Assembly: GCA_017521605.1 (NCBI GenBank) | Contig: JAFXCD010000045.1 | Location: 248,001 to 312,000, forward strand | Source of the DNA: Lachnospiraceae bacterium | GTDB taxonomy: Bacteria; Bacillota; Clostridia; Lachnospirales; Lachnospiraceae | DNA: 64,000 nucleotides | Reading direction: 5' to 3' | In this document: positions 1 through 64,000 of the stretch, in pieces | How positions within the stretch are numbered: the first letter of the stretch is position 1 | Layout: each line of letters starts with the position of its first letter | The notes under the pieces: model-generated | Told to the model about the DNA's origin: nothing | Seen by the model: only the letters and a program-made list of their open reading frames with translations | Database searches by the model: none | Translations under genes and position numbers: made by a program

Positions 1-525
1 TTATCCCACAATCAACCGATAGCCACAAAAGAACAAGTTGTTATTCATGATGACATAAGTATACCTGTAACAGCCGGTGAGGATGTCATAACGGCTGATA
101 CAGACTACTTAATTCTTGAAAAAAATATGAACACAGGAGAAATTCGGACTAAACATGAACCTGTTCCGGAAAAATATATTGGCTTAAACAGGGAGCAGGT
201 TATAGAGCATTTAAATGATTATCAGTTAAACCCACCGCTTTCTGAACTGGAAGCCGGATTTGTAAGTCTGGATTTAGTTAGCTTTTCTCCGATACAGTTG
301 GAAGTTCAGAAGAATTATAGTTATATTGAACCTACAGGTATTTTTTATATTATGTCTTACAATCATAAAGTATTCGTAATGTTGGAAGATAAGAAAACTG
401 TTTATTTAAGCACTGAAATCAGCATGGATGAACTTCCTTCTGAGGTTCAGCAGGATATAATGAGAGGGTTATTTATACCAAATGAAGAATGTCTTTATGA
501 TTTTTTGGAGACATATACAAGTTAA
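1..525 (+). CDS. Conserved hypothetical protein, 5' end outside window (possible BofC C-terminal-like)
   Basis: The reading frame is open from the first base, so the gene is cut by the window edge. The first internal ATG is at 127, but the frame continues upstream without a stop and with coding-like composition. The visible 174 residues are hydrophilic. The C-terminal half alternates short beta-like and charged stretches (FYIMSYNHKVFVML, then a D-K-K turn and YLSTEI), which resembles the BofC C-terminal domain of clostridial proteins. That assignment is from memory of the family and is weak. The gene ends 12 bp before the start of the flavoprotein at 538 and is probably co-transcribed with it. 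The missing N-terminus could carry a signal or anchor. Function unknown. Confidence 0.6.
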   Translation, partial: LSHNQPIATKEQVVIHDDISIPVTAGEDVITADTDYLILEKNMNTGEIRTKHEPVPEKYIGLNREQVIEHLNDYQLNPPLSELEAGFVSLDLVSFSPIQLEVQKNYSYIEPTGIFYIMSYNHKVFVMLEDKKTVYLSTEISMDELPSEVQQDIMRGLFIPNEECLYDFLETYTS

Positions 526-537
526 ATGGAGGATAGT

Positions 538-1776
538 ATGCAAAAGAAAATAGCAATTATTGGTTGTGGTGCTTCCGGCATGATGGCTGCCATTACTGCA
601 TCAAGGCATGGTGCCGAAGTTACAATATATGAACACTCCAAGCCGGGTAAGAAAATACTTTCTACCGGTAATGGTAAGTGCAATTTAACAAATGAAGATA
701 TGAAGGTAGAATACTTCTCTACACATGCAACGGGACGATTACGTAGCTGCCTTACAAGGTTTGGAAAAGAAGAAACAAAAGAATTTTTCAAAGATTTAGG
801 ACTAATTCTTAAAGAAAAAAATGGATATTATTATCCGTTGTCTGAGCAGGCTTCTATGGTACAACAAATACTTGTTAACGAATTAGGTGTACAAAATGTA
901 ACTATCATTTGTGATGTGATTATTAAGGAGATTTCTCCATGCAAGAAACAATGTGCCGGAAAACGTTGGAAAGTTATAACAGATAAAGAACATAACTTTT
1001 ATGATGCAGTAATTTTAGCATGTGGCAGTAAAGCAGCACCTAAAACTGGTTCTGATGGTTCAGGTTATGAATTTGCAAAGAAATTTGGGCATAAGTTAGT
1101 TCCCGTATTACCAGCATTGGTGCAATTACGTTGTAAGGATACATTTTGTAAAGAATTGTCAGGTATACGAACGGAAGCTACTATACATATTGTGTGTGAT
1201 AACAAGGAATTATGCTGTGAACGTGGTGAATTACAACTTACGGATTATGGAATTTCCGGAATACCTGTTTTTCAATTGAGTGGTAAAGTCAATAGGTATC
1301 TCTTTGAAAACAAAAAAGCCGAATTAATTGCTCATATTGATTTTTTGCCATGTTTTAATGGTGAAGAATGGGATGTGTTTATAAAAGAACGCTTAACAGC
1401 TTTTCAGAATTTTACCATAGAACGATTTTTCTGTGGTATTTTAAATCAAAAAATAATGAACTTATTGATAAAATCTGCACAGCTGAATCCCAGGGATTTA
1501 GTAAAAGCTTCAAATAAAAATAAATTATTGCAGGTTTTTCAAATGTGTCGTAGTTTTACATTTCATATTGAAGGTTCTAATGGATTTGATCAAGCTCAAG
1601 TCTGCACGGGGGGTGTGGATTTGAATGAAGTTACAGATGATTTGGAATCAATATATGCCCCACAAATCTATTTTGCAGGAGAAATACTGGATGTAGACGG
1701 CCGATGTGGAGGATATAATCTGCAATGGGCCTGGACCAGTGGATTTATAGCAGGGGAAGCTGCTGCGCAAAGATAA
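538..1776 (+). CDS. HI0933/BaiN-family NAD(P)/FAD-dependent flavoprotein
   Basis: Predicted FAD-binding oxidoreductase of about 412 residues, the usual size for the HI0933/YhiN/BaiN family. The N-terminus holds a Rossmann dinucleotide-binding motif (IAIIGCGASGMMAA), followed by the family motif STGNGKCNLTN near residue 45. The C-terminus has the second FAD-contact motif FAGEILDVDGRCGGYNLQ. An upstream in-frame ATG exists at 526, but the GGAGG at 529-533 lies between the two, so 538 is the better start. Physiological substrate is uncertain; BaiN itself acts in bile-acid 7-dehydroxylation, while most relatives are uncharacterised. It is followed after 18 bp by a second flavoprotein, suggesting one transcript. 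Confidence 0.88.
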   Translation: MQKKIAIIGCGASGMMAAITASRHGAEVTIYEHSKPGKKILSTGNGKCNLTNEDMKVEYFSTHATGRLRSCLTRFGKEETKEFFKDLGLILKEKNGYYYPLSEQASMVQQILVNELGVQNVTIICDVIIKEISPCKKQCAGKRWKVITDKEHNFYDAVILACGSKAAPKTGSDGSGYEFAKKFGHKLVPVLPALVQLRCKDTFCKELSGIRTEATIHIVCDNKELCCERGELQLTDYGISGIPVFQLSGKVNRYLFENKKAELIAHIDFLPCFNGEEWDVFIKERLTAFQNFTIERFFCGILNQKIMNLLIKSAQLNPRDLVKASNKNKLLQVFQMCRSFTFHIEGSNGFDQAQVCTGGVDLNEVTDDLESIYAPQIYFAGEILDVDGRCGGYNLQWAWTSGFIAGEAAAQR

Positions 1777-1794
1777 CGAAATGGAGATTTATTA

Positions 1795-3429
1795 ATGTTA
1801 CGTATAAATCAAATTAAAGTTTATCCCAATGCAACTAAAGAGGATATTCAAAAGAAAACCGCATCTGTTTTAAGAATTAAACCAAATGCCATTAAAAGTC
1901 TTAATATTGTTAAGCAATCCATAGATGCGCGAAAAAAGCCGGATATCTATTATAGTTATACAGTTGATATAGAATTGATTAAGGAACTTCAAGGACGTGA
2001 AGATAAGATTCTTTCAAACTGTAAACCTAATCAGGTTAACAAGGCAGAGAGTATTGCTTATACTTTTCCTAAAATGGGAAGTAAAAGTTTAAATAAAGCA
2101 CCGATTATTGTAGGAATGGGACCTGCCGGCTTGTTTTGTGCATATTTACTTGCTAAACATGGCTATTGTCCTATATTAATAGAGCGTGGTAAAGATGTAG
2201 ATTCCAGGACAGCAGATGTTAAGCATTTCTGGGAAACAGGAGAGTTAAATACAGAATCTAATGTACAGTTTGGTGAAGGTGGAGCAGGTACTTTTTCTGA
2301 TGGTAAGCTGAATACCTTAATAAAAGATAAGGATGGACGTAATCATGAAGTGTTGAAAACTTTTGTTAAGCATGGTGCACCTGAAAAGATTCTCTATGAT
2401 TATAAACCACATATAGGAACAGATGTTTTGACTGAGGTAGTCAAAAATATGCGTAAAGAAATTATAAAAAATGGTGGAGAAGTGTTATTTGAAACAAAAT
2501 TAGAAAAATTACTTATAGAGAATAATTCTTTGTCAGGTATAATAGTAAAGAATAACAAAAATGAATTTCTTAAAATGAATACGGAACATTTAGTTTTAGC
2601 TATAGGGCATAGTGCAAGAGATACCTTTGAAGCTTTATTTGAACAAAACGTACCTATGGAAGCCAAATCTTTTGCTGTTGGATTTCGTGTAGAGCACCCA
2701 CAGTCCATGATTAATAAAGAAATGTATGGTAATACAGATGCGGGGATTTTAGGCGCTGCACCTTATAAAGTGACTGCAAAAACATCAGTAAACAGAGGCG
2801 TTTATTCTTTTTGTATGTGTCCCGGTGGATATGTTGTAAACGCTTCATCTGAAGAGAATAGACTTGCTGTTAATGGCATGAGTTATAGCGACAGAGGTTC
2901 AGCCAATGCCAACAGTGCTATTATTGTATCAGTAACTCCCGAAGATTTTGGTTCCGATCATCCATTAGCCGGAATTGAATTTCAAAGAAGATTAGAAGAA
3001 AAGGCTTACCAAGCCGGTAAAGGCAAAATACCGGTTCAGCCATATGGAGAATTTAAAGATATAGTATATCAAACCATTCAAAGAGACAATATAAAGATTA
3101 ACTATAAGCCTTGTACCAAAGGAAAGTATTGTTTATGTGATTTGACACATATTTTACCTGAGGAATGTAATCGTGCATTTGTTGAAGGTATGGAGAGCTT
3201 TGCTTCGCAAATAGAAGGTTTTAACAGACCGGATGCACTACTTTTAGGAATTGAGAGTAGGACTTCTTCGCCTGTCCGTATTTCACGTGGTGAAGATTTA
3301 CAATCAAAAATTAAAGGTTTATACCCTTGCGGAGAAGGGGCCGGATATGCAGGTGGTATTACTTCAGCAGCCATGGACGGAATACGTGTGGCGGAAGAAA
3401 TAGCAAGAGAATATAAAAGCATATCTTGA
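1795..3429 (+). CDS. FAD-dependent dehydrogenase-like protein (COG2509 family)
   Basis: 544-residue flavoprotein. Residues 1-95 form a small N-terminal alpha/beta domain typical of this COG. A Rossmann FAD motif follows (IIVGMGPAGLFCAYLLAKHG, about residues 102-121). Further family signatures are VQFGEGGAGTFSDGKL, PGGYVVNASSE and the C-terminal GEGAGYAGGITSAAMDG, which closes the FAD site. Start ATG 1795 has GGAG about 10 bp upstream. It sits directly behind the HI0933-like gene in the same orientation. The family is widespread in Clostridia without an assigned reaction, so only the fold and cofactor are claimed. Confidence 0.88.
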   Translation: MLRINQIKVYPNATKEDIQKKTASVLRIKPNAIKSLNIVKQSIDARKKPDIYYSYTVDIELIKELQGREDKILSNCKPNQVNKAESIAYTFPKMGSKSLNKAPIIVGMGPAGLFCAYLLAKHGYCPILIERGKDVDSRTADVKHFWETGELNTESNVQFGEGGAGTFSDGKLNTLIKDKDGRNHEVLKTFVKHGAPEKILYDYKPHIGTDVLTEVVKNMRKEIIKNGGEVLFETKLEKLLIENNSLSGIIVKNNKNEFLKMNTEHLVLAIGHSARDTFEALFEQNVPMEAKSFAVGFRVEHPQSMINKEMYGNTDAGILGAAPYKVTAKTSVNRGVYSFCMCPGGYVVNASSEENRLAVNGMSYSDRGSANANSAIIVSVTPEDFGSDHPLAGIEFQRRLEEKAYQAGKGKIPVQPYGEFKDIVYQTIQRDNIKINYKPCTKGKYCLCDLTHILPEECNRAFVEGMESFASQIEGFNRPDALLLGIESRTSSPVRISRGEDLQSKIKGLYPCGEGAGYAGGITSAAMDGIRVAEEIAREYKSIS

Positions 3430-3521
3430 CGTATGCATAAAAATACAGTATGATACAACATTATAGTACACTTTATTGCAATGAAGTGATGAATATGAAA
3501 TTATCATACTGTGGAGGGAAT

Positions 3522-4388
3522 ATGTCTACATTAAGAGAAATGATTAAAGATAAAAAACGTATTGTTGTAAAAATCGGTTCATCATCCTTGCAGCATGCTG
3601 AAACCGGTGATTTGGACTATATCCGTTTGGAAAAGTTAGTAAGAGAATTATGTGATATCCGCAATCAGGGAAAAGAAGTGATTCTGGTAAGTTCCGGTGC
3701 TGTTGCGGCCGGAAGAAAGGCAGTGCAGATGCAAAATCTTCATCCGGTTACAAGAGAAGAGCAGATTGCTGTTAAGCAGGCTTGTGCTGCTATTGGACAG
3801 GCCAGGCTTATGATGGTATACCAAAAGATTTTTTCTGAATATAATCATGTGGCAGCACAGATATTGATGACAAAGGATACTATTGTTGATAATATGAACC
3901 GTTACAATGCACATAATACCTTTGCTGAATTATTATATATGGGTGCAATCCCTATTGTAAATGAAAATGATACAGTTGCTACTTATGAAATTGAAATTGG
4001 TGATAACGATACATTATCTGCCATTGTTGCTGCATTGGTTGAAGCAGATTTGCTGATATTATTATCGGATATTGATGGATTATATACAGATGATCCACGT
4101 AAAAATCCGAATGCCCGGTTCATAGAACAGGTAGATGAACTAACAGATGAATATATGCATATGGGTAAAGGGTCTACAGGAAGCAGCGTAGGAACCGGTG
4201 GAATGAATACCAAGATGATCGCAGCTAAAATTGCAACCAGTTGTGGTGCAGATATGGTAATTGCAAACAGCAAGGATATTGGTGTATTACATGAAATTTT
4301 ATCAGGTGAAAAAGTGGGCACAATTTTTAAGGCCAACAAAGATGAAGATTTTGATTTGGCAGAATTTGTAAAGAATCTTCATAAATAA
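3522..4388 (+). CDS. proB: Glutamate 5-kinase
   Basis: Phosphorylates L-glutamate to gamma-glutamyl phosphate, the first step of proline synthesis. The amino-acid-kinase fold is clear: RIVVKIGSSSL near the start, VSSGAVAAGR, the substrate loop NENDTVA and the C-terminal GTGGMNTKM motif. About 288 residues from ATG 3522, which has GGAGGG at 3513-3518. An upstream in-frame ATG at 3450 has no good ribosome site. The protein lacks the C-terminal PUA domain of the E. coli enzyme, as in other short clostridial ProB. proA, its normal partner, is not next to it or elsewhere in this window. Confidence 0.93.
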   Translation: MSTLREMIKDKKRIVVKIGSSSLQHAETGDLDYIRLEKLVRELCDIRNQGKEVILVSSGAVAAGRKAVQMQNLHPVTREEQIAVKQACAAIGQARLMMVYQKIFSEYNHVAAQILMTKDTIVDNMNRYNAHNTFAELLYMGAIPIVNENDTVATYEIEIGDNDTLSAIVAALVEADLLILLSDIDGLYTDDPRKNPNARFIEQVDELTDEYMHMGKGSTGSSVGTGGMNTKMIAAKIATSCGADMVIANSKDIGVLHEILSGEKVGTIFKANKDEDFDLAEFVKNLHK

Positions 4389-4534
4389 GCTTAAAAAAGA
4401 ATCCCATTCATAACTTCAGAACTTCATGATGTTATGGAATAATATCTTATGAGGTGACAAATATTCTACCAAAATCAAAAGATTTCTGATATAATAATAA
4501 ATTAAGATAATTTAGAAAAGAGGGCTATACATTT

Positions 4535-4750
4535 ATGACATTAGAACAAAAAATCAAACGCATAAATGAATTGTATCATAAATCAAAAGCAGAAGGTCTG
4601 ACAGATGATGAAAAAAACGAGCAGGCTACTCTGCGTGCTGAATATATAGCAAATGTTAGAGCCAATTTAAAAGGTAATTTAAACAGTATTACCATTCAAT
4701 ATGAGGATGGTAGTCAGGAAAAATTAAGTGAAAAGTATGGTAATAAATGA
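4535..4750 (+). CDS. DUF896 (YnzC-type) small protein
   Basis: 71-residue helical protein with the DUF896 pattern: KIKRINELYHKSKAEGLT, then DEKNEQATLRAEYIANVRANLK. The family is known from the Bacillus YnzC structure (a helical hairpin) and has no settled biochemical role; in Bacillus one member is SOS-induced. GAGGG lies about 9 bp before ATG. It overlaps the 5-FCL gene by 23 bp, indicating translational coupling. The 146-bp gap after proB contains no gene; a TATAAT-like -10 around 4493 could serve this pair. Confidence 0.9.
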   Translation: MTLEQKIKRINELYHKSKAEGLTDDEKNEQATLRAEYIANVRANLKGNLNSITIQYEDGSQEKLSEKYGNK

Positions 4751-5324
4751 TAATCTCACAAATATAAAAGAAGAAAAAAGGAATATTCGAAAGGAAATTC
4801 TTCAAAAAAGAGCTGCAATACCTTTAGAACAACGTAAAATGGCTGATATAGTCATAGCAGACAGAATTATAGGTCATCAATGGTTTTATCGTTCGGAGGT
4901 ATTTTTGGGATTTGTAAACTATAATACTGAGATTTCCACAATAGATATCTTAACAGAAGCCCTTAACAAGGGAAAAAAGTTGTTTTTACCTAAGATTGAA
5001 GAAAATAGTATGAACTTTTACCGAGTAAATTCCTTAAATGAGTTAAAGGAAGGTTATAAGGGTATTCTTGAACCCAAAGGTGATAGTGAGAGATTTGATT
5101 ACTCTATTTATAAAGATGCCCGATTACTGATTTTAATACCGGGTGTTGCTTTTGATGTTTATGGCAATCGAATGGGATATGGAAAAGGATTTTATGACCG
5201 TTTTCTGGCAGATAAAGAAATATTAAGAACATATTCTGTTGGAATTGGTTATAAATGTCAGCAAGTAGATTTGTTGCCTGTGGACGAATTAGATATTAAA
5301 CCTTATCAAGTTATATTAGTTTAA
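4728..5324 (+). CDS. 5-formyltetrahydrofolate cyclo-ligase
   Basis: Converts 5-formyl-THF to 5,10-methenyl-THF using ATP, salvaging folate. About 198 residues, normal for the family. Visible motifs: KRNIRKEILQKRAAIP at the N-terminus, LFLPKIEE in the middle and the C-terminal phosphate-binding signature PGVAFDVYGNRMGYGKGFYDRFL. Start is ambiguous: GTG 4728 is 7 bp after AGGAA (4716-4720), and ATG 4737 is also in frame. It overlaps the preceding DUF896 gene in another frame. Orthologue of ygfA/yqgN in other bacteria. Confidence 0.92.
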   Translation: MKSMVINDNLTNIKEEKRNIRKEILQKRAAIPLEQRKMADIVIADRIIGHQWFYRSEVFLGFVNYNTEISTIDILTEALNKGKKLFLPKIEENSMNFYRVNSLNELKEGYKGILEPKGDSERFDYSIYKDARLLILIPGVAFDVYGNRMGYGKGFYDRFLADKEILRTYSVGIGYKCQQVDLLPVDELDIKPYQVILV

Positions 5325-5474
5325 ATCATAAATGCACTATATCAAGCTTAATGTATTGTATTTATGTAGAAATAAACATAAAATTCTGTTATTCTAAAGA
5401 TATACAATACAACGGGTCTGCCCTAAGTATTTGTATCATAAAATACCATATAAACAATTTGAAGGAGGGTACAT

Positions 5475-6968
5475 ATGAGTGGTATTATTTTAAGTGCTGC
5501 AGTAGGTATAATTATTCCTGTAGCAATTATTGTGGCTGTAATCGTTATTATCTTTTTTGCAGGCTACGTAAAAGCTTCACCGGATACAGCAATCATTATT
5601 TCAGGTTTGCGTAAAAATCCAAAGGTGCTAATTGGTAAAGCCGGTGTAAAGATTCCTTTTTTGGAGAGAAAGGATGCCTTGAATCTTCAGCTGATTCCCA
5701 TTGATGTAAGAACTGCAAATGCTGTTCCTACAGCTGACTACATTAATATTAATGTAGATGCTACAGTAAATGTTAAAATCAGTGATGATGAAAGCAGATT
5801 AAAGCTGGCTGCCCAGAACTTTCTTAACAAGAATCCGGAGTATATCGGACGTGTTGCACGTGAAGTATTGGAAGGTAATGTACGTGAAATCGTAGGTAAG
5901 ATGGCTTTGGAAGAAATGGTTTCAGACCGTCAGAAGTTTGCAAACTTAGTGAAAGAAAATGCCGAACCAGACCTTGCAGCAATGGGTCTTGATATCATAA
6001 GTTTTAATGTACAGAATTTTGTAGATGGTAATGGCGTTATTGAAAATCTTGGTGTTGACAATATCGTAAAAATACAGAAGAATGCAGCAATTTCCAGAGC
6101 TGAAAGCGAAAAGGAAATTGCAAAAGCTCAGGCAATGGCAAAGAAAGAAGCAAATGAAGCTCAGGTTAATGCTGATACGGAAATTGCTATTAAAGAAAAT
6201 GAACTTGCTATTAAAAAGGCTGAATTAAAGAAAGAATCCGATATTAAGAAAGCGGAAGCTGATGCTGCTTACCGTATTCAGGAAGAAGAACAGCGTAAGA
6301 CAGTTGAAATCACTACCGCAAATGCAAATATTGCCAAACAGGAGAAGGAAATTCTCTTAAAGCAGAAGGAAGCTGAAGTTAAAGAAAAAGCTTTGGATGC
6401 TGAAGTACGAAAAAAAGCTGAAGCAGATAAGTTTGCTAAACAGCAGTTAGCGGATGCACAGTTGTATGAGCGTCAACGTGAAGCAGAAGCGCAGAAATTT
6501 GAAACCGAAAAAGAAGCGGAAGCTATGAAGGCACAGGCAGAAGCCTCTAAGTATAAGATGGAGCAGGAAGCAGAAGGTATCCGTACCAAAGGTCTTGCAG
6601 AAGCAGAAGCTATCCGTGCCAAGGCTATTGCAGAAGCAGAAGGTATTGAAAAGAAAGCAGAAGCTATGTTGAAGATGGGTGAAGCTGCAGTACTTGAAAT
6701 GTACTTCAAAGCACTTCCTGAAGTTGTTAAGAATGCCGCCATGCCTCTTGAGAAGGTTGATAGAATCACTATGTATGGTGATGGTAACAATACCAAGCTT
6801 ATTAAGGACATTATGAATACGGTTAATCAGGTAACTGATGGTCTGAAGGAATCAACAGGAGTTGATTTATCAGCAGTATTGTCCGGCTTCCTAGCAGGTA
6901 AAGCAATGGAAAAACAGGAGCCAGTTAATGTTAATATTGTAACAAAGGAAGAACAAAGCAATTTTTAA
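5475..6968 (+). CDS. Flotillin-family SPFH protein
   Basis: 497-residue membrane-scaffold protein. One N-terminal membrane segment (about residues 5-30, rich in V/I/A) is followed by an SPFH/band-7 domain to about residue 190. A long Ala/Glu/Lys-rich coiled coil follows (about 190-410) with repeated EAEA/AKA runs, the hallmark of flotillins. A C-terminal region with VDRITMYGDGNNTKLIKDIM completes the match to bacterial FloT/YqiK. GAAGGAGGG precedes ATG 5475. Bacterial flotillins organise membrane microdomains. No NfeD-type protease gene, a common partner, lies beside it. A strong terminator follows at 6988. Confidence 0.9.
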   Translation: MSGIILSAAVGIIIPVAIIVAVIVIIFFAGYVKASPDTAIIISGLRKNPKVLIGKAGVKIPFLERKDALNLQLIPIDVRTANAVPTADYININVDATVNVKISDDESRLKLAAQNFLNKNPEYIGRVAREVLEGNVREIVGKMALEEMVSDRQKFANLVKENAEPDLAAMGLDIISFNVQNFVDGNGVIENLGVDNIVKIQKNAAISRAESEKEIAKAQAMAKKEANEAQVNADTEIAIKENELAIKKAELKKESDIKKAEADAAYRIQEEEQRKTVEITTANANIAKQEKEILLKQKEAEVKEKALDAEVRKKAEADKFAKQQLADAQLYERQREAEAQKFETEKEAEAMKAQAEASKYKMEQEAEGIRTKGLAEAEAIRAKAIAEAEGIEKKAEAMLKMGEAAVLEMYFKALPEVVKNAAMPLEKVDRITMYGDGNNTKLIKDIMNTVNQVTDGLKESTGVDLSAVLSGFLAGKAMEKQEPVNVNIVTKEEQSNF

Positions 6969-6987
6969 ACAAATAATTCTATGTTTT

Positions 6988-7026
6988 AATACGCCGACTG
7001 GATTTTCCATTCGGCGTATTTTTTAA
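6988..7026 (+). terminator. Rho-independent terminator after flotillin gene
   Basis: Perfect 10-bp stem AATACGCCGA / TCGGCGTATT (6988-6997 with 7011-7020), a 13-nt loop, then a T-run. It ends the flotillin transcript. Confidence 0.9.
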
Positions 7027-7033
7027 AAGATTC

Positions 7034-7064
7034 TTGACATTGACCCCAGGGAAAGGATTAAACT
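7034..7064 (+). promoter_or_regulatory. Promoter with 19-bp spacer and dyad, MerR-type architecture
   Basis: TTGACA (7034-7039) and TAAACT (7059-7064) are separated by 19 bp, longer than the sigma-70 optimum. The spacer holds an imperfect dyad TTGACCC (7040-7046) facing GGATTAA. Long spacers with a central dyad are the arrangement bound by MerR-family activators. No MerR gene is in the window, so regulation is inferred only from architecture. Confidence 0.45.
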
Positions 7065-7095
7065 AAATATCAAATAGTTTAAGGAGATTCATACT

Positions 7096-8037
7096 ATGCG
7101 ATTTGCAATTATTTCAGATATACATGGTAACTTACCAGCTTTAGAACTAGTATTAGAAGATGCAGAAAAGAATAAGGTTGATACCTATATTTTTGTTGGC
7201 GATTATTTCCTAAGCAATCCCTACCCAAATGAATGTATGGATAGAATTCGTGCCATAGATAATAAATATATTATTCGTGGTAATGAGGAAGCATATTTAG
7301 AGAATTTAGTGGGGAAAAATCAAAATACGTGGACTGATGGACAAATGCAAATATCATATTATTGTTATAGAGCTGTAAGTGAGGATAATCTTAAATATGT
7401 ATTATCATTACCTCATATGATTCATTTGAAGATTCATGGAATAAAGGTATTCATAGCACATTCTTCAGTTAATTTTATTGATGATTGTGAGCATAATGAA
7501 TGGGGGCCGGCTAAATTTGTTACAAAGTATAAAGATACAAAGATTACTTTGGAATCATTGCAAAATAATATACATGAGTATTTTGAACATGATGAGACGT
7601 GTCTCTCTGTGGTTAAACAACTTGAGACAGGTGTTTATATATTTGGACACTCACATATACAGTGGAGCTGGCAATCAAAAGATAATAAAATAACATTAAT
7701 CAATCCTGGCTCCTGTGGATTACCTCTGGATGGTATTAAGCATAGCATTCCCTATTCAATATTAGAAATTACAGAAAACGGCCAGGTTACAGTAGAAGAT
7801 AAGCGTATCCCTTTTCCTATGGAAGATTACATTGATACACTTAAAAGAAGCGATCAATATGAAAAAGCAAATATCTGGAGCAAGATTATTATAAAAGAAT
7901 TGAGTTCCGGAATGGAACATTTATATTTCTTTTTAAGATTTGTGGAAGAATATGCGAATCAAATAGGAGATATAAGACGTCCCTTTGCTGTAGACACATG
8001 GGAAAAGGCCTATGAGCTTTGGGAGAAAGAATATTAA
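7096..8037 (+). CDS. Calcineurin-like metallophosphoesterase
   Basis: 313-residue predicted metal-dependent phosphoesterase. The di-metal motifs are readable in order: FAIISDIHGNLPAL (D and H ligands), FVGDY, IIRGNEE, an AHSSVNF segment and GHSHIQW near residue 192, followed by NPGSCGLP. This is the YfcE/MJ0936-like branch, with about 90 extra C-terminal residues of unknown role that are rich in aromatic and charged residues. AAGGAG is 8 bp before ATG. It stands alone between a terminator and a 214-bp AT-rich gap (8038-8251) with no gene. Substrate unknown; related proteins hydrolyse phosphodiesters. Confidence 0.85.
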   Translation: MRFAIISDIHGNLPALELVLEDAEKNKVDTYIFVGDYFLSNPYPNECMDRIRAIDNKYIIRGNEEAYLENLVGKNQNTWTDGQMQISYYCYRAVSEDNLKYVLSLPHMIHLKIHGIKVFIAHSSVNFIDDCEHNEWGPAKFVTKYKDTKITLESLQNNIHEYFEHDETCLSVVKQLETGVYIFGHSHIQWSWQSKDNKITLINPGSCGLPLDGIKHSIPYSILEITENGQVTVEDKRIPFPMEDYIDTLKRSDQYEKANIWSKIIIKELSSGMEHLYFFLRFVEEYANQIGDIRRPFAVDTWEKAYELWEKEY

Positions 8038-8251
8038 GTCACTTATAGTAAAATAATTGATTTTCTTTCATTATTAGATATAATGTTAATTATATCTGAT
8101 GATTGATAAATTTATAAAAGATTACAAATTTGAAAAATATGAATCATAAGTATTACCGGTATCTATAATCGGTACAGTTATTGTCTCTATAGTTAAGAAA
8201 TATGTCTCAAATAACAAAAAATATTGAAACAAAGAGTTTAGAGGAAAAATA

Positions 8252-9475
8252 ATGAATTTAGTAGACCGTTTTATAAAATATGTACAGATTGATACACAGT
8301 CCGATGAAGCAACAGGCACATCTCCCAGTACAACAAAACAGCATAATTTGGCAAAACTTCTGACTAGAGAACTGAAAGAAATAGGCGCTGAGGAGATTTA
8401 TTATGACAAAGAATATTGCTATATATATGCAACGCTTCCTGCCTCGGAAGGATATGAAAATGCTCCGGTAATCGGTTTTATTGCACATATGGACACAGCA
8501 CCATCCATGAGTGGTACAAATATAAAACCAAGAATTGTAGAAAAATACGATGGAACAGATATATTATTGAACAAACTTCAAAATATTGTTTTAAGAGTAT
8601 CCGAGTTTCCGGAACTCTCAAACTATATTGGTCAGGATTTAGTGGTAACAGATGGTACAACCCTTCTTGGTGCCGATGACAAAGCAGGTATTGCAGAAAT
8701 CATGACATTATCAGAATATCTTATGAGGAATCCTGATTACAAACACGGTAAAATTCGTATCAGTTTTACTCCGGATGAAGAAATAGGTTGCGGACCGGAT
8801 CATTTTGATGTTGAATTATTTGGGGCGGATTATGCGTATACAGTAGATGGTGGTGCGTTAGGTGAGCTGGAATTTGAAAATTTCAATGCTGCTGGTGCCA
8901 AAGTTACCATACATGGTTGTAATGTACATCCCGGTTCTGCAAAGAACAAAATGAAGAATTCTATATTGATTGCACAGGAATTCCATGGTCTGCTACCTGT
9001 TGAGGAAAATCCTATGTATACTGAAATGTACGAAGGTTTTTACCATTTAGATAACATAGAAGGTACTGTAGAAGAGACTAAGCTGGATTATATTATTCGT
9101 GATCATGATATGATGAAATTCTTACAAAAGAAGGAACTGTTTAAACAAATCGGTGAATTTTTAAATAAAAAATATGGTTCGGGCACAATAGAAATAGATA
9201 TGGGTGATTCCTATTATAATATGCGTAAAATGATAGAGCCTCATATGTATTTGATTGATTTTGCTAAGGAAGCTATGATAGAATCAGGTATTGAACCTAT
9301 TATTACACCTATTCGTGGTGGTACAGATGGCGCCAGATTGTCCTATATGGGACTTCCTTGCCCCAATTTATGCACTGGTGGTGAAAATTTTCATGGAAAA
9401 TATGAGTATATATCAATTCAGTCCATGGAAAAAACAGTGGAATTATTGATAAAGCTTGTTAGCAAGTTTGTTTGA
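8252..9475 (+). CDS. pepT: Peptidase T (tripeptide aminopeptidase)
   Basis: M20-family cytosolic zinc aminopeptidase removing the N-terminal residue from tripeptides. 407 residues, the family length. Zinc-ligand and catalytic motifs in order: GFIAHMDTAPSM, TTLLGADDKAGIAEI, SFTPDEEIGCGPDHFD, YTVDGGALGELE and the C-terminal NLCTGGENFHGKYEY. GAGG lies close upstream of ATG 8252. The coding end overlaps the 5' extension of the next gene, and the two are probably co-transcribed. Confidence 0.95.
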   Translation: MNLVDRFIKYVQIDTQSDEATGTSPSTTKQHNLAKLLTRELKEIGAEEIYYDKEYCYIYATLPASEGYENAPVIGFIAHMDTAPSMSGTNIKPRIVEKYDGTDILLNKLQNIVLRVSEFPELSNYIGQDLVVTDGTTLLGADDKAGIAEIMTLSEYLMRNPDYKHGKIRISFTPDEEIGCGPDHFDVELFGADYAYTVDGGALGELEFENFNAAGAKVTIHGCNVHPGSAKNKMKNSILIAQEFHGLLPVEENPMYTEMYEGFYHLDNIEGTVEETKLDYIIRDHDMMKFLQKKELFKQIGEFLNKKYGSGTIEIDMGDSYYNMRKMIEPHMYLIDFAKEAMIESGIEPIITPIRGGTDGARLSYMGLPCPNLCTGGENFHGKYEYISIQSMEKTVELLIKLVSKFV

Positions 9476-9510
9476 TGGAATGTTTTCTGAAAAGGAAAGG
9501 ATGGTTTTCA

Positions 9511-10422
9511 ATGATACGTTTAAATGCTGACTGTATTAATTGTATATTAAAGAGATATTTAAGTCGCATACCTGAAAATCTTACTGAAATAGAACGCTTG
9601 GAATATATTCAAATGATATGTAAAAAAATTTCAAGTGCTTCAAAAGAAGAAGGTGCACCTGTTCTTATAGAAGCTATTAAGCAGGAAATGAAGGAAAAGT
9701 ATCAGATTCATGAGGATTTCACCGAAGAAAAGCATTATTTCAATAATATGCTACTTGAAAAAGAAATAGAAATAGAGACGCTTATCAGAAATGCCATAGA
9801 CCCTTTTAAGCATGCACTAAAATATTCCATGACAGGCAATTATATTGATTTTGGCTCAATGAACGTTGTTGATGAAGATTATCTGCAAAAGTTACTTGAT
9901 ACAGTTGAAGAACGTCCGATTTCTGATGAAATTTACAAAGAATTTTGTCTGGATCTGAATAGTGCAAAAGAGATGGTTTTTTTGACAGATAATTGTGGTG
10001 AAATCGTAATGGATAAGGTATTTATTAAGATGATAAAAGAACGATATCCCGAAATAAATATAACCGTTATTGTTCGTGGTGATGAAACCTTAAATGATGC
10101 AACAATGAAAGATGCAGAAGAAGTGTTTATGACTGATTTGGTCAATGTTATTCATAATGGTAACGCGATAGCCGGAACATGTTTAAGTAAAATATCAGAA
10201 GAAGCATTGAAAAACTTGAACAAAGCGGATGTAATCATTTCGAAGGGTCAGGCAAATTTTGAAACGCTGCGAGGTTGTGGTAAAAATATCTACTATATTT
10301 TTCTTTGTAAATGTGATATGTTTGCTAATAGGTTCGGTGTTGCAAAATATACCGGAATGTTTTTGAATGATAAAGATTATATGAAAATGATGGATGGGAT
10401 AAAAAATGACTCAAACAATTGA
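9511..10422 (+). CDS. DUF89 (ARMT1-like) metal-dependent phosphatase-type protein
   Basis: About 303 residues from ATG 9511, preceded by AAAGGA; an upstream in-frame ATG at 9472 overlaps pepT and adds residues unlike the family. Family features are the N-terminal CINCILKR cysteine pair, the central Asp motif FLTDNCGEIVMDKV, VIVRG and late SKGQANFETL. DUF89 proteins are metal-dependent phosphatases proposed to remove damaged sugar-phosphate metabolites. The specific substrate of this subfamily is unknown. It overlaps miaB by 17 bp. Confidence 0.88.
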   Translation: MIRLNADCINCILKRYLSRIPENLTEIERLEYIQMICKKISSASKEEGAPVLIEAIKQEMKEKYQIHEDFTEEKHYFNNMLLEKEIEIETLIRNAIDPFKHALKYSMTGNYIDFGSMNVVDEDYLQKLLDTVEERPISDEIYKEFCLDLNSAKEMVFLTDNCGEIVMDKVFIKMIKERYPEINITVIVRGDETLNDATMKDAEEVFMTDLVNVIHNGNAIAGTCLSKISEEALKNLNKADVIISKGQANFETLRGCGKNIYYIFLCKCDMFANRFGVAKYTGMFLNDKDYMKMMDGIKNDSNN

Positions 10423-11854
10423 TTTAACAAAATATGATTTAAATTTTCAAGCACCGACCCAAGAACCGGAACGCCAGTATTATTTCATGGCAAAGGCTCA
10501 AAATTATGTTGCGAAGCTGACAGAAGAATTAAAACGTAAACCTACTTGTTGTGTTACTACCTTCGGTTGCCAGATGAACAGCAGGGATAGTGAGAAGCTT
10601 GTAGGTATTCTTGAATTGGTCGGTTATGAAATCGTAGATACTGAGCAGGCTGATTTTGTTATATTTAACACATGTACTGTTCGTGACAATGCTAATCAAC
10701 GTGTTTATGGACGCTTAGGTGCTTTAAAAAGCTACAAAAAGAAACATCCTAACATGAAGGTGGCTCTATGTGGTTGTATGATGCAGGAGCCTACGGTTGT
10801 TAAGAAATTAAAAGACAGTTATCGTTTTGTTGATTTGATTTTTGGTACACACAATATTTATAAATTTGCTGAGCTTTTAGTGGACACATTTGAAAAAAAA
10901 GGTATGATAATTGATATTTGGGAGGATACAGACAAAATCGTGGAAGATTTACCGGTGGAACGTAAATATCCTTTTAAATCAGGTATTAACATAATGTTTG
11001 GCTGTAATAATTTCTGTAGTTATTGTATTGTGCCATATGTAAGAGGTCGAGAGAGAAGCCGAAAACCGGAAGATATTATACGCGAAATTAAAAACCTTGT
11101 TAAAGAAGGTGTGGTTGAAGTTATGCTTTTAGGTCAAAATGTTAATTCTTATGGCAAGAATCTGGAATCACCCATGACATTTGCAGAGCTTCTTCGCGAA
11201 GTGGAAAAAATCGAAGGTTTACAAAGAATTCGTTTTATGACTTCTCATCCTAAGGATTTATCAGATGAACTGATAAAGGTTATGAAAGAGTCTAAGAAAA
11301 TTTGCAGGCATTTGCATTTACCTTTACAGTCAGGTTCAACACGCGTTTTAACAGAAATGAATCGTCGATATACCAAGGAACAATACCTGGCATTAGCAGA
11401 TAAGATCCGTAAGGAAATACCTGATATTTCTTTAACCACAGATATTATAGTTGGTTTTCCCGGAGAAACAACAGAAGACGTAGAAGAAACCATTGATGTA
11501 ATCAAAAAGGTACGTTATGATAATGCGTTTACCTTTATTTATTCTAAGAGAACCGGAACTCCTGCAGCATCTATGGATAACCAGATACCTGAAGAAGTAG
11601 TAAAAGTTAACTTTGATAAAGTATTGAAAACAGTTCAAAACATGGCAAAGGAACAGGTCGGTCGTTTTCAAGGCCAAGTAATGGATGCTTTGGTAGAAGA
11701 AGTGAATGAACAAGAGGCCGGTTTAGTGACAGGTCGACTTTCCAATAATACCATTGTACATTTCCCGGGAGATGTAAATTTGGTAGGAAAAATTGTAAAC
11801 GTAAAATTGGAAGAATGCCATGGATTCTATTATATAGGAAAGATAGTAGAATAG
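10406..11854 (+). CDS. miaB: tRNA-2-methylthio-N6-dimethylallyladenosine synthase
   Basis: Radical-SAM methylthiotransferase adding the ms2 group to i6A37 of tRNA, acting after MiaA (encoded at 19422). 482 residues. The N-terminal UPF0004 domain carries three cluster cysteines (TFGCQMNSRDSEK, FNTCTVRDNA, LCGCMMQ). The radical-SAM motif is GCNNFCSYCIVPYVRGRERSR near residue 197. A C-terminal TRAM domain ends the protein. A roughly 60-residue N-terminal extension before the first domain is common in clostridial MiaB. Start ATG 10406 overlaps the DUF89 gene, implying coupling. Confidence 0.96.
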   Translation: MTQTIDLTKYDLNFQAPTQEPERQYYFMAKAQNYVAKLTEELKRKPTCCVTTFGCQMNSRDSEKLVGILELVGYEIVDTEQADFVIFNTCTVRDNANQRVYGRLGALKSYKKKHPNMKVALCGCMMQEPTVVKKLKDSYRFVDLIFGTHNIYKFAELLVDTFEKKGMIIDIWEDTDKIVEDLPVERKYPFKSGINIMFGCNNFCSYCIVPYVRGRERSRKPEDIIREIKNLVKEGVVEVMLLGQNVNSYGKNLESPMTFAELLREVEKIEGLQRIRFMTSHPKDLSDELIKVMKESKKICRHLHLPLQSGSTRVLTEMNRRYTKEQYLALADKIRKEIPDISLTTDIIVGFPGETTEDVEETIDVIKKVRYDNAFTFIYSKRTGTPAASMDNQIPEEVVKVNFDKVLKTVQNMAKEQVGRFQGQVMDALVEEVNEQEAGLVTGRLSNNTIVHFPGDVNLVGKIVNVKLEECHGFYYIGKIVE

Positions 11855-11863
11855 ACTTAACTT

Positions 11864-11895
11864 AAGGGAAGGATAAAATATCCTTTCCTTTTTTG
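11864..11895 (+). terminator. Terminator after miaB
   Basis: Stem AAGGGAAGGATA / TATCCTTTCCTT (12 bp with one G-U pair) followed by T-run, ten bases after the miaB stop. Confidence 0.88.
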
Positions 11896-12039
11896 TGCAA
11901 TTATTATAAAACAATTTTCAAAAACAGAATAATCTATGGATATCTGCCAATTGTAAAACATGCAAATGAGGCATAATATAAAAAATGTATTAAAAAATAG
12001 TAAAGAAATCTTAACCAAAGAGGATAGCGAGGCAAAAAA

Positions 12040-13692
12040 ATGGATAAGTTAAAACCGAAACTGTTTTCGGTAATGAAAACCTACACAAAGGAACAATTTA
12101 TAAAAGATATTATTGCAGGTATTATAGTGGCAATTATTGCATTACCTTTATCAATTGCATTGGCACTGGCTTCCGGCGTAACACCTGAGAAAGGTATCTA
12201 TACTGCGATTACTGCCGGTTTTGTAATTTCTTTTCTTGGTGGTAGTCGTGTACAGATTTCCGGACCAACAGCAGCCTTTGCAACAATTGTAGCAGGTATT
12301 GTTGCAACCAGCGGCATGGAAGGCTTGATTATTGCCACTTTGATGGCAGGTGTGATATTGATATTAATGGGTGTGTTTCGTTTCGGAAATTTAATTAAAT
12401 TCATTCCTTACACCATAACAACCGGTTTCACTTCCGGTATTGCAATTACTATTTTAGTAGGACAAATCAAGGATTTCCTAGGCCTTACTGTGGTAACACA
12501 AGAACCCTTGATTGAAACAATAGAAAAATTAGAAGCGGTTATCGAGTTTATTGATACCATCAATTGGCAGGCTGTCATTGTTGGTGTGGTATGTCTTGCT
12601 ATTTTGATTGTATGGCCTTATTTCCCGGGATTTTGCAAGAAGATTCCACCTTCTTTAATAACAGTTCTGGTAGGTATCGGTATGGTAAAAGGAATTGGTA
12701 TGAAAGTAAATACTATTGGTGATTTATATGAAATATCAAACAAATTACCCACGCTTTCTATTCCTGCATTTAGTCTTGAAACTGCTAAAAATGTGCTTCC
12801 TGATGCATTTACTATAGCAATTCTGGCTGCCATTGAATCCTTACTGTCCTGTGTGGTGGCAGATAGTATGATTAATTCAAGACATCGTTCCAATATGGAA
12901 TTGGTTGCTCAGGGCGCTGGTAATATTACTTCAGCATTATTTGGAGGCATCCCCGCGACAGGTGCCATTGCCAGAACAGCAGCAAATATAAAAAATGGTG
13001 GGCGTACACCTATTGCCGGCATGGTACATGCGGTTACATTACTTTTGATTTTAGTAGTATTGATGCCATATGCAGCATTAATTCCCATGCCTACCATAGC
13101 AGCCATACTTTTCATGGTAGCATACAATATGTCAGAGTGGAGAAAGTTCCTTCACTTAGTTAAAACAGCACCCAAAAGCGATATCTTAGTGTTAGTAACT
13201 ACCTTTGTATTAACGGTTGTATTTGATTTAGTAGTAGCTATTGAAGTTGGTATCATCATGGCCGCCATTCTTTTCATGAAGCGAATGAGTGATGTGACGG
13301 AAGTAGAAGGCTGGAGGTATATTGATGACGAAGAAGACAAGGATAGCCTGACCTTAAGAAGTGTTCCTCAAAATACACTTGTTTATGAGATGACCGGTCC
13401 CTTATTCTTCGGTGCAGCTGATAAAATATTACATATTGCTATCAAGGATAATACAAATTGCCTGGTACTTCGTATGCGTAGCGTTAATGCAATTGATGCT
13501 ACAGCAATGCATAATTTTGAAACACTTTTAGAAACATGTAAAAAGAAAAACGTTCAATTAATTCTTTCTCATGTAAATGAACAGCCTATGCAGGTTATGA
13601 AAAAGTCCGGTTTCTATGATATGGTAGGCGAAACTAATTTCTGTGTACATATCGATGAAGCATTGGAAAGAGCAAAAGAACTGGATAATTAG
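12040..13692 (+). CDS. SulP-family anion transporter with STAS domain
   Basis: 550-residue inner-membrane permease. An N-terminal sulfate-transporter domain of roughly 11-14 hydrophobic segments runs from about residue 25 to 420 and includes IVAIIALPLSIALALASGV and GTS-like GGSRVQISGPTAAF. A cytoplasmic STAS domain at about 440-545 follows (VLRMRSVNAIDATAMHNFETLLE). SulP proteins carry sulfate, bicarbonate or other anions; the substrate cannot be read here and no sulfate-assimilation genes are adjacent. Single-gene unit between terminators. Weak AGCGAGG ribosome site. Confidence 0.92.
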   Translation: MDKLKPKLFSVMKTYTKEQFIKDIIAGIIVAIIALPLSIALALASGVTPEKGIYTAITAGFVISFLGGSRVQISGPTAAFATIVAGIVATSGMEGLIIATLMAGVILILMGVFRFGNLIKFIPYTITTGFTSGIAITILVGQIKDFLGLTVVTQEPLIETIEKLEAVIEFIDTINWQAVIVGVVCLAILIVWPYFPGFCKKIPPSLITVLVGIGMVKGIGMKVNTIGDLYEISNKLPTLSIPAFSLETAKNVLPDAFTIAILAAIESLLSCVVADSMINSRHRSNMELVAQGAGNITSALFGGIPATGAIARTAANIKNGGRTPIAGMVHAVTLLLILVVLMPYAALIPMPTIAAILFMVAYNMSEWRKFLHLVKTAPKSDILVLVTTFVLTVVFDLVVAIEVGIIMAAILFMKRMSDVTEVEGWRYIDDEEDKDSLTLRSVPQNTLVYEMTGPLFFGAADKILHIAIKDNTNCLVLRMRSVNAIDATAMHNFETLLETCKKKNVQLILSHVNEQPMQVMKKSGFYDMVGETNFCVHIDEALERAKELDN

Positions 13693-13782
13693 CAATAGTT
13701 GATAATCAAGAGACATTCTTATGAAATATTTAAACAGATAACAAATTAGTAATTATTGAAGATATGTAATATTTAATTATCC

Positions 13783-13865
13783 ATAGTGGTAGTCAAAGAT
13801 TTACAACCACTATATTTTGTGGTAATATAAAAGCGGATGCACTTTATGTGTGTCCGTTTTGTGTG
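13783..13865 (+). terminator. Two tandem hairpins between SulP gene and mutS
   Basis: Hairpin 1: ATAGTGGT / ACCACTAT (13783-13790 with 13806-13813). Hairpin 2: 13-bp stem with G-U pairs, 13830-13842 with 13848-13860, ending in TTTT. The second is a credible Rho-independent terminator of the transporter; the first may be a companion. Confidence 0.65.
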
Positions 13866-13893
13866 TTTAAAAATGTAAAGCGAGGAACAAAAT

Positions 13894-15762
13894 GTGGCAG
13901 AATTAACCCCTATGATGCAAAAATATATGGAGACCAAGAAGGAATATCCCGATTGTATTCTTTTTTATCGCCTTGGAGATTTCTATGAAATGTTTTTTGA
14001 TGATGCACTAACTGCATCTAAAGAGCTTGAGATTACTCTCACCGGTAAATCTTGTGGCCTTGAAGAGCGTGCTCCTATGTGTGGTGTGCCTTATCATGCA
14101 GTTGAGGGTTATCTGAACAAACTGGTAACCAAAGGGTATAAAGTAGCAATTTGTGAGCAGGTAGAGGATCCCAAGCAGGCCAAGGGACTTGTAAAGCGTG
14201 AAGTAACCCGAATTGTTACTCCGGGTACCAATTTAAATATGCAGGCACTGGAAGCCACCAAGAATAATTATATTATGTGCATCACCTATACGCCAACAAA
14301 AATTGGTTTAGCAGCCGCAGATGTAACCACAGGCGATTTTTATACTACGGAGGTTGAGGATGGACGCAGACTTATGGATGAGCTGATGAAGTATTCTCCT
14401 TCTGAAATTATTTGTAATGATGCTTTTTATGTGAGTGGTTTTGATATTGCAGATCTTCGTAATCGTTTACAAATGGCCATTTCGACCATAGAATCCTATT
14501 ATTTTGATGATGAAGGTTGCGAAAAGTGTATTATGCGTCACTTTGGCGTAAAGAGTCTCATTGGTTTGGGTCTGGAGGACTTTCCGGTTGGAACCATTGC
14601 TGCCGGTGCATTACTTCAATACTTATTAGATACACAGAAAAATGATTTGGTACATATTAATCATATTCAATCTTATCTTACCAGCAAATACATGCTCTTA
14701 GACAGTTCCACAAGACGTAATCTGGAGCTTTGTGAGACCTTAAGAGAGAAACAGAAGCGTGGTTCACTACTTTGGGTACTTGATAAAACCAAAACAGCCA
14801 TGGGTGCACGTACTTTACGTAACTATATTGAACAACCATTATTAAATAAGGCTGATATGGAGGCGCGTTTAGATGCGGTGGATGAACTTTCCAAAGATTC
14901 TGTATCCCGTGATGAAATTCGAGAATATCTAAATCCTATTTATGATTTGGAACGTTTGTTGAGTAAGGTAACCTATAAAACAGCCAATCCCAGAGATTTA
15001 ATTGCTTTCCGTAATTCTTTAGAGATGCTGCCCCATATTAAAACCGTATTAAGAAGCTTCCAAAAAGAACTTCTAACCGGTATTTATGAAGATATGGAAA
15101 GTCTTGACGATATTTATGCTCTTATAGATGCAGCTATTGAAGAAGAACCACCTCTTTTGGTGCGTGAAGGGGGTATCATAAAGGATGGTTTCAATGAAGA
15201 TATCGATATGCTTCGTAATGCTAAGTGTGACGGTAAACAGTGGTTAGCTCAATTGGAAGAGGAAGATAGAGAACGTACCGGTATTAAAAATCTGAAGATT
15301 AAGTACAATAAGGTATTTGGCTACTATTTTGAGGTAACCAATTCCTTTAAGGATATGGTTCCGGAAGATTATATACGTAAACAGACCCTTGCTAATGCAG
15401 AGCGATATACCACTCCTAAGTTGAAAGAAATGGAAGATACCATCTTAAATGCAGAGGAAAAGCTTTATACTTTAGAATATGATATGTTCTGTGAAATTCG
15501 CGATATCGTTGCAGCACAATTGGAACGAATTCAACGCACAGCCAAAGCTATAGCAAGATTGGATGTTTTTGCCTCCCTTTCTTATGTAGCAGAACGCAAT
15601 CATTACGTACGTCCAAAATTAAACGAGAAGGGCATCATTGATATTAAGGATGGGCGTCATCCTGTTGTGGAGCTTATGATAGATCACGATATGTTTATTG
15701 CCAACGATACCATGCTGGATAGTAATAATCATTTAATTTCGGTAATCACACAGATACTATGA
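13894..15762 (+). CDS. MutS N-terminal part (mismatch-binding, connector, lever and clamp)
   Basis: 622 residues from GTG 13894, with GCGAGGAA upstream; an ATG three bases earlier is out of frame and stops at once. Contains the mismatch-wedge motif GDFYEMFF (Phe30-Tyr-Glu32), connector, lever and clamp regions, and the start of the ATPase domain up to [10 protein letters not shown], where TGA 15760-15762 ends it. It lacks the Walker A glycine, so this fragment alone should not hydrolyse ATP. The stop is one base from the ATG of the second half. Confidence 0.8.
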
Positions 15763-15763
15763 C

Positions 15764-16549
15764 ATGGCCGGTAAATCCACCTATATGCGTCAAAGTGCAC
15801 TGATTGTTTTAATGGCACAGCTTGGTAGTTTTGTACCTGCAAAGAGTGCTAATATCGGCATTGTGGATCGCATTTTTACTCGTGTGGGTGCCTCTGATGA
15901 TTTGGCTAGTGGGCAGTCTACCTTTATGGTGGAAATGAATGAAGTTGCCAATATTTTACGCAATGCCACATCAAACAGCTTATTAATTTTGGACGAAATC
16001 GGAAGAGGTACTTCTACCTTTGATGGATTGAGTATTGCATGGGCAGTCATTGAACATATCAGTAACAAAAAACTTCTGGGTGCGAAGACTTTATTTGCTA
16101 CTCACTATCATGAGCTTACGGAGTTGGAAGGTAAGATTAATAATGTGAATAATTACTGTATTGCAGTTAAAGAATGTGGTGATGATATTGTTTTCCTTCG
16201 TAAGATTATAAAAGGCGGTGCAGACAGAAGTTACGGTATTCAGGTAGCTAAGCTGGCAGGAGTGCCGGATATGGTTATAAACCGTGCCAAAGAAATTGTA
16301 GAACAGCTTACTGATAACGATATTATTGAAAAAGTACAAAGTATTACAATAGATGTAAAGAATGATACAAAGGCAAAGAAACAACCGAAATATGATGAGG
16401 TTGACTTGGCTCAGATGTCTTTATTTGATACAGTCACAGATGAGGATGTGCTAAAAGAACTGGAAGAATTGGAGATTTCAACCATGACTCCATTGGATGC
16501 TATGAATACACTATATCGATTACAAAATAAACTGAAGAATCGGTGGTAG
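15764..16549 (+). CDS. MutS C-terminal ATPase part
   Basis: 261 residues beginning [11 protein letters not shown], the second half of the MutS P-loop. Contains [16 protein letters not shown] (Walker B and dimer signature), the [11 protein letters not shown] switch and the helix-turn-helix dimerisation tail. No Shine-Dalgarno is visible before ATG 15764, but the TGA-C-ATG junction would allow reinitiation by ribosomes ending the upstream half. Whether a two-chain MutS could be functional is an open question; the conserved Gly-Pro-Asn is missing from both pieces. Confidence 0.75.
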
Positions 16550-16581
16550 GAAACAATTAATTTAATGAGGTGGAACTAAAT

Positions 16582-16629
16582 ATGATATGTACATTTTGTG
16601 GCGAGGAAATGATTAAGGGGCAAATTTAA
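16582..16629 (+). pseudogene. Remnant of a small CxxC zinc-ribbon gene
   Basis: A GAGGTGG ribosome site precedes ATG 16582, which opens a 15-codon frame MICTFCGEEMIKGQI and then stops. The CxFCGxxM-KG opening matches the start of small clostridial zinc-ribbon proteins (DUF6487-like). The second Cys pair and the rest are absent, so this is probably the 5' stub of a decayed gene. Confidence 0.45.
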
Positions 16630-16900
16630 CCCGGAACATTTCTTGACAAATTTATTTTAAAACAAGTGAATTATGACAGCGTAATTTTTTGTCGGAAGGT
16701 GAAGAAAAGAAAATTCTCCCCCAAAATACAGATGCAGGAAGACTTCCAATATGAACCAACTACAGAAGAAGAGATAGAAATCAAGGAAAGTTTGAAGAGC
16801 GCATGGGTTGTTCTATTTATGATGTGTTACCTGATATCGGCAGAACCACACTGTTGTCACCACCACCATGGAAACCACCTGTGAAGTAAGAGAGTATATT
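16630..16900 (+). other. Decayed intergenic region between mutS and mutL
   Basis: Contains a 72-codon open frame at 16666-16884 whose product ends in an odd His-rich tail (C-C-H-H-H-H-G). A different frame over 16790-16877 reads as smoother protein (EERMGCSIYDVLPDIGRTTL). The change of plausible frame, lack of a ribosome site before 16666 and the stub just upstream all suggest degraded coding DNA. I do not recognise either translation and do not call a functional gene. Confidence 0.45.
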
Positions 16901-17317
16901 ATGAAGGATAAAATAATAATTCAAAGATGTACCTTAGAAAACGCCCCGAAATTAGCTTTACTCAACAAACAATTAATTGATGATGAGAAAAGTAACAATA
17001 CAATGTCAATTAGCGAACTGGAAGAACGGATGCGAGGTTTTATCCTTTCAGAATATGATGCTTACTTTTTCAAAGTTCAGGACAATATTGTGGGGTACGC
17101 CTTAGTGAAGAATACATGTAGTCCATTGTATTTAAGACAGTTCTTGATTGATAAGAATTATAGGAAGCTGCACTATGGTACCATTGCATTCCATACGTTA
17201 TTAGAATTTTTAGATGTTAATACAATGGATATTGAAGTACTGCCATGGAATGAACCCGGAATTCGCTTTTGGGAAAGCCTTGGTTTTCGAGAAATTAGTA
17301 AATATATGAGGTTGTAA
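16901..17317 (+). CDS. GNAT-family N-acetyltransferase
   Basis: 138 residues from ATG 16901, preceded by a weak AGAGAG. An upstream in-frame ATG at 16868 lies in the decayed region. GNAT features: N-terminal IIIQRCTLENAPKLALLNKQL, the acetyl-CoA-binding strand and turn LRQFLIDKNYRKLHYGTIAFHTL (pattern R-x-x-x-x-G, slightly divergent), and the C-terminal WNEPGIRFWESLGFREI signature. Substrate unknown. Its position between mutS and mutL is unusual and, with the remnants beside it, suggests an insertion of accessory DNA. Confidence 0.8.
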   Translation: MKDKIIIQRCTLENAPKLALLNKQLIDDEKSNNTMSISELEERMRGFILSEYDAYFFKVQDNIVGYALVKNTCSPLYLRQFLIDKNYRKLHYGTIAFHTLLEFLDVNTMDIEVLPWNEPGIRFWESLGFREISKYMRL

Positions 17318-17451
17318 GATAATGGTATATCGCTTTGCATACATTAACGATTTAGATTTATTAATTCAATTACGATACCATAAAGGATAATTTCTATTCA
17401 TTGATACTAAATACATTATAATTAAGCTGATTAATTCAGAAAGGAACCCAC

Positions 17452-19425
17452 ATGAGTCAGATACATGTTTTAGACGCAGAAACAATTGATAAGATAGCCG
17501 CCGGTGAGGTGGTGGAGCGGCCTGCCAGCGTGGTAAAAGAGCTGGTGGAGAATGCCATTGATGCAGGTGCTACATCAATTACCGTTGAAATCAAAGATGG
17601 CGGTATCAGTTTTATGCGTATTACGGATAACGGTTCCGGTATCCCTAAGGACCAGATTCGTACAGCTTTTTTGCGTCATGCCACAAGTAAGATTGAATCG
17701 GCAGAGGACTTGAGTCGTATTGTATCTTTGGGTTTCCGTGGTGAGGCTTTATCCAGCATTTCTGCAGTTTCTCAGGTAGAGCTGGTAACCAAAACAAACG
17801 ACAATCTTATCGGTACCCGTGTGATTATTGAAGGTGGTGTAGAGAAAGCATTTGAGGAAGTAGGCGCCCCAAATGGTACTACTTTTCTGATTCGAAATCT
17901 TTTCTTCAACACGCCGGTACGTCGAAAATTTTTAAAGCAACCAGCAACAGAAGGTGGATATGTGGCAGATTTGATGGAGCATTTGGCACTCTCCAGACCG
18001 GACATTTCTTTTAAATTTATGATGGGAAGTCAGACTAAATTCTACACCTCCGGTAATGGCGAACTGAAGGAAGTTATTTACCGTATTTATGGCAAGGATG
18101 TTGCGGCTAATTTAATACCAATCGACTTTGTGGAAAATGGTTTTCAGATAAAAGGGTATTTGGGTAGTCCGGCTTTAGTGCGTTCCAGCAGGAATCATGA
18201 AATATATTTCTTAAATGGACGTTTTATTCGTAGCTCCGTATTATCCAAAGCAATCGAAGAAGGATACAAAGAGTACTTGATGCAACATAAGTTTCCCTTA
18301 TGCGTGTTACATATGAATGTAGAAGACAAGTCACAGGTAGATGTGAATGTCCATCCTACTAAAATGGAAGTACGCTTCTCTAATGGTCCTGCTGTGTATA
18401 ATTTAATTATTCAAGCAATTCGAAATACTTTAAAATGTAAAGAGATGATACCGGAAACCATTTTACCAGAAGCAAAAGTGCCCGTTAAGAAAGAAGTTAC
18501 CTATACAGAAGTTAACATGCCCGGCATGCCTGCCAGACCAGCAGGTAAAACTGTGACTGAAACAGTCAATTCGCCCAAAAGTCCTAATTTTAATAACAAA
18601 GAATATTATGACTCATCACAATCAAATACTCAGGGGAGTCCAATTGGTTTAGAAGAGCTGAGAATCATGTCTGATATGCTGGAAAGTACCAAGAAGGATA
18701 CATCTAAGCTTTCGGCACCGGAACCCTTTGAAACACAACGCACCCAAGCCTTCAAGGTAATGGAAGAAGTTCGTTATCAGGTAGATCGTAATAAAATGAC
18801 AGATTTTAAGCAGGAAACTCTCTTTGAAACAAAGGTGATTTCACAAGAAAATCGGTCAAAATATCAGATTATCGGTCAGGTTTTTGATACCTATTGGATG
18901 GTGCAGTTTGAAGATAAATTGTATATTATTGATCAACATGCAGCTCATGAAAAGGTGAAGTATGAGCGTTTTATGAAGCAATATCATGAAAAAAACATTG
19001 TAACACAGAATCTCATGCCGCCTATCATTGTAAGCCTGACCGGAAAAGAAGAGACCATTCTTAAGGAATATAGTGAGTTATTCTCTAATCTGGGCTTTGA
19101 AATTGAGGAATTTGGCGGAGATGAGTATGCTCTCCGTGCTGTTCCTGTAGATTTATATGGATGTAATGAAAGACAAATGTTTTTGGAAGTATTGGATGAA
19201 TTATCCGATATGGGTCCCAGAGAGAGCCTTAAGGTAGTGGAAGAAAAGATTGCCTCCATGTCCTGCAAAGCAGCAGTAAAAGGAAATAATCGAATCAGCC
19301 GTGAGGAGGCTGAAAAACTGATAGATGAACTGTTAACTTTGGAGAATCCTTATAATTGCCCTCATGGGCGTCCCACAATCATAACCATGAGTAAATATGA
19401 AATGGAGAAACGATTTAAACGATGA
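17452..19425 (+). CDS. mutL: DNA mismatch repair protein MutL
   Basis: 657 residues. The N-terminal GHKL ATPase has VKELVENAIDAGA, DNGSGIP and GFRGEALSSI. A variable linker spans about 335-465. The C-terminal domain contains DQHAAHEKVKYE near residue 490, the DQHA-x2-E-x4-E metal-binding endonuclease motif of MutL proteins from bacteria lacking MutH. It should therefore nick DNA as instructed by MutS, whose gene upstream is broken. A ribosome site (AAAGGAA) precedes ATG. It overlaps miaA by 4 bp. Confidence 0.96.
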   Translation: MSQIHVLDAETIDKIAAGEVVERPASVVKELVENAIDAGATSITVEIKDGGISFMRITDNGSGIPKDQIRTAFLRHATSKIESAEDLSRIVSLGFRGEALSSISAVSQVELVTKTNDNLIGTRVIIEGGVEKAFEEVGAPNGTTFLIRNLFFNTPVRRKFLKQPATEGGYVADLMEHLALSRPDISFKFMMGSQTKFYTSGNGELKEVIYRIYGKDVAANLIPIDFVENGFQIKGYLGSPALVRSSRNHEIYFLNGRFIRSSVLSKAIEEGYKEYLMQHKFPLCVLHMNVEDKSQVDVNVHPTKMEVRFSNGPAVYNLIIQAIRNTLKCKEMIPETILPEAKVPVKKEVTYTEVNMPGMPARPAGKTVTETVNSPKSPNFNNKEYYDSSQSNTQGSPIGLEELRIMSDMLESTKKDTSKLSAPEPFETQRTQAFKVMEEVRYQVDRNKMTDFKQETLFETKVISQENRSKYQIIGQVFDTYWMVQFEDKLYIIDQHAAHEKVKYERFMKQYHEKNIVTQNLMPPIIVSLTGKEETILKEYSELFSNLGFEIEEFGGDEYALRAVPVDLYGCNERQMFLEVLDELSDMGPRESLKVVEEKIASMSCKAAVKGNNRISREEAEKLIDELLTLENPYNCPHGRPTIITMSKYEMEKRFKR

Positions 19426-20378
19426 CTAATAGTAGTAAAAAACCACTGATTATATTAACAGGTCCTACAGCCGTGGGGAAAACCAATCTTTCCATCAAAC
19501 TTGCAAAATTGGTAAACGGAGAGATTATTTCCGCTGATTCCATGCAAGTCTATAAGGGAATGGATATTGGTTCAGCCAAAATAACCACAAAAGAAATGGA
19601 TAATATTCCCCATCACTTAATTGATATTCTGGATCCTTGGGATGAATTTAATGTGGTAGTTTTTCAGCAAAAGTGCAAAGAAGCTATTGCAGGCATCTAT
19701 GAACGTGGACATATTCCTATATTAACAGGTGGTACCGGTTTTTATATTCAGGCAGTATTAAAAGATGTTGATTTTACTGAAAATGATGATAATAGTGAAT
19801 ATCGCCATCATTTAGAAGCACTTGGTCAGGAAAATGGTGCAGAATATCTTCATAAAATGCTTATGGAAATAGACCCGGTTTCTGCTGAAGCCATTCATGC
19901 TAATAATATGAAACGTGTCATTCGAGCTTTGGAGTTTTACCATTTTACCGGCAAAAAAATATCTGAACACAATGAACAGGAAGCAGAAAAAGATCCTCCA
20001 TATAATTTCTGCTATTTTGTGTTAAATGATGATAGAGATAAACTATATTCCAGAATTGACCAGCGTGTTGATATCATGTTGAAGAATGGCCTGGAAGATG
20101 AAGTTTATCATTTGCTTGAAAAAGGCTGTACCAGAGACATGGTATCCATGCAAGGACTTGGCTACAAAGAAATGATTGATTACCTGGAAGGCAAAATTAC
20201 TTTAGATGAGGCTATTTACATAATTAAGCGTGATACCAGACATTTTGCCAAACGTCAGATTACCTGGTTTAAGCGTGAAAAAGATGTAATATGGCTGAAT
20301 AAACCAGAGTTTAATTATAATGACGAAAAAATCCTACACTATATTCAGTGTGTTTTAGAAAAACTGAACATTATTTAA
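19422..20378 (+). CDS. miaA: tRNA dimethylallyltransferase
   Basis: Transfers a dimethylallyl group to A37 of tRNAs reading UNN codons, making the MiaB substrate. 318 residues. P-loop GPTAVGKTNLSIKLA, then ISADSMQVYKGMDIGSAK, LTGGTGFYIQA and QGLGYKEMIDYL. Four-base overlap with mutL gives translational coupling, the conserved mutS-mutL-miaA order of Firmicutes. Confidence 0.96.
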   Translation: MTNSSKKPLIILTGPTAVGKTNLSIKLAKLVNGEIISADSMQVYKGMDIGSAKITTKEMDNIPHHLIDILDPWDEFNVVVFQQKCKEAIAGIYERGHIPILTGGTGFYIQAVLKDVDFTENDDNSEYRHHLEALGQENGAEYLHKMLMEIDPVSAEAIHANNMKRVIRALEFYHFTGKKISEHNEQEAEKDPPYNFCYFVLNDDRDKLYSRIDQRVDIMLKNGLEDEVYHLLEKGCTRDMVSMQGLGYKEMIDYLEGKITLDEAIYIIKRDTRHFAKRQITWFKREKDVIWLNKPEFNYNDEKILHYIQCVLEKLNII

Positions 20379-20392
20379 ACATGGAGGTTTTT

Positions 20393-21496
20393 ATGACAAC
20401 GGAAATAGAAAGCCTGATTGATAAGTACTGGGACGAAGATGAACATAAAAAAATAGTAGAACTTATACTTAGCATTCCGGAGGAAAAGAGAGATATTGAA
20501 CTTTTAGGTCAATTAGTTGTTGCATATAACAACTTGGACGAATTTGATTTGGCTATTTCTTTATCCCATGAAATAGAAGAAGAGAGTAGACAACTTCCAT
20601 CATGGTATTATCGAATTGGATATGCGTTGATAGGTAAACAGGATTATCTTACTGCTGCAAAGTACTTAAAAGAAGGCATTTACTTATCCTATGACCAAAA
20701 TGATAACGACAGGTGCAAAAATTGTTATGGATTATTTCATAAGTGTCTACCTCATCTTCCGATTAGTGATAGACAGATATTTAATCATGAAGAACCAATT
20801 GAGATTTTATGGTCAGAAGATAACCAAGCTTTTCGGGTTGTCAAAGGAATAGTAAACTTAGGATATATGGGTACTTTTGTTCCACATCAAATGAGTTTAG
20901 ACTTTGATAAATATGATTTGCCAGATATTTTTGAAGGTGAATATGATAATGACTTTTTAAGACTTTCAGAATATATAAAGGAAGATATGTCGAATGAAGA
21001 ATTAGCCAAAGGAATCTCTAAATATCTGAATCTAAGATTAAAAAATATGAAAGAACATATAACCGAAATAAACCAAGCATTTTTGTCCAATTTAATATTA
21101 AATGATATGGTTGGTTGTGGATTTCATTTTTGGGATGAATGTTTAGATTATGTTATTACAGAAAATATGCCTATTTGTGACCGGAATGAGTTGGAAAGTT
21201 TAATATATTCAGAGGATTTTAGCCGGAATACATATAAAATAGCAGTTCAATACTATGAAAAACCAATGAATGGTAGCATTGATAACACTACATATGTGGA
21301 AGATTTTTTGAAAGAACATTTAGCAATGTTTGACTATAGACGCATGCTTTTGGATGTGCATTCTCAATATTTATCTTTAGGAGTCAATTCCATAGCCATA
21401 CAATGTGATGGAGAGGGTGATGCAGGAAAGATTGCATGTTGTGCTTGTGCTGAATTTGAAAATGATAATTCTATTTTTGATTGGCATAATTTTTAA
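20393..21496 (+). CDS. Uncharacterised TPR-like protein
   Basis: About 367 residues from ATG 20393, with GGAGG at 20383-20387; an upstream in-frame ATG at 20348 lies inside miaA. Residues 5-115 look like helical repeats (VVAYNNLDEFDLAISL, YRIGYALIGKQDYLTAAKYLKEGI), a TPR-like arrangement. The remainder is acidic with a late cysteine cluster (KIACCACAEF) and ends in DWHNF. No signal peptide or membrane segment. I do not recognise the C-terminal domain. The gene sits in the housekeeping run after miaA and may be a lineage-specific addition. Confidence 0.7.
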   Translation: MTTEIESLIDKYWDEDEHKKIVELILSIPEEKRDIELLGQLVVAYNNLDEFDLAISLSHEIEEESRQLPSWYYRIGYALIGKQDYLTAAKYLKEGIYLSYDQNDNDRCKNCYGLFHKCLPHLPISDRQIFNHEEPIEILWSEDNQAFRVVKGIVNLGYMGTFVPHQMSLDFDKYDLPDIFEGEYDNDFLRLSEYIKEDMSNEELAKGISKYLNLRLKNMKEHITEINQAFLSNLILNDMVGCGFHFWDECLDYVITENMPICDRNELESLIYSEDFSRNTYKIAVQYYEKPMNGSIDNTTYVEDFLKEHLAMFDYRRMLLDVHSQYLSLGVNSIAIQCDGEGDAGKIACCACAEFENDNSIFDWHNF

Positions 21497-21516
21497 TACA
21501 GCAGAAAGGTGATTTT

Positions 21517-22824
21517 ATGAATAACTACAGAATATTTCATGCCCTTGGGATTTCCCGGGAAGTATATGAATATGGTGAAGCCATATTAAAGGATTTAAAG
21601 TCGCGCTTTGAAGAAATTGATGAAAGAGCAGAATATAACCAGTTAAAAGTATTAAAAGCCATGCAAGACAATCAAGTAAATGAAGCTTGTCTTTTAGGAA
21701 CTACCGGTTACGGCTACAATGATATAGGACGCGATACTTTGGAAGCAGTATATGCCTCTGTTTTCCACACAGAAGATGCATTAGTACGTCCTCAGATTAC
21801 CTGCGGAACCCATGCGTTAGCATTGGCTTTAATGAGTAATCTGCGTCCAGGTGATGAATTGTTAAGCCCGGTAGGAAAACCTTATGACACTTTAGAAGAA
21901 GTGATTGGCATACGTAATTCCAAGGGTTCTCTTAGAGAGTATGGTATCTCATATAAACAAGTGGATTTATTAGAAGACGGTAGTTTTGACTTTGATAATA
22001 TTGCCAAGGCCATTAATGAAAAAACCAGATTAGTGAACATTCAACGTTCAAAAGGCTATCAGACAAGACCTACTTTATCCGTTACCCGTATTGGTGAATT
22101 AATAAAATTTATCAAGAATATTAAACCGGATGTTATTTGTATGGTGGACAATTGCTATGGAGAGTTTGTAGAAGAAATTGAGCCTTCAGATGTCGGTGCC
22201 GATATGGTGGTTGGTTCACTTATTAAGAATCCCGGCGGTGGTCTTGCTCCAATTGGCGGTTACATTGCAGGCAAAAAAGAATGTGTGGAAAACGCAGCTT
22301 ATCGATTAACCTCCCCCGGTCTTGGAAAAGAAGTTGGTGCTTCTTTAGGAGTTTTATCTTCCTTTTATCAGGGTCTTTTTCTGGCACCTACAGTAACAGC
22401 CGGTGCTTTGAAAGGTGCTATTTTTGCAGCCAATCTATATGAACGTTTAGGATTTGGTGTGGTTCCCAATGGAACAGAAAGCCGCCATGATATTATTCAG
22501 GCGGTTACCTTTGGTCATGCAGAGGGTGTTATTGCTTTCTGTCAGGGGATTCAGGCTGCTGCTCCCATCGACAGCTATGTAACACCGGAGCCTTGGGATA
22601 TGCCGGGATATGATGCGCAAGTCATAATGGCCGCAGGAGCTTTTGTATCTGGTTCCTCCATCGAATTATCAGCAGATGGGCCTATTAAACCGCCCTTTGC
22701 TGTATATTTTCAAGGAGGACTTACCTGGCAACATGCAAAATTCGGAATACTGAAATCATTACAGTCTGTGATTGACAAAGGTATTATAGCTATTTCAGAT
22801 ATTAATGAATTTATAACAAAATAG
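21517..22824 (+). CDS. PLP-dependent methionine gamma-lyase / aluminium resistance family protein
   Basis: 435 residues, the usual length of the YnbB family, a fold-type I PLP enzyme group annotated as aluminium resistance protein or methionine gamma-lyase-like. The PLP lysine lies in VVGSLIKNPGGGLAP; the cofactor-phosphate region is TTGYGYNDIGRDTLE, and CMVDNCYGEF supplies the Asp for the pyridine nitrogen. Reaction in this organism unproven. AGAAAGGTG precedes ATG. It commonly lies near miaA in Firmicutes, in keeping with its place here. Confidence 0.88.
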   Translation: MNNYRIFHALGISREVYEYGEAILKDLKSRFEEIDERAEYNQLKVLKAMQDNQVNEACLLGTTGYGYNDIGRDTLEAVYASVFHTEDALVRPQITCGTHALALALMSNLRPGDELLSPVGKPYDTLEEVIGIRNSKGSLREYGISYKQVDLLEDGSFDFDNIAKAINEKTRLVNIQRSKGYQTRPTLSVTRIGELIKFIKNIKPDVICMVDNCYGEFVEEIEPSDVGADMVVGSLIKNPGGGLAPIGGYIAGKKECVENAAYRLTSPGLGKEVGASLGVLSSFYQGLFLAPTVTAGALKGAIFAANLYERLGFGVVPNGTESRHDIIQAVTFGHAEGVIAFCQGIQAAAPIDSYVTPEPWDMPGYDAQVIMAAGAFVSGSSIELSADGPIKPPFAVYFQGGLTWQHAKFGILKSLQSVIDKGIIAISDINEFITK

Positions 22825-22950
22825 AAAATCTTAAGTTTTTGACGAAATAATTTTATTTAATTTTGTATACACTAACCACAAAATATGGTATGATAGTAAA
22901 GTATATGAGGTATATACACGGAAGATTACAAAAGAAAGTGGTGCATAGAA

Positions 22951-23190
22951 ATGAAAAGAGTGAATTGGTTATTTTTGCTTTTGGTATTAATCGGATTCGT
23001 AATTGGGGGATTTATAGGCACCTATTTTGAAGGCACATTCTTAAATTATGGACAGACCTTTGGCTTAACCAATCCTGTTGAATTGAATCTTGGCTTTATA
23101 ATACTTACCTTTGGTTTAAAGATTCAGATTTCTATAGCCAGTGTTTTAGGTGTAATCATTTCCATGGTTATTTATCGCTTTATTAAATAG
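22951..23190 (+). CDS. DUF4321 small membrane protein
   Basis: 79 residues with two hydrophobic segments (about 5-27 and 47-77) around a short loop containing GTYFEGTFLNYGQTFGL. This matches the DUF4321 family that lies beside radC/mreB in Clostridia. Likely an integral membrane protein; role unknown, possibly connected with the cell-shape cluster that follows. Confidence 0.85.
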   Translation: MKRVNWLFLLLVLIGFVIGGFIGTYFEGTFLNYGQTFGLTNPVELNLGFIILTFGLKIQISIASVLGVIISMVIYRFIK

Positions 23191-23227
23191 ACCTATTCCT
23201 GTCGGAGAAGACGGATAGGAGAATACA

Positions 23228-23920
23228 TTGCAAAAAAACGAAAAACTAATAATTCATGAAAACCTGCCCTACGAAAAGTTTTTACGATTTGGAGGCGAGG
23301 CTTTGACAGAAAGTGAACTTCTTGCCATTATTCTTCGTACCGGCACTAAGGATAAATCAGCTCTTGACATTGCCAATGAAATTTTGAGTATTTCGGAAAT
23401 GCCCAGAACAGGTCTATTGGGCCTTTATGATATCCCATTGGAACGTTTGCTAAAAGTAAAAGGTCTGGGTATGGTTAAAGCTGTCAAAATCAAATGTATT
23501 GCAGAATTAGCCATGCGAATCAATTGTGCTTCGGCAAAGGATGGAGTAATTATTAACAGACCGGATACCGTTGCTAATTATTTCATGGAAAAAATGCGCC
23601 ATAAGCGCAAGGAATGTGTTATTTTAGCCTGTCTGGATGCGAAATGTCAGATTCTTAAAGAAATACCTCTATCCAGTGGTAGTGTAAATATGTCATTGAT
23701 CTCACCAAGGGAAGTTTTTCTGGAGGCATTACGTGCAGAAGCAGTAAATATCATTCTGATTCATAATCATCCCAGTGGTGATCCATCTCCAAGCACTATG
23801 GATATGGAATGCACCAAGTGGATTAAGGAAATGGGTGACAAATTAGATGTTGCATTGTTAGACCATATTATTATTGGCGATAATTGTTATACAAGTTTTA
23901 AAGAAAAAGGGTACATTTAG
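23228..23920 (+). CDS. radC: RadC family (JAB/MPN domain) protein
   Basis: 230 residues from TTG 23228 with GGAG upstream. N-terminal helix-hairpin-helix region (PLERLLKVKGLGMVKAVKIK) and a C-terminal JAMM metal-site motif (HNHPSGDPSPSTMD followed by DHIIIGD). RadC was named for DNA repair, but its role is disputed; JAB domains are metalloprotease-like. First gene of the Mre/Min cluster as in Bacillus, with the mreB ribosome site immediately after. Confidence 0.94.
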   Translation: MQKNEKLIIHENLPYEKFLRFGGEALTESELLAIILRTGTKDKSALDIANEILSISEMPRTGLLGLYDIPLERLLKVKGLGMVKAVKIKCIAELAMRINCASAKDGVIINRPDTVANYFMEKMRHKRKECVILACLDAKCQILKEIPLSSGSVNMSLISPREVFLEALRAEAVNIILIHNHPSGDPSPSTMDMECTKWIKEMGDKLDVALLDHIIIGDNCYTSFKEKGYI

Positions 23921-23935
23921 AAAGGAGATGTCAAA

Positions 23936-24946
23936 TTGGCATACAATGTTTACGGTATTGATTTAGGTACCAATAATATTAAAATTTATAGTAAAAATGA
24001 TGATAAGATTTTGGTGGAAAAGAATATGATTGCCATCGAAAACAAAAATACAGTATTTGCTTATGGGGATTCTGCATTTGATATGTATGAAAAAGCACCG
24101 GGCAATATAACTGTGACATATCCATTATCACATGGTGTAATAGCTGATATAAAGAACATGGAAACCTTGGTTAAATTTTTTATTTCCGATTTTCAGGATG
24201 GTTCTTTAAAGCCTTCTGAGTTTATTATTGCAGTTCCAACCGATGTTACAGAAGTAGAAAAGCGTGCTTTTTATGATTTGATTAAAGATGCAGGTGTAAA
24301 AGCAAAGAAAATTATGGTAGTAGAAAAAGCAGTGGCCGATGGATTGGGCATGGGCATTGATGTCAAAACCTCTCAAGGTGTTATTGTAGTAAATGTAGGC
24401 TATGAAACTACTGAAATATCTATTTTATCATTGGGTGGAATTGTACTTAGCCGCTTAATTAAAGTTGGTGGTGCTAAATTTGATGAAGCCATTCGTAATG
24501 CTGTACGTAAGGAGTTTAGCCTGATTATAGGTGGAAAAACGGCAGAAAACATTAAAATGACCATACCCGAATTAGATAAAGCAGGTAATGGTGCTATTGT
24601 TTATGGTCGTGATATTGTAACCGGTTTACCTGTAGAGAGAGAGATTCCTACCAAACTTGTAATCAGTTCGCTTGAAGAACATTTCCATACTATTGTAGAT
24701 AATGTAAAGGTGATTCTTGAAAGAACTCCCCCGGAATTAGGTGCAGATATTTATCGTAATGGTATTTATCTGACCGGTGGTGCGTCTCAGGTGGCCCATT
24801 TAGCAGAACGTTTACATGAAGGTACCGGTTTAAAGGTAAATGCTTGCGAAAATCCTCTTACCAGTGTGGCTATCGGTCTTGCAAAAATAATAAATGAAGA
24901 TAATTATAAATCAGTAGCATATGCAATTGAAGGGATGAGTAAATGA
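23936..24946 (+). CDS. mreB: Rod-shape-determining protein MreB
   Basis: Bacterial actin that organises lateral cell-wall synthesis. 336 residues, normal size, starting at TTG 23936 behind AAAGGAGATG. Actin-fold motifs: YGIDLGTNNIKIY (phosphate 1), VNVGYETTEISILS (phosphate 2) and GIYLTGGASQVAHL (adenosine). It overlaps mreC by 4 bp and heads mreBCD-mrdA. Confidence 0.94.
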   Translation: MAYNVYGIDLGTNNIKIYSKNDDKILVEKNMIAIENKNTVFAYGDSAFDMYEKAPGNITVTYPLSHGVIADIKNMETLVKFFISDFQDGSLKPSEFIIAVPTDVTEVEKRAFYDLIKDAGVKAKKIMVVEKAVADGLGMGIDVKTSQGVIVVNVGYETTEISILSLGGIVLSRLIKVGGAKFDEAIRNAVRKEFSLIIGGKTAENIKMTIPELDKAGNGAIVYGRDIVTGLPVEREIPTKLVISSLEEHFHTIVDNVKVILERTPPELGADIYRNGIYLTGGASQVAHLAERLHEGTGLKVNACENPLTSVAIGLAKIINEDNYKSVAYAIEGMSK

Positions 24947-25809
24947 GCCCAGTAGTAAAGAAAAAAGGAGAGAAATTTACTATACCAAGTAAATATCTCC
25001 TTTTTGTTTTAACATGTTTGTGTACCATTTTAATGGTAGTAACAATTAGTACTAATATTTTAAATAAACCCATTAATACAGTTGTGGGTTACATAGTTGT
25101 ACCCTTTCAACAGGGTATTAGTAAGGTGGGAGGCTGGTTTTCCAGACGTTCTGATGAATTAATTCAGATAAAAGAACTACTGGATGAGAATCAGCGTCTT
25201 AAACAGCAGGTTAATGATTTAACGGTTGAAAACACATTGCTGCAACAGGACAAAACTGAATTAGTCCGTTTACAGGAACTTTATAAAATGGATAAACAAT
25301 ATGATTCCTATCATAAAGTAGGTGCTAATATCATTAGCCGTGATACCAACAACTGGTATTCCTCCTTTGTAATTGATAAAGGAGAAAAGGATGGATTAAA
25401 GCTTGATATGAATGTTATAGCAGACGGAGGTTTGGTTGGAAGAATCACCACACTTGGTCCCAATTGGGCAAAAGTCACTTCAATTATTGATGATAACTCC
25501 AATGTATCCGGTAAAACATTATCAACTTCTGATACATTGATGGTTTCCGGTGATTTAGAGACCATGAAATCAGGAAATATTCGTTTTTCGCAATTAGTTG
25601 ACAGTTCCAATTCAGTTGGAGCAGGCGATAAAATTGTCACTTCTCATATAAGTGACAAATATTTACCCAATATATTGATAGGTTACGTTTACTCTATCCA
25701 TGCCGATTCAAACAATCTAACAAAATCAGGATTCGTTTCTCCGGCAGTTGATTTTGAACATTTGGAAGAGGTTTTGGTGATATTGGAAACCAAAGAAGAA
25801 TTAGAGTAG
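24943..25809 (+). CDS. mreC: Rod-shape-determining protein MreC
   Basis: 288 residues: short basic cytoplasmic start, one membrane helix (about 16-36), a coiled coil (about 65-112, ELLDENQRLKQQVNDLTVEN) and the paired beta-barrel domain (IISRDTNNWYSSFVIDKGEKDG through VLVILE). Links the elongasome inside and outside the membrane. Coupled to mreB by overlap. Confidence 0.94.
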   Translation: MSPVVKKKGEKFTIPSKYLLFVLTCLCTILMVVTISTNILNKPINTVVGYIVVPFQQGISKVGGWFSRRSDELIQIKELLDENQRLKQQVNDLTVENTLLQQDKTELVRLQELYKMDKQYDSYHKVGANIISRDTNNWYSSFVIDKGEKDGLKLDMNVIADGGLVGRITTLGPNWAKVTSIIDDNSNVSGKTLSTSDTLMVSGDLETMKSGNIRFSQLVDSSNSVGAGDKIVTSHISDKYLPNILIGYVYSIHADSNNLTKSGFVSPAVDFEHLEEVLVILETKEELE

Positions 25810-25828
25810 TGTTAGGAGATGAATTATT

Positions 25829-26344
25829 TTGTTGAGGAAAGTTTTGACATTCTTTTTAATATTGGTCTGCTTTGTATTACAAAGTACATTTTTTCGTAAC
25901 CTTTCCTTTGCAGGCATTGTGCCCAATCTTCTTATTATTCTTACTGCATCTTTTGGTTTTATGCGAGGAGATAATGAAGGAATTATTATCGGATTTCTTT
26001 GTGGATTGCTGATAGATATTTTTTATGGTGATATCCTGGGATTTTATGCAATGATTTATATGTATATAGGTTTTTTGAATGGTAAGTTCAATCGTATCTT
26101 CTATCCTGAAGATATCAAATTACCAATTGGATTAATTGTAGTCAGTGATTTATCATATGGAATGCTTTGCTACATTCTTATGTTTTTATTAAATGGTAAA
26201 TTTCACTTTTTGTTTTATTTAAAAAGCGTCATTTTACCGGAAGTTGTTTATACAATTGTAGTTACATGTATACTTTATCCTGTTGTTTTATTTATTAATA
26301 ATAAATTAGAACAAAGAGAGCATCTTAGAAGAAGAGGCGTATAA
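25829..26344 (+). CDS. mreD: Rod-shape-determining protein MreD
   Basis: 171-residue integral membrane protein with about five hydrophobic segments, starting at TTG 25829 after GGAGATG. Characteristic pieces are SFGFMRGDNEGIIIGFLCGLLIDI and GFLNGKF. The PBP2 start is 2 bp beyond its stop, so the two are tightly coupled. Confidence 0.9.
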   Translation: MLRKVLTFFLILVCFVLQSTFFRNLSFAGIVPNLLIILTASFGFMRGDNEGIIIGFLCGLLIDIFYGDILGFYAMIYMYIGFLNGKFNRIFYPEDIKLPIGLIVVSDLSYGMLCYILMFLLNGKFHFLFYLKSVILPEVVYTIVVTCILYPVVLFINNKLEQREHLRRRGV

Positions 26345-26346
26345 AA

Positions 26347-29256
26347 TTGTTTGAATGGTTTGAAAGAATAAAAGATGATCTGTTAAACTTCATAACAAAT
26401 CGTGTAAGCTTACTCACATTTTTATTTATTATTATGGGAGGAGCTTTACTTTATCGTTGCTTTGATTTACAGATTGTACAAGGACAGAAATATCTGGATG
26501 AATTTATTTTAAAAACTGAAAAGACCAGAGATATTTCCAGCTCAAGAGGAAGTATTTTAGATAGAAATGGTGAAATTTTAGCTTATGACGAATTGGCATA
26601 TTCCGTTAAAATCGAAGATGTTTTTGAATCCGGCAGGGGAAAAAACAAAAAGTTGAACAGTACTATCTATAAATTAATCAAGTGTATCGAAAAAAATGGT
26701 GACAGCACAATTAGTGACTTTAATATTATTTTAAATGAAAATAATCAGTTTGTTTTTAATGTGGATGGAACAAAGCTACAAAGATTTTTGGCAGATGTCT
26801 ATGGGTATACCACAATTGAAAAGATGAAGGAAAAGGATGAAGCTTTACTGAATTCTACAGCAGAAGATGTTCTAATCTATCTATCCGGCTCAAAAAAATT
26901 TGCTATTGGTGATTACGAAGTTCCTGAAGATACTTCAACGGAATTTATTCCCGGAAAAGGCTATAATAAAAAGGAATGGCTTCAAATAGTTACCATTCGT
27001 TATTCCATGGGACTTACTTCTTTCCGTAAATATATCGGAACAACAGTAGCTACCGATATCAGTAAAGAAACAGTAGCGGTTATTATGGAAAACAGCCGTG
27101 AGTTGGAAGGTGTTTCCATTGTGGAAGATACAGTTCGACGCTATACAGAAGATAGCTATTATTTTTCGCATATTTTAGGTTATACCGGTAAGATTTCTTC
27201 CGAAGAACTGGACAGCTTTAATCAGTTGGATTTGGAGGAAGGCGGTTCCGGAGAACGATATACCATCAATGATATGGTTGGAAAAAGTGGTATTGAACAA
27301 TATATGGAAACCACATTACAAGGCACCCGTGGCTTTGAAAAGGTTAGTGTTGATAACATGGGACGAGTTGTCAGCATTTTAGAGAGAACGGAAGCCAAAG
27401 CCGGCAATGATATTGTATTAACCATTGATGCGAATTTACAAAGAGCTGCTTATCAGATATTAGAACAACACATTGCCGGAATTGTGGCCGATAAGATAAT
27501 CAATGCCAAAACCTTTGATGTTGAGAATATTAACTCGACTGCAGATATAAGAATTCCAATATATGATGTTTATTACGCTGTAATTAAAAATAATGTTATC
27601 GATATTAATGCTTTTGATGATGAATATGCAGGTGAAAACGAAAGAAATGTATACGCAAAATATCTGGATTATAAAGCAAAGGTTTATGATACATTAACAA
27701 AAGAGTTTTATGAAAAGAAAACCATTTATAACCGACTCACCTTAGAATATCAAAATTATCATTCTGATATTATAACCTTATTAAAGGACAAGGGTATATT
27801 AGACAGAGCTTTGATTGATTCTAAAGATTCCACACAAATTGCATGGGCTACCGAAGAAGTCATAAGTATTCACGATTATTTAAAATATTGTATTTCCAAG
27901 AACTGGATAAATACATCTAAATTAAACTTAAATACACAATATGTTGATTCTGATGAGATATATAAGACCATATGTGATTATGTTATACAGGAAATTGATA
28001 ACAATATGGAGTTTCAAAAGAAAATCTATCGCTTTATGATACGAAATGATGTTTTAACCGGTAAAGAAGTATGCAAAATACTATGTGAGCAAAAAGCTAT
28101 TGAAATTCCCGCTGATGATGAGATTGCTTTATTTGATAATAAAATCTCCCCTTATACTTTTATGATGAATCGTATAAAGAATCTTGATATCACACCTGCA
28201 CAGCTTGCTTTAGATCCTTGTAATGGTTCTGTTGTAATAACAGATATTCATACCGGCGATGTACTGGCATTAGTTACCTATCCCGGATACGATAATAATA
28301 AAATGGCCAATACCATTGATTCAGATTATTGGAATAAGCTGTTAACAGATAAGTCTAATCCAATGATTAATTATGCCACTTATTACAGTGCAGCACCCGG
28401 CTCTACCTTTAAAATGGTATCTGCCACCGCTGCATTAATGGAAAATGTTGTAACATTGAAATCCAAAATAATCTGTACAGGTAAATTTACTGAGATTACA
28501 CCACCACCCATGTGTTGGAATCGTAGTGGTCATGGCAGTCTGGATGTTTCCGCTGCAATAGCAAATTCCTGTAATAGCTTCTTTTATAGTGTAGGATATT
28601 CGCTTTCCACCACCAGTGGGGTTTATAATGCTTCCGAAGGTTTAAGTACCTTGGAAAAATATGCTTCTGTATATGGACTTACCGAGAAGACAGGTGTGGA
28701 AATAGTGGAAGCAACACCTTCTGTATCCAAGGAATTACCTGTACCTTCAGCTATTGGTCAGGGTAGTAATTCATTTACTGCCGTTGGATTGACACGTTAC
28801 GTTGCTGCAGTAGCCAATAATGGTACGAGCTATAAGCTGACACTTTTGGATTCTGTACGTGATATTAATGGTAATACCATAAAGAAATTTGAGCCTGTGA
28901 TTTACAATCAATTTAATATGCCACAAAGTAATTGGGATGCTATCCATAAGGGCATGCGTACCGTAGTAGAAAAAAAAGCGTACTTTAAAGAATTGACTGT
29001 GAATGTAGCCGGCAAAACCGGTACAGCCGAAGAATCAGATAGACGTCCAAATCATGCCTTATTTGTAGGATATGCTCCATATGAGACACCTGAAATCGCT
29101 ATTACTTCACGAATTCCATATGGTTATTCATCCGATTATGCAGCTCAGGTTACCAAAGATGTTATTGCTTACTATTATGGCTTAATGGATGAAGAAGATC
29201 TGGTTACCGGTACTGCCGATGAATTAGAAGCGGGAGTTTCTAATAACGAAATTTAA
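26347..29256 (+). CDS. mrdA: Penicillin-binding protein 2 (class B transpeptidase of the elongasome)
   Basis: 969 residues starting at TTG 26347. An N-terminal membrane helix (about 19-40) is followed by the pedestal/dimerisation domain, including ISSSRGSILDRNGEILAYDE. The transpeptidase domain has the active serine in PGSTFKMVSATAALM, SCNSFFYS (SxN) and AGKTGTAEE (KTG). Much larger than E. coli PBP2 (about 630): roughly 250 residues of charged, helical sequence are inserted between about 375 and 630. Enlarged PBP2 proteins are usual in Lachnospiraceae as I recall, so this is probably a lineage trait. Works with RodA (31057). Confidence 0.93.
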   Translation: MFEWFERIKDDLLNFITNRVSLLTFLFIIMGGALLYRCFDLQIVQGQKYLDEFILKTEKTRDISSSRGSILDRNGEILAYDELAYSVKIEDVFESGRGKNKKLNSTIYKLIKCIEKNGDSTISDFNIILNENNQFVFNVDGTKLQRFLADVYGYTTIEKMKEKDEALLNSTAEDVLIYLSGSKKFAIGDYEVPEDTSTEFIPGKGYNKKEWLQIVTIRYSMGLTSFRKYIGTTVATDISKETVAVIMENSRELEGVSIVEDTVRRYTEDSYYFSHILGYTGKISSEELDSFNQLDLEEGGSGERYTINDMVGKSGIEQYMETTLQGTRGFEKVSVDNMGRVVSILERTEAKAGNDIVLTIDANLQRAAYQILEQHIAGIVADKIINAKTFDVENINSTADIRIPIYDVYYAVIKNNVIDINAFDDEYAGENERNVYAKYLDYKAKVYDTLTKEFYEKKTIYNRLTLEYQNYHSDIITLLKDKGILDRALIDSKDSTQIAWATEEVISIHDYLKYCISKNWINTSKLNLNTQYVDSDEIYKTICDYVIQEIDNNMEFQKKIYRFMIRNDVLTGKEVCKILCEQKAIEIPADDEIALFDNKISPYTFMMNRIKNLDITPAQLALDPCNGSVVITDIHTGDVLALVTYPGYDNNKMANTIDSDYWNKLLTDKSNPMINYATYYSAAPGSTFKMVSATAALMENVVTLKSKIICTGKFTEITPPPMCWNRSGHGSLDVSAAIANSCNSFFYSVGYSLSTTSGVYNASEGLSTLEKYASVYGLTEKTGVEIVEATPSVSKELPVPSAIGQGSNSFTAVGLTRYVAAVANNGTSYKLTLLDSVRDINGNTIKKFEPVIYNQFNMPQSNWDAIHKGMRTVVEKKAYFKELTVNVAGKTGTAEESDRRPNHALFVGYAPYETPEIAITSRIPYGYSSDYAAQVTKDVIAYYYGLMDEEDLVTGTADELEAGVSNNEI

Positions 29257-29272
29257 TAGCAGGAGATAATAT

Positions 29273-29938
29273 ATGAGTTCCTTTGTAATTAAAAGCTTTC
29301 AAAATGGTATTAACTTAAGAATGAATCCTGATGTGGATTTTGAACAGCTTCTTAAGGAAATCGCAGAGAAATTTCAAAGCTCGCGAGCATTTTTCGGTTC
29401 TTCAAGTGTTGCATTATCTATTGAAGGACGCATATTAAACGCAGAAGAAGAGATGGCAGTATTAGATGTCATACAGAACAGCAGCGATTTAAATGTAATG
29501 TGTATTATAGGAAAGGATGATGCTTTAAATAATAACTTTATTAAAGCAATTCAGACATTACAAAACAAATTGCCATCCGGTAATTATATGCATGTATATG
29601 GTGGTACACTAAAAGATAATGATGTAATCGAAATGGAAGAAAGTATTTTGGTATTAGGCGATGTAAATCCCGGATGTTCCGTTACATCATCCAAGAATAT
29701 CATAATCTTAGGTGGTCTTTATGGTGAAGCTTATGCCGGAAAAGAATCCGGCAAAGAAGCTTATGTAATTGCGCTTGAAATGGAGCCGAGTTCACTTATG
29801 ATCGGCAATTTCAAATATAAACAAACGAAAAAATCTAAGTGGAGAATACAACCCAAACTACAGCCGAAAGTAGCTGTAGTCAGAGAAGATAATATTGAAT
29901 TATTACCATTAACAAAAGAGATACTGGAAAACCTATAA
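29273..29938 (+). CDS. minC: Septum-site determining protein MinC
   Basis: 221 residues: an N-terminal FtsZ-inhibiting domain (to about 105) and a C-terminal beta-helix MinD-binding domain with ILVLGDVNPGCSVTSSKNIIILGGLYGEAYAG. Inhibits FtsZ polymerisation away from midcell. Start ATG 29273 follows GGAGATAAT. First of a complete minCDE set. Confidence 0.93.
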   Translation: MSSFVIKSFQNGINLRMNPDVDFEQLLKEIAEKFQSSRAFFGSSSVALSIEGRILNAEEEMAVLDVIQNSSDLNVMCIIGKDDALNNNFIKAIQTLQNKLPSGNYMHVYGGTLKDNDVIEMEESILVLGDVNPGCSVTSSKNIIILGGLYGEAYAGKESGKEAYVIALEMEPSSLMIGNFKYKQTKKSKWRIQPKLQPKVAVVREDNIELLPLTKEILENL

Positions 29939-29995
29939 GGTGACCCGGGCGACGATAATTATATTGATTTGTCTAAAAGACAGAATGGAGGATTT

Positions 29996-30787
29996 ATGTG
30001 TGAAGTAATTGTCGTTACCTCTGGAAAAGGCGGTGTGGGAAAAACCACCACATCTGCAAATGTAGGAACCGGACTGGCAAAGGCCGGCAAAAAAGTATGT
30101 CTCATTGATACCGATATCGGATTACGTAATCTAGATGTTGTGATGGGTCTTGAAAATCGCATTGTTTACAATCTTGTAGATGTTATTGAAGGTAATTGCC
30201 GCATTAAACAAGCTTTGATTCGCGATAAAAGAAATCCCGGATTATGCTTAATGCCTTCTGCACAAACTCGTGATAAATCTGCAGTGACACCATCACAAAT
30301 GATAAAAATGATAGATAGTCTGAAAGAGAGTTTTGACTATATAATATTAGATTGTCCTGCAGGAATTGAACAAGGATTTCAGAATGCCATTGCAGGTGCT
30401 GATCGAGCTTTGGTTGTTACAACACCTGAAGTATCTGCAATACGTGATGCAGACAGAATTATCGGTTTGTTGGAAGCCAATGAGTTTAAACAAATAGATT
30501 TGATAATCAATCGTATGCGTATGGATTTGGTAAAAAGAGGAGATATGATGTCTTCAAAGGATGTGATTGATATTTTGGCGATTCCTCTAATTGGCATCGT
30601 ACCGGATGATGAAAATGTAGTAATAGCTACAAATCAGGGTGAACCTTTAGTTGGGACTTCCACTCCCGCCGGTCTATCTTACCAAAATATCTGTGAAAGA
30701 ATAATGGGGCAGGATGTACCTTTCTTACATATGGAAAAAACAATATCCTTTTGGACAAAGGTAACCGGTATTTTTCATAAAATCTAA
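29996..30787 (+). CDS. minD: Septum-site determining ATPase MinD
   Basis: About 263 residues from ATG 29996, with GGAGG at 29986-29990; the in-frame 29969 start upstream lacks a site. Deviant Walker A VTSGKGGVGKTTTSANVG, DCPAGIEQGF and LIINRMR. The C-terminal end should form the membrane-targeting helix (TISFWTKVTGIFHKI). Recruits MinC to the membrane and is driven off by MinE. Confidence 0.95.
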   Translation: MCEVIVVTSGKGGVGKTTTSANVGTGLAKAGKKVCLIDTDIGLRNLDVVMGLENRIVYNLVDVIEGNCRIKQALIRDKRNPGLCLMPSAQTRDKSAVTPSQMIKMIDSLKESFDYIILDCPAGIEQGFQNAIAGADRALVVTTPEVSAIRDADRIIGLLEANEFKQIDLIINRMRMDLVKRGDMMSSKDVIDILAIPLIGIVPDDENVVIATNQGEPLVGTSTPAGLSYQNICERIMGQDVPFLHMEKTISFWTKVTGIFHKI

Positions 30788-30804
30788 GAGAGGAGAGCAT
30801 ATCC

Positions 30805-31041
30805 ATGAGACATTTATTTCGTAGAAAAACATCTAGGCAGATAGCCAAAGATCGTTTGAAAATTTTATTGATTTCGGATAGAGTAAATTGCTCTCCGGAA
30901 TTAATGGAATTAATAAAAAATGACATATCCAAGGTCATTTCCAAATACATGAAGATAGATACAGCCAATATGGAAATACAAATAAGTAAATCATCACCTA
31001 CCTTATATGCTAATATTCCCATATTGGATTTTAACAAATAA
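30805..31041 (+). CDS. minE: Cell division topological specificity factor MinE
   Basis: 78 residues with the N-terminal anti-MinCD part (SRQIAKDRLKILLISDRVNCSPELMELIKNDI) and the C-terminal dimerisation strands (ANMEIQISK). Slightly short for the family. AGGAG precedes ATG 30805. Presence of MinE alongside MinC and MinD points to an oscillating Min system. Confidence 0.92.
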   Translation: MRHLFRRKTSRQIAKDRLKILLISDRVNCSPELMELIKNDISKVISKYMKIDTANMEIQISKSSPTLYANIPILDFNK

Positions 31042-31056
31042 TAGAAAGGCATAATA

Positions 31057-32163
31057 ATGTTTAGGAAGTACAGAATACGCAATTATGATTTCAAGTTAAT
31101 TGTAATGTTGGTTTTACTTTCCGCCATTGGCATTTTAGCAGTAGGAAGCGCGGAAGAATCCTTACAAAACAAACAGCTTTTTGGTGTAATAGCAGGAGTG
31201 GTTATGATGATAATTATATCCTTATTCAATTACAAATGGCTGTTAAAACTATATTGGTTTATGTATATCGGTAATTTAATTCTGTTACTTCTGGTCGAAT
31301 TTTTGGGTAAAGAAGGTGGTTATGGAGCACAACGTTGGTTACGAATTGGCGGATTCCAGTTTCAACCTTCGGAAACTGCTAAAATATTATTGATTTTATT
31401 CTTTGCACAGTTTATTATGAAACATAAGGAGAAGTTAAATACTTTTCATATGATTACGGTCTGTTTAATATTAATTGCTGTACCATGGTATTTAATTTTT
31501 GATCAGCCTGATTTATCAACAAGTATTGTTATTTTAATGATATTTTGTGTGATTATGTTTGCCGGCGGATTGAGTTGGAAGATAATTTTTGGTATTTTAG
31601 CAGTAACCATACCTGCCTTGATTATAATTATTTCTATTGCAATGCAACCAGGTAATGAATACCTGGAGCAATATCAGAAAAATCGTATCCTTGCATTTAT
31701 TAATCCTGAAGAATATTCTTCAGATGAAGCATATCAGCAATTGAATTCAGTAACTGCCATTGCTTCAGGTATGCTGGATGGAAAAGGTTACAAAAATAAT
31801 GAAATCACTTCAGTGGTAAACGGTAATTTTGTATCACAGCCACAAACTGATTTTATTTTTGCAGTAATAGGTGAGGAGTTCGGTTTTAAAGGAAGCTTGT
31901 TTGTAATTGTATTATTAACGCTGATTTCTTTAGAATGTATTAGTATTGCCCGTCATGCTACAGATTTAGCCGGTAAAATCGTTGCTACCGGTATGGGAGG
32001 ACTTATTGCCTTTCAAAGCTTTATTAATATTGGTGTAGCCACATTTATGTTGCCTAATACCGGCTTACCATTACCTTTTGTAAGTTATGGTCTTACCTCT
32101 GTAATGAGTTTATATATAGGAATGGGATTTGTATTAAATGTAAAATTACACAGTAAAAGATAA
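31057..32163 (+). CDS. rodA: RodA/FtsW-type peptidoglycan glycosyltransferase
   Basis: 368-residue polytopic SEDS protein, about ten membrane helices. Signature motifs: GGYGAQRWLRIGGFQFQPSE in the first extracellular region and FVSYGLTSVMSLYIGMGFVLN at the C-terminus. Its place after PBP2 and minE supports RodA rather than FtsW or SpoVE, though sequence alone leaves that open. AGAAAGG precedes ATG. Confidence 0.9.
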   Translation: MFRKYRIRNYDFKLIVMLVLLSAIGILAVGSAEESLQNKQLFGVIAGVVMMIIISLFNYKWLLKLYWFMYIGNLILLLLVEFLGKEGGYGAQRWLRIGGFQFQPSETAKILLILFFAQFIMKHKEKLNTFHMITVCLILIAVPWYLIFDQPDLSTSIVILMIFCVIMFAGGLSWKIIFGILAVTIPALIIIISIAMQPGNEYLEQYQKNRILAFINPEEYSSDEAYQQLNSVTAIASGMLDGKGYKNNEITSVVNGNFVSQPQTDFIFAVIGEEFGFKGSLFVIVLLTLISLECISIARHATDLAGKIVATGMGGLIAFQSFINIGVATFMLPNTGLPLPFVSYGLTSVMSLYIGMGFVLNVKLHSKR

Positions 32164-32220
32164 ACAGTTCTTGGGGGAGTTACTGTTTATATATAAAAAA
32201 TATTTAGGAGGTATGAATTT

Positions 32221-32616
32221 ATGAATATTGCCCTAATCGCTCATGATGCAAAGAAAAAATTAATGCAGAATTTTTGTATTGCATACAGGGGTATTTTAAG
32301 CAGAAATGAATTATACGCTACCGGAACTACCGGAAGATTGATTGAAGAAGTGACCAACCTTACCATTCATAAATTCCTGGCAGGTCATTTAGGTGGTGAA
32401 CAACAGATTAGTGCTCAAATTGAACATAATCAAATGGACCTTGTTATTTTCCTTAGAGATCCGGCTAATCCAAAATCACATGAGCCCGATGTCAATAACC
32501 TGATTAAATTATGTGATATGTATAATATTCCTCTTGCAACAAATCTTGCAAGCGCAGAACTATTAATCAAGTCATTAGACAGAGGAGATTTAGAGTGGCG
32601 TGAAATGTACAAATAA
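32221..32616 (+). CDS. mgsA: Methylglyoxal synthase
   Basis: 131 residues; converts dihydroxyacetone phosphate to methylglyoxal and phosphate, a bypass of lower glycolysis. Motifs: IALIAHDAKKKLM, ATGTTGRLIEE (phosphate site), HLGGEQQI, FLRDPANPKSHEPDVNNL and DMYNIPLATNLASAE. AGGAGG lies 8-13 bp before ATG. It overlaps the next gene by 17 bp. Confidence 0.95.
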   Translation: MNIALIAHDAKKKLMQNFCIAYRGILSRNELYATGTTGRLIEEVTNLTIHKFLAGHLGGEQQISAQIEHNQMDLVIFLRDPANPKSHEPDVNNLIKLCDMYNIPLATNLASAELLIKSLDRGDLEWREMYK

Positions 32617-33595
32617 TTTATTATACAAAAAATTTATCTGTGGCATTATGATAAGCCTTATGGTGTTTACCTTGCCTTCCTGCGGAAATTCTTCTTATGA
32701 GCTTCCATTTGAAGGCAACAGTAAGGTAAGCGGTTTTAATATTATTACTGAACAGAAATCAGATGTAATTCCTCTATTTGCCAGTGATTTATGTATATCT
32801 GATAAACAAGTAACTGACCCTGATTTTGCAAATACTGAGGATTGCGGTACAGCTATATTATTTGATGTGATGAATTCTGAAGTCTTATATTCTTCACATG
32901 CACATGAGCAAATGTCTCCAGCAAGTCTGACGAAAGTATTGATGGCATTAGTTGCTTTAAAGAATGCCACACCTGATACTGTTTTAACTGCCTCTGAACA
33001 GATATTTATAAATGAACAGGGTGCACAGCTGTGTGGTTTAAAGCCCGGTGACACCATGACATTAAATCAGGCTCTTTATATAGCTTTGTTACATTCTGCC
33101 AATGATGCAGCTTTATTAATTGCCCAGAATATTGGCGGAAGTGAAGAAGGCTTTGTTGAAATGATGAATCAGGAAGCCCAAAGATTGGGAGCAACAAATT
33201 CTAATTTTGTAAATCCTCATGGTCTGACGGATTCCAACCAGTATACTACTGCATATGATTTATACTTAATCTTTAATGAAGCCATCAAATATGAAAAATT
33301 TGTTGAAATCATACAGACACCAACTTACGAAACCATTTATTATGACCGTAATGGAAAAGAAGTCCCCATATCTGTTCGTAATACAAATAAATACATCAAC
33401 AGCGATGTAAAAGCTCCTGAAAATGTAAAGATTATAGGTGGAAAAACAGGTACGACAAATGCAGCAGGACATTGTCTGATGGTTTTAGCTAAAGATAAAA
33501 ACGGAGCCCCCTATATATCAGTTATATTAAAAGCAGGCTCAAGAGATTCACTTTATGCACAAATGACAGATTTGTTGGAAGAAATCACGAAATAA
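32600..33595 (+). CDS. D-alanyl-D-alanine carboxypeptidase (DacF-like), probable lipoprotein
   Basis: 331 residues from GTG 32600, overlapping mgsA. A hydrophobic N-terminal segment ends in TLPSCGN, a plausible lipobox with Cys near residue 28. The S11 penicillin-binding domain shows SPASLTKVLMAL (active serine), SANDAAL (SxN) and GGKTGTTNAAGH (KTG). It trims stem pentapeptides outside the membrane. No C-terminal amphipathic anchor is evident, consistent with lipid anchoring instead. Confidence 0.9.
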   Translation: MKCTNNLLYKKFICGIMISLMVFTLPSCGNSSYELPFEGNSKVSGFNIITEQKSDVIPLFASDLCISDKQVTDPDFANTEDCGTAILFDVMNSEVLYSSHAHEQMSPASLTKVLMALVALKNATPDTVLTASEQIFINEQGAQLCGLKPGDTMTLNQALYIALLHSANDAALLIAQNIGGSEEGFVEMMNQEAQRLGATNSNFVNPHGLTDSNQYTTAYDLYLIFNEAIKYEKFVEIIQTPTYETIYYDRNGKEVPISVRNTNKYINSDVKAPENVKIIGGKTGTTNAAGHCLMVLAKDKNGAPYISVILKAGSRDSLYAQMTDLLEEITK

Positions 33596-33598
33596 TGG

Positions 33599-33627
33599 TT
33601 GTTTTTTACAAGGATTTGCACTATAAT
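33599..33627 (+). promoter_or_regulatory. Candidate sigma-A promoter for the P-loop gene
   Basis: TTGTTT (33599-33604), 17-bp spacer, TATAAT (33622-33627), 68 bp before the start at 33695. Confidence 0.5.
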
Positions 33628-33694
33628 AGAGTTAGGTGAAATCATGTTAATACAAATTTAGCTTTTCATCAATTTACTTTAGGAGGGCACACCA

Positions 33695-34114
33695 ATGGTT
33701 CAATTAATCGTAGGCAAAAAAGGTAAAGGAAAGACAAAACAGTTATTGGATAAAGTAAATAGTGAAGTAAAGAACATATCAGGTAATATCGCATATCTCG
33801 ATAAGAATATGGCTCATATGTATGAGTTAAATAATAAGGTTCGAATGATTGATGTTTCACAGTATTTAATTGAAAATGCAAGTGAATTTGTAGGATTTGT
33901 TTCCGGTATCATTTCACAGGATCACGATTTACAGCAGATGTATTTTGACAGTTTTTTAAAGATTGCATGTCTTGAAAGCGAAGATATTACACCTGCTATT
34001 GAAAAACTTGAGAAAATTAGTGAAGCTCAGGGAGTCGATTTTATAATCAGCGTATCTATTGATGCTGAGGAAATTCCTGAAAGCATTAGGAAGAATATAA
34101 TTGTTGCTTTATAA
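33695..34114 (+). CDS. Small P-loop protein (clostridial PilT-like annotation), function unknown
   Basis: 139 residues opening with LIVGKKGKGKTKQLLDKV, a short Walker A, and with no recognisable downstream ATPase motifs beyond a hydrophobic VDFIISVSI strand. Similar small proteins in Clostridia are annotated as twitching motility protein PilT, but this one is far too short to be a pilus motor. GGAGGGC precedes ATG. Single gene with its own candidate promoter and terminator. Confidence 0.75.
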   Translation: MVQLIVGKKGKGKTKQLLDKVNSEVKNISGNIAYLDKNMAHMYELNNKVRMIDVSQYLIENASEFVGFVSGIISQDHDLQQMYFDSFLKIACLESEDITPAIEKLEKISEAQGVDFIISVSIDAEEIPESIRKNIIVAL

Positions 34115-34127
34115 TCTTTAACATTAT

Positions 34128-34162
34128 AAAAGCCTCGGGTTCTTATTAACCGAGGCTTTTTC
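34128..34162 (+). terminator. Strong terminator after the P-loop gene
   Basis: Perfect 11-bp stem AAAAGCCTCGG / CCGAGGCTTTT (34128-34138 with 34150-34160), then T-run. Confidence 0.92.
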
Positions 34163-34198
34163 TAAGCATAATATTTTATGTATTAGGAGGATATAAAA

Positions 34199-35611
34199 TT
34201 GGCTCAGAATGAAGCAGCTAAAAACAATATAAGTAAATATAGAAAGCCTCTTAACCTTAATATTGGTATGTTGATTTTCTGTGCCATTCTTATTTATGTT
34301 ATTATTTTTGTGATAGTTTCATTAAATACAGAGCGTATTATACCGTATGAGGTAAGAGAAGGTTCTCTTGCAATTAATTATACATATCGTGCATTAGCTA
34401 TTCGAGATGAAGAAATAATAACAACTGACAAAGCAGGTTATATAAATTATTTCGCACGAGAAGGGGAACGTGTATCCCCCGGTAATCTTGTATATATCAT
34501 TGACGAAACGGGCGAGCTTAAGGAATATCTGGAAAATGAAAGTATGGAGAATACATCCTTAAGCAATGATGATTTGATTGAAATAAGAAGCGACATTGTT
34601 AATTTTGTACATTATTTCGATGAAAAGCGTTTTCATTCCCTTTATGATTTTAAGTATGATATTAAGAATACGGTAATGAAGCTTTCCAATACTCATTTAT
34701 ACGATAGCATTGATTCTATTAATAATAGTTCCTTTGCTGATTCCATTGCATTTCGCAATGCCGGAAATACAGGAATTATTACCTACTACGTCGATGGTTT
34801 TGAAGAATTGCAACCTGAAAATATCACAATGGATATGTTTGATGAGGAGAAATATAATAAGAAACAGATCCTTGACAATCAATTGGTAACCATAGATGAA
34901 CCCGCATATAAAATATCAAAAAACGAGAATTGGTCCATATTATTACCAATTGATGAGTCTTTGTCACAAGATTTTTTGGATGAAGAGTATATCAAAGTCA
35001 GATTCCTGAAAAATCAATATGAGTCCTGGGGAAAGGTTTCAATTATAAAAGGTGCTGACGCGGAAACCTATTTACAATTAACATTTACAAATTCCATGGT
35101 AACTTTTGCCAAGGATCGCTTTATTGATATAGAGCTATTGTTACATGAAGAAACCGGTCTTAAAATACCTAATACCTCTATTGTAAACAAGGAATTCTAT
35201 TTGATTCCACGTAAATACATTACTAAAATGGATGAAAGTTCAGATGTTGGTTCCATTCTTTTGGAAACCTATAAAGATGATGGCACTATAACCACCACTT
35301 ATAGAGAAATCGACATTTACAGTTATGATGAAGAAACCGGGGAATATTATATAGACAGTAATATTTTACAGTCTGGTTCAAATTTGTTAATGGCTGATTC
35401 ACAGGAAAAATACACTGTTAGCCGCAAGGGTACATTAATCGGTGTTTATTACATGAATAAAGGCTATGCCGATTTTAGACAAATACAGATTTTATACCAG
35501 AATGATGAATATTCTATCGTTAAATCCAATACGGATTATGGTTTAAATGTATATGATTATGTTGTATTAAATTCAAATTCTGTTCATGAAGAACAATTTA
35601 TTTACAACTAA
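34199..35611 (+). CDS. Membrane-anchored HlyD-like protein
   Basis: 470 residues from TTG 34199 behind AGGAGG. A cytoplasmic N-terminus of about 22 residues is followed by one membrane helix (IGMLIFCAILIYVIIFVIV) and a large extracytoplasmic region. The region begins with a lipoyl/HlyD-like half-motif (AGYINYFAREGERVSPGNLVYIIDETGEL) and ends with a beta-rich part (GTLIGVYYMNKGYADFRQIQIL). It resembles periplasmic-adaptor proteins, but no ABC or RND partner is adjacent. It precedes yggS-sepF, a place where Lachnospiraceae often carry such a gene. Possibly envelope or division related; unproven. Confidence 0.75.
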   Translation: MAQNEAAKNNISKYRKPLNLNIGMLIFCAILIYVIIFVIVSLNTERIIPYEVREGSLAINYTYRALAIRDEEIITTDKAGYINYFAREGERVSPGNLVYIIDETGELKEYLENESMENTSLSNDDLIEIRSDIVNFVHYFDEKRFHSLYDFKYDIKNTVMKLSNTHLYDSIDSINNSSFADSIAFRNAGNTGIITYYVDGFEELQPENITMDMFDEEKYNKKQILDNQLVTIDEPAYKISKNENWSILLPIDESLSQDFLDEEYIKVRFLKNQYESWGKVSIIKGADAETYLQLTFTNSMVTFAKDRFIDIELLLHEETGLKIPNTSIVNKEFYLIPRKYITKMDESSDVGSILLETYKDDGTITTTYREIDIYSYDEETGEYYIDSNILQSGSNLLMADSQEKYTVSRKGTLIGVYYMNKGYADFRQIQILYQNDEYSIVKSNTDYGLNVYDYVVLNSNSVHEEQFIYN

Positions 35612-35631
35612 TTTATGCAATGGTATTAGAT

Positions 35632-35705
35632 TGAAAAATCAAAGATTTTTAACATTTATTTAAGCTGTAACTTAAGCACTGCTTACGTTATGCATGGGGA
35701 TTATT
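35632..35705 (+). repeat. Intergenic repeat copy A, ending in the yggS ribosome site
   Basis: 74 bp ending at the base before ATG of yggS. Begins TGAAAAATCAAAGATTTTT (hairpin AAAAATC/GATTTTT), then a second hairpin AACTTAAGC-ACT-GCTTACGTT, then TATGCATGGGGATTATT. About 80% identical to 43705-43779, which occupies the same position before yqeK. Confidence 0.75.
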
Positions 35706-36398
35706 ATGATTAAACAGAATATTAATTATATTCAACAAAAAATTGAAAACGCCACAAAAAAAACAACATACTCACAACCAGTCACTTTAATTGCAGTCAG
35801 TAAGACAAAGCCAATAGAAGATGTTTTAGAAGCCTATAATAACGGAATTCGAGATTTTGGTGAAAATAAGGTTCAGGAATTGTCCATGAAATATGAACAA
35901 CTTCCTAAAGATATACGCTGGCATATGATTGGTCATTTACAACGTAACAAAGTCAAAGATGTTGTAGGAAAAGCTTATCTGATTCATAGTGTTGATTCTT
36001 TACGTCTTGCTGAGGAAATCAGCAAGGAATCCGTAAAAAAGAATCTTGATACAGACATCTTAATTGAAGTAAATATTGCTATGGAGGATACAAAATTTGG
36101 CTTTTCTGATTACGACTCCCTCCTTACCATTCTACAAGATATATCCATTTTACCTAATATACATATAAAGGGATTGATGACAGTAGCTCCTTATACTGAG
36201 AATCCCGAGGAAAATCGTTGTTATTTTTCAAAATTAAAGAAATTAGCTGTTGACATAATGCAGGAAAACATTGATAATATTAGTATGGGTATTTTATCAA
36301 TGGGTATGACTGGCGACTATGAAGTAGCTATTGAAGAAGGTGCTACCTATGTACGAGTAGGTACCGGTATATTCGGAGAAAGAAATTACAACATGTAG
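35706..36398 (+). CDS. yggS: YggS family pyridoxal phosphate homeostasis protein
   Basis: About 230 residues from ATG 35706, which follows GGGGATT; the in-frame ATG at 35694 lies inside the upstream repeat. Single-domain PLP-binding barrel with the cofactor lysine in LIAVSKTKPIEDV, then RDFGENKVQEL, WHMIGHLQRNKVK, GLMTVAPYTE and LSMGMTGDYEVAIEEGATYVRVGTGIFG. Controls free PLP and amino-acid balance. It precedes sepF as in Bacillus (ylmE-ylmF). Confidence 0.95.
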   Translation: MIKQNINYIQQKIENATKKTTYSQPVTLIAVSKTKPIEDVLEAYNNGIRDFGENKVQELSMKYEQLPKDIRWHMIGHLQRNKVKDVVGKAYLIHSVDSLRLAEEISKESVKKNLDTDILIEVNIAMEDTKFGFSDYDSLLTILQDISILPNIHIKGLMTVAPYTENPEENRCYFSKLKKLAVDIMQENIDNISMGILSMGMTGDYEVAIEEGATYVRVGTGIFGERNYNM

Positions 36399-36411
36399 AA
36401 GGAGAAGACAC

Positions 36412-36945
36412 ATGGGAGTTATGGATAAATTTATTCAATATATGAAGTTTAATGATGCAGAAGAAGACGATTATTTGGATGATGATTATTTAGATGATGA
36501 TGAACCAATGGAACCTAAGCAACCTTCTGTTATTAAACGTACAAATGTTGTAAAAGAAGAGGTTGATGAATCCGAAAAGTTTGTCCGCAAGGCTCCTACC
36601 AGCAAGATTACACAGATGAGACAGGCCACCTCTAAGAGAATGCCTGTTGGAAATGGTATGGAAGTTTGTGTTATGAAACCAACATCAATTGAAGATGCAA
36701 GAGAAATTACAGACACTTTATTATCTAATCGTACAGTAGTACTAAATTTAGAAGGTATTGATGTTGATATTGCACAGAGAATTATTGATTTTACTTCCGG
36801 TTCCTGTTACGCAATTAGTGGTAATCTTCAGAAGATTTCCCATTATATCTTTATTATTACTCCGGCAAGTGTTGATGTATCCGGTGATTTCCAGGATATT
36901 TTCAGTGGTGCCTTTGATTCTCCCATTAGCACCAATTTAAATTAA
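36412..36945 (+). CDS. sepF: Cell division protein SepF
   Basis: 177 residues. N-terminal amphipathic membrane-binding helix (MDKFIQYMKF), an acidic and basic linker (about 18-75), then the FtsZ-interacting SepF domain (VCVMKPTSIEDAREITDTLLSNRTVVLNLEGIDVDIAQRIIDFTSGSCYA). Tethers FtsZ to the membrane. Coupled with yggS; ends before a terminator at 36957. Confidence 0.94.
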   Translation: MGVMDKFIQYMKFNDAEEDDYLDDDYLDDDEPMEPKQPSVIKRTNVVKEEVDESEKFVRKAPTSKITQMRQATSKRMPVGNGMEVCVMKPTSIEDAREITDTLLSNRTVVLNLEGIDVDIAQRIIDFTSGSCYAISGNLQKISHYIFIITPASVDVSGDFQDIFSGAFDSPISTNLN

Positions 36946-36956
36946 TTAGCATGAAT

Positions 36957-37001
36957 AACTTCCCGGCATTTGTATTTTACAAATGAGGGAAGTTTTTTTA
37001 T
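36957..37001 (+). terminator. Terminator after sepF
   Basis: Outer stem AACTTCCC / GGGAAGTT with inner stem CATTTGTA/TACAAATG, followed by seven T. It separates sepF from aroB, though aroB starts only 20 bp later. Confidence 0.88.
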
Positions 37002-37020
37002 TTAAAGAAAGGATTATACC

Positions 37021-38133
37021 ATGTCACAAAGAATTAATATATTATACAACAGGAAACCTTGCTATGATATTGTAATCACCAAAGGTTTTGAAGAATTAGA
37101 AAATGAATTAGTTACACTTGATGTTACTGAAAAAAAACTCTGCATTATTACAGACTCTAAAGTAGGACCTATTTATTCAGAAAACTTAAAACAGGTTCTT
37201 ACTTCTCTTGCCAGTAAAGTCAGTGTTTTTACTATGCCTGCAGGTGAAGCTTATAAAACATTGGATACCGTGAAAAACATCTATGAATTTTTGATTCATG
37301 AGAAATTTGGACGAAAGGATATGCTAATTGCTCTTGGTGGTGGCGTTGTTGGTGATATTACCGGATATGTTGCTGCTACATTTTTACGTGGTATAGATTT
37401 TATTCAGATACCTACAACTTTATTATCCCAAAATGACAGTAGTATAGGAGGAAAAACAGGAGTTGATTTTGACGGATACAAAAACATGGTAGGTGCATTC
37501 AAAATGCCTCGTTTGGTATATATGAATCTGAATACATTAAATACTTTAGATGATAGACAGTTTTTCTCCGGTTTTGCAGAAGTAATGAAACATGGACTGA
37601 TTAAAGATGATAAGTTTTATATATGGCTTATCGAAAACATGTATGAAATTTGTGAAAGAGATTTGGACATACTTGAAGAGATGATTGTAAAAAGCTGTAA
37701 TATCAAGAAAGCTGTTGTAGAAAAGGATCCTACCGAACAAGGTGATCGGGCTCTTTTGAATTTTGGACATACCATTGGACATGCCATTGAGAAGTATAAG
37801 AATTTCCAACTGACACATGGTGAATGTATTTCACTTGGTGCCGTTGCAGCAGCATATATTTCATGGAAACGTGGTATGATTAGTATGGAAGACTATTATG
37901 AAATTCGTGATATGTATGTACCTTTTTATCTTCCTATCAGTATTGATGGTATTAATCCCGAAGAGATTCTTACCTTAACTAAATCTGACAAGAAAGCCCA
38001 ATCAGGCACCATTAAATTTATTCTACTTAAACGTATCGGTAAAGCTGTTATTGATGATACGGTAACAGATGAGGAGATATTGGCAGCTATAAAAGAAATT
38101 TATTTTGACGAAGAGGAAAATTTAAGTGAATAA
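37021..38133 (+). CDS. aroB: 3-dehydroquinate synthase
   Basis: Second step of the shikimate pathway, NAD- and metal-dependent. 370 residues. Motifs: MPAGEAYKTLDTVKNIYEFL, IALGGGVVGDITGYVAATFLRGI, PTTLLSQNDSSIGGKTGVD, and the metal-ligand region GHTIGHAIEKYKNFQLTHGE. No other shikimate gene lies nearby. AAAGGA precedes ATG. It overlaps lspA by 8 bp. Confidence 0.95.
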   Translation: MSQRINILYNRKPCYDIVITKGFEELENELVTLDVTEKKLCIITDSKVGPIYSENLKQVLTSLASKVSVFTMPAGEAYKTLDTVKNIYEFLIHEKFGRKDMLIALGGGVVGDITGYVAATFLRGIDFIQIPTTLLSQNDSSIGGKTGVDFDGYKNMVGAFKMPRLVYMNLNTLNTLDDRQFFSGFAEVMKHGLIKDDKFYIWLIENMYEICERDLDILEEMIVKSCNIKKAVVEKDPTEQGDRALLNFGHTIGHAIEKYKNFQLTHGECISLGAVAAAYISWKRGMISMEDYYEIRDMYVPFYLPISIDGINPEEILTLTKSDKKAQSGTIKFILLKRIGKAVIDDTVTDEEILAAIKEIYFDEEENLSE

Positions 38134-38638
38134 AAAGAAGTTATTTTTAATTGACTGCAGCTTAATTATTTTGTTTTTAGTCCTTGACCAGTTCACTAAA
38201 TTTTTAGCAGTACAGAAATTAATGAACAAACCTGCATTTGTAATCATAAAAAATGTACTGGAATTGGATTATCTTGAAAACCGTGGCGTAGCATTCGGTA
38301 TGTTTCAAAATCAAAAAGTGGTTATTTTATTATCCACCATAGTCTTACTCGCTGTAATCGGCTTTATTATGTATAAAATGCCATCCGGTTCCAAATATAA
38401 TATATTACATTTTGTTTTTTCTGCTATTATAGCTGGTGGTTTAGGCAATATGATTGACAGACTTCGTTTGGATTATGTCATTGATTTTATTTCATTTGTA
38501 TTAATTGATTTTCCAATCTTTAATGTAGCAGACTGCTTTATTGTTTGTGGTACATTTGTGTTATTTTTCATTATAATTTTTGTTATGAAGGAAGAAGATT
38601 TAGATTTTATAAGTTTTAAACATTCAAAGGAGAAATAA
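38126..38638 (+). CDS. lspA: Lipoprotein signal peptidase
   Basis: 170 residues from GTG 38126. Four membrane helices with the catalytic aspartate regions: DQFTKFLAVQKL, YLENRGVAFGMF, GGLGNMIDRLRLDYVIDFI and FNVADCFIV. Cleaves diacylglyceryl-modified prolipoproteins, such as the likely lipoprotein encoded at 32600. Followed after 6 bp by rluD, the usual pair. Confidence 0.94.
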   Translation: MNKKKLFLIDCSLIILFLVLDQFTKFLAVQKLMNKPAFVIIKNVLELDYLENRGVAFGMFQNQKVVILLSTIVLLAVIGFIMYKMPSGSKYNILHFVFSAIIAGGLGNMIDRLRLDYVIDFISFVLIDFPIFNVADCFIVCGTFVLFFIIIFVMKEEDLDFISFKHSKEK

Positions 38639-38644
38639 CCCCCT

Positions 38645-39559
38645 ATGCAGGAATATCATTTTCTCATTAATGAAGAATTAGATGGCGAACGAATTGATAA
38701 GGCATTAAATCTTTTAATTGAATCATTATCCCGAAGCTTTATTGCTAAATTAATAAAAGAGAATCAGGTTATTGTTAATGGCAAGACAGTAAAAGCCAGT
38801 TATTCATTAAGAACAGATGATGAAGTTGTCTTTAGCCTTCCACCTTCCATACAACCGGACATACAACCTGAGAATATTCCTTTGGATATTCTATATGAAG
38901 ACAAGGACGTTATTATAATTAACAAACCAAAAGGAATGGTAGTTCATCCTGCTGCGGGTCATTATAACGGTACCCTCGTCAATGCCTTGATGTATCATTG
39001 TGGGCAGGAATTATCCGGTATTAACGGTGTAATGCGTCCGGGTATAGTACATCGAATAGATATGGATACAACAGGCTCTATTATAGTTTGCAAAAATGAC
39101 AAATCACATAATTGTATTGCTGCTCAATTAAAGGAACATAGTATTACCAGAAAGTATCATGCCATTTGTTATGGAGTCCTTAAAGAAGATGAGGGTACCA
39201 TTAATAAACCAATAGGACGACATCCCAATGAACGCAAAAAGATGGCAGTTAATGAGAAGAATGGTAAAGATGCCATTACTCACTATAAGATATTAAAGCG
39301 TTTTCAGAATTATACTTATATTGAGTGTCAGTTAGAAACCGGCCGTACCCATCAGATTCGTGTTCATATGGCTAGTATTGGTCATCCCTTATTAGGTGAT
39401 GAAATATACGCACCGGGAAGGAAACATCCTTTTCACTTAGAGGGGCAGACTTTACATGCCAAAATTATAGGTTTTATGCATCCCGAGAAAAAAGAGTATA
39501 TAGAACTGGAGGCACCATTACCTGAATATTTTGAAACTTTACTAAATAAGCTTAAGTAA
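38645..39559 (+). CDS. RluA/RluD-family 23S rRNA pseudouridine synthase
   Basis: 304 residues. N-terminal S4 RNA-binding domain (ERIDKALNLLIESLSRSFIAKLIKENQVIVNGK) and pseudouridine synthase domain with the catalytic Asp in PGIVHRIDMDTTGSIIV, plus NKPKGMVVHPAAGH and ETGRTHQIRVHMASIGHPLLGDE. Most like RluD; exact rRNA positions not deducible. Confidence 0.93.
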   Translation: MQEYHFLINEELDGERIDKALNLLIESLSRSFIAKLIKENQVIVNGKTVKASYSLRTDDEVVFSLPPSIQPDIQPENIPLDILYEDKDVIIINKPKGMVVHPAAGHYNGTLVNALMYHCGQELSGINGVMRPGIVHRIDMDTTGSIIVCKNDKSHNCIAAQLKEHSITRKYHAICYGVLKEDEGTINKPIGRHPNERKKMAVNEKNGKDAITHYKILKRFQNYTYIECQLETGRTHQIRVHMASIGHPLLGDEIYAPGRKHPFHLEGQTLHAKIIGFMHPEKKEYIELEAPLPEYFETLLNKLK

Positions 39560-39633
39560 TAAAATTTCTTATTGTCTGAAAATTAAAAATGTTGTATAAT
39601 AAATTAAAGAACAGACAGAAGGGAAGGTTGCTT

Positions 39634-40260
39634 ATGAATACGATTATTACTATTGGAAGACAATTTGGTTCCGGCGGACGCGAAATTGGCGAAAAGGTAG
39701 CTGAACATTTCGGTATCAAATGTTACGACAAGGAGTTATTGACACGCGCTGCTAAAGAAAGTGGCTTTTGTGAGGAAATGATTCAAAACCATGATGAACG
39801 TCCTACCAATTCTTTTCTTTATAATTTAGTCATGGATACTTATTCATTTGGTTATAATGCCTCTTCCTTTGTTGATATGCCCATTAGTCACAAGGTTTTT
39901 CTGGCTCAATTTGATACCATTAAAAGAATTGCAGATGAAGGTCCATGTGTTATCGTAGGTCGTTGTGCAGACTATGCACTGGCGGATAACACTAATTGTC
40001 TACATATTTTCATATATGCTAATGAAGAATGTAAAACCAAACGTATCATGGACAAATACAATTTGAACGAAGCAAAAGCCCGCGAAATGTGTACAAAGAA
40101 GGATAAACAACGACAAAGCTATTATAATTATTATTCTTCAAAGAAATGGGGCAGAGCTGACAGCTATGATCTCTGTATTAACAGTAGCGTACTGGGCATT
40201 GATGGAACTGTAAAGCTTATCATTCAATATATTGAAGATTTTGAAGCAAATAATGAATAA
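39634..40260 (+). CDS. Cytidylate kinase-like family protein
   Basis: About 208 residues from ATG 39634, preceded by GGGAAGG; an in-frame ATG at 39589 adds an unlikely extension. P-loop region IGRQFGSGGREIGEKVAEHFG, then YDKELLTRAAKESGF and a lid with CTKKDKQRQSYYNYYSSKKWG. It belongs to the second Cmk-like family (DUF of cytidylate_kin2 type) found in Clostridia; true nucleotide specificity unproven, as a normal cmk usually exists elsewhere. Confidence 0.85.
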   Translation: MNTIITIGRQFGSGGREIGEKVAEHFGIKCYDKELLTRAAKESGFCEEMIQNHDERPTNSFLYNLVMDTYSFGYNASSFVDMPISHKVFLAQFDTIKRIADEGPCVIVGRCADYALADNTNCLHIFIYANEECKTKRIMDKYNLNEAKAREMCTKKDKQRQSYYNYYSSKKWGRADSYDLCINSSVLGIDGTVKLIIQYIEDFEANNE

Positions 40261-40275
40261 TTTTTGAAAATATTA

Positions 40276-40304
40276 TTGACTTTTAAAAGCACCTCTGTTA
40301 TACT
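40276..40304 (+). promoter_or_regulatory. Promoter of the rplU-prp-rpmA operon
   Basis: TTGACT (40276-40281), 17-bp spacer, TATACT (40299-40304). Good sigma-A match, about 80 bp before rplU. Confidence 0.8.
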
Positions 40305-40385
40305 ATGCGAGTATGCCGCATAACTAGGTATAAGTATGTTTTACATCACCAAAGTTAGCGAGTAAAGCGAATAGGAGGTGCTTTT
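40305..40385 (+). ncRNA. Ribosomal protein L21 leader (candidate)
   Basis: The 5' UTR of rplU in the position and size of the Firmicutes L21 leader, a structured autoregulatory element. It contains paired segments such as TATGC/GCATA and a purine-rich stretch AGCGAGTAAAGCGAATAGGAGG before ATG. The assignment rests on position and general appearance; a covariance model was not run. A complementary 11-mer to the start region lies upstream of the promoter (see findings). Confidence 0.6.
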
Positions 40386-40691
40386 ATGTACGCAATTATT
40401 GCAACAGGTGGAAAACAGTACAAGGTTTCTGAAGGAGACATCATCAAGGTTGAGAAGTTAAATGCAGAAGCTGGTGATACTGTTACTTTTGACCAGGTAA
40501 TCGCAGTAAGTGACGGTGCCCTTAAGGTTGGTGCTGATGTAGCAAAGGCTACTGTAGCTGCAACTGTTATGGAACAGGGTAAGGGTAAGAAGGTTATTGT
40601 ATACAAGTACAAGAGAAAAACCGGTTATCACAAGAAAAATGGTCATAGACAAGCATACACTCAGGTTAAAATTGACAAGATTAATGCTTAA
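40386..40691 (+). CDS. rplU: 50S ribosomal protein L21
   Basis: 101 residues: [18 protein letters not shown] at the N-terminus and [21 protein letters not shown] at the C-terminus, the classical L21 ends. AGGAGGTG site overlaps the leader end. First gene of the L21-Prp-L27 operon. Confidence 0.98.
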
Positions 40692-40714
40692 TCGTTCTGA
40701 AACAGGACAAAAAT

Positions 40715-41068
40715 ATGACTACAGTTATTATAACTATGAACAACAGTAAACAATATAAAGGATTTATTTGTAGTGGTCATGCGGGATTTGCTAAAAAAAC
40801 TTTGTTTTTCAAGCAACCGGATATCCTATGTTCATCCATTTCTACTTTGGTGATTAATACCATCAACTGTTTAGAACTAATTGCAGGTGAGCAGGCAAAC
40901 ATGACTTATGAAACTGATGATTCATTGGCTCATATCAATTGCCAGTTCAATGAACCGGTTATCAATGAGAAATCCATTGTTTTACTGGATGCCATGGTAC
41001 TTGGCTTAACTGAGTTAAGTAAGGAGTATGGCAATGAGTATCTTCAAGTAAAATTCGAGGAGGTGTAA
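40715..41068 (+). CDS. prp: Ribosomal-processing cysteine protease Prp
   Basis: 117 residues. Catalytic dyad visible as His in [12 protein letters not shown] and Cys in [10 protein letters not shown]. Prp removes the N-terminal extension of L27 in Firmicutes; its substrate is encoded 4 bp downstream with exactly such an extension. Conserved YsxB position between rplU and rpmA. Confidence 0.95.
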
Positions 41069-41072
41069 AACC

Positions 41073-41357
41073 ATGTTAAATATGAACCTTCAATTCTTCG
41101 CTCATAAGAAAGGTGTTGGTTCTACCAAGAACGGTAGAGACTCTGAATCTAAGAGATTGGGCGCAAAGAGAGCTGACGGACAATTCGTAAAGGCAGGAAA
41201 CATTCTGTACAGACAGCGTGGAACTAAGATTCATCCCGGAGTTAATGTTGGTATCGGTGGTGATGATACATTATTTGCATTAGTTGATGGTGTTCTTAGA
41301 TTTGAAAGAAAAGGAAGAGACAAGAAACAGGCTTCCGTATATCCTGTAGAGCAGTAA
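41073..41357 (+). CDS. rpmA: 50S ribosomal protein L27, with Prp-cleaved N-terminal extension
   Basis: 94 residues. The start [21 protein letters not shown] carries the LNMNLQFFA extension cut by Prp just before HKKG, exposing the mature N-terminus that reaches the peptidyl-transferase centre. The remainder ([23 protein letters not shown]) is standard L27. AGGAGGTG upstream. Confidence 0.98.
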
Positions 41358-41368
41358 TGCGAATTTAC

Positions 41369-42743
<1,375 letters not shown>

Positions 42744-42757
42744 GAGGATACTGTATT

Positions 42758-43048
42758 ATGACAAGTAAACAAAGAGCTTATTTAATGAGTCTTGCTAGTA
42801 ATTTAAATCCAATTTTTCAAATTGGGAAAAGCAGTCTGACTCCGGAATTAACAGAAGCTATCGGCGAAGCATTCAATAATCGTGAATTAATCAAAATTGC
42901 GGTTTTAAAAAATTGTTTTGATGATCCCAGAGAAATTGCACAAATTGTTGCTGAACGTACACATTCGCAGGTCATTCAGGTTATTGGTAAAAAGATAGTT
43001 TTATACAAGCCCGATAAGGACAAGCCACAGATTAAATTACCCGAATAA
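42758..43048 (+). CDS. yhbY: YhbY/CRS1-type RNA-binding protein
   Basis: 96 residues with the CRM fold: LTSKQRAYL-like start, NLNPIFQIGKSSLTPELTEAI and IGKKIVLYK. Associates with pre-ribosomal particles in other bacteria. AGGAGG before ATG. Part of the obgE-yhbY-nadD-yqeK-rsfS run. Confidence 0.92.
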   Translation: MTSKQRAYLMSLASNLNPIFQIGKSSLTPELTEAIGEAFNNRELIKIAVLKNCFDDPREIAQIVAERTHSQVIQVIGKKIVLYKPDKDKPQIKLPE

Positions 43049-43075
43049 CTGCATTTTTCTATAAAAGGAGTTTGT

Positions 43076-43702
43076 ATGGAGCTGCTAAATTGTAAACGAA
43101 TTGGTATATTAGGAGGAACTTTTAATCCTGTTCATATTGGACATCTATTTATGGCCGAACATGCCAGAACAGAAATGAATCTTGATATGATTATGTTCAT
43201 TCCTACAGGTGTTCCTTATATGAAAAACAATAGAGAGATATTACCATCCCATATTCGAATGGAAATGTTAGAAATGAGCATCACTTCAAATCCATTTTTT
43301 GTCACCTCAGATATGGAAATCAAACGGGAAGGTAATACTTACACCTATGAAACTCTTGAAGAATTAAAGCGCTTATATCCTGAAGCAGAATTGTTTTTTC
43401 TTGTAGGTGCAGATTGTTTATTTACCATCCATAAATGGTATCAACCTCAACGTATTTTTAATAAATGTACCTTATTGGCAGCAAACAGAAACGACTTTCC
43501 TCAAAATGAGTTAAATTTACAAAAGCAGCATTTAGAAAAACAATTTCATGCAAAAGTTGAATTGTTAAATATTCCGCAAATGGATATATCATCTACGAAA
43601 GTCAGAGAAAATATAAAAGAGGGTAAAAGTATACGATATCTAGTCACTGACAGTGTTCATGATTATATACTCCAAAATAATTATTATCAGGAAGAAATGT
43701 AG
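43076..43702 (+). CDS. nadD: Nicotinate-nucleotide adenylyltransferase
   Basis: 208 residues. Nucleotidyltransferase motifs GILGGTFNPVHIGHLFMAEHA and ISSTKVRENIKEGKSIRYLV. Forms deamido-NAD from NaMN and ATP. AAAGGAG precedes ATG. Repeat copy B begins two bases after its stop. Confidence 0.95.
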   Translation: MELLNCKRIGILGGTFNPVHIGHLFMAEHARTEMNLDMIMFIPTGVPYMKNNREILPSHIRMEMLEMSITSNPFFVTSDMEIKREGNTYTYETLEELKRLYPEAELFFLVGADCLFTIHKWYQPQRIFNKCTLLAANRNDFPQNELNLQKQHLEKQFHAKVELLNIPQMDISSTKVRENIKEGKSIRYLVTDSVHDYILQNNYYQEEM

Positions 43703-43704
43703 TG

Positions 43705-43779
43705 TGAAAAATCAGAGATTTTTCACTTTCTATTTGATCAGTAACACAAGCGTTGCTTGTGTTATGCAAGGGGTGTAAT
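43705..43779 (+). repeat. Intergenic repeat copy B, ending in the yqeK ribosome site
   Basis: 75 bp filling almost the whole nadD-yqeK gap. Hairpin 1 TGAAAAATCAGAGATTTTTCA; hairpin 2 AACACAAGC-GTT-GCTTGTGTT (9 bp, perfect); then TATGCAAGGGGTGTAAT directly before ATG. Same layout as 35632-35705. One stem position changes T-A to C-G between copies. Confidence 0.75.
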
Positions 43780-44355
43780 ATGATTAAATCATCTGAAATT
43801 GATAAAATTCAAGAAGATATGGCAGATGCACTTGATGATAAACGTTTTATGCACACTTTGGGAGTTGCTTATACTGCCGCCGCACTTGCCATGCGTTATG
43901 AGATAGATATGAATACAGCTTATGTAACCGGATTACTGCATGATTGTGCAAAATGTATCAGTGATAAGAAAAAGTTATCTATCTGTAAAAAGAATCATAT
44001 TCCTGTTTCAGAAACAGAGCAACAGAATCCCTCTTTATTACATGCTAAAGTAGGGGCTTTTCTGGCAGAGGACAAATATGATATAGCAGATAAGTCAATT
44101 ATTGATGCCATTGCATATCATACAACCGGTCGGCCTAACATGTCTGATTTAGAGCAAATCATTTATATTGCGGACTATATTGAACCCGGTAGAAACAAGG
44201 CTCCCAATCTGGATGAAATACGTCACATGGCTTTTATTGATAAAGAACAGGCATTAATCAAAATATTGGAAGACAGTTTATTCTATTTAAATGATTCCAA
44301 CCAAGAAGTTGATTTAATCACACAACAAACCTATGAATATTATAAAAATAAATAA
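43780..44355 (+). CDS. yqeK: YqeK-family HD-domain diadenosine tetraphosphatase
   Basis: About 191 residues from ATG 43780, with AAGGGG 8 bp upstream supplied by the repeat. HD motifs: HTLGVAYTAAALA (first His), TGLLHDCAKCI (HD), LLHAKVGAFLAEDKY and IAYHTTGRPNMSDLEQIIYIADYIEPGR. Known members hydrolyse Ap4A symmetrically. Standard place between nadD and rsfS. Confidence 0.93.
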   Translation: MIKSSEIDKIQEDMADALDDKRFMHTLGVAYTAAALAMRYEIDMNTAYVTGLLHDCAKCISDKKKLSICKKNHIPVSETEQQNPSLLHAKVGAFLAEDKYDIADKSIIDAIAYHTTGRPNMSDLEQIIYIADYIEPGRNKAPNLDEIRHMAFIDKEQALIKILEDSLFYLNDSNQEVDLITQQTYEYYKNK

Positions 44356-44367
44356 AAGGAGATAAAT

Positions 44368-44721
44368 ATGAACGAAAAATCATTGAATATGGCCAAATTG
44401 GCAATAGCTGCTTTAGAAGATAAGAAAGCTGAAGATATAAAGATTATTGATATTAGTGAAGTTTCTGTACTCGCTGATTATTTCATCATAGCAGGCGGTA
44501 ATAATCATAGCCAGATACAGGCTTTATGCAACAATGTAGAAGAGAAACTTGGAAAAGCAGGATATTCTGTAAAGCAGGTTGAAGGTTATGACACTGCAAA
44601 CTGGATCTTAATGGATTTCGGTGATGTGATAATCCATATTTTTGATAAAGAAAACCGCCTACTATATGATTTAGAAAGAATCTGGCGTGATGGAAAGTTG
44701 ATTGAGAAAGAAAATTTCTAA
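44368..44721 (+). CDS. rsfS: Ribosome silencing factor RsfS
   Basis: 117 residues: AIAALEDKKAEDIKIIDISEVSVLADYFIIAGGNNHSQIQALCNNVEEKL, then GYDTANWILMDFGDVIIHIFDKENRLLYDLERIW. Binds L14 and blocks subunit joining in poor nutrient states. AAGGAG upstream. End of the ribosome block. Confidence 0.95.
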   Translation: MNEKSLNMAKLAIAALEDKKAEDIKIIDISEVSVLADYFIIAGGNNHSQIQALCNNVEEKLGKAGYSVKQVEGYDTANWILMDFGDVIIHIFDKENRLLYDLERIWRDGKLIEKENF

Positions 44722-45097
44722 TGCTGAAACATCTAATACGTTAAAAGCAGTATATGCTCTCCAGAATATTCTTGCAGTTTGTGATATTAGTGTTCTTAGA
44801 GTTGTAACCGTTATTGTTGATGCAGATACAAAGGATGCTTATATAGTAAATAGTTATTTTGTTACTTTAGATATCGAAACGATAAACAAAATTGACAAAT
44901 AAGAAGCAATAGAAATCACAAAGAAAGAATACAAAGTTAATAATATACAAAAAGCAGATTTCGTAATATATAATGATTCTTTTAAGGGAAATGTTTTAGT
45001 CTGGTATATTGAAACGGATAGTTTTGAGGCTCCGTCTTTATATATGGATGCAAATACCGGTAATATTTTATATGTTGATGCACCCATTATAGACTAA
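44702..45097 (+). pseudogene. Decayed PepSY/lipoprotein-like gene with in-frame TAA
   Basis: One frame reads on both sides of a TAA at 44900-44902. Before it: SNTLKAVYALQNILAVC and VVTVIVDADTKDAYIVNSYF; after it: EAIEITKKEYKVNNIQKADF, VLVWYIETDSF and YMDANTGNILYVDAPIID, a typical PepSY-like ending, then TAA 45095-45097. There is no convincing start (TTG 44702 lies within rsfS), no ribosome site and no signal sequence, so the 5' part is lost as well. Conservative reading: relic of a secreted PepSY-type protein. Confidence 0.65.
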
Positions 45098-45101
45098 AAT
45101 A

Positions 45102-45137
45102 ATGTAAAAAGAGGAGCTAAGGCTCCTCTTTTTACAT
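45102..45137. terminator. Bidirectional terminator hairpin
   Basis: Perfect 16-bp stem (45102-45117 with 45122-45137) with loop TAAG; A-rich on the left and T-rich on the right, so it can act on both strands. The DUF378 stop codon on the minus strand lies in it. Confidence 0.93.
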
Positions 45138-45344
45138 AGATTCAACTCGGTCATTATTCATATAAAAAGTAATAAGATATAAACCACTTAATCCCACAAG
45201 CGCATATACTATTCTGGATAACCATGACATATCTCCAAAAATAAATGCCACTAAATCAAAGCGGAATAACCCAATTAATCCCCAATTTACAGCACCAATA
45301 ATTGCTATTGTAAGTGCTGTGTAATCAATATATTTATTACCCAT
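45132..45344 (-). CDS. DUF378 small membrane protein
   Basis: 70 residues with two hydrophobic segments and the family core ALTIAIIGAVNWGLIGLFRFDLVAFIFG, followed by SRIVYALVGLSGLYLI. AGGTAAAT-type site upstream. DUF378 (YuzA-like) proteins are small, widespread and uncharacterised membrane proteins. Lies downstream of lexA on the same strand. Confidence 0.92.
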   Translation of the reverse strand: MGNKYIDYTALTIAIIGAVNWGLIGLFRFDLVAFIFGDMSWLSRIVYALVGLSGLYLITFYMNNDRVESM

Positions 45345-45427
45345 GATTTACCTCCAATCTCTATAAAAGCTTTTGAAATCAATAATAGTATAACCATGGT
45401 ATAATCAAATATTCATTATGTACAAAA

Positions 45428-46045
45428 TTAACGATAGAATCGAAAAACACCGAATACTTTTCCAACAATCGTACAATCATCTACAATAATTGGATCCATC
45501 TCATCATTTTCCGGTTGCAAACGAATATGTCCATTTTCTTTATAAAAAGTTTTTACAGTAGCACCATCTTCAATCATTGCAACAACCATATCACCATTAT
45601 TGGCAGTTGAACAGCTATTTACAAAAATACGATCGCCACTGAAAATACCGGCATTAATCATAGAATCACCACGTACCTTAAGTATAAATGATTCTCCTTT
45701 TGGTACCATATCTGCAGGAACAGGGAAGTAATCTTCGATATTTTCTTCAGCAAGAATAGGCTGACCTGCTGCAACGTTTCCAATAACAGGTAAGCTTACC
45801 ATTTCTGTACGAACAATCTGAAAACTATCATCACAGATTTCGATAGCACGAGGTTTGGTAGGGTCGCGCTTAATATATCCGTTTTTTTCTAATGTTTCAA
45901 GATGAGAATGTACGGAAGAAGTTGACTTTAAATTAACTGTTTCACCAATCTCTCGAACAGTTGGGGGATACCCCTTCTTTAATATTTCATCCTTTATATA
46001 ATCAAGAATCTGCTGCTGTTTTGCTGTAATTTTACCATAAGCCAT
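45428..46045 (-). CDS. lexA: LexA repressor
   Basis: 205 residues from ATG at 46045 ([17 protein letters not shown]), with GGAGG ten bases upstream; a longer in-frame start at 46087 would cover the ribosome site. N-terminal winged helix-turn-helix ([34 protein letters not shown]). The autoproteolysis domain contains the cleavage site Ala-Gly in GNVAAGQPI, the serine in [11 protein letters not shown] and the lysine in [10 protein letters not shown]. RecA-stimulated self-cleavage induces the SOS genes. Divergent from the LysM division inhibitor and sharing its SOS-box region. Confidence 0.97.
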
Positions 46046-46152
46046 ATGATTTATACCTCCATAAACTACGAATTTATATCTATACAAACCAAGTATATCA
46101 TATAAAAATCAAAAAAGCAAACATATATTCCAAAAATATGTTCGATTTTGTA

Positions 46153-46218
46153 TTGACAAACGAATGTTTGTTCTATATAATAGCATTAACAAGAACAAAT
46201 GTTCCGAACAATTATTCG
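46153..46218 (+). promoter_or_regulatory. SOS promoter with three LexA boxes
   Basis: Near-ideal promoter TTGACA (46153-46158), 17 bp, TATAAT (46176-46181). Boxes on the Gram-positive pattern CGAAC-N4-GTTCG: CGAATGTTTGTTCT inside the spacer (46161-46174), AGAACAAATGTTCC (46192-46205) and CGAACAATTATTCG (46205-46218). LexA bound here would cover the promoter and the start of the transcript of the 46234 gene. The region also serves lexA on the other strand. Confidence 0.88.
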
Positions 46219-46233
46219 AACTAGGAGGTTTTT

Positions 46234-46614
46234 ATGAATATATCTATTTATCCTATGACAAAAAGAGAATTATTAATATATAAGAAGCAATTACAGCATA
46301 AAAAAATTTTAAGAAGACGGATTGCTATTTGCACACTAAGCTTATTACTGATTTTTTTGTTCGTTCTAAGTTTTAATAATATGGTCCAGGCAACTGAAGA
46401 ACTTCCCGAAACTACATATAAGTATTTTACATACTACACTGTTGATAAAGGCGATACTTTATGGAGTATGGCAGAAGAGTATATTGACTATGAATTTTAT
46501 GATAGTATTCATGAATATGTTGAAGAAGTAAAAGAGATAAATCATATGTGTAATGATATCATTCTTGTAGGAGAAACAATTGTTATACCATACTTTTCAA
46601 ATATATATCAATAA
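46234..46614 (+). CDS. YneA-like SOS cell-division suppressor with LysM domain
   Basis: 126 residues: basic N-terminus, one membrane helix (IAICTLSLLLIFLFVLSF, about 31-48) and an extracytoplasmic LysM domain (YYTVDKGDTLWSMAEEYIDYE through ILVGETIVIPY). Same architecture, size and divergent position to lexA as Bacillus YneA, which halts division during DNA damage. AGGAGG at 46223-46228. Expression should be LexA controlled. Confidence 0.9.
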   Translation: MNISIYPMTKRELLIYKKQLQHKKILRRRIAICTLSLLLIFLFVLSFNNMVQATEELPETTYKYFTYYTVDKGDTLWSMAEEYIDYEFYDSIHEYVEEVKEINHMCNDIILVGETIVIPYFSNIYQ

Positions 46615-46620
46615 CAAAGA

Positions 46621-46652
46621 AGAACCCGTAAGATTCCTTCGGGTCCTTTTTA
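46621..46652 (+). terminator. Terminator after the yneA-like gene
   Basis: ACCCG / CGGGT stem with outer pairs, loop TAAGATTCCTT, then TTTTT. Also close to the 3' end of the convergent recombinase gene. Confidence 0.75.
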
Positions 46653-46656
46653 ATCA

Positions 46657-47715
46657 TTATTTTTCACGTAACTTCACTTTATTGGCCGCCATTCTTCGGT
46701 GCATATCTGCCTGAGCTGCATAGTGCTTACGGGTTGTATTTACATCATTATGTCCTAACACATCTGCAACCAGGTAAATATCTTCTGTTTCCTGATATAA
46801 TGATGTACCATAAGTACTTCTTAGTTTGTGAGGTGTGATTTTCTTTAAAGTGGTAACTTTTGAAGCATACTTTTTTACTAGATTTTCCACTGAACGCACA
46901 GCGATTCTACGATTTTGCAATGAAAGAAATAAAGCATTTTCATGACCTTCCTGCGGAACAATATATTCACGTTCTTCAAAATAATCTAACAATGCGATTT
47001 CAACTTCTTCACCAAAATATACTACCGCTTCCTTTCCACCTTTTCTTAAGATTCGAATACCATTAACTTCAAAATCCACATCATTTAGGTCTAACCCTAC
47101 GCATTCAGACACTCGTATTCCTGTCCCAAGCAGGAGAGTAAGAAGTGCCAAATCCCGTGTTTTCGTTTTTTCATGGAACTGTGCTTCCTTCTTTGTTAAT
47201 TTATCACCATTTTCTACCAAATCCAGTAATGTGGCAACTTCATTTGGCTCTAAGCGTATAATATCATGCTCATGTTGTTTCGGTACCGGTACCAGAGAAG
47301 CCGGATTAGTTTTTATCTTTTCGTTTTCATAAAAATATTTATAGAAGCTTCTTAATGATGAAATTTTACGTTTTTTACCTCGTTCTTCATTTGTTATTTC
47401 CTTACCATCCTTAGAATAGTAGCTCATAAAGTCCAGATATTCCAAAATATCATCCCTGGTAATCTGATCTAATAGTTCTATATTATAATCTGTTATTGGC
47501 TGTTTGGCACATATTGGATTATTTTCATGCAAAAATTCAAAAAAAATGCGCAGATCATACGCATAAGCCAGTCTGGTACGTGTTGAAGTATATTCTGTAA
47601 TTCCTCTAATATAATCCTTACAAAAAAGAGGGAGAGTATCCAAAATATCTCTTAAACGAACTATATTATTCCTATTTTGTTCTTCATGATAACTCAACTG
47701 TTTATTTGTTGCCAA
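46657..47715 (-). CDS. Tyrosine recombinase, XerS-like
   Basis: 352 residues, size of XerS. An N-terminal SAM-like DNA-binding domain (about 30-170) is followed by a catalytic domain with Arg in LLLGTGIRVSECVGLDL, Lys in the ILRKGGKEAVVYF hairpin, HKLRSTYGTSLY (His-x-x-Arg), LGHNDVNTTRKHY (His and the nucleophile Tyr). No integrase-type N-terminal arm, no phage genes beside it and a housekeeping neighbour, so chromosome-dimer resolution is likelier than an integrated element. Its start overlaps the TtcA-like gene end by 14 bp. Confidence 0.85.
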   Translation of the reverse strand: MATNKQLSYHEEQNRNNIVRLRDILDTLPLFCKDYIRGITEYTSTRTRLAYAYDLRIFFEFLHENNPICAKQPITDYNIELLDQITRDDILEYLDFMSYYSKDGKEITNEERGKKRKISSLRSFYKYFYENEKIKTNPASLVPVPKQHEHDIIRLEPNEVATLLDLVENGDKLTKKEAQFHEKTKTRDLALLTLLLGTGIRVSECVGLDLNDVDFEVNGIRILRKGGKEAVVYFGEEVEIALLDYFEEREYIVPQEGHENALFLSLQNRRIAVRSVENLVKKYASKVTTLKKITPHKLRSTYGTSLYQETEDIYLVADVLGHNDVNTTRKHYAAQADMHRRMAANKVKLREK

Positions 47716-48433
47716 AATATTCGGTCCATCCTTTCAAATTGCCTGTTTGAATAGCAGTAAACATTCTTTCTTTAACACCCGGATTCTCCAGATTTAATTT
47801 CCGGAGTAATTGCTTTATATATTCCCTTTTAGTATTACCATCAGCAGGGCAGGGACTTTTAACTATAGGTACATCATATTTATTTATAAAACCAATCACA
47901 TCTGCTTCATTCATATACATTAAAGGCCGAATAACCGTTAAATTCATTCTATCTAAATAGGTTACAGGAGAGAATGTATGAAAACGTCCTTCAAAAATCA
48001 ATGACATTAACATTGTTTCTACTACATCATCTTTATGATGAGCATATGCCACCTTATTACATCCTGCTGATTTAATTGCATCATTTAATGCGCCTTTACG
48101 CATTTTGGCACAAAGTGAACAAGGATTACTTTCTTTTCGGTCTTCAAATATAATCTTAGCAATCTCCGTAGAAACAATAGTATATTCAACCTGCAATTCT
48201 TCACATATTTCTTTAATCTTGTCCAAATTAAGATTTTGAAAACCCAAATCCACAGTCACAGCTTGAATTTCAAATCTCTTAGGATAAAAACGTTTTAATC
48301 CGTGCAAAGCATAAAGCATTGTCAACGAATCTTTGCCACCGGATATGCCTATAGCAATTTTATCGCCTTCTTCAATCATATGATAATCGTCAACTGCACG
48401 ACGAACATAGCTCATTACCTGTTGTAGTTTCAT
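47702..48433 (-). CDS. TtcA/TilS-type PP-loop ATPase (tRNA thiolation)
   Basis: 243 residues. PP-loop IAIGISGGKDSLTMLYAL (SGGKDS at about 31-36), the iron-sulfur pair in NPCSLCAKMRKGAL and the AHHKDDVVETMLMSL motif. Matches TtcA, which makes 2-thiocytidine at position 32 of tRNA; other thiolases of this group are possible. AGGTAAGG precedes ATG at 48433. Starts the two-gene operon with the recombinase. The 194-bp gap to the divergent 48628 gene is AT-rich and must hold both promoters. Confidence 0.88.
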   Translation of the reverse strand: MKLQQVMSYVRRAVDDYHMIEEGDKIAIGISGGKDSLTMLYALHGLKRFYPKRFEIQAVTVDLGFQNLNLDKIKEICEELQVEYTIVSTEIAKIIFEDRKESNPCSLCAKMRKGALNDAIKSAGCNKVAYAHHKDDVVETMLMSLIFEGRFHTFSPVTYLDRMNLTVIRPLMYMNEADVIGFINKYDVPIVKSPCPADGNTKREYIKQLLRKLNLENPGVKERMFTAIQTGNLKGWTEYFGNK

Positions 48434-48627
48434 ACCTTACCTCTTTTTACTTTATAATATTATTATAAACCCTATTATTTTCAAACGCAATGCAAGTCCA
48501 ATATATTAATTCTTTTTTTGTAAAAAAATTAATCAAAAATTAACCAAAATGGACTTGTTATATGTATTTATTGAGTGTATGATATTCTTATAGTTTTACA
48601 ATTATAATAAAGTGAGGGTACGTAAAT

Positions 48628-50091
48628 ATGAAAATACGCTGGAACAATCGTTATGTAAAATGGAGTTGTACCATAATAATTACATTTTGCATTTGTTTAT
48701 TATTTTTCTATCTTTTGTTTTTTGGCAATAATATAAAACTTGCTTTCAGCAATGCATATAAAGTCTTAATGCCAATACTTTTTGGTTGTATTATGGCCTA
48801 TCTATTAACACCTACCATCAACTGGTTAGAAAAGCGTATCTTAAATCCCATTTTGCAAAAAATCAAAATAAAGAAAAAGGATAAATTGAAACCATACATC
48901 CGAGCTATTAGTATCATTCTAACATCTCTTTTATATTATTTTATAATCAGAATGATAATTACAATGTTATTATCTCAGATTGTTCCCAGTTTACAGAATT
49001 TACTAAATAATTTTGATAATTACTGGTTTAATTTTCAGATTTGGATAAAAGAGCTACTAACTAAGCGTCCTGAATGGTTAGATACAATATTTGCTAATAA
49101 TCCTAAGATAGAAGAGCAGATTCTTTCTGTTATAAGCAACTATTCAAATGAGCTTACCGGATATTTAGATAAAGCATTAGTTTTATTATCAAAATCCGGC
49201 GAATTATTAAAGACTGTTTCCGTAAGTATCTTTAATGTAGTTAAGGTATTATGGAATTTTGTTTTAGGTTTTATCATAGCAATATATTTATTAGCAAATA
49301 AAGAACGTTATTCTAATCAGGCTAAAAAGATCATTTACGCTTTTTGGGAGAGAGATAAGGCAAATATATTAATTAATAATTTTCGTTTTGCACACAATAC
49401 TTTTATTGGCTTTATCATCGGAAAAGTTATTGACTCTATTATAATAGGTTGCTTATGCTTCTGTGGTACTTCATTAATGAACACTCCTTATGCAGCACTA
49501 GTAAGTGTTGTTATAGGTGTAACAAACGTAATTCCGTTTTTTGGACCATTTTTAGGTGCTATACCTTGTTTGATTTTAATTATTGTCGTAGATCCTACAC
49601 ATCCGTTGAATTTTGTGTATTTTGCCATATTTATCCTTTTCCTGCAACAATTGGATGGTAATTTCATAGGTCCTAAGATATTAGGTGATTCGACTGGTTT
49701 ATCCAGCTTCTGGGTTATTTTTGCAATCACATTATTTGGTGGAGTAATGGGTATACCAGGCATGATAATTGGTGTGCCAGTATTTGCAATTATTTATGCT
49801 GCCATAAAATCTCATGTTAATGAACGTCTTTATAAAAAGGAATTTAAAACTCATACAGAAGATTATCATAATATTGAATGTATTGATAATGATGGATATC
49901 ATTATTATGACTTTACAGAAACGCGTACTGATAAGAATTTTCATTCAGGAAGTAAATACATCAGCAATATAGAAGAGTGGAATTATCGTTATAACGTTCG
50001 CAACAATCATGAGACTATAATAGATTCTGATAAAGATGCTTTAGACAAAACAACCGATATTAAAATTGAAACTACAAAGAGAGAAGATTAA
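48628..50091 (+). CDS. AI-2E family transporter (PF01594-type permease)
   Basis: 487 residues with about eight membrane helices: paired N-terminal helices to about 60, another at about 90-115, then a cluster from about 200 to 395. The conserved core is ISAVIG-like (VIGVTNVIPFFGPFLGAIPCLILI) plus DGNFIGPKILGDSTGLSSFWVIFAITLFGG. A hydrophilic 90-residue C-terminal tail rich in Tyr, Asp and Asn follows. Substrate unknown: members export AI-2, Na+ or others. Confidence 0.9.
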   Translation: MKIRWNNRYVKWSCTIIITFCICLLFFYLLFFGNNIKLAFSNAYKVLMPILFGCIMAYLLTPTINWLEKRILNPILQKIKIKKKDKLKPYIRAISIILTSLLYYFIIRMIITMLLSQIVPSLQNLLNNFDNYWFNFQIWIKELLTKRPEWLDTIFANNPKIEEQILSVISNYSNELTGYLDKALVLLSKSGELLKTVSVSIFNVVKVLWNFVLGFIIAIYLLANKERYSNQAKKIIYAFWERDKANILINNFRFAHNTFIGFIIGKVIDSIIIGCLCFCGTSLMNTPYAALVSVVIGVTNVIPFFGPFLGAIPCLILIIVVDPTHPLNFVYFAIFILFLQQLDGNFIGPKILGDSTGLSSFWVIFAITLFGGVMGIPGMIIGVPVFAIIYAAIKSHVNERLYKKEFKTHTEDYHNIECIDNDGYHYYDFTETRTDKNFHSGSKYISNIEEWNYRYNVRNNHETIIDSDKDALDKTTDIKIETTKRED

Positions 50092-50098
50092 TTAATTT

Positions 50099-50548
50099 AT
50101 GAAATTTGTAATACAACGTGTCCAACATGCCAGTGTTAAAGTAGATGGGCAAATAATTGGTTCAATTAATAAGGGACTATTGGTTTTCATTGGAGTTACA
50201 CATACTGATACAAAAATGGTTGCGGATAAAATGATTAAAAAATTAGTAAACATGCGTATCTTCAAAGATGAAAATAATAAAACAAACTTAGCTTTACATG
50301 ATGTAAATGGACAACTATTATTAATTTCTCAATTTACATTATATGCTGATTGCAAAAAAGGTAATAGACCTTCATTTGTAAATGCCGGTTCTCCTGATAT
50401 AGCAAATGATTTATATAAATATATTATTAAAAGCTGTAAGGAATATGTACCTGTAGTTGAAGAAGGTAGCTTTGGAGCAGATATGAAAATAGAGTTACTA
50501 AATGATGGACCTTTTACAGTCATTCTTGATTCAGATGATTTATATTAA
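50099..50548 (+). CDS. dtd: D-aminoacyl-tRNA deacylase
   Basis: 149 residues: MKFVIQRVQHASVKVDGQIIG, the catalytic region LLISQFTLYADCKKGNRPSF, and AxFGADM as EGSFGADMKIELLNDGPFTVILD. Frees D-amino acids from mischarged tRNA. Start 7 bp after the transporter stop. The Tn7-like element lies 135 bp downstream. Confidence 0.95.
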   Translation: MKFVIQRVQHASVKVDGQIIGSINKGLLVFIGVTHTDTKMVADKMIKKLVNMRIFKDENNKTNLALHDVNGQLLLISQFTLYADCKKGNRPSFVNAGSPDIANDLYKYIIKSCKEYVPVVEEGSFGADMKIELLNDGPFTVILDSDDLY

Positions 50549-50611
50549 TACAAAATGACTTCTTTACATTGCTTTAAGAGATTTTATAGTCTTTTCTAAT
50601 ATAGAAGATTG

Positions 50612-50655
50612 CAACCAACTATTCGCAAAACACAAGTTTAACGAATAGTTGGTTG
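50612..50655 (+). terminator. Inverted repeat / terminator after dtd
   Basis: Perfect 14-bp stem CAACCAACTATTCG / CGAATAGTTGGTTG with a 16-nt loop, then TATAATTT. Poor T-run, so termination is plausible but not certain. It lies outside the transposon, 28 bp left of its end. Confidence 0.6.
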
Positions 50656-50677
50656 TATAATTTATCCTCTCATACAT

Positions 50678-50682
50678 GTTAT
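50678..50682. repeat. Target-site duplication, left copy (GTTAT)
   Basis: GTTAT immediately before the left TGT. The identical GTTAT is at 57139-57143 immediately after the right ACA. Five base pairs is the Tn7-family duplication length. Confidence 0.88.
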
Positions 50683-50730
50683 TGTACATTAGGAAAACTT
50701 TCAAAATGTTTTTGGTAAAACTTTCAAAAT
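50683..50730 (+). repeat. Transposon left end: terminal repeat plus second TnsB-type site
   Basis: The terminal repeat 50683-50707 begins TGTACATTAGG and continues AAAACTTTCAAAAT. A second copy lies directly behind it at 50707-50730, containing GGTAAAACTTTCAAAAT (50714-50730). The same 17-mer occurs inverted at the right end, so these are probably TnsB binding sites. Confidence 0.88.
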
Positions 50731-50868
50731 AATACCACTCACTTTATCTTCATACATTTCCATATATTGAATATAAATAAATCATAACAATGTTTATTCA
50801 TAAAAACACCGCTGAAGACCGTGTTTCAGAAAAATTCAATAGAGAAAATCACAGCTAAAATATTATAA
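50731..50868. other. Transposon left-end interior, no gene seen
   Basis: AT-rich DNA between the left-end repeats and the nuclease-gene terminator. Contains a short dyad ACACCGCTGAAGACCGTGT (50806-50824). No open frame with a ribosome site. Possible further degenerate TnsB sites cannot be assigned by eye. Confidence 0.4.
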
Positions 50869-50902
50869 AAATAGTCTTGTAGCAAAAGCAACAAGACTAT
50901 TT
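50869..50902 (-). terminator. Terminator of the cargo nuclease gene
   Basis: Perfect 12-bp stem AAATAGTCTTGT / ACAAGACTATTT with a 10-nt loop. On the minus strand it begins three bases after the nuclease stop and is followed by TTTTATAAT. Confidence 0.88.
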
Positions 50903-50905
50903 CAA

Positions 50906-51688
50906 TTAAATCAACTGTAATAAATCAGATTCGGCTTCAGTGTACTCGTCTTCTGTGTAATCTAAATCCAAAATATCTTCTTTAGAATAACCCTTTTTAA
51001 TCATTTTTACAATTTTTTCGACATTATTCTTCTTTACCTCAATATCAATATACTTTTGCATTACTTCACACACGATACGAACACCTCCTTCTGTTTCTTT
51101 CAGTCGTTTTACTTCCGATGACAATGCTGGAAATTTACTGTTTTTAACTTCCTTCTTAGTGAAACATGACATTAATTCTGCAATATCTGTTCCATCGTCA
51201 ACTACAGTATTCACAAAAATTTCATGCAATCCGTCATCGATGATTTCCCCTGTCTCTCTTAGGACTTTCTCAACATGATATATTGTCTTATTTCCCTTTA
51301 AAAAGTCAAACTCGGAAATATAAACAATATAGAGTTCAAGTACATCCTCAAATGTTGTTCCAGGCTCCGAATCCTTTACCGTAATGCTAGAAGCATTGAA
51401 TCGCGCTCTCTTTAAATGATTATCATTATCAGAACGCTGTACTTCAATATTTACTTTAGCACCACTTCCTAGTACACATAAAGCATCCAGCCTTACAGAT
51501 CTACCGTACAGATTTCTCTCATCTGACTGCGTAACTACACTGGTAACAATCAGGTTTTCATCCTCCATAATAGTCCGCAACATCTCCTGACAAACTTCAA
51601 CATTTTGAGCCAAGACCTCAAAAAAAACATCATCAATAGGTCTTAGGCCGCGTACTTTCTCCTTTTTCTGCTGTTCTGTCAATCCCAT
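50906..51688 (-). CDS. Rpn-like PD-(D/E)XK nuclease family protein (transposon cargo)
   Basis: About 260 residues from ATG 51688 (MGLTEQQKKEKVRGLRPI), with AAGGAG nine bases upstream; an in-frame start at 51757 would read through the leader. N-terminal GLRPIDDVFFEVLAQN, then the nuclease core YGRSVRLDALCVLGSGAKV and NIEVQR, i.e. D-x(n)-E-x-Q of the PF12784/Rpn group. Members are called PD-(D/E)XK nuclease family transposases. Rpn proteins are DNA nucleases that raise recombination. The acidic C-terminal tail (YSKEDILDLDYTEDEY) is common in clostridial copies. Carried inside the Tn7-like element; whether it aids the element, defends the host or is a passenger is unknown. Confidence 0.85.
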   Translation of the reverse strand: MGLTEQQKKEKVRGLRPIDDVFFEVLAQNVEVCQEMLRTIMEDENLIVTSVVTQSDERNLYGRSVRLDALCVLGSGAKVNIEVQRSDNDNHLKRARFNASSITVKDSEPGTTFEDVLELYIVYISEFDFLKGNKTIYHVEKVLRETGEIIDDGLHEIFVNTVVDDGTDIAELMSCFTKKEVKNSKFPALSSEVKRLKETEGGVRIVCEVMQKYIDIEVKKNNVEKIVKMIKKGYSKEDILDLDYTEDEYTEAESDLLQLI

Positions 51689-51735
51689 AATACAACTCCT
51701 TTCCCTGCATACGCAGTATAAAATATATTCATAAA

Positions 51736-51860
51736 CAGGGAAAGTCTTTAAGGACATCCCTGATTACGTTCCAGGGACTATCCCTATTATCGGCAGATAA
51801 GACATCTGCCCTCCTTCCTTCACTCTCTCTTACGAAAGCTCTCTGCAGAATTACTTCTGC
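51736..51860 (-). other. Hairpin-rich leader of the cargo nuclease gene
   Basis: Four well-paired hairpins follow one another: CAGGGA/TCCCTG with GTC/GAC (51736-51762), AGGGA/TCCCT (51773-51785), GGCAGAT/ATCTGCC (51792-51810) and GCAGAA/TTCTGC (51845-51860). The stretch is clearly more GC-rich than its surroundings. It would be the 5' UTR of the nuclease mRNA. Such packed structure without coding capacity suggests a structured RNA or a remnant of a smaller mobile unit. No known RNA family is claimed. Confidence 0.55.
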
Positions 51861-52006
51861 TACACTGTCGTACTGGAAATCCATTCACCAAAAAGGAGAA
51901 GAATACCCAGCAGACTCTTTAAATCATATATAGTATTTACATTATTATATTATCATATTATATTAAAAGTTGCAATGATACTGGTAAAATATATATTTTC
52001 ATATGT
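51861..52006. other. Gap between nuclease leader and tniQ, no gene seen
   Basis: AT-rich after 51910, with TATAAT-like strings on the minus strand that could be the nuclease promoter. No terminator with a clear T-run is visible for the tniQ transcript. Confidence 0.35.
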
Positions 52007-53377
52007 TTATAGGTGTATTTCTTGTTCGCATCTATAAATTTCCACTCTATTCTTATAATAAAAAACCACATACTGAGGGACCTTCCAAATCTCAGGTGTT
52101 AGTGTATTAATAAACTTATACTCTAATTTGATAATATTATTTAGCATCATATACTCTGCTTGATTTATTAAATTGTATAATAGGTCTTTCATTATAGGAT
52201 AAACTATATATTGAGAAGCTCTTGTAGGACTATATTTATAAAATTCCGTTAATTCATGAAAATAGCCTAGCTCATTATATGTTGATAATCCAAAGCTCAC
52301 TTGTGACGAAGTCTTTTTCCAATGTTTACTGTTGGTTGTAAATATATTATCAGCAGAAGCTGCACCGGTTACAGCTTGATATGCAAATGCTATAGCATAT
52401 TTATGTACATTCTTTTTATTTATCACAGTATCGTGTCTTAGTTTATTTAAACAAGATATTGTGGCTTTCCAATCATTTAGATCAGTATAGAAATCGCGAA
52501 TTAACTCACTCATAATTTCCATGAGACACCAACCAAGGGAATCTCCTTTTAAAATGTTTTGATTTTCACAATCTTTTTTTATGAATAGCTCTTTGTGATA
52601 ATTTACTGCATTATCAAAACTCCCTTCTAGCAAATTATTTTTCCACCAGCCTTCTTCTATGACATATTTCGCATAACATTTCATAAAATTATCTACTAAT
52701 AAAGTATTATCGTTTTCAATATTCTCTTTGTTTATCGTTCTAATACACTCACATCCCTGCAGACTTATTCTATCTTGTAACAGAAATATTTTTTGATATA
52801 ATCTATTTGTACTATCATAGCACCTATTATAATGGATATTTTTAATAGGCATAAGAAAAATATAGCTACTTGAAATAATCTCATTTGAAGCCCTTCTTTG
52901 AATATATTGTGTTAATTCTTCTTTGATTTTCTGGTTCTTAATGAGATATTCTGTTTTTACCTCTGCGAATTCATAGGTACCACTCTGGGAAGCGTTTAAT
53001 TTTTCTTCCGGAATTTCTGTTAGTTTGCAATTATGAAGAAAACAGTAGTCTATTCCTTTTATTTCGTGAAGCAATGAATGATATCCATATTTCATACATT
53101 TTATACACATTTTATGTGCTTCAATTCTACCAATATTAGTAAAATTTGATGCATATAAATGCTTGTATTGACCATTAAAATGTGGCATATGTATATAAAA
53201 GTGTTTTGGCAAATCTCCACATGTTATAGAGTGTCTAAGGGTTATATTATGTCGAACTGTTGACCATGACAAACCATTAAGATAACAAAACTTTGCAATT
53301 CTGCTCCACCTAGATTCATAAGGTAGACAATATTCATCTTTCCATGTGTAAGATACTATTATATTATTAAGTCTCAT
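52007..53377 (-). CDS. TniQ/TnsD-family target-selection protein
   Basis: 456 residues. The N-terminal TniQ signature is YCLPYESRWSRIAKFCYLNGL. A zinc finger at about 91-115 has C91-x2-C94 in MCIKCMKYGYHSLLHEI, then C112 and H115. A long helical C-terminal half follows, with little similarity I can place. TnsD-type proteins bind a fixed chromosomal site and recruit TnsC; length falls between short TniQ (about 400) and Tn7 TnsD (508). Last gene of the tns operon, 37 bp after tnsC. No second TniQ or TnsE is present, so this protein probably sets the only target pathway. Confidence 0.88.
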   Translation of the reverse strand: MRLNNIIVSYTWKDEYCLPYESRWSRIAKFCYLNGLSWSTVRHNITLRHSITCGDLPKHFYIHMPHFNGQYKHLYASNFTNIGRIEAHKMCIKCMKYGYHSLLHEIKGIDYCFLHNCKLTEIPEEKLNASQSGTYEFAEVKTEYLIKNQKIKEELTQYIQRRASNEIISSSYIFLMPIKNIHYNRCYDSTNRLYQKIFLLQDRISLQGCECIRTINKENIENDNTLLVDNFMKCYAKYVIEEGWWKNNLLEGSFDNAVNYHKELFIKKDCENQNILKGDSLGWCLMEIMSELIRDFYTDLNDWKATISCLNKLRHDTVINKKNVHKYAIAFAYQAVTGAASADNIFTTNSKHWKKTSSQVSFGLSTYNELGYFHELTEFYKYSPTRASQYIVYPIMKDLLYNLINQAEYMMLNNIIKLEYKFINTLTPEIWKVPQYVVFYYKNRVEIYRCEQEIHL

Positions 53378-53414
53378 ATATTATCTTTGTATTTATATTA
53401 TTGCTTACAACAAT

Positions 53415-54386
53415 TTACATTTGTGATATCACAAAACCACTATCTATAATACTTTGCTTCCATTCTTCTATTGTTGGATGGTACATTTCATTTCCAAACA
53501 CACCATAACGTTTTAAACAATATAAAACTGTATCCATAAAATACTTCATTAAGATATGATCTGAATGAATCTTATTCTCACTTTTTACACACTCAAATGC
53601 TTTCCATAAATCCGTAGCGTATGCCGATAATCGCATGCCATCCTGATATGCAAGAGGAAAGAATAGTTTTGACAATATTATTTCATTGTCGAAACCATCA
53701 ATTCTAATTGGTTTATCAATACTAGCCATACATATTGCGGCATCACGTTGATTTGTTATTCCCCAAAATTCAAACTCGTTTACCATAAATCGTAATACAA
53801 TCTGCTTTTTTCCTGCAATAATGTATCCCGACTTTTGTTGTTTTAATTCATCTGTTCCAAAAAGGAAAACTGTAAAAAGTATATCTTGTAAATTTAATTC
53901 ATTATATATATCAATTAACCATACATATTCTTTATCAGAAAGTAGATATGCTTCATCAATAAATAAAATTGCTCTTCGATACTTCGTATCTAATGCATCA
54001 GCAATAATTCTATTTACAAGTCTTTGTCGCATTTGTACCGCCGTTCCTCTATGAGGATCTTCATGTCCAATTGCAGCCAATAAACTAGCATAGAAAGTTT
54101 TTTGCGTAGGTACATGATCCGTTGCTGTAAAAGTATATATTGGTAACTGCAGGCTATACTTTTCTTTAAGATGTGTAGATATGTACCTTATTGCTCTGGT
54201 TTTTCCCACACGAGCTTCACCGTAAACAATAGCACCACAATCATTCATTGAAATCCATTCTTCAACCTTAGTTTGAAGGTCAAGTATTGATTTTGTAGGA
54301 ATTGTATATTGAATAGAGCCTAAATATCTTTCTAATTCGGCAATATCAAATGTTGATTTTTGTAAGAGTTCATTACCTGCAATCAT
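53415..54386 (-). CDS. tnsC: TnsC/TniB-type AAA+ transposition regulator
   Basis: 323 residues. Walker A GAIVYGEARVGKTRAIRYIS (GEARVGKT at about 56-63), Walker B RRAILFIDEAYLL (about 138-149), a sensor-like FLFGTDELKQQKSGY and a C-terminal helical part. Connects the target-bound TniQ with the TnsAB transposase. Its start overlaps the tnsB stop by 4 bp. Confidence 0.92.
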   Translation of the reverse strand: MIAGNELLQKSTFDIAELERYLGSIQYTIPTKSILDLQTKVEEWISMNDCGAIVYGEARVGKTRAIRYISTHLKEKYSLQLPIYTFTATDHVPTQKTFYASLLAAIGHEDPHRGTAVQMRQRLVNRIIADALDTKYRRAILFIDEAYLLSDKEYVWLIDIYNELNLQDILFTVFLFGTDELKQQKSGYIIAGKKQIVLRFMVNEFEFWGITNQRDAAICMASIDKPIRIDGFDNEIILSKLFFPLAYQDGMRLSAYATDLWKAFECVKSENKIHSDHILMKYFMDTVLYCLKRYGVFGNEMYHPTIEEWKQSIIDSGFVISQM

Positions 54387-56284
54387 ATCAATCCTCTCCT
54401 GTATGCTTCTTCAATAGAAAGTGAATCAATTAAATCCATTTCTTCTTTTGTATAAGTAGTTGTGTTATTTACACTAATATCTGGTTTAAATTTAATTGGT
54501 TCTGAAGGAGTCATATTTCTATAATTTTTACCCATTTCACGCTCTGCAATTGCTGATTTTGTTCGTTCACGTCTACTCTTTAACGCATTTTTTCTCAACT
54601 CGTCTTCATATAGCGATAAATCCGGAGAAAATACATTATTAGTTTCTTTATTCCTATTTTTTCGTGCTAGAGCTTCTTTATGCGTCCGTAAAGAATGTGG
54701 TCTTTTCCCCCATTCCCCTGTCGCAATCAGGTTTGCTATAAATACTCCATTTTCATCGTATAAATCTAAATGACTTACATCAGCAGGGTTTATCTCAATT
54801 AAAACCCTTTTGCCAATCATATCCATTGAAATTTTTCTATCATATGCGTGATATTTGGTTCCCAAATATGTAATGTGTGGTTTGCTTCCTGTGGAATAAC
54901 CGCCCCTAAGAATTTTTGCTTCTGTAAAATGTGTTAACTTATCTATATCATAATGCATTGATTCTGGAATTATATTAGGGTACATACCAGCTTGACGTAT
55001 ACGCCTTTCCATCACTTGCAAAGGTGATTGATTTTCAAGTGATGAATGCGCACTATTATTATATTCGGCAATCAGATATTCTAAAAGTTCGCAAATATCA
55101 GTAAATGTAATCCGATACTTAACAGTTTCCTTTTCAGGTTCATTTCTTTTTGTATCATTTATATTACTTCCGGTTGTTCCTGGTAAACGGTGAAATCCTC
55201 CGTTCTCAAGTGTTTTAAAAAATCGCTCTATTATCCCTCTGGTTTCCGGAGTTGCTACAGAGCCAAAGTTTACACTGCATTTCACATTATTTAACAGCTT
55301 ATCTAAAGTATTTTTTGCCAGATGAGATTTGGCATTATCAAGCATAAGCATATCAAAAGTGGCCCATTCAATCTCTGGAAATGCCAATGAAGGAAAGCCA
55401 CCATTTTTAGGATAACTAAAGCCATTATGAGTAAACGCTATTTTTTCATGTGGTACTATTGCATTATGAACTGCCATTAGTATGTCGTATTGATTATAAT
55501 TTTCATATGGGGATATTGAGTATCCTATGATTGTCCTTGTCGCAACATCTATTGCGGCAATAAGCCATGCTCTAGAGGCTGGCATCCTTATTAGTTCTCC
55601 ATGTTCATTTTCTACTTCTACCGTATATAGCATATCAATTTTATGGCCATCAATCTGTATTATTCCATATGGGTTTAATGCTGAGATGTTATTACTTTCG
55701 CCGAAACCAGTGCTTTCAAAACGTTGTCTAATTTCTATGCGTTCTCGCTTAATTGCTTGCTTTTGATTTTCTAACGCCGCCTGTTTTATATATGTATACA
55801 AAATATCATATCCATTATCTTTTAATGTGAATGGATATTCATAATCTTGTATTCCCATCTGTCTGCATTCAGCAACAAATTTGGTGTGTAATGTTCTAAT
55901 TGTCATATTCTTTTCAAGAGTATATTTCTTATCACCAAAATAGTTACCTAAAACAAATTCTTCTAATGACGGATGTTGTAAAAAGAGTTTTTGCAATTTT
56001 CCAATGGTTTTTACATTCTGTTTATTGGGAATAAGCGCTGCATAACCTATTTGTTCCATATTTTTATCAAATAACATACATTTTCTTACATGACGTATCA
56101 CTTCGGAACTTGAAATACCGGTTAGTTCAGATATTGTTTTTAATGAGACACCATCAATATATAAATCTACAGCTTTTTTTCTGTTTTCAAATTTATTGCG
56201 TGATTCTTCTGAAATAGCATCAATTTTAACATTTCTCCATTGTTCTCTATTTAATCTTAGTTCAAGAAGGTCTATTTTTGCCAT
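54383..56284 (-). CDS. tnsB: TnsB-type DDE transposase
   Basis: 633 residues, of the same general size as Tn7 TnsB. An N-terminal helix-turn-helix (about 35-67, LYIDGVSLKTISELTGISSSEVIRHV) is followed by an RNase H-fold catalytic core with Asp212 in IIQIDGHKID, Asp316 in MLMLDNAKSH and Glu353 in RGIIERFFKTLE. A Mu-type beta-barrel follows (YHAYDRKISMDMIGKRVLIEINP) and a charged C-terminal tail for TnsC contact. Binds the end repeats and joins 3' ends to target. Overlaps tnsA by 13 bp. Confidence 0.94.
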   Translation of the reverse strand: MAKIDLLELRLNREQWRNVKIDAISEESRNKFENRKKAVDLYIDGVSLKTISELTGISSSEVIRHVRKCMLFDKNMEQIGYAALIPNKQNVKTIGKLQKLFLQHPSLEEFVLGNYFGDKKYTLEKNMTIRTLHTKFVAECRQMGIQDYEYPFTLKDNGYDILYTYIKQAALENQKQAIKRERIEIRQRFESTGFGESNNISALNPYGIIQIDGHKIDMLYTVEVENEHGELIRMPASRAWLIAAIDVATRTIIGYSISPYENYNQYDILMAVHNAIVPHEKIAFTHNGFSYPKNGGFPSLAFPEIEWATFDMLMLDNAKSHLAKNTLDKLLNNVKCSVNFGSVATPETRGIIERFFKTLENGGFHRLPGTTGSNINDTKRNEPEKETVKYRITFTDICELLEYLIAEYNNSAHSSLENQSPLQVMERRIRQAGMYPNIIPESMHYDIDKLTHFTEAKILRGGYSTGSKPHITYLGTKYHAYDRKISMDMIGKRVLIEINPADVSHLDLYDENGVFIANLIATGEWGKRPHSLRTHKEALARKNRNKETNNVFSPDLSLYEDELRKNALKSRRERTKSAIAEREMGKNYRNMTPSEPIKFKPDISVNNTTTYTKEEMDLIDSLSIEEAYRRGLI

Positions 56285-56943
56285 AACGACACCTCCGTTT
56301 TCAGTGAAAATGGTTGGCTATTTATGTTCATATCTATTATTCCCTTTTCGTACATATAACATAAATGGTCTAACTCAAAGTTAAGTGGTAGTAAATCATT
56401 ATGAGCTAGCTGTTCTATCGTTAATTTATCGCATTGTTTCAGTGCGTTTATTATTCGTGGATTATAAAACATTTCTTCACGAGGAGTATATCTACGAAGA
56501 CGTGCGGCTATAATGTTTGCGTTATTCAAGAAGAACCTTCCTGTTATAATTGTTTTTTCTGTTCTGACAACAAAATCAATGTTGTTGTCTTTGCACCACA
56601 GTTCTTCTCTTCGGATTTGTTCCTGTGAGCGGAGTGCTGCTTCATTAAATCCCTGTAGTTCTGAGTTGTATTTGACTTCTTGTAACTCTTCTCTTCCATC
56701 CCTGTATTTAACCCACATATCGAAAATAGCATGTCTCAACTGGTTATCTTGAATAATTTCTATTTTCAATGGTTGTTCACAAAATTTTTCTACTTCAGGA
56801 TTGATTTCTAAACTAAGAAAATTATAGTATTCTAAATTTGAATAGAAATGACAAATTCTATGTATCTTGCTACTGTATACTGCATAGTAATTGTTTCCAT
56901 AATGTGTACTTCTTGGAATTTCGATTGGTGTTGTGAAATTCAT
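56272..56943 (-). CDS. tnsA: TnsA-type endonuclease
   Basis: 223 residues. Restriction-endonuclease fold with Glu38 (FYSNLEYYNFL), Asp75 (HAIFDMWVKY) and the QEVK motif at 88-91, matching the E-D-K triad of Tn7 TnsA. The C-terminal winged part contains EQLAHNDLLPL. Cleaves the 5' strands so that transposition is cut-and-paste. Shorter than Tn7 TnsA (273). GGGAGAATT lies before ATG 56943. First gene of the operon, nearest the right end. Confidence 0.93.
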   Translation of the reverse strand: MNFTTPIEIPRSTHYGNNYYAVYSSKIHRICHFYSNLEYYNFLSLEINPEVEKFCEQPLKIEIIQDNQLRHAIFDMWVKYRDGREELQEVKYNSELQGFNEAALRSQEQIRREELWCKDNNIDFVVRTEKTIITGRFFLNNANIIAARLRRYTPREEMFYNPRIINALKQCDKLTIEQLAHNDLLPLNFELDHLCYMYEKGIIDMNINSQPFSLKTEVSLWQK

Positions 56944-57077
56944 ATAATTCTCCCATTTTTATTTTTTAACAAATACCAATGTTTATTTGCATCTTTTTCC
57001 TAATTATACTTATATTTTGATATTATTGCAAATTATATTGGCAAAATAATCAAAAATGGTTTATAATTATAAATATT
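56944..57077. other. Right-end interior with tns promoter region
   Basis: No gene. On the minus strand a TATAAT-like -10 (TATAATTAGG, around 57002-57011) lies upstream of tnsA and is the likely operon promoter. Imperfect AT-rich strings may include degenerate TnsB sites. Confidence 0.4.
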
Positions 57078-57100
57078 AAAAGCCCAATATATGGGCTTTT
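57078..57100. terminator. Hairpin just inside the transposon right end
   Basis: Perfect 9-bp stem AAAAGCCCA / TGGGCTTTT with loop ATATA; symmetrical, so it can terminate on either strand. It lies between the terminal repeat and tnsA and would block read-through from the neighbouring gene into tns. Confidence 0.82.
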
Positions 57101-57113
57101 AAACTATATCAAT

Positions 57114-57138
57114 ATTTTGAAAGTTTTACCAATTTACA
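57114..57138 (-). repeat. Transposon right-end terminal repeat
   Basis: Reads ATTTTGAAAGTTTTACC then AATTTACA on the plus strand, the inverse of the left end with three mismatches in 25. Only one clear TnsB-type copy here, against two at the left. Confidence 0.9.
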
Positions 57139-57143
57139 GTTAT
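57139..57143. repeat. Target-site duplication, right copy (GTTAT)
   Basis: Same five bases as 50678-50682. Lies 10 bp beyond the stop codon of the 57153 gene. Confidence 0.88.
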
Positions 57144-57152
57144 CCTAATTTC

Positions 57153-57383
57153 TTAGTTATCCTTCAATGCTTTAATCTTGTCGATTAATTCTAAGTCATC
57201 CTGATTAATCTTTATATTCGCATGTATTTCTTTGCCTTCCGGTGTTATTACTTTACATTCCAATACAGTTCCTTCCTCCAAACCATTTTCTGCAATGGCT
57301 GTTATAAACTGCATAAACTTAGGATGATTATCTTGGAATTTCTCCAAAGCTGATTTCATGGATAATATTGCCATAGGGTTCAT
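57153..57383 (-). CDS. Small conserved-looking protein, candidate attachment-site gene
   Basis: About 76 residues from ATG 57383 (MNPMAILSMKSALEKFQ), with AGGAGG upstream; the 57431 start adds residues overlapping the Nudix gene. Two predicted parts: an amphipathic helix (MKSALEKFQDNHPKFMQFITAIAENG) and a beta hairpin with TVLECKVITPEGKEIHANIKI. No known family recognised. Runs after the Nudix gene on the same strand. Its 3' end faces the transposon right end 14 bp away. Confidence 0.8.
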   Translation of the reverse strand: MNPMAILSMKSALEKFQDNHPKFMQFITAIAENGLEEGTVLECKVITPEGKEIHANIKINQDDLELIDKIKALKDN

Positions 57384-57405
57384 AATTTTATACCTCCTCA
57401 TTATT

Positions 57406-57966
57406 TTACTCATATATGGAACTATTTGCAAAGAAAAAAGCTGCCATTTGTGCTCTGGAACTGAATTCCTTCGTATCTAATAGCTTTTTAACTTCTTCCT
57501 TGCTATAAAATGCCGCCTTTATATCCTCATTATCAGAGGTATGATCCGATATTTCACCTTCCACATCAGCAAATGCTATGTAGGTTTTTACATCGGAAAT
57601 GGCTACTGCTGCGTAGGAAGGTGGGAGAATAGTGCGTATTTGCTTCACTCTAAGTCCCGTTTCCTCAAATAGCTCTCTTTCAATACACTCTTCTATAGTC
57701 TCTCCCTCTTCTATCATGCCTGCACAGAGATTATAAATATGTTTATTTACACCCATACGAAACTCATGCAATAATAAGAGCTTACCTTCATATATAGCAA
57801 CAATGGATACACCACTGGCGGATTTTCCTAAATCTTCCGTTGTTTTTAGTTCTTTTCGACTGACAATCTCGAATTTTTTCTCTCTTCCTGCCTTATTCAG
57901 GTACGTTAATTCGTAATTCTTCAAATATTTTCCATCTTTTACTTTTTCTAACTTAATGAATTTCAA
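57406..57966 (-). CDS. Nudix hydrolase (ADP-ribose pyrophosphatase-like)
   Basis: About 187 residues. Preferred start TTG 57966 (KFIKLEKVKDG), preceded by AGAAAGG; the in-frame 57996 ATG overlaps the RNase gene and would include the ribosome site. The Nudix box is GMIEEGETIEECIERELFEE followed by TGL, complete. N-terminal YELTYLNKAGREKKFEIVSR and LLLHEFRMGV resemble the NudF/ADP-ribose subgroup. Substrate not proven. Confidence 0.88.
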   Translation of the reverse strand: MKFIKLEKVKDGKYLKNYELTYLNKAGREKKFEIVSRKELKTTEDLGKSASGVSIVAIYEGKLLLLHEFRMGVNKHIYNLCAGMIEEGETIEECIERELFEETGLRVKQIRTILPPSYAAVAISDVKTYIAFADVEGEISDHTSDNEDIKAAFYSKEEVKKLLDTKEFSSRAQMAAFFFANSSIYE

Positions 57967-57992
57967 CTTTATTTGCCTTTCTATAGAATAAA

Positions 57993-59231
57993 TCAAACAA
58001 ATTGTTCCTTCAAAGACTTATAAACCTTTTTTCTGGTAATTTCCATAAGGCCTAAAGGAGTGATATCAATAACTGAAGTATGTACCGGGTCTGTTTTTGC
58101 CAGTCCCTTCATCATATCTATCAATTTTTCCTCCTCGTCTTTACTCTCCATATTTACAAAATCAATAATAATAATACCGGAAAGATTCCTTAGACGTATT
58201 TGAATGTAAGCTTCCAGCGCCGCCTCTTCATTCAATTTACTAATACTCGTTTCCTTATTATTTCCTTTAATCATTTTACCGGAGTTTACATCGATAGTTG
58301 TAAGGCATTCGGTTTGTTCAATTACCAGATAGCCTCCGCTCGGTAACCATACCTTTTTACTGAAAGCCTCATCTATTTTACTATTTAAACCATATAATTT
58401 CGACAAAGAAAAATCATCATCATAATATCGAATATTCTCACAATGGCCCTGTAGGCTCGTATATGCCTCATTTAGGTCAGTTATCACTTCACTATAACAA
58501 CTGGTGGGAAAACGTCTCAAAATCGCCAAATAAGGCTTTAAATTGCATTTTACACAAGTGAAGCAGGTTACATGGAGTGCTTTCCTCAAAAAATCAAGAA
58601 ACTCCTGCTTTTCCTGCTTATATTTCTTTATAAATTCTTGCGAATCCTTTTCAAAAAGCTTACCTCCATCGGTACGTACAATACATGAAACTTCAAACCT
58701 AACCTCACCATAATCAGCTTCTGATTCTAATTCATGCAAACATTTCTTTATTTGTTCACGAATACCTTTATCCAACTTTGCAGATACCCCGATGCAAGCT
58801 TCTTCACACGTAAACACAAAACACTCTGAGCTTAAAGATATCTTGGTAGTCAGACTTGCCTGCTTCGTTTTTATAGGTTCCTTTTCCAACTGTACCAAGA
58901 GTTCATCACCTTGAACCAAACGTCCATCATATTTACGATTTAAAAGTATTGGGGATTTCGTTTCCGCTAAAGGTAAATATGCAATTTCCTGATCAGTAAT
59001 CTCTACAAAACAAGCCTCCAAGTCCTTTACCATATTTTTAACTTTACCTACATAAACATTTCCAACCTTGGTATCATTTTCTATAGTATAAAGATTCATC
59101 AGTCGCTTCTCTTTAATAAGCAACGCCACTTCCTTATCTTGATAGGTGGTAATCAGAACCTTAGCCGCCTTATCCGATTCGTGAGAATCCTTTTGGATTC
59201 CTTCATGAAATTGCATAATTTTACGACTCAT
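57993..59231 (-). CDS. Ribonuclease E/G family protein, short form
   Basis: 412 residues. N-terminal S1-like region (VGNVYVGKVKNMVKDLEACFVEI), catalytic metal site with TIDVNSGKMIKGNN and IIIDFVNMESKDEEEKL, ending at LMEITRKKVYKSL. The usual zinc-link CPxC and C-terminal dimer domain of RNase E/G (about 490 residues) are missing, so it is a short clostridial type. It processes RNA in relatives. It overlaps the TIGR03936 gene by one base; this trio usually lies directly upstream of rplU, which here is 17 kb away. Confidence 0.88.
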   Translation of the reverse strand: MSRKIMQFHEGIQKDSHESDKAAKVLITTYQDKEVALLIKEKRLMNLYTIENDTKVGNVYVGKVKNMVKDLEACFVEITDQEIAYLPLAETKSPILLNRKYDGRLVQGDELLVQLEKEPIKTKQASLTTKISLSSECFVFTCEEACIGVSAKLDKGIREQIKKCLHELESEADYGEVRFEVSCIVRTDGGKLFEKDSQEFIKKYKQEKQEFLDFLRKALHVTCFTCVKCNLKPYLAILRRFPTSCYSEVITDLNEAYTSLQGHCENIRYYDDDFSLSKLYGLNSKIDEAFSKKVWLPSGGYLVIEQTECLTTIDVNSGKMIKGNNKETSISKLNEEAALEAYIQIRLRNLSGIIIIDFVNMESKDEEEKLIDMMKGLAKTDPVHTSVIDITPLGLMEITRKKVYKSLKEQFV

Positions 59232-59941
59232 TAAGCGATATCCCTTCCTATGGCATCCAAGGGTACAAAATCAGGCTTTGACTCATCCTTAGACAAATTT
59301 AAATAGGTTTCTTCTCTGGTAATCAGGCATGCATTTTCCTGTAAACATTCGCCATATTTATTCAATAATGCCTCAATTATTGTAACGGGCTTGATATTAC
59401 CACCACTGGAAGCATCCACAAATAGAAACAAAGAACCATCCTCATTACCATGAAATTCATAAATACCAGGCTTTAAATCCACCTCTAAGATATTCTTCTT
59501 GGTTTCCTTGGTAATTAAAATCTGCGGCAGACTCATGAAATCAGAGATTTTCTCAGCAATATTTATTTTAGGTTCCTTACCTTCCCTGAAACGAACTGAA
59601 TATGAAGCGGCAGCTACACTTGCCATGGCATTACCGGCACCCTCAGGAAGCTCCTTTATACTCACAATCTCTATACCTTCCACACTGGCTTCATTCATAC
59701 GAGTTACCATATCCTTACTACTGGTTACTGTATGCAGTTCAATATCCATATATTCTCCATTACTTTCCAAACCAACACCTAATGGAGATGCAAAGGACAT
59801 AATCTGATGGGGGCTATAGCCCCCGGAATATGCAATATTCAAACCGGCACGTCGAATACACTTCTGGAAAAATCGCATAACATCCAGATGTCCTATAAAA
59901 CGAATAGCACCATGCTTTTTAAACTTTACTCTAACCTTCAT
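59231..59941 (-). CDS. TIGR03936/DUF2344 radical-SAM-linked protein
   Basis: 236 residues. Typical start VRVKFKKHGAIRFIGHLDVMRFFQKCIRRAGLNIAYSGGYSPHQIMSFASPL and GVGLESNGEYMDIEL. The family occurs as a separate protein or fused to the TIGR03960 radical SAM protein, encoded 14 bp upstream here. Reaction not established. Confidence 0.93.
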   Translation of the reverse strand: MKVRVKFKKHGAIRFIGHLDVMRFFQKCIRRAGLNIAYSGGYSPHQIMSFASPLGVGLESNGEYMDIELHTVTSSKDMVTRMNEASVEGIEIVSIKELPEGAGNAMASVAAASYSVRFREGKEPKINIAEKISDFMSLPQILITKETKKNILEVDLKPGIYEFHGNEDGSLFLFVDASSGGNIKPVTIIEALLNKYGECLQENACLITREETYLNLSKDESKPDFVPLDAIGRDIA

Positions 59942-59955
59942 ATATCATTTCACTC

Positions 59956-61827
59956 CTATGCTCTGGGCACAAAACAGATACCGCCTTCAAATGAAGCCGC
60001 ACCACAACCCTGACATTTCACCTTACAATTCTCTGAAATTTCTTCTTTCTGGGCTTTTAACCATTCTCTCTTCAAAAATTCCTTAGTCACACCACAATCA
60101 ATAAAATCCCAAGGCAGGATTTCATCCAAATCCTTTTCACGGGTATAGAATTCTATATCCAGATCACATTCTTTAAAAGTTTCCAGCCATACATCATTTT
60201 TATAATACTCACCCCAGGCATCATAGAAGCAGCCTTTCTGATAAACCTTCAGAATCACTTCATTCAGACGTCTGTCACCACGAGCCAACACACCCTCCAA
60301 TACACTTGCATCTGCCTCATGATAATTGTATTTAATGCTCTTCTGATTCAACTGCTGAGTAATGGCAGTACGAGTCTGATATGCCTTATCTAAAAACTCC
60401 GACTTACTACACTGTCTTGCCCACTGGAAAGGAGTAAAGGGCTTGGGCACAAAGAATGAAGTACTTGCTACAATCTGTACTTTTCCATTCTTACGCTCCT
60501 CCTTAGGAACGGTCTCAAAGAAGGTTACCGCTATTTTGTTTGACAATTCAGCAATACCTCTGATATCCTCTTCTGTTTCTGTTGGAAGACCCAGCATAAA
60601 ATAAAGCTTCACTCTGGTCCAACCGCCTTCAAAGGCCTGTTTCGCCCCACTTAAAATCTGTTCCTCAGTCAGTCCCTTATTTATAACATTACGAAGTCTC
60701 TGACTCCCCGCTTCGGGAGCAAAGGTAAGACTGGACTTACGTACATCCTGCACCTTACTCATGACATCCAGTGAGAATGCATCAATACGAAGGGATGGCA
60801 GAGAAATATTAATTTTCTTTTTATTGCATTCCTCAATCAAGAAATCAATCAACTCAGGTAATTTAGTATAATCACTGGAGCTTAAAGAGCTTAAGGACAC
60901 CTCTTCGTGTCCGGTGTTCGCCAACATCTCCAAAGCATATTTTTTCAAGGTATCCACATCTCTTTCACGAACAGGACGATATAACTGTCCTGCCTGACAG
61001 AAACGGCAACCACGGATACATCCACGCTGTATCTCTAAAACCACTCTGTCCTGTGTTACCTTAATATAAGGAACCACCGGCTTCATAGGATAATTGGTGT
61101 TGCTTAAATCCATAACAATTTCTTTACGAACAGACACAGGAATACCCTTTTCCGTAGGCAGGAAGGACTTTATGGTTCCATCTTCATTATACGCCACCTC
61201 ATAAAACATAGGCACATAAAGACCAGGTAATCTGGCGGCTCTACGTAAGAACTCTATACGTCCTAATTCTTTTTCCTTACATTCTCTATACAAATCAATT
61301 AAATCCTGGTATCTGGTTTCCCCTTCTCCAATATAGAAAATATCAAAGAAGTCCGAAATAGGTTCCGGATTATAAGTACAGGGACCACCACCGATCACAA
61401 CGGGGTGTTCTTCAGTTCTATACTTCGCCAGTAATGGGATCTGAGCCAAATCAAGTACCTGCAAAATATTGGTATAGCACATTTCATATTGGATAGTGAT
61501 ACCTAAGAAATCAAAATCCTTAATAGGATCTTGGGATTCCAATGCAAAAAGAGGAATCTTCTCCTCACGCATAATCTTGTCCAAATCCACCCATGGAGAA
61601 TATACACGTTCGCACCATACCCCTTCCATGGAATTAAACATATCATAGAGAATCTGGATCCCTAAATGTGACATACCGATTTCATACACATCCGGAAAGC
61701 ACATGGCAAAACGCACATCTACTTTGCTTTTATCCTTATAAACCGCATTCACCTCATTACCGATATATCTGGCAGGTTTCTCTATTTTCATCAAAATATC
61801 ATCTGATAATGCTAATTTGTTGTTCAT
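59956..61827 (-). CDS. TIGR03960 family B12-binding-domain radical SAM protein
   Basis: 623 residues. N-terminal B12-like domain (FAMCFPDVYEIGMSHLGIQILYDMFN, then IGGGPCTYNPEPISDFFD). The radical SAM motif is IQRGCIRGCRFCQAGQLYRP near residue 271 (C-x3-C-x2-C). C-terminal cysteines CKVKCQGCGAASFEGGICF resemble a zinc ribbon or cluster site. Modification target unknown; always linked to the TIGR03936 partner and often to rng-rplU, suggesting a ribosome or RNA role. Confidence 0.93.
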   Translation of the reverse strand: MNNKLALSDDILMKIEKPARYIGNEVNAVYKDKSKVDVRFAMCFPDVYEIGMSHLGIQILYDMFNSMEGVWCERVYSPWVDLDKIMREEKIPLFALESQDPIKDFDFLGITIQYEMCYTNILQVLDLAQIPLLAKYRTEEHPVVIGGGPCTYNPEPISDFFDIFYIGEGETRYQDLIDLYRECKEKELGRIEFLRRAARLPGLYVPMFYEVAYNEDGTIKSFLPTEKGIPVSVRKEIVMDLSNTNYPMKPVVPYIKVTQDRVVLEIQRGCIRGCRFCQAGQLYRPVRERDVDTLKKYALEMLANTGHEEVSLSSLSSSDYTKLPELIDFLIEECNKKKINISLPSLRIDAFSLDVMSKVQDVRKSSLTFAPEAGSQRLRNVINKGLTEEQILSGAKQAFEGGWTRVKLYFMLGLPTETEEDIRGIAELSNKIAVTFFETVPKEERKNGKVQIVASTSFFVPKPFTPFQWARQCSKSEFLDKAYQTRTAITQQLNQKSIKYNYHEADASVLEGVLARGDRRLNEVILKVYQKGCFYDAWGEYYKNDVWLETFKECDLDIEFYTREKDLDEILPWDFIDCGVTKEFLKREWLKAQKEEISENCKVKCQGCGAASFEGGICFVPRA

Positions 61828-62086
61828 ACTTGTAGCCTTTCTATCATTCAGATAAATAAAGAATCTTTTATTAATTCATACATGCTCTGAAAGCTTTCTT
61901 ATACAGAATTATTCTGAATAAAAGCAAATCATAACATATTATAGTATACGTCATTATACTCACAAAAACAAGTCAAAGAATCCTAATTATTTGGTGTCAA
62001 TTTATGACATTCATTGCTTTTGTCTGTAATTTGTGATACAATATTAATATATTCTGATTATATCGTGTAAAAGTGAGGGATAAATT
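61828..62086. other. Divergent intergenic region
   Basis: 259 bp, no gene. A candidate promoter for the plus-strand gene is TTGCTT (62014-62019), 17 bp, TACAAT (62037-62042). A dyad CAGAATTATTCTG (61910-61922) lies nearer the minus-strand gene. Regulation cannot be specified. Confidence 0.45.
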
Positions 62087-63967
62087 ATGGTATTTACAAA
62101 TGACAAATGTGTGGGATGTAACAAATGTATTCGTAGTTGCCCTGTATTAACTGCCAATTCATCCGGTATAGGCAAAATTGAAGTGAATGAAGAAATGTGC
62201 ATACAATGCGGTGCATGTTTTGATAACTGTCATCATCAGGCTAGAGATTTTCATGACGATACAGACATCTTCCTAACCGACTTGCAAAACGGTAAGAAAC
62301 TATCAGTTATTGTTGCTCCGGCATTTATTGCCAACTATCCTCAAACTTACAAAAAGATTTATGGATATTTAAAGCATTTAGGTGTTAAACATATTTATAG
62401 CGTAAGCTTTGGTGCTGATATTACTACATGGGCATATATTAGTTATTTAAAAGAAACCGGTAAACAAGGATTAATCAGTCAGCCTTGTCCGGCGATTATT
62501 AACTATATTGAAAAATATCAACCGGAATTAATCCCCATGTTAGTACCTCTACAGAGTCCTATGATGGCAGAAGCAATTTACTTAAAGAAATATTTAAAAG
62601 TGGAAGAAGATTTAGTTTTCTTAAGTCCCTGTATTGCAAAACGTTTAGAAATTAATGACCCAAATACCTATGGTTTAGTTAAATATAACGTAACCTTTAA
62701 AAAATTATGTAAAGCCATTGGTAGCAAGTATCGAACTGCACCTGAAGCTGATGAAGAATCCTCCTATGGTCTTGGTGCTCGTTATCCTAAACCTGGTGGT
62801 TTAAAAGAATGTGTACATTTTTTCTGTGGTTCACAAACTTCAGTTCTTCAAGTAGAAGGTGAAACAGAGGCTTACAAATTCTTAAAAGAATATACACATC
62901 GCAAGAGCACTCTTCCATTTATGGTTGATATATTAAATTGCCAGAAAGGATGTATTCGTGGTACCGCCACAGATGAAACAATCGATGATACAGACGTTGA
63001 ATTGGCAATTAATGAGATGAACAAGTTAGTAACCAACAAATCCGAAAGACGCTCTTCCAATCCGTGGAATTCTACATTATCTTTAGAAAAGCGCTGGAAT
63101 TTGTTTTGTAAACAATTTAAAGATTTAAATATCAATGATTTTACAAGAAAATATACCAACAAGCATGTTGAAATCAAAACACCTTCAGATAGAGAATTAG
63201 ATACTATTTTTCTTTCTATGAAAAAAGATACTAAAGACTCTCGCCATATAGATTGTTCCTGTTGTGGTTACTCAACTTGTAAGGAAATGGCTATAGCAAT
63301 ACATAACGGAACCAATTTCAAAGAAAATTGTATTCATTATATTAAAAGTTTTGCTGAGCTGGAACGTATTGAAATAGAGACAATACACCAAAAAAGCTTA
63401 CAGGAACAAGAAAGACACAACGAAGAATTAATTCAGATTATTGATCAATTTACCACATTAAATGATGGTATAAAGACTTTATCCAACGCAAATGGATCCA
63501 TTGCCGAAGATGTAACACAGATTGCAAAAGCAGTTAATGACTTAAGTGCTGAATGCGAAAAAATCAAAGAATCACTTAACTTCTTCTATTCCTTTGTAGA
63601 GGTTTACGAAAATGGAAATAATGATATTGCAGATATTGCAAATCAAACAAATTTACTTGCCTTAAACGCTTCTATAGAAGCAGCCAGAGCCGGTGAACAA
63701 GGCAGAGGTTTTTCCGTTGTTGCTGAGCAGATTCGTAGTCTCTCTGCTTCTACCAAAAACCTTATTGAAGGAAATAATAAGCAGGCAAATGATATTATAC
63801 CTCAAATCACATCCAGTGTAGATGGTATCAAAAATCTAATTAACCGCATTGAATTAATGAATGATAAAATTACTAATATAGCTGCAACAACAGAGGAAGT
63901 ATCTGCGCAAAGCGATACAATTCATTCGCTTTCCGATACCATACAGGAATCTGTTAAGAACATCTAA
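62087..63967 (+). CDS. [FeFe]-hydrogenase-like sensor fused to a methyl-accepting chemotaxis domain
   Basis: 626 residues, no membrane segment. Two 4Fe-4S ferredoxin motifs (Cys 8, 11, 14, 18 and 38, 41, 44, 48). A hydrogenase large-subunit C-terminal domain (about 70-300) has H-cluster-type cysteines in SQPCPAI (C134), LSPCIAKR (C182) and NCQKGC (C285, C289). An extra Fe-S domain has CSCCGYSTC at 390-398. A coiled coil follows, then an MCP signalling domain with the tip [36 protein letters not shown] written in two parts: [19 protein letters not shown] and [17 protein letters not shown]. The proton-transfer Cys of catalytic hydrogenases (TSCCP) is replaced by Pro, so sensing rather than turnover is likely. 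Signals probably reach CheA/CheW. Confidence 0.88.
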
Positions 63968-63968
63968 A

Positions 63969-63999
63969 AACAACAGGCTGTTACTAACAGCCTGTTGTT
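63969..63999 (+). terminator. Terminator after the hydrogenase-like sensor
   Basis: Stem AACAACAGGCTGTTA with its complement TAACAGCCTGTTGTT, starting two bases past the stop and reaching the window edge. Confidence 0.82.
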
Positions 64000-64000
64000 C

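Follow-up and report, generated by a model that had tools for sequence, protein, structure and literature searches.

Tn7-like elements elsewhere use genes (glmS, comM, parE) or tRNA as their sites. Which site is used by the element described here? The window, a stretch of 64,000 nucleotides from a Lachnospiraceae bacterium, contains a Tn7-like element of 6,456 bp (positions 50683 to 57138). Its cargo end lies 35 bp from a candidate dif, the dimer-resolution recombination site of most circular bacterial chromosomes. We consider it very probable that the element is a cut-and-paste Tn7-like transposon, apparently intact, with chromosomal dif as its attachment site.

The element has exact ends and a full set of Tn7-like genes

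The features of the element and its neighbourhood are listed in Table 1. The termini read TGT from 50683 and ACA up to 57138. The terminal inverted repeats extend over 28 nt at 86% identity. The initial annotation had set both ends to the base, and these ends were borne out; 22 of the first 25 bases agree and GTTAT is present on both flanks. Copies of a TnsB-type repeat occur twice at the left end and, clearly, once at the right. The inner repeat motif, searched for with 0 mismatches, is found three times in the 3.81-Mb assembly and each time at this element. As a control for end-finding, the right target site duplication (TSD) was shifted by 10 bp. TnsA and TnsC are both present at 74 of 80 related loci; among these, inverted repeats of at least 15/24 were then found in 2 pairs.

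Table 1. Positions in the window of the element, its genes and the adjoining host features.
Feature	Position	Strand	Basis
Host tyrosine recombinase (XerS-like), candidate enzyme of dimer resolution	46657-47715	-	NCBIfam XerS
Host dtd gene, upstream of dif	50099-50548	+	domain search
dif-type site AACTATTCGCAAAA-CACAAG-TTTAACGAATAGTT, candidate host target outside the element	50617-50650	+	conserved arms
Left TSD, GTTAT	50678-50682		sequence read
Left terminal inverted repeat (TGT...), cargo/TniQ side, dif-proximal	50683-50710	+	repeat listing
Inner repeat, copy 2, probable internal TnsB site	50712-50730	+	repeat listing
Cargo: Rpn family PD-(D/E)XK nuclease/putative transposase, 283 aa	50906-51757	-	Pfam PDDEXK_2
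TniQ/TnsD-type target selector, 456 aa	52007-53377	-	family alignment
TnsC AAA+ ATPase, 323 aa	53415-54386	-	AAA_22, E 3e-14
TnsB DDE transposase, 633 aa	54383-56284	-	solved TnsB chains
TnsA endonuclease, 223 aa	56272-56943	-	Pfam PF08722, E 3e-14
Right terminal inverted repeat (...ACA), TnsA side	57111-57138	-	repeat listing
Right TSD, GTTAT	57139-57143		sequence read
Host 92-aa ORF (orf92) at the right end	57153-57431	-	homologue adjoins dif in G021

As single sequences, TnsB and TniQ both scored under the Pfam cut-offs. The element's TnsB matched solved TnsB chains (E 2e-10), and its candidate catalytic residues, D212, D316 and E353, are invariant in 7 aligned sequences. The single TniQ sequence reached only E 0.054 with Pfam TniQ and did not match solved chains. 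An alignment of the TniQ family matched solved TniQ chains (E 3e-8), and 20 of its 40 members matched Pfam TniQ. The zinc-type residues C91, C94, C112 and H115 are invariant in the 40 aligned members. In relatives, the TnsC encoded downstream of TnsB is 28-57% identical to that of the element. The sole cargo gene encodes an Rpn-type nuclease, matching Pfam PDDEXK_2 (E 3e-10) and, under the cut-off of that model, NCBIfam TIGR01784 (E 1e-9).

A heteromeric TnsA and TnsB transposase, TnsC, TniQ, TGT/ACA ends and a 5-bp TSD together identify the element as Tn7-like. There is no ORF to spare for a Cas effector, no CRISPR array among the listed repeats and no Rfam match in the window. Judged by its predicted genes, the element is not a CAST. 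The first reading of this DNA had described a minimal, complete, non-CRISPR Tn7-like transposon, with visible catalytic residues and full-length TnsA, TnsB, TnsC and TniQ. Domain and family matches, protein lengths similar to those of relatives, the invariant TnsB residues, and the content of four tns/tniQ genes and one cargo gene in 6,456 bp agree with this description. The machinery appears to be intact, and the element would be expected to transpose.

The cargo end faces a candidate dif

The dif-type site has a 28-bp core (50620 to 50647), and about 5 kb from it both GC skew and gene strand change over. The site was found in 22 of 38 genomes (reversed control, 0); in 20 of these 22 it occupies one place only. 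Across genera of the order, the arms are conserved nearly letter by letter and the central 6 bp vary. In G006, a single-contig genome of the same genus, the site is at 2,016,949 of 4,078,671, where the skew changes sign. Single occurrence and nearness to the GC-skew shift serve as dif criteria in the accessible part of Kono et al. (2011, PMC3025954). The site described here is about 28 bp long, is an imperfect palindrome with a 6-bp centre, usually occurs once per genome and lies near the skew shift. On the grounds of sequence, copy number and position, the 34-bp site of the window is a candidate dif.

The dif sites of B. subtilis and E. coli were not found in the 337-kb contig of the window (best 21/28 and 20/28, respectively); the genus uses a site other than these types. 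The host recombinase gene at 46657-47715 has XerS as its best NCBIfam model (E 7e-56, under cut-off).

Two other targets were considered and rejected. By analogy with Tn7, orf92 might have been an attachment gene at the TnsA end; this idea was dropped because relatives have dif at the opposite end. The XerS-like gene of the window, read as active, is about 3 kb from the element. XerS-like genes also occur near TnsA in 9 of 80 relatives, all Paenibacillus. All nine are without the usual catalytic motifs in three simple motif checks, and seem to be accessory genes rather than targets.

Related elements adjoin different types of dif

We compared the loci of 80 TnsB relatives. Independently checked dif types lie beside 28 of them, namely 20 Paenibacillus-type sites, 7 Bacillus-type sites and 1 window-like dif; many relatives are akin to one another, and the number of independent insertions is therefore below 28. 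Close dif variants are present at a further 4 of the 80 loci and provisional sites at 2. The check in element-free genomes covered sites other than those of Acetobacterium, L074, L041 and L097. Position beside dif, in a fixed orientation, is a property of the window's element and of many relatives. All 7 Bacillus-type loci share one orientation to the motif, as do 19 of the 20 Paenibacillus-type loci. In L039 (TnsB 47%), site type, side and orientation are all as in the window. Because many relatives in other Firmicutes also adjoin dif, this site seems to serve transposons of this kind as a natural docking place.

The B. subtilis dif was used as an a priori probe. It matched 7 of the 80 loci, L113, L073 and L094 among them, at 23-28/28, and shuffled sequences reached at most 21. 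Assuming one dif per 4.5 Mb, 0.3 such loci are expected at random (P 4e-8). Matches to the Paenibacillus-type site scored 28-32/32 in 20 of the 80 loci, and no shuffle exceeded 22. Of 60 genomes of the genus, 56 have this site once, 1 has it twice and 3 lack it. For 25 of 30 such sites read, there was no TniQ match within 1.5 kb. The Paenibacillus-type site is a host site. A different palindrome, AAGTTCTTGTCC-N8-GGACAAGAACTT, was rejected as the Paenibacillus dif, having 1-22 copies per genome in 12 genomes. The comparison supplies dif candidates for Paenibacillus as well as for Lachnospiraceae and the order to which they belong. In a midpoint-rooted TnsB tree, dif elements lie on both sides of the root; label counts in this tree are incomplete because the dif labels predate recognition of the Paenibacillus site.

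Several loci do not fit. A final scan with four motifs gave no match in 19 of 80 loci despite at least 7 kb after TniQ. One of the 19, L094, is firm by the B. subtilis probe (23/28), two have provisional sites and 16 remain. Of the latter, L053 and L103 are terminus-type and nine have skew of the same sign; some relatives therefore lie elsewhere. At L087 (Cohnella) a Paenibacillus-type site adjoins the element, yet there is no skew switch (+0.029/+0.024), and L088 is ambiguous (+0.097/-0.003). The site at L097 is weak, with 9/11 arm pairs, and the other flank has a stronger palindrome (11/11). L073 has an exact TSD and an inverted repeat of merely 10/25 in register; L102 has repeats of 24/24 and no matching TSD. 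The element at L107 is decayed and the end position at L089 is uncertain. In Butyrivibrio (L045-L051) the elements are nearly identical and the TnsA-end flank differs in each of the seven printed. No dif was found near these elements, and their far ends could not be placed.

Empty sites occur at the level of genes. Thus, dif adjoins dtd in G006 and other relatives from the genus, and in G021 the dif-type site adjoins a homologue of orf92, the small gene bordering the window's element. No TniQ match was found in 40 relatives, including G006 and G021. There was no exact empty-site allele for the window, and no genome found was close enough to align the flank. In Paenibacillus, where an exact empty allele was sought and not found, G1221 and G787 are 94.5% alike outward from the first base of dif. 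On the element side, 15 kb of G1221 are unmatched in 80 kb of G787. Hence, this pair does not provide a simple empty site.

Proposed recognition of dif

We propose that TniQ, alone or with a Xer recombinase on dif, would mark the target. TnsC would be recruited, and TnsAB would insert the element on one side of dif, some dozens of bp away, with the TniQ/cargo end towards dif. Insertion in this way would leave dif whole, and should therefore be harmless.

The distance to dif was determined from the element ends. In nine relatives with an exact 5-bp TSD, the gap between the dif core and the element is 45, 45, 46, 47, 48, 48, 48, 49 or 50 bp. All eight relatives with an exact TSD and an inverted repeat of at least 18/24 are within this group. 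The gap spans 29-81 bp where ends were set without a TSD, and the 35 bp of the window is less than the 45-50 bp of the exact-TSD relatives. In Acetobacterium, three elements that each have a TSD of their own are 48-50 bp from a common dif-like site. We infer that TniQ is the reader of dif. Since the dif sequences of relatives differ widely at nearly equal spacing, we lean towards Xer-bound dif, not bare DNA, as what TniQ reads. There is perhaps an even chance that a large, mostly Firmicutes clade of full Tn7-like elements are dif hunters in which TniQ reads Xer on dif, with a dead XerS-like protein as second reader in Paenibacillus. If so, the elements would be addressed by the machinery that resolves dimers and not by a DNA word, and the same core could therefore follow hosts with unrelated dif.

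The TnsD protein of Tn7 binds glmS. In a similar way, the C-terminal region of TniQ could bind dif DNA or its flank directly, with no role for Xer. This is a real possibility, though less likely than not. No second candidate target selector was seen among the element's ORFs, and the single TniQ of 456 aa is within the range (>400 aa) linked with direct target selection in the available text of Faure et al. (2023, PMC10293859). However, the DNA that separates dif from the element varies among the ten cases compared and among the three Acetobacterium loci, and TSD-set spacing stays at 45-50 bp beside strongly divergent host dif sequences. Moreover, the TniQ proteins of the window and L039 are only ~21% identical despite the shared site type.

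Tn7 TnsE favours the terminus region. A general preference of this kind, TnsE-like for replication ends, would make nearness to dif secondary. Skew at 42 loci was terminus-type in 23 and origin-type in none, which also accords with insertion at dif. Of the 23 terminus-type loci, 18 have a dif site from the set of 32 classed as firm or close; the other five have none, as a terminus preference would allow. Conversely, such a preference is at odds with the nine TSD-set insertions, all 45-50 bp from either dif or a site resembling it, and with the constant orientation to the motif, and the element has no spare ORF for a TnsE. We regard this explanation as very unlikely. Least credible is that the 34-bp palindrome, an inverted repeat 68 bp past the dtd stop, is a mere dtd terminator with the element there by chance, given its conserved arms and variable centre across genera, its single place in most positive genomes, the separation of 1.5-1.8 kb between it and dtd in G005, G009 and G014, and the presence of L039 at the same site type.

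Relation to known systems

Use of dif as attachment site would set the element apart from known Tn7-like transposons; such a site would be of a new kind, since it is not a gene and is not reached by RNA guidance. Tn7 and single-TniQ Tn7-like elements share with the element the order TnsA, TnsB, TnsC, TniQ, TGT...ACA ends with repeated TnsB-type sites, the 5-bp duplication and insertion at a defined distance from a conserved site in the chromosome. Here, the site-facing end is the TniQ/cargo end, unlike Tn7, where the TnsA end faces the attachment site.

Transposons attracted to a site-specific recombination site are also found in the Tn5053/Tn402 family. Members carry TniQ, are without TnsA, form cointegrates, and have a serine resolvase and res. 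Going by a 1999 title from Minakhina and co-workers, they are reportedly drawn to a res site occupied by its resolvase. Their target is plasmid res, whereas the target here would be chromosomal dif; TnsA is present and no resolvase is among the element's ORFs.

The ISAjo2 group of the IS1202 family has been called 'dif site hunters' (Harmer et al., 2023, PMC10132070). According to the accessible portion of that paper, these insertion sequences have a TnsB-like DDE transposase, TGT/ACA ends, a 5-bp TSD and fixed orientation next to dif or pdif, as here. They are 1.5 kb long with one transposase, without TnsA, TnsC and TniQ, and in Acinetobacter lie 5 bp from the XerC arm (PMC10132070), compared with 35-50 bp here. 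Conversely, the element and its relatives, mostly from Firmicutes, have the full Tn7 machinery rather than the single transposase of the IS1202 family. Within the available text of the literature searched, dif hunting is reported only for single-transposase IS1202-family insertion sequences.

The element beside dif connects two separate subjects, the res-site hunting of TniQ transposons and the hunting of dif by insertion sequences with a TnsB-like transposase. It allows a direct test of whether a site-bound recombinase can steer TniQ, which bears on the evolution of target selectors and on programmable insertion at one chromosomal place. The main text of Faure et al. (2023, PMC10293859), in the part available, has 0 mentions of dif, xerC, xerD or xerS. 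That part describes Tn6022-like elements with TnsF, which targets comM; the window's element is without such a gene. In these elements, too, the choice of target is linked to a tyrosine-recombinase fold, and the likeness extends to the nine Paenibacillus relatives with a XerS-like gene near TnsA.

A Tn7-like element with exact ends adjoins a dif-type site

The initial annotation described a Tn7-like transposon with TGT...ACA ends, inverted repeats (IRs) matching at 22 of the first 25 positions, a flanking GTTAT target-site duplication (TSD) and one cargo gene beside tnsA, tnsB, tnsC and tniQ. All of these features, and the length of 6,456 bp, were recovered. The IRs extend to 28 nt with 86% identity. 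Read right to left on the minus strand, the products are TnsA, TnsB, TnsC, TniQ and an Rpn-type PD-(D/E)XK nuclease. Perfect copies of the inner-repeat motif are confined, in the whole assembly, to the element.

Features of the element and the adjoining site (window positions)
Feature	Position	Strand	Remark
Palindrome, dif-type site	50617-50650		28-bp core, 50620-50647
TSD, GTTAT	50678-50682 and 57139-57143		5 bp, both flanks
Tn7-like element	50683-57138	genes on -	6,456 bp
Inner repeat, second copy	50712-50730		left end of the element
Rpn-type nuclease	50906-51757		sole cargo gene

As single sequences, TnsB and TniQ fell below Pfam cut-offs because they are too diverged. TnsB matched solved TnsB chains at E 2e-10, and a 7-sequence TnsB alignment did so at E 5e-19. 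Residues D212, D316 and E353, the putative DDE triad, are invariant across the seven sequences. A 40-member TniQ alignment matched solved TniQ chains at E 3e-8, and 20 of its members have a Pfam TniQ match. No homologue of the cargo gene was detected by BLAST (E 1e-3) in any of 80 related loci. Hence, the nuclease was probably swapped in.

The palindrome beside the element does not resemble a plain terminator; among genus relatives its arms are kept, whereas the 6 bp at its centre are variable. Allowing up to 3 mismatches, AACTATNCGCAAAA-N6-TTTAACGAATAGTT matched 22 of 38 genomes; 20 of these have one such place, and G016 and G048 have two. The reversed motif gave 0 matches in all 38. The remaining 16 genomes, several of them incomplete assemblies, gave no match to the pattern. 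In G006, a single-contig genome of the same genus, the site lies at 2,016,949 of 4,078,671, the point where GC skew changes sign. The Acetatifactor locus L039 (TnsB 47% identical) has its element beside this type of site too, flanked by dtd and a Nudix gene as in the window, and matches the window in side of dif and orientation to it. L039 is also bordered, one base beyond each apparent end, by a 25-bp direct host repeat (8906-8930 and 14409-14433), which gives the appearance of a 25-bp target duplication in place of a 5-bp one. In three genus relatives (G005, G009 and G014), 1.5-1.8 kb of additional DNA separates dtd from dif.

Many related elements adjoin dif-type sites of their hosts

TnsB relatives are sparse; matches occurred in 2 of 397 family, 4 of 392 order and 8 of 398 phylum genomes, the window's own genome being included each time. 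Scanning named genomes yielded 133 confirmed candidates. Our counts rest on the best 80 of these (L037-L116), which are not independent, several being near-copies of one another. Among them, the closest TnsB is from Ruminiclostridium papyrosolvens (51%).

A B. subtilis dif probe, which agrees with the published sequence as far as the available text of PMC3025954 gives it, matched 7 of the 80 loci at 23-28 of 28 positions, in a single orientation to TnsB throughout. Shuffled loci reached at most 21. By chance, ~0.3 such loci would be expected, against the seven observed (one dif per 4.5 Mb, random placement; P ~4e-8). In these Bacillus-type loci dif lies 29-56 bp past the apparent end away from TnsA, that end being TSD-proven only in L073 and L113, uncertain in L089 and part of a decayed element in L107. 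Beyond the ends of L086 and L088, both bounded by exact TSDs, lies ACATATGTATAAAA-TACGGG-TTTTGTG...

This Paenibacillus-type site was found in 20 of the 80 loci at 28-32 of 32 positions (shuffles, at most 22). When up to 2 mismatches are allowed, 57 of 60 genomes in the genus, apparently Paenibacillus, contain it, 56 of them once and one twice; the reversed control gave 0. It is a host site. Thirty of the 58 listed sites were read, and at 25 of them no match to TniQ lies within 1.5 kb; at L172, one of the other five, the match spans only 30 residues. In Acetobacterium, L059, L060 and L068 each lie 48-50 bp away from one and the same dif-like site. Their TSDs (ACTAA, ATAAA and TTTTT) and differing intervening sequences mark them as separate insertions. 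The motifs for Paenibacillus, Acetobacterium and the window all came from element-bearing loci; those for Paenibacillus and the window were afterwards tested on genomes whether or not these carry the element.

In total, 28 of the 80 loci adjoin a site type that was checked without reference to the element; 20 are Paenibacillus-type, 7 are Bacillus-type and one is L039. Four more are close variants (L059, L060, L068 and L074) and two are provisional (L041 and L097). The final four-motif scan listed 31 loci; L094, under its threshold, was counted from the B. subtilis probe. Among the remaining 46, the far end could not be judged in 12 where TniQ is followed by less than 1 kb, nor in 7 with no TniQ assigned. 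Sixteen have at least 7 kb after TniQ and no dif in the motif scan; by skew, two are terminus-type (L053 and L103), nine same-sign and one weak, with four lacking a measurement. Thus, some relatives sit away from dif.

Ten elements have exact 5-bp TSDs, and in these we measured spacing from the 28-bp dif core to the element, counting the TSD. It is 35 bp in the window and 45, 45, 46, 47, 48, 48, 48, 49 and 50 bp in nine relatives. Among the nine, L073 has IRs matching at only 10 of 25 positions in register, and L059, L060, L068, L074 and L097 adjoin candidate sites so far known from element-bearing loci only. For ends placed without a TSD, the gaps are 45 (L094), 56, 33, 29, 41 and 81 bp. The window differs from the relatives by 10 bp, about one helical turn, which is an observation and not evidence of mechanism.

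Two Paenibacillus sequences, L202 (15032) and G787 (3296375), are 94.5% alike on one side, beginning at the first base of dif; on the element side, 15 kb of one have no match in 80 kb of the other. No exact empty-site allele was recovered.

Many of the elements lie at a probable replication terminus

XerS-like genes occur near the window's element and near related elements. Hence, we examined GC skew. Along the window contig, skew is positive until ~44 kb of the window and negative beyond. Stop-to-stop ORFs of at least 200 aa lie on the plus strand in 202 of 224 cases left of this switch and on the minus strand in 31 of 34 to its right (26 of 29 excluding the element). The switch therefore reads as a replication terminus, ~5 kb from the element. 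In single-contig G787, the skew and strand switch coincides with the element.

In 42 relative loci both flanks of the element reach at least 4 kb; by skew, 23 of these are positive-left and negative-right, 0 reversed, 16 same-sign and 3 weak. A firm or close dif site is carried by 18 of the 23. In some dif-bearing loci the element took up the right flank, and the first skew test failed for that reason. What remains of the true flank there is short; its skew is negative in L073, L086 and L089, and close to zero in L088. The right flank of the Cohnella locus L087 is long enough for the test, and its positive skew makes L087 a genuine departure from the terminus rule. At L087 a Paenibacillus-type dif (14681) adjoins the element with no skew switch, which may reflect a dif that has moved, a second site, or replication that is laid out unusually.

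Target recognition and precedents

The machinery, ends, position and orientation of these elements, and their spread across hosts, were observed. In the mechanism that we propose, TniQ would recognise dif, TnsC would bridge and TnsAB would insert the element. We lean to TniQ reading Xer-bound dif, because dif sequences vary by host while the spacing holds, and because 9 of the 80 relatives have, near TnsA, a XerS-like gene that lacks the standard catalytic motifs. TniQ may instead read dif DNA directly, as favoured by its being single and mid-sized, an argument from size drawn from excerpts of PMC10293859. Recognition of Xer-bound dif can be put more boldly: TniQ would read host Xer on dif across a large, mostly Firmicutes Tn7-like clade, with the dead XerS-like protein of Paenibacillus a second dif reader. 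We consider the chances of this evenly balanced. The nine loci, all Paenibacillus (L054, L056, L058, L061, L063, L064, L065, L076 and L077), have the XerS-like gene upstream of TnsA on the opposite strand, 0.4 kb away (1.3 kb in L076). By analogy with TnsF, its product could possibly be a dif-reading adaptor.

The nearest precedents are the ISAjo2-type dif site hunters and the Tn5053 family, reportedly, going by titles, res-site hunters. From the available text of PMC10132070, ISAjo2-type insertion sequences, termed "dif site hunters", share a TnsB-like transposase with the element but, unlike it, are without TnsA, TnsC and TniQ. In the accessible portions of the Benler et al. survey (PMC8649781) and of Faure et al. 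(PMC10293859), the word 'dif' has 0 occurrences. In the accessible text of the literature searched, we found no TnsABC-TniQ transposon reported at dif. Since this was limited to open PMC papers, the negative result is not proof of novelty.

Further repeats and a shared Butyrivibrio element

A Paenibacillus palindrome, AAGTTCTTGTCC-N8-GGACAAGAACTT, occurs in 12 genomes, with between 1 and 22 copies per genome (for example L067 8396, L061 15203 and L095 15732) and may represent paired transposon-end sites or another target. Separately, L044-L051 (Butyrivibrio and one Lachnospiraceae MAG) carry one Tn7-like element in eight genomes, 98.9-100% identical over 5-8 kb, and the outside sequence differs wherever the TnsA end is visible. 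Such near-identity between differing flanks points to recent transfer among species.
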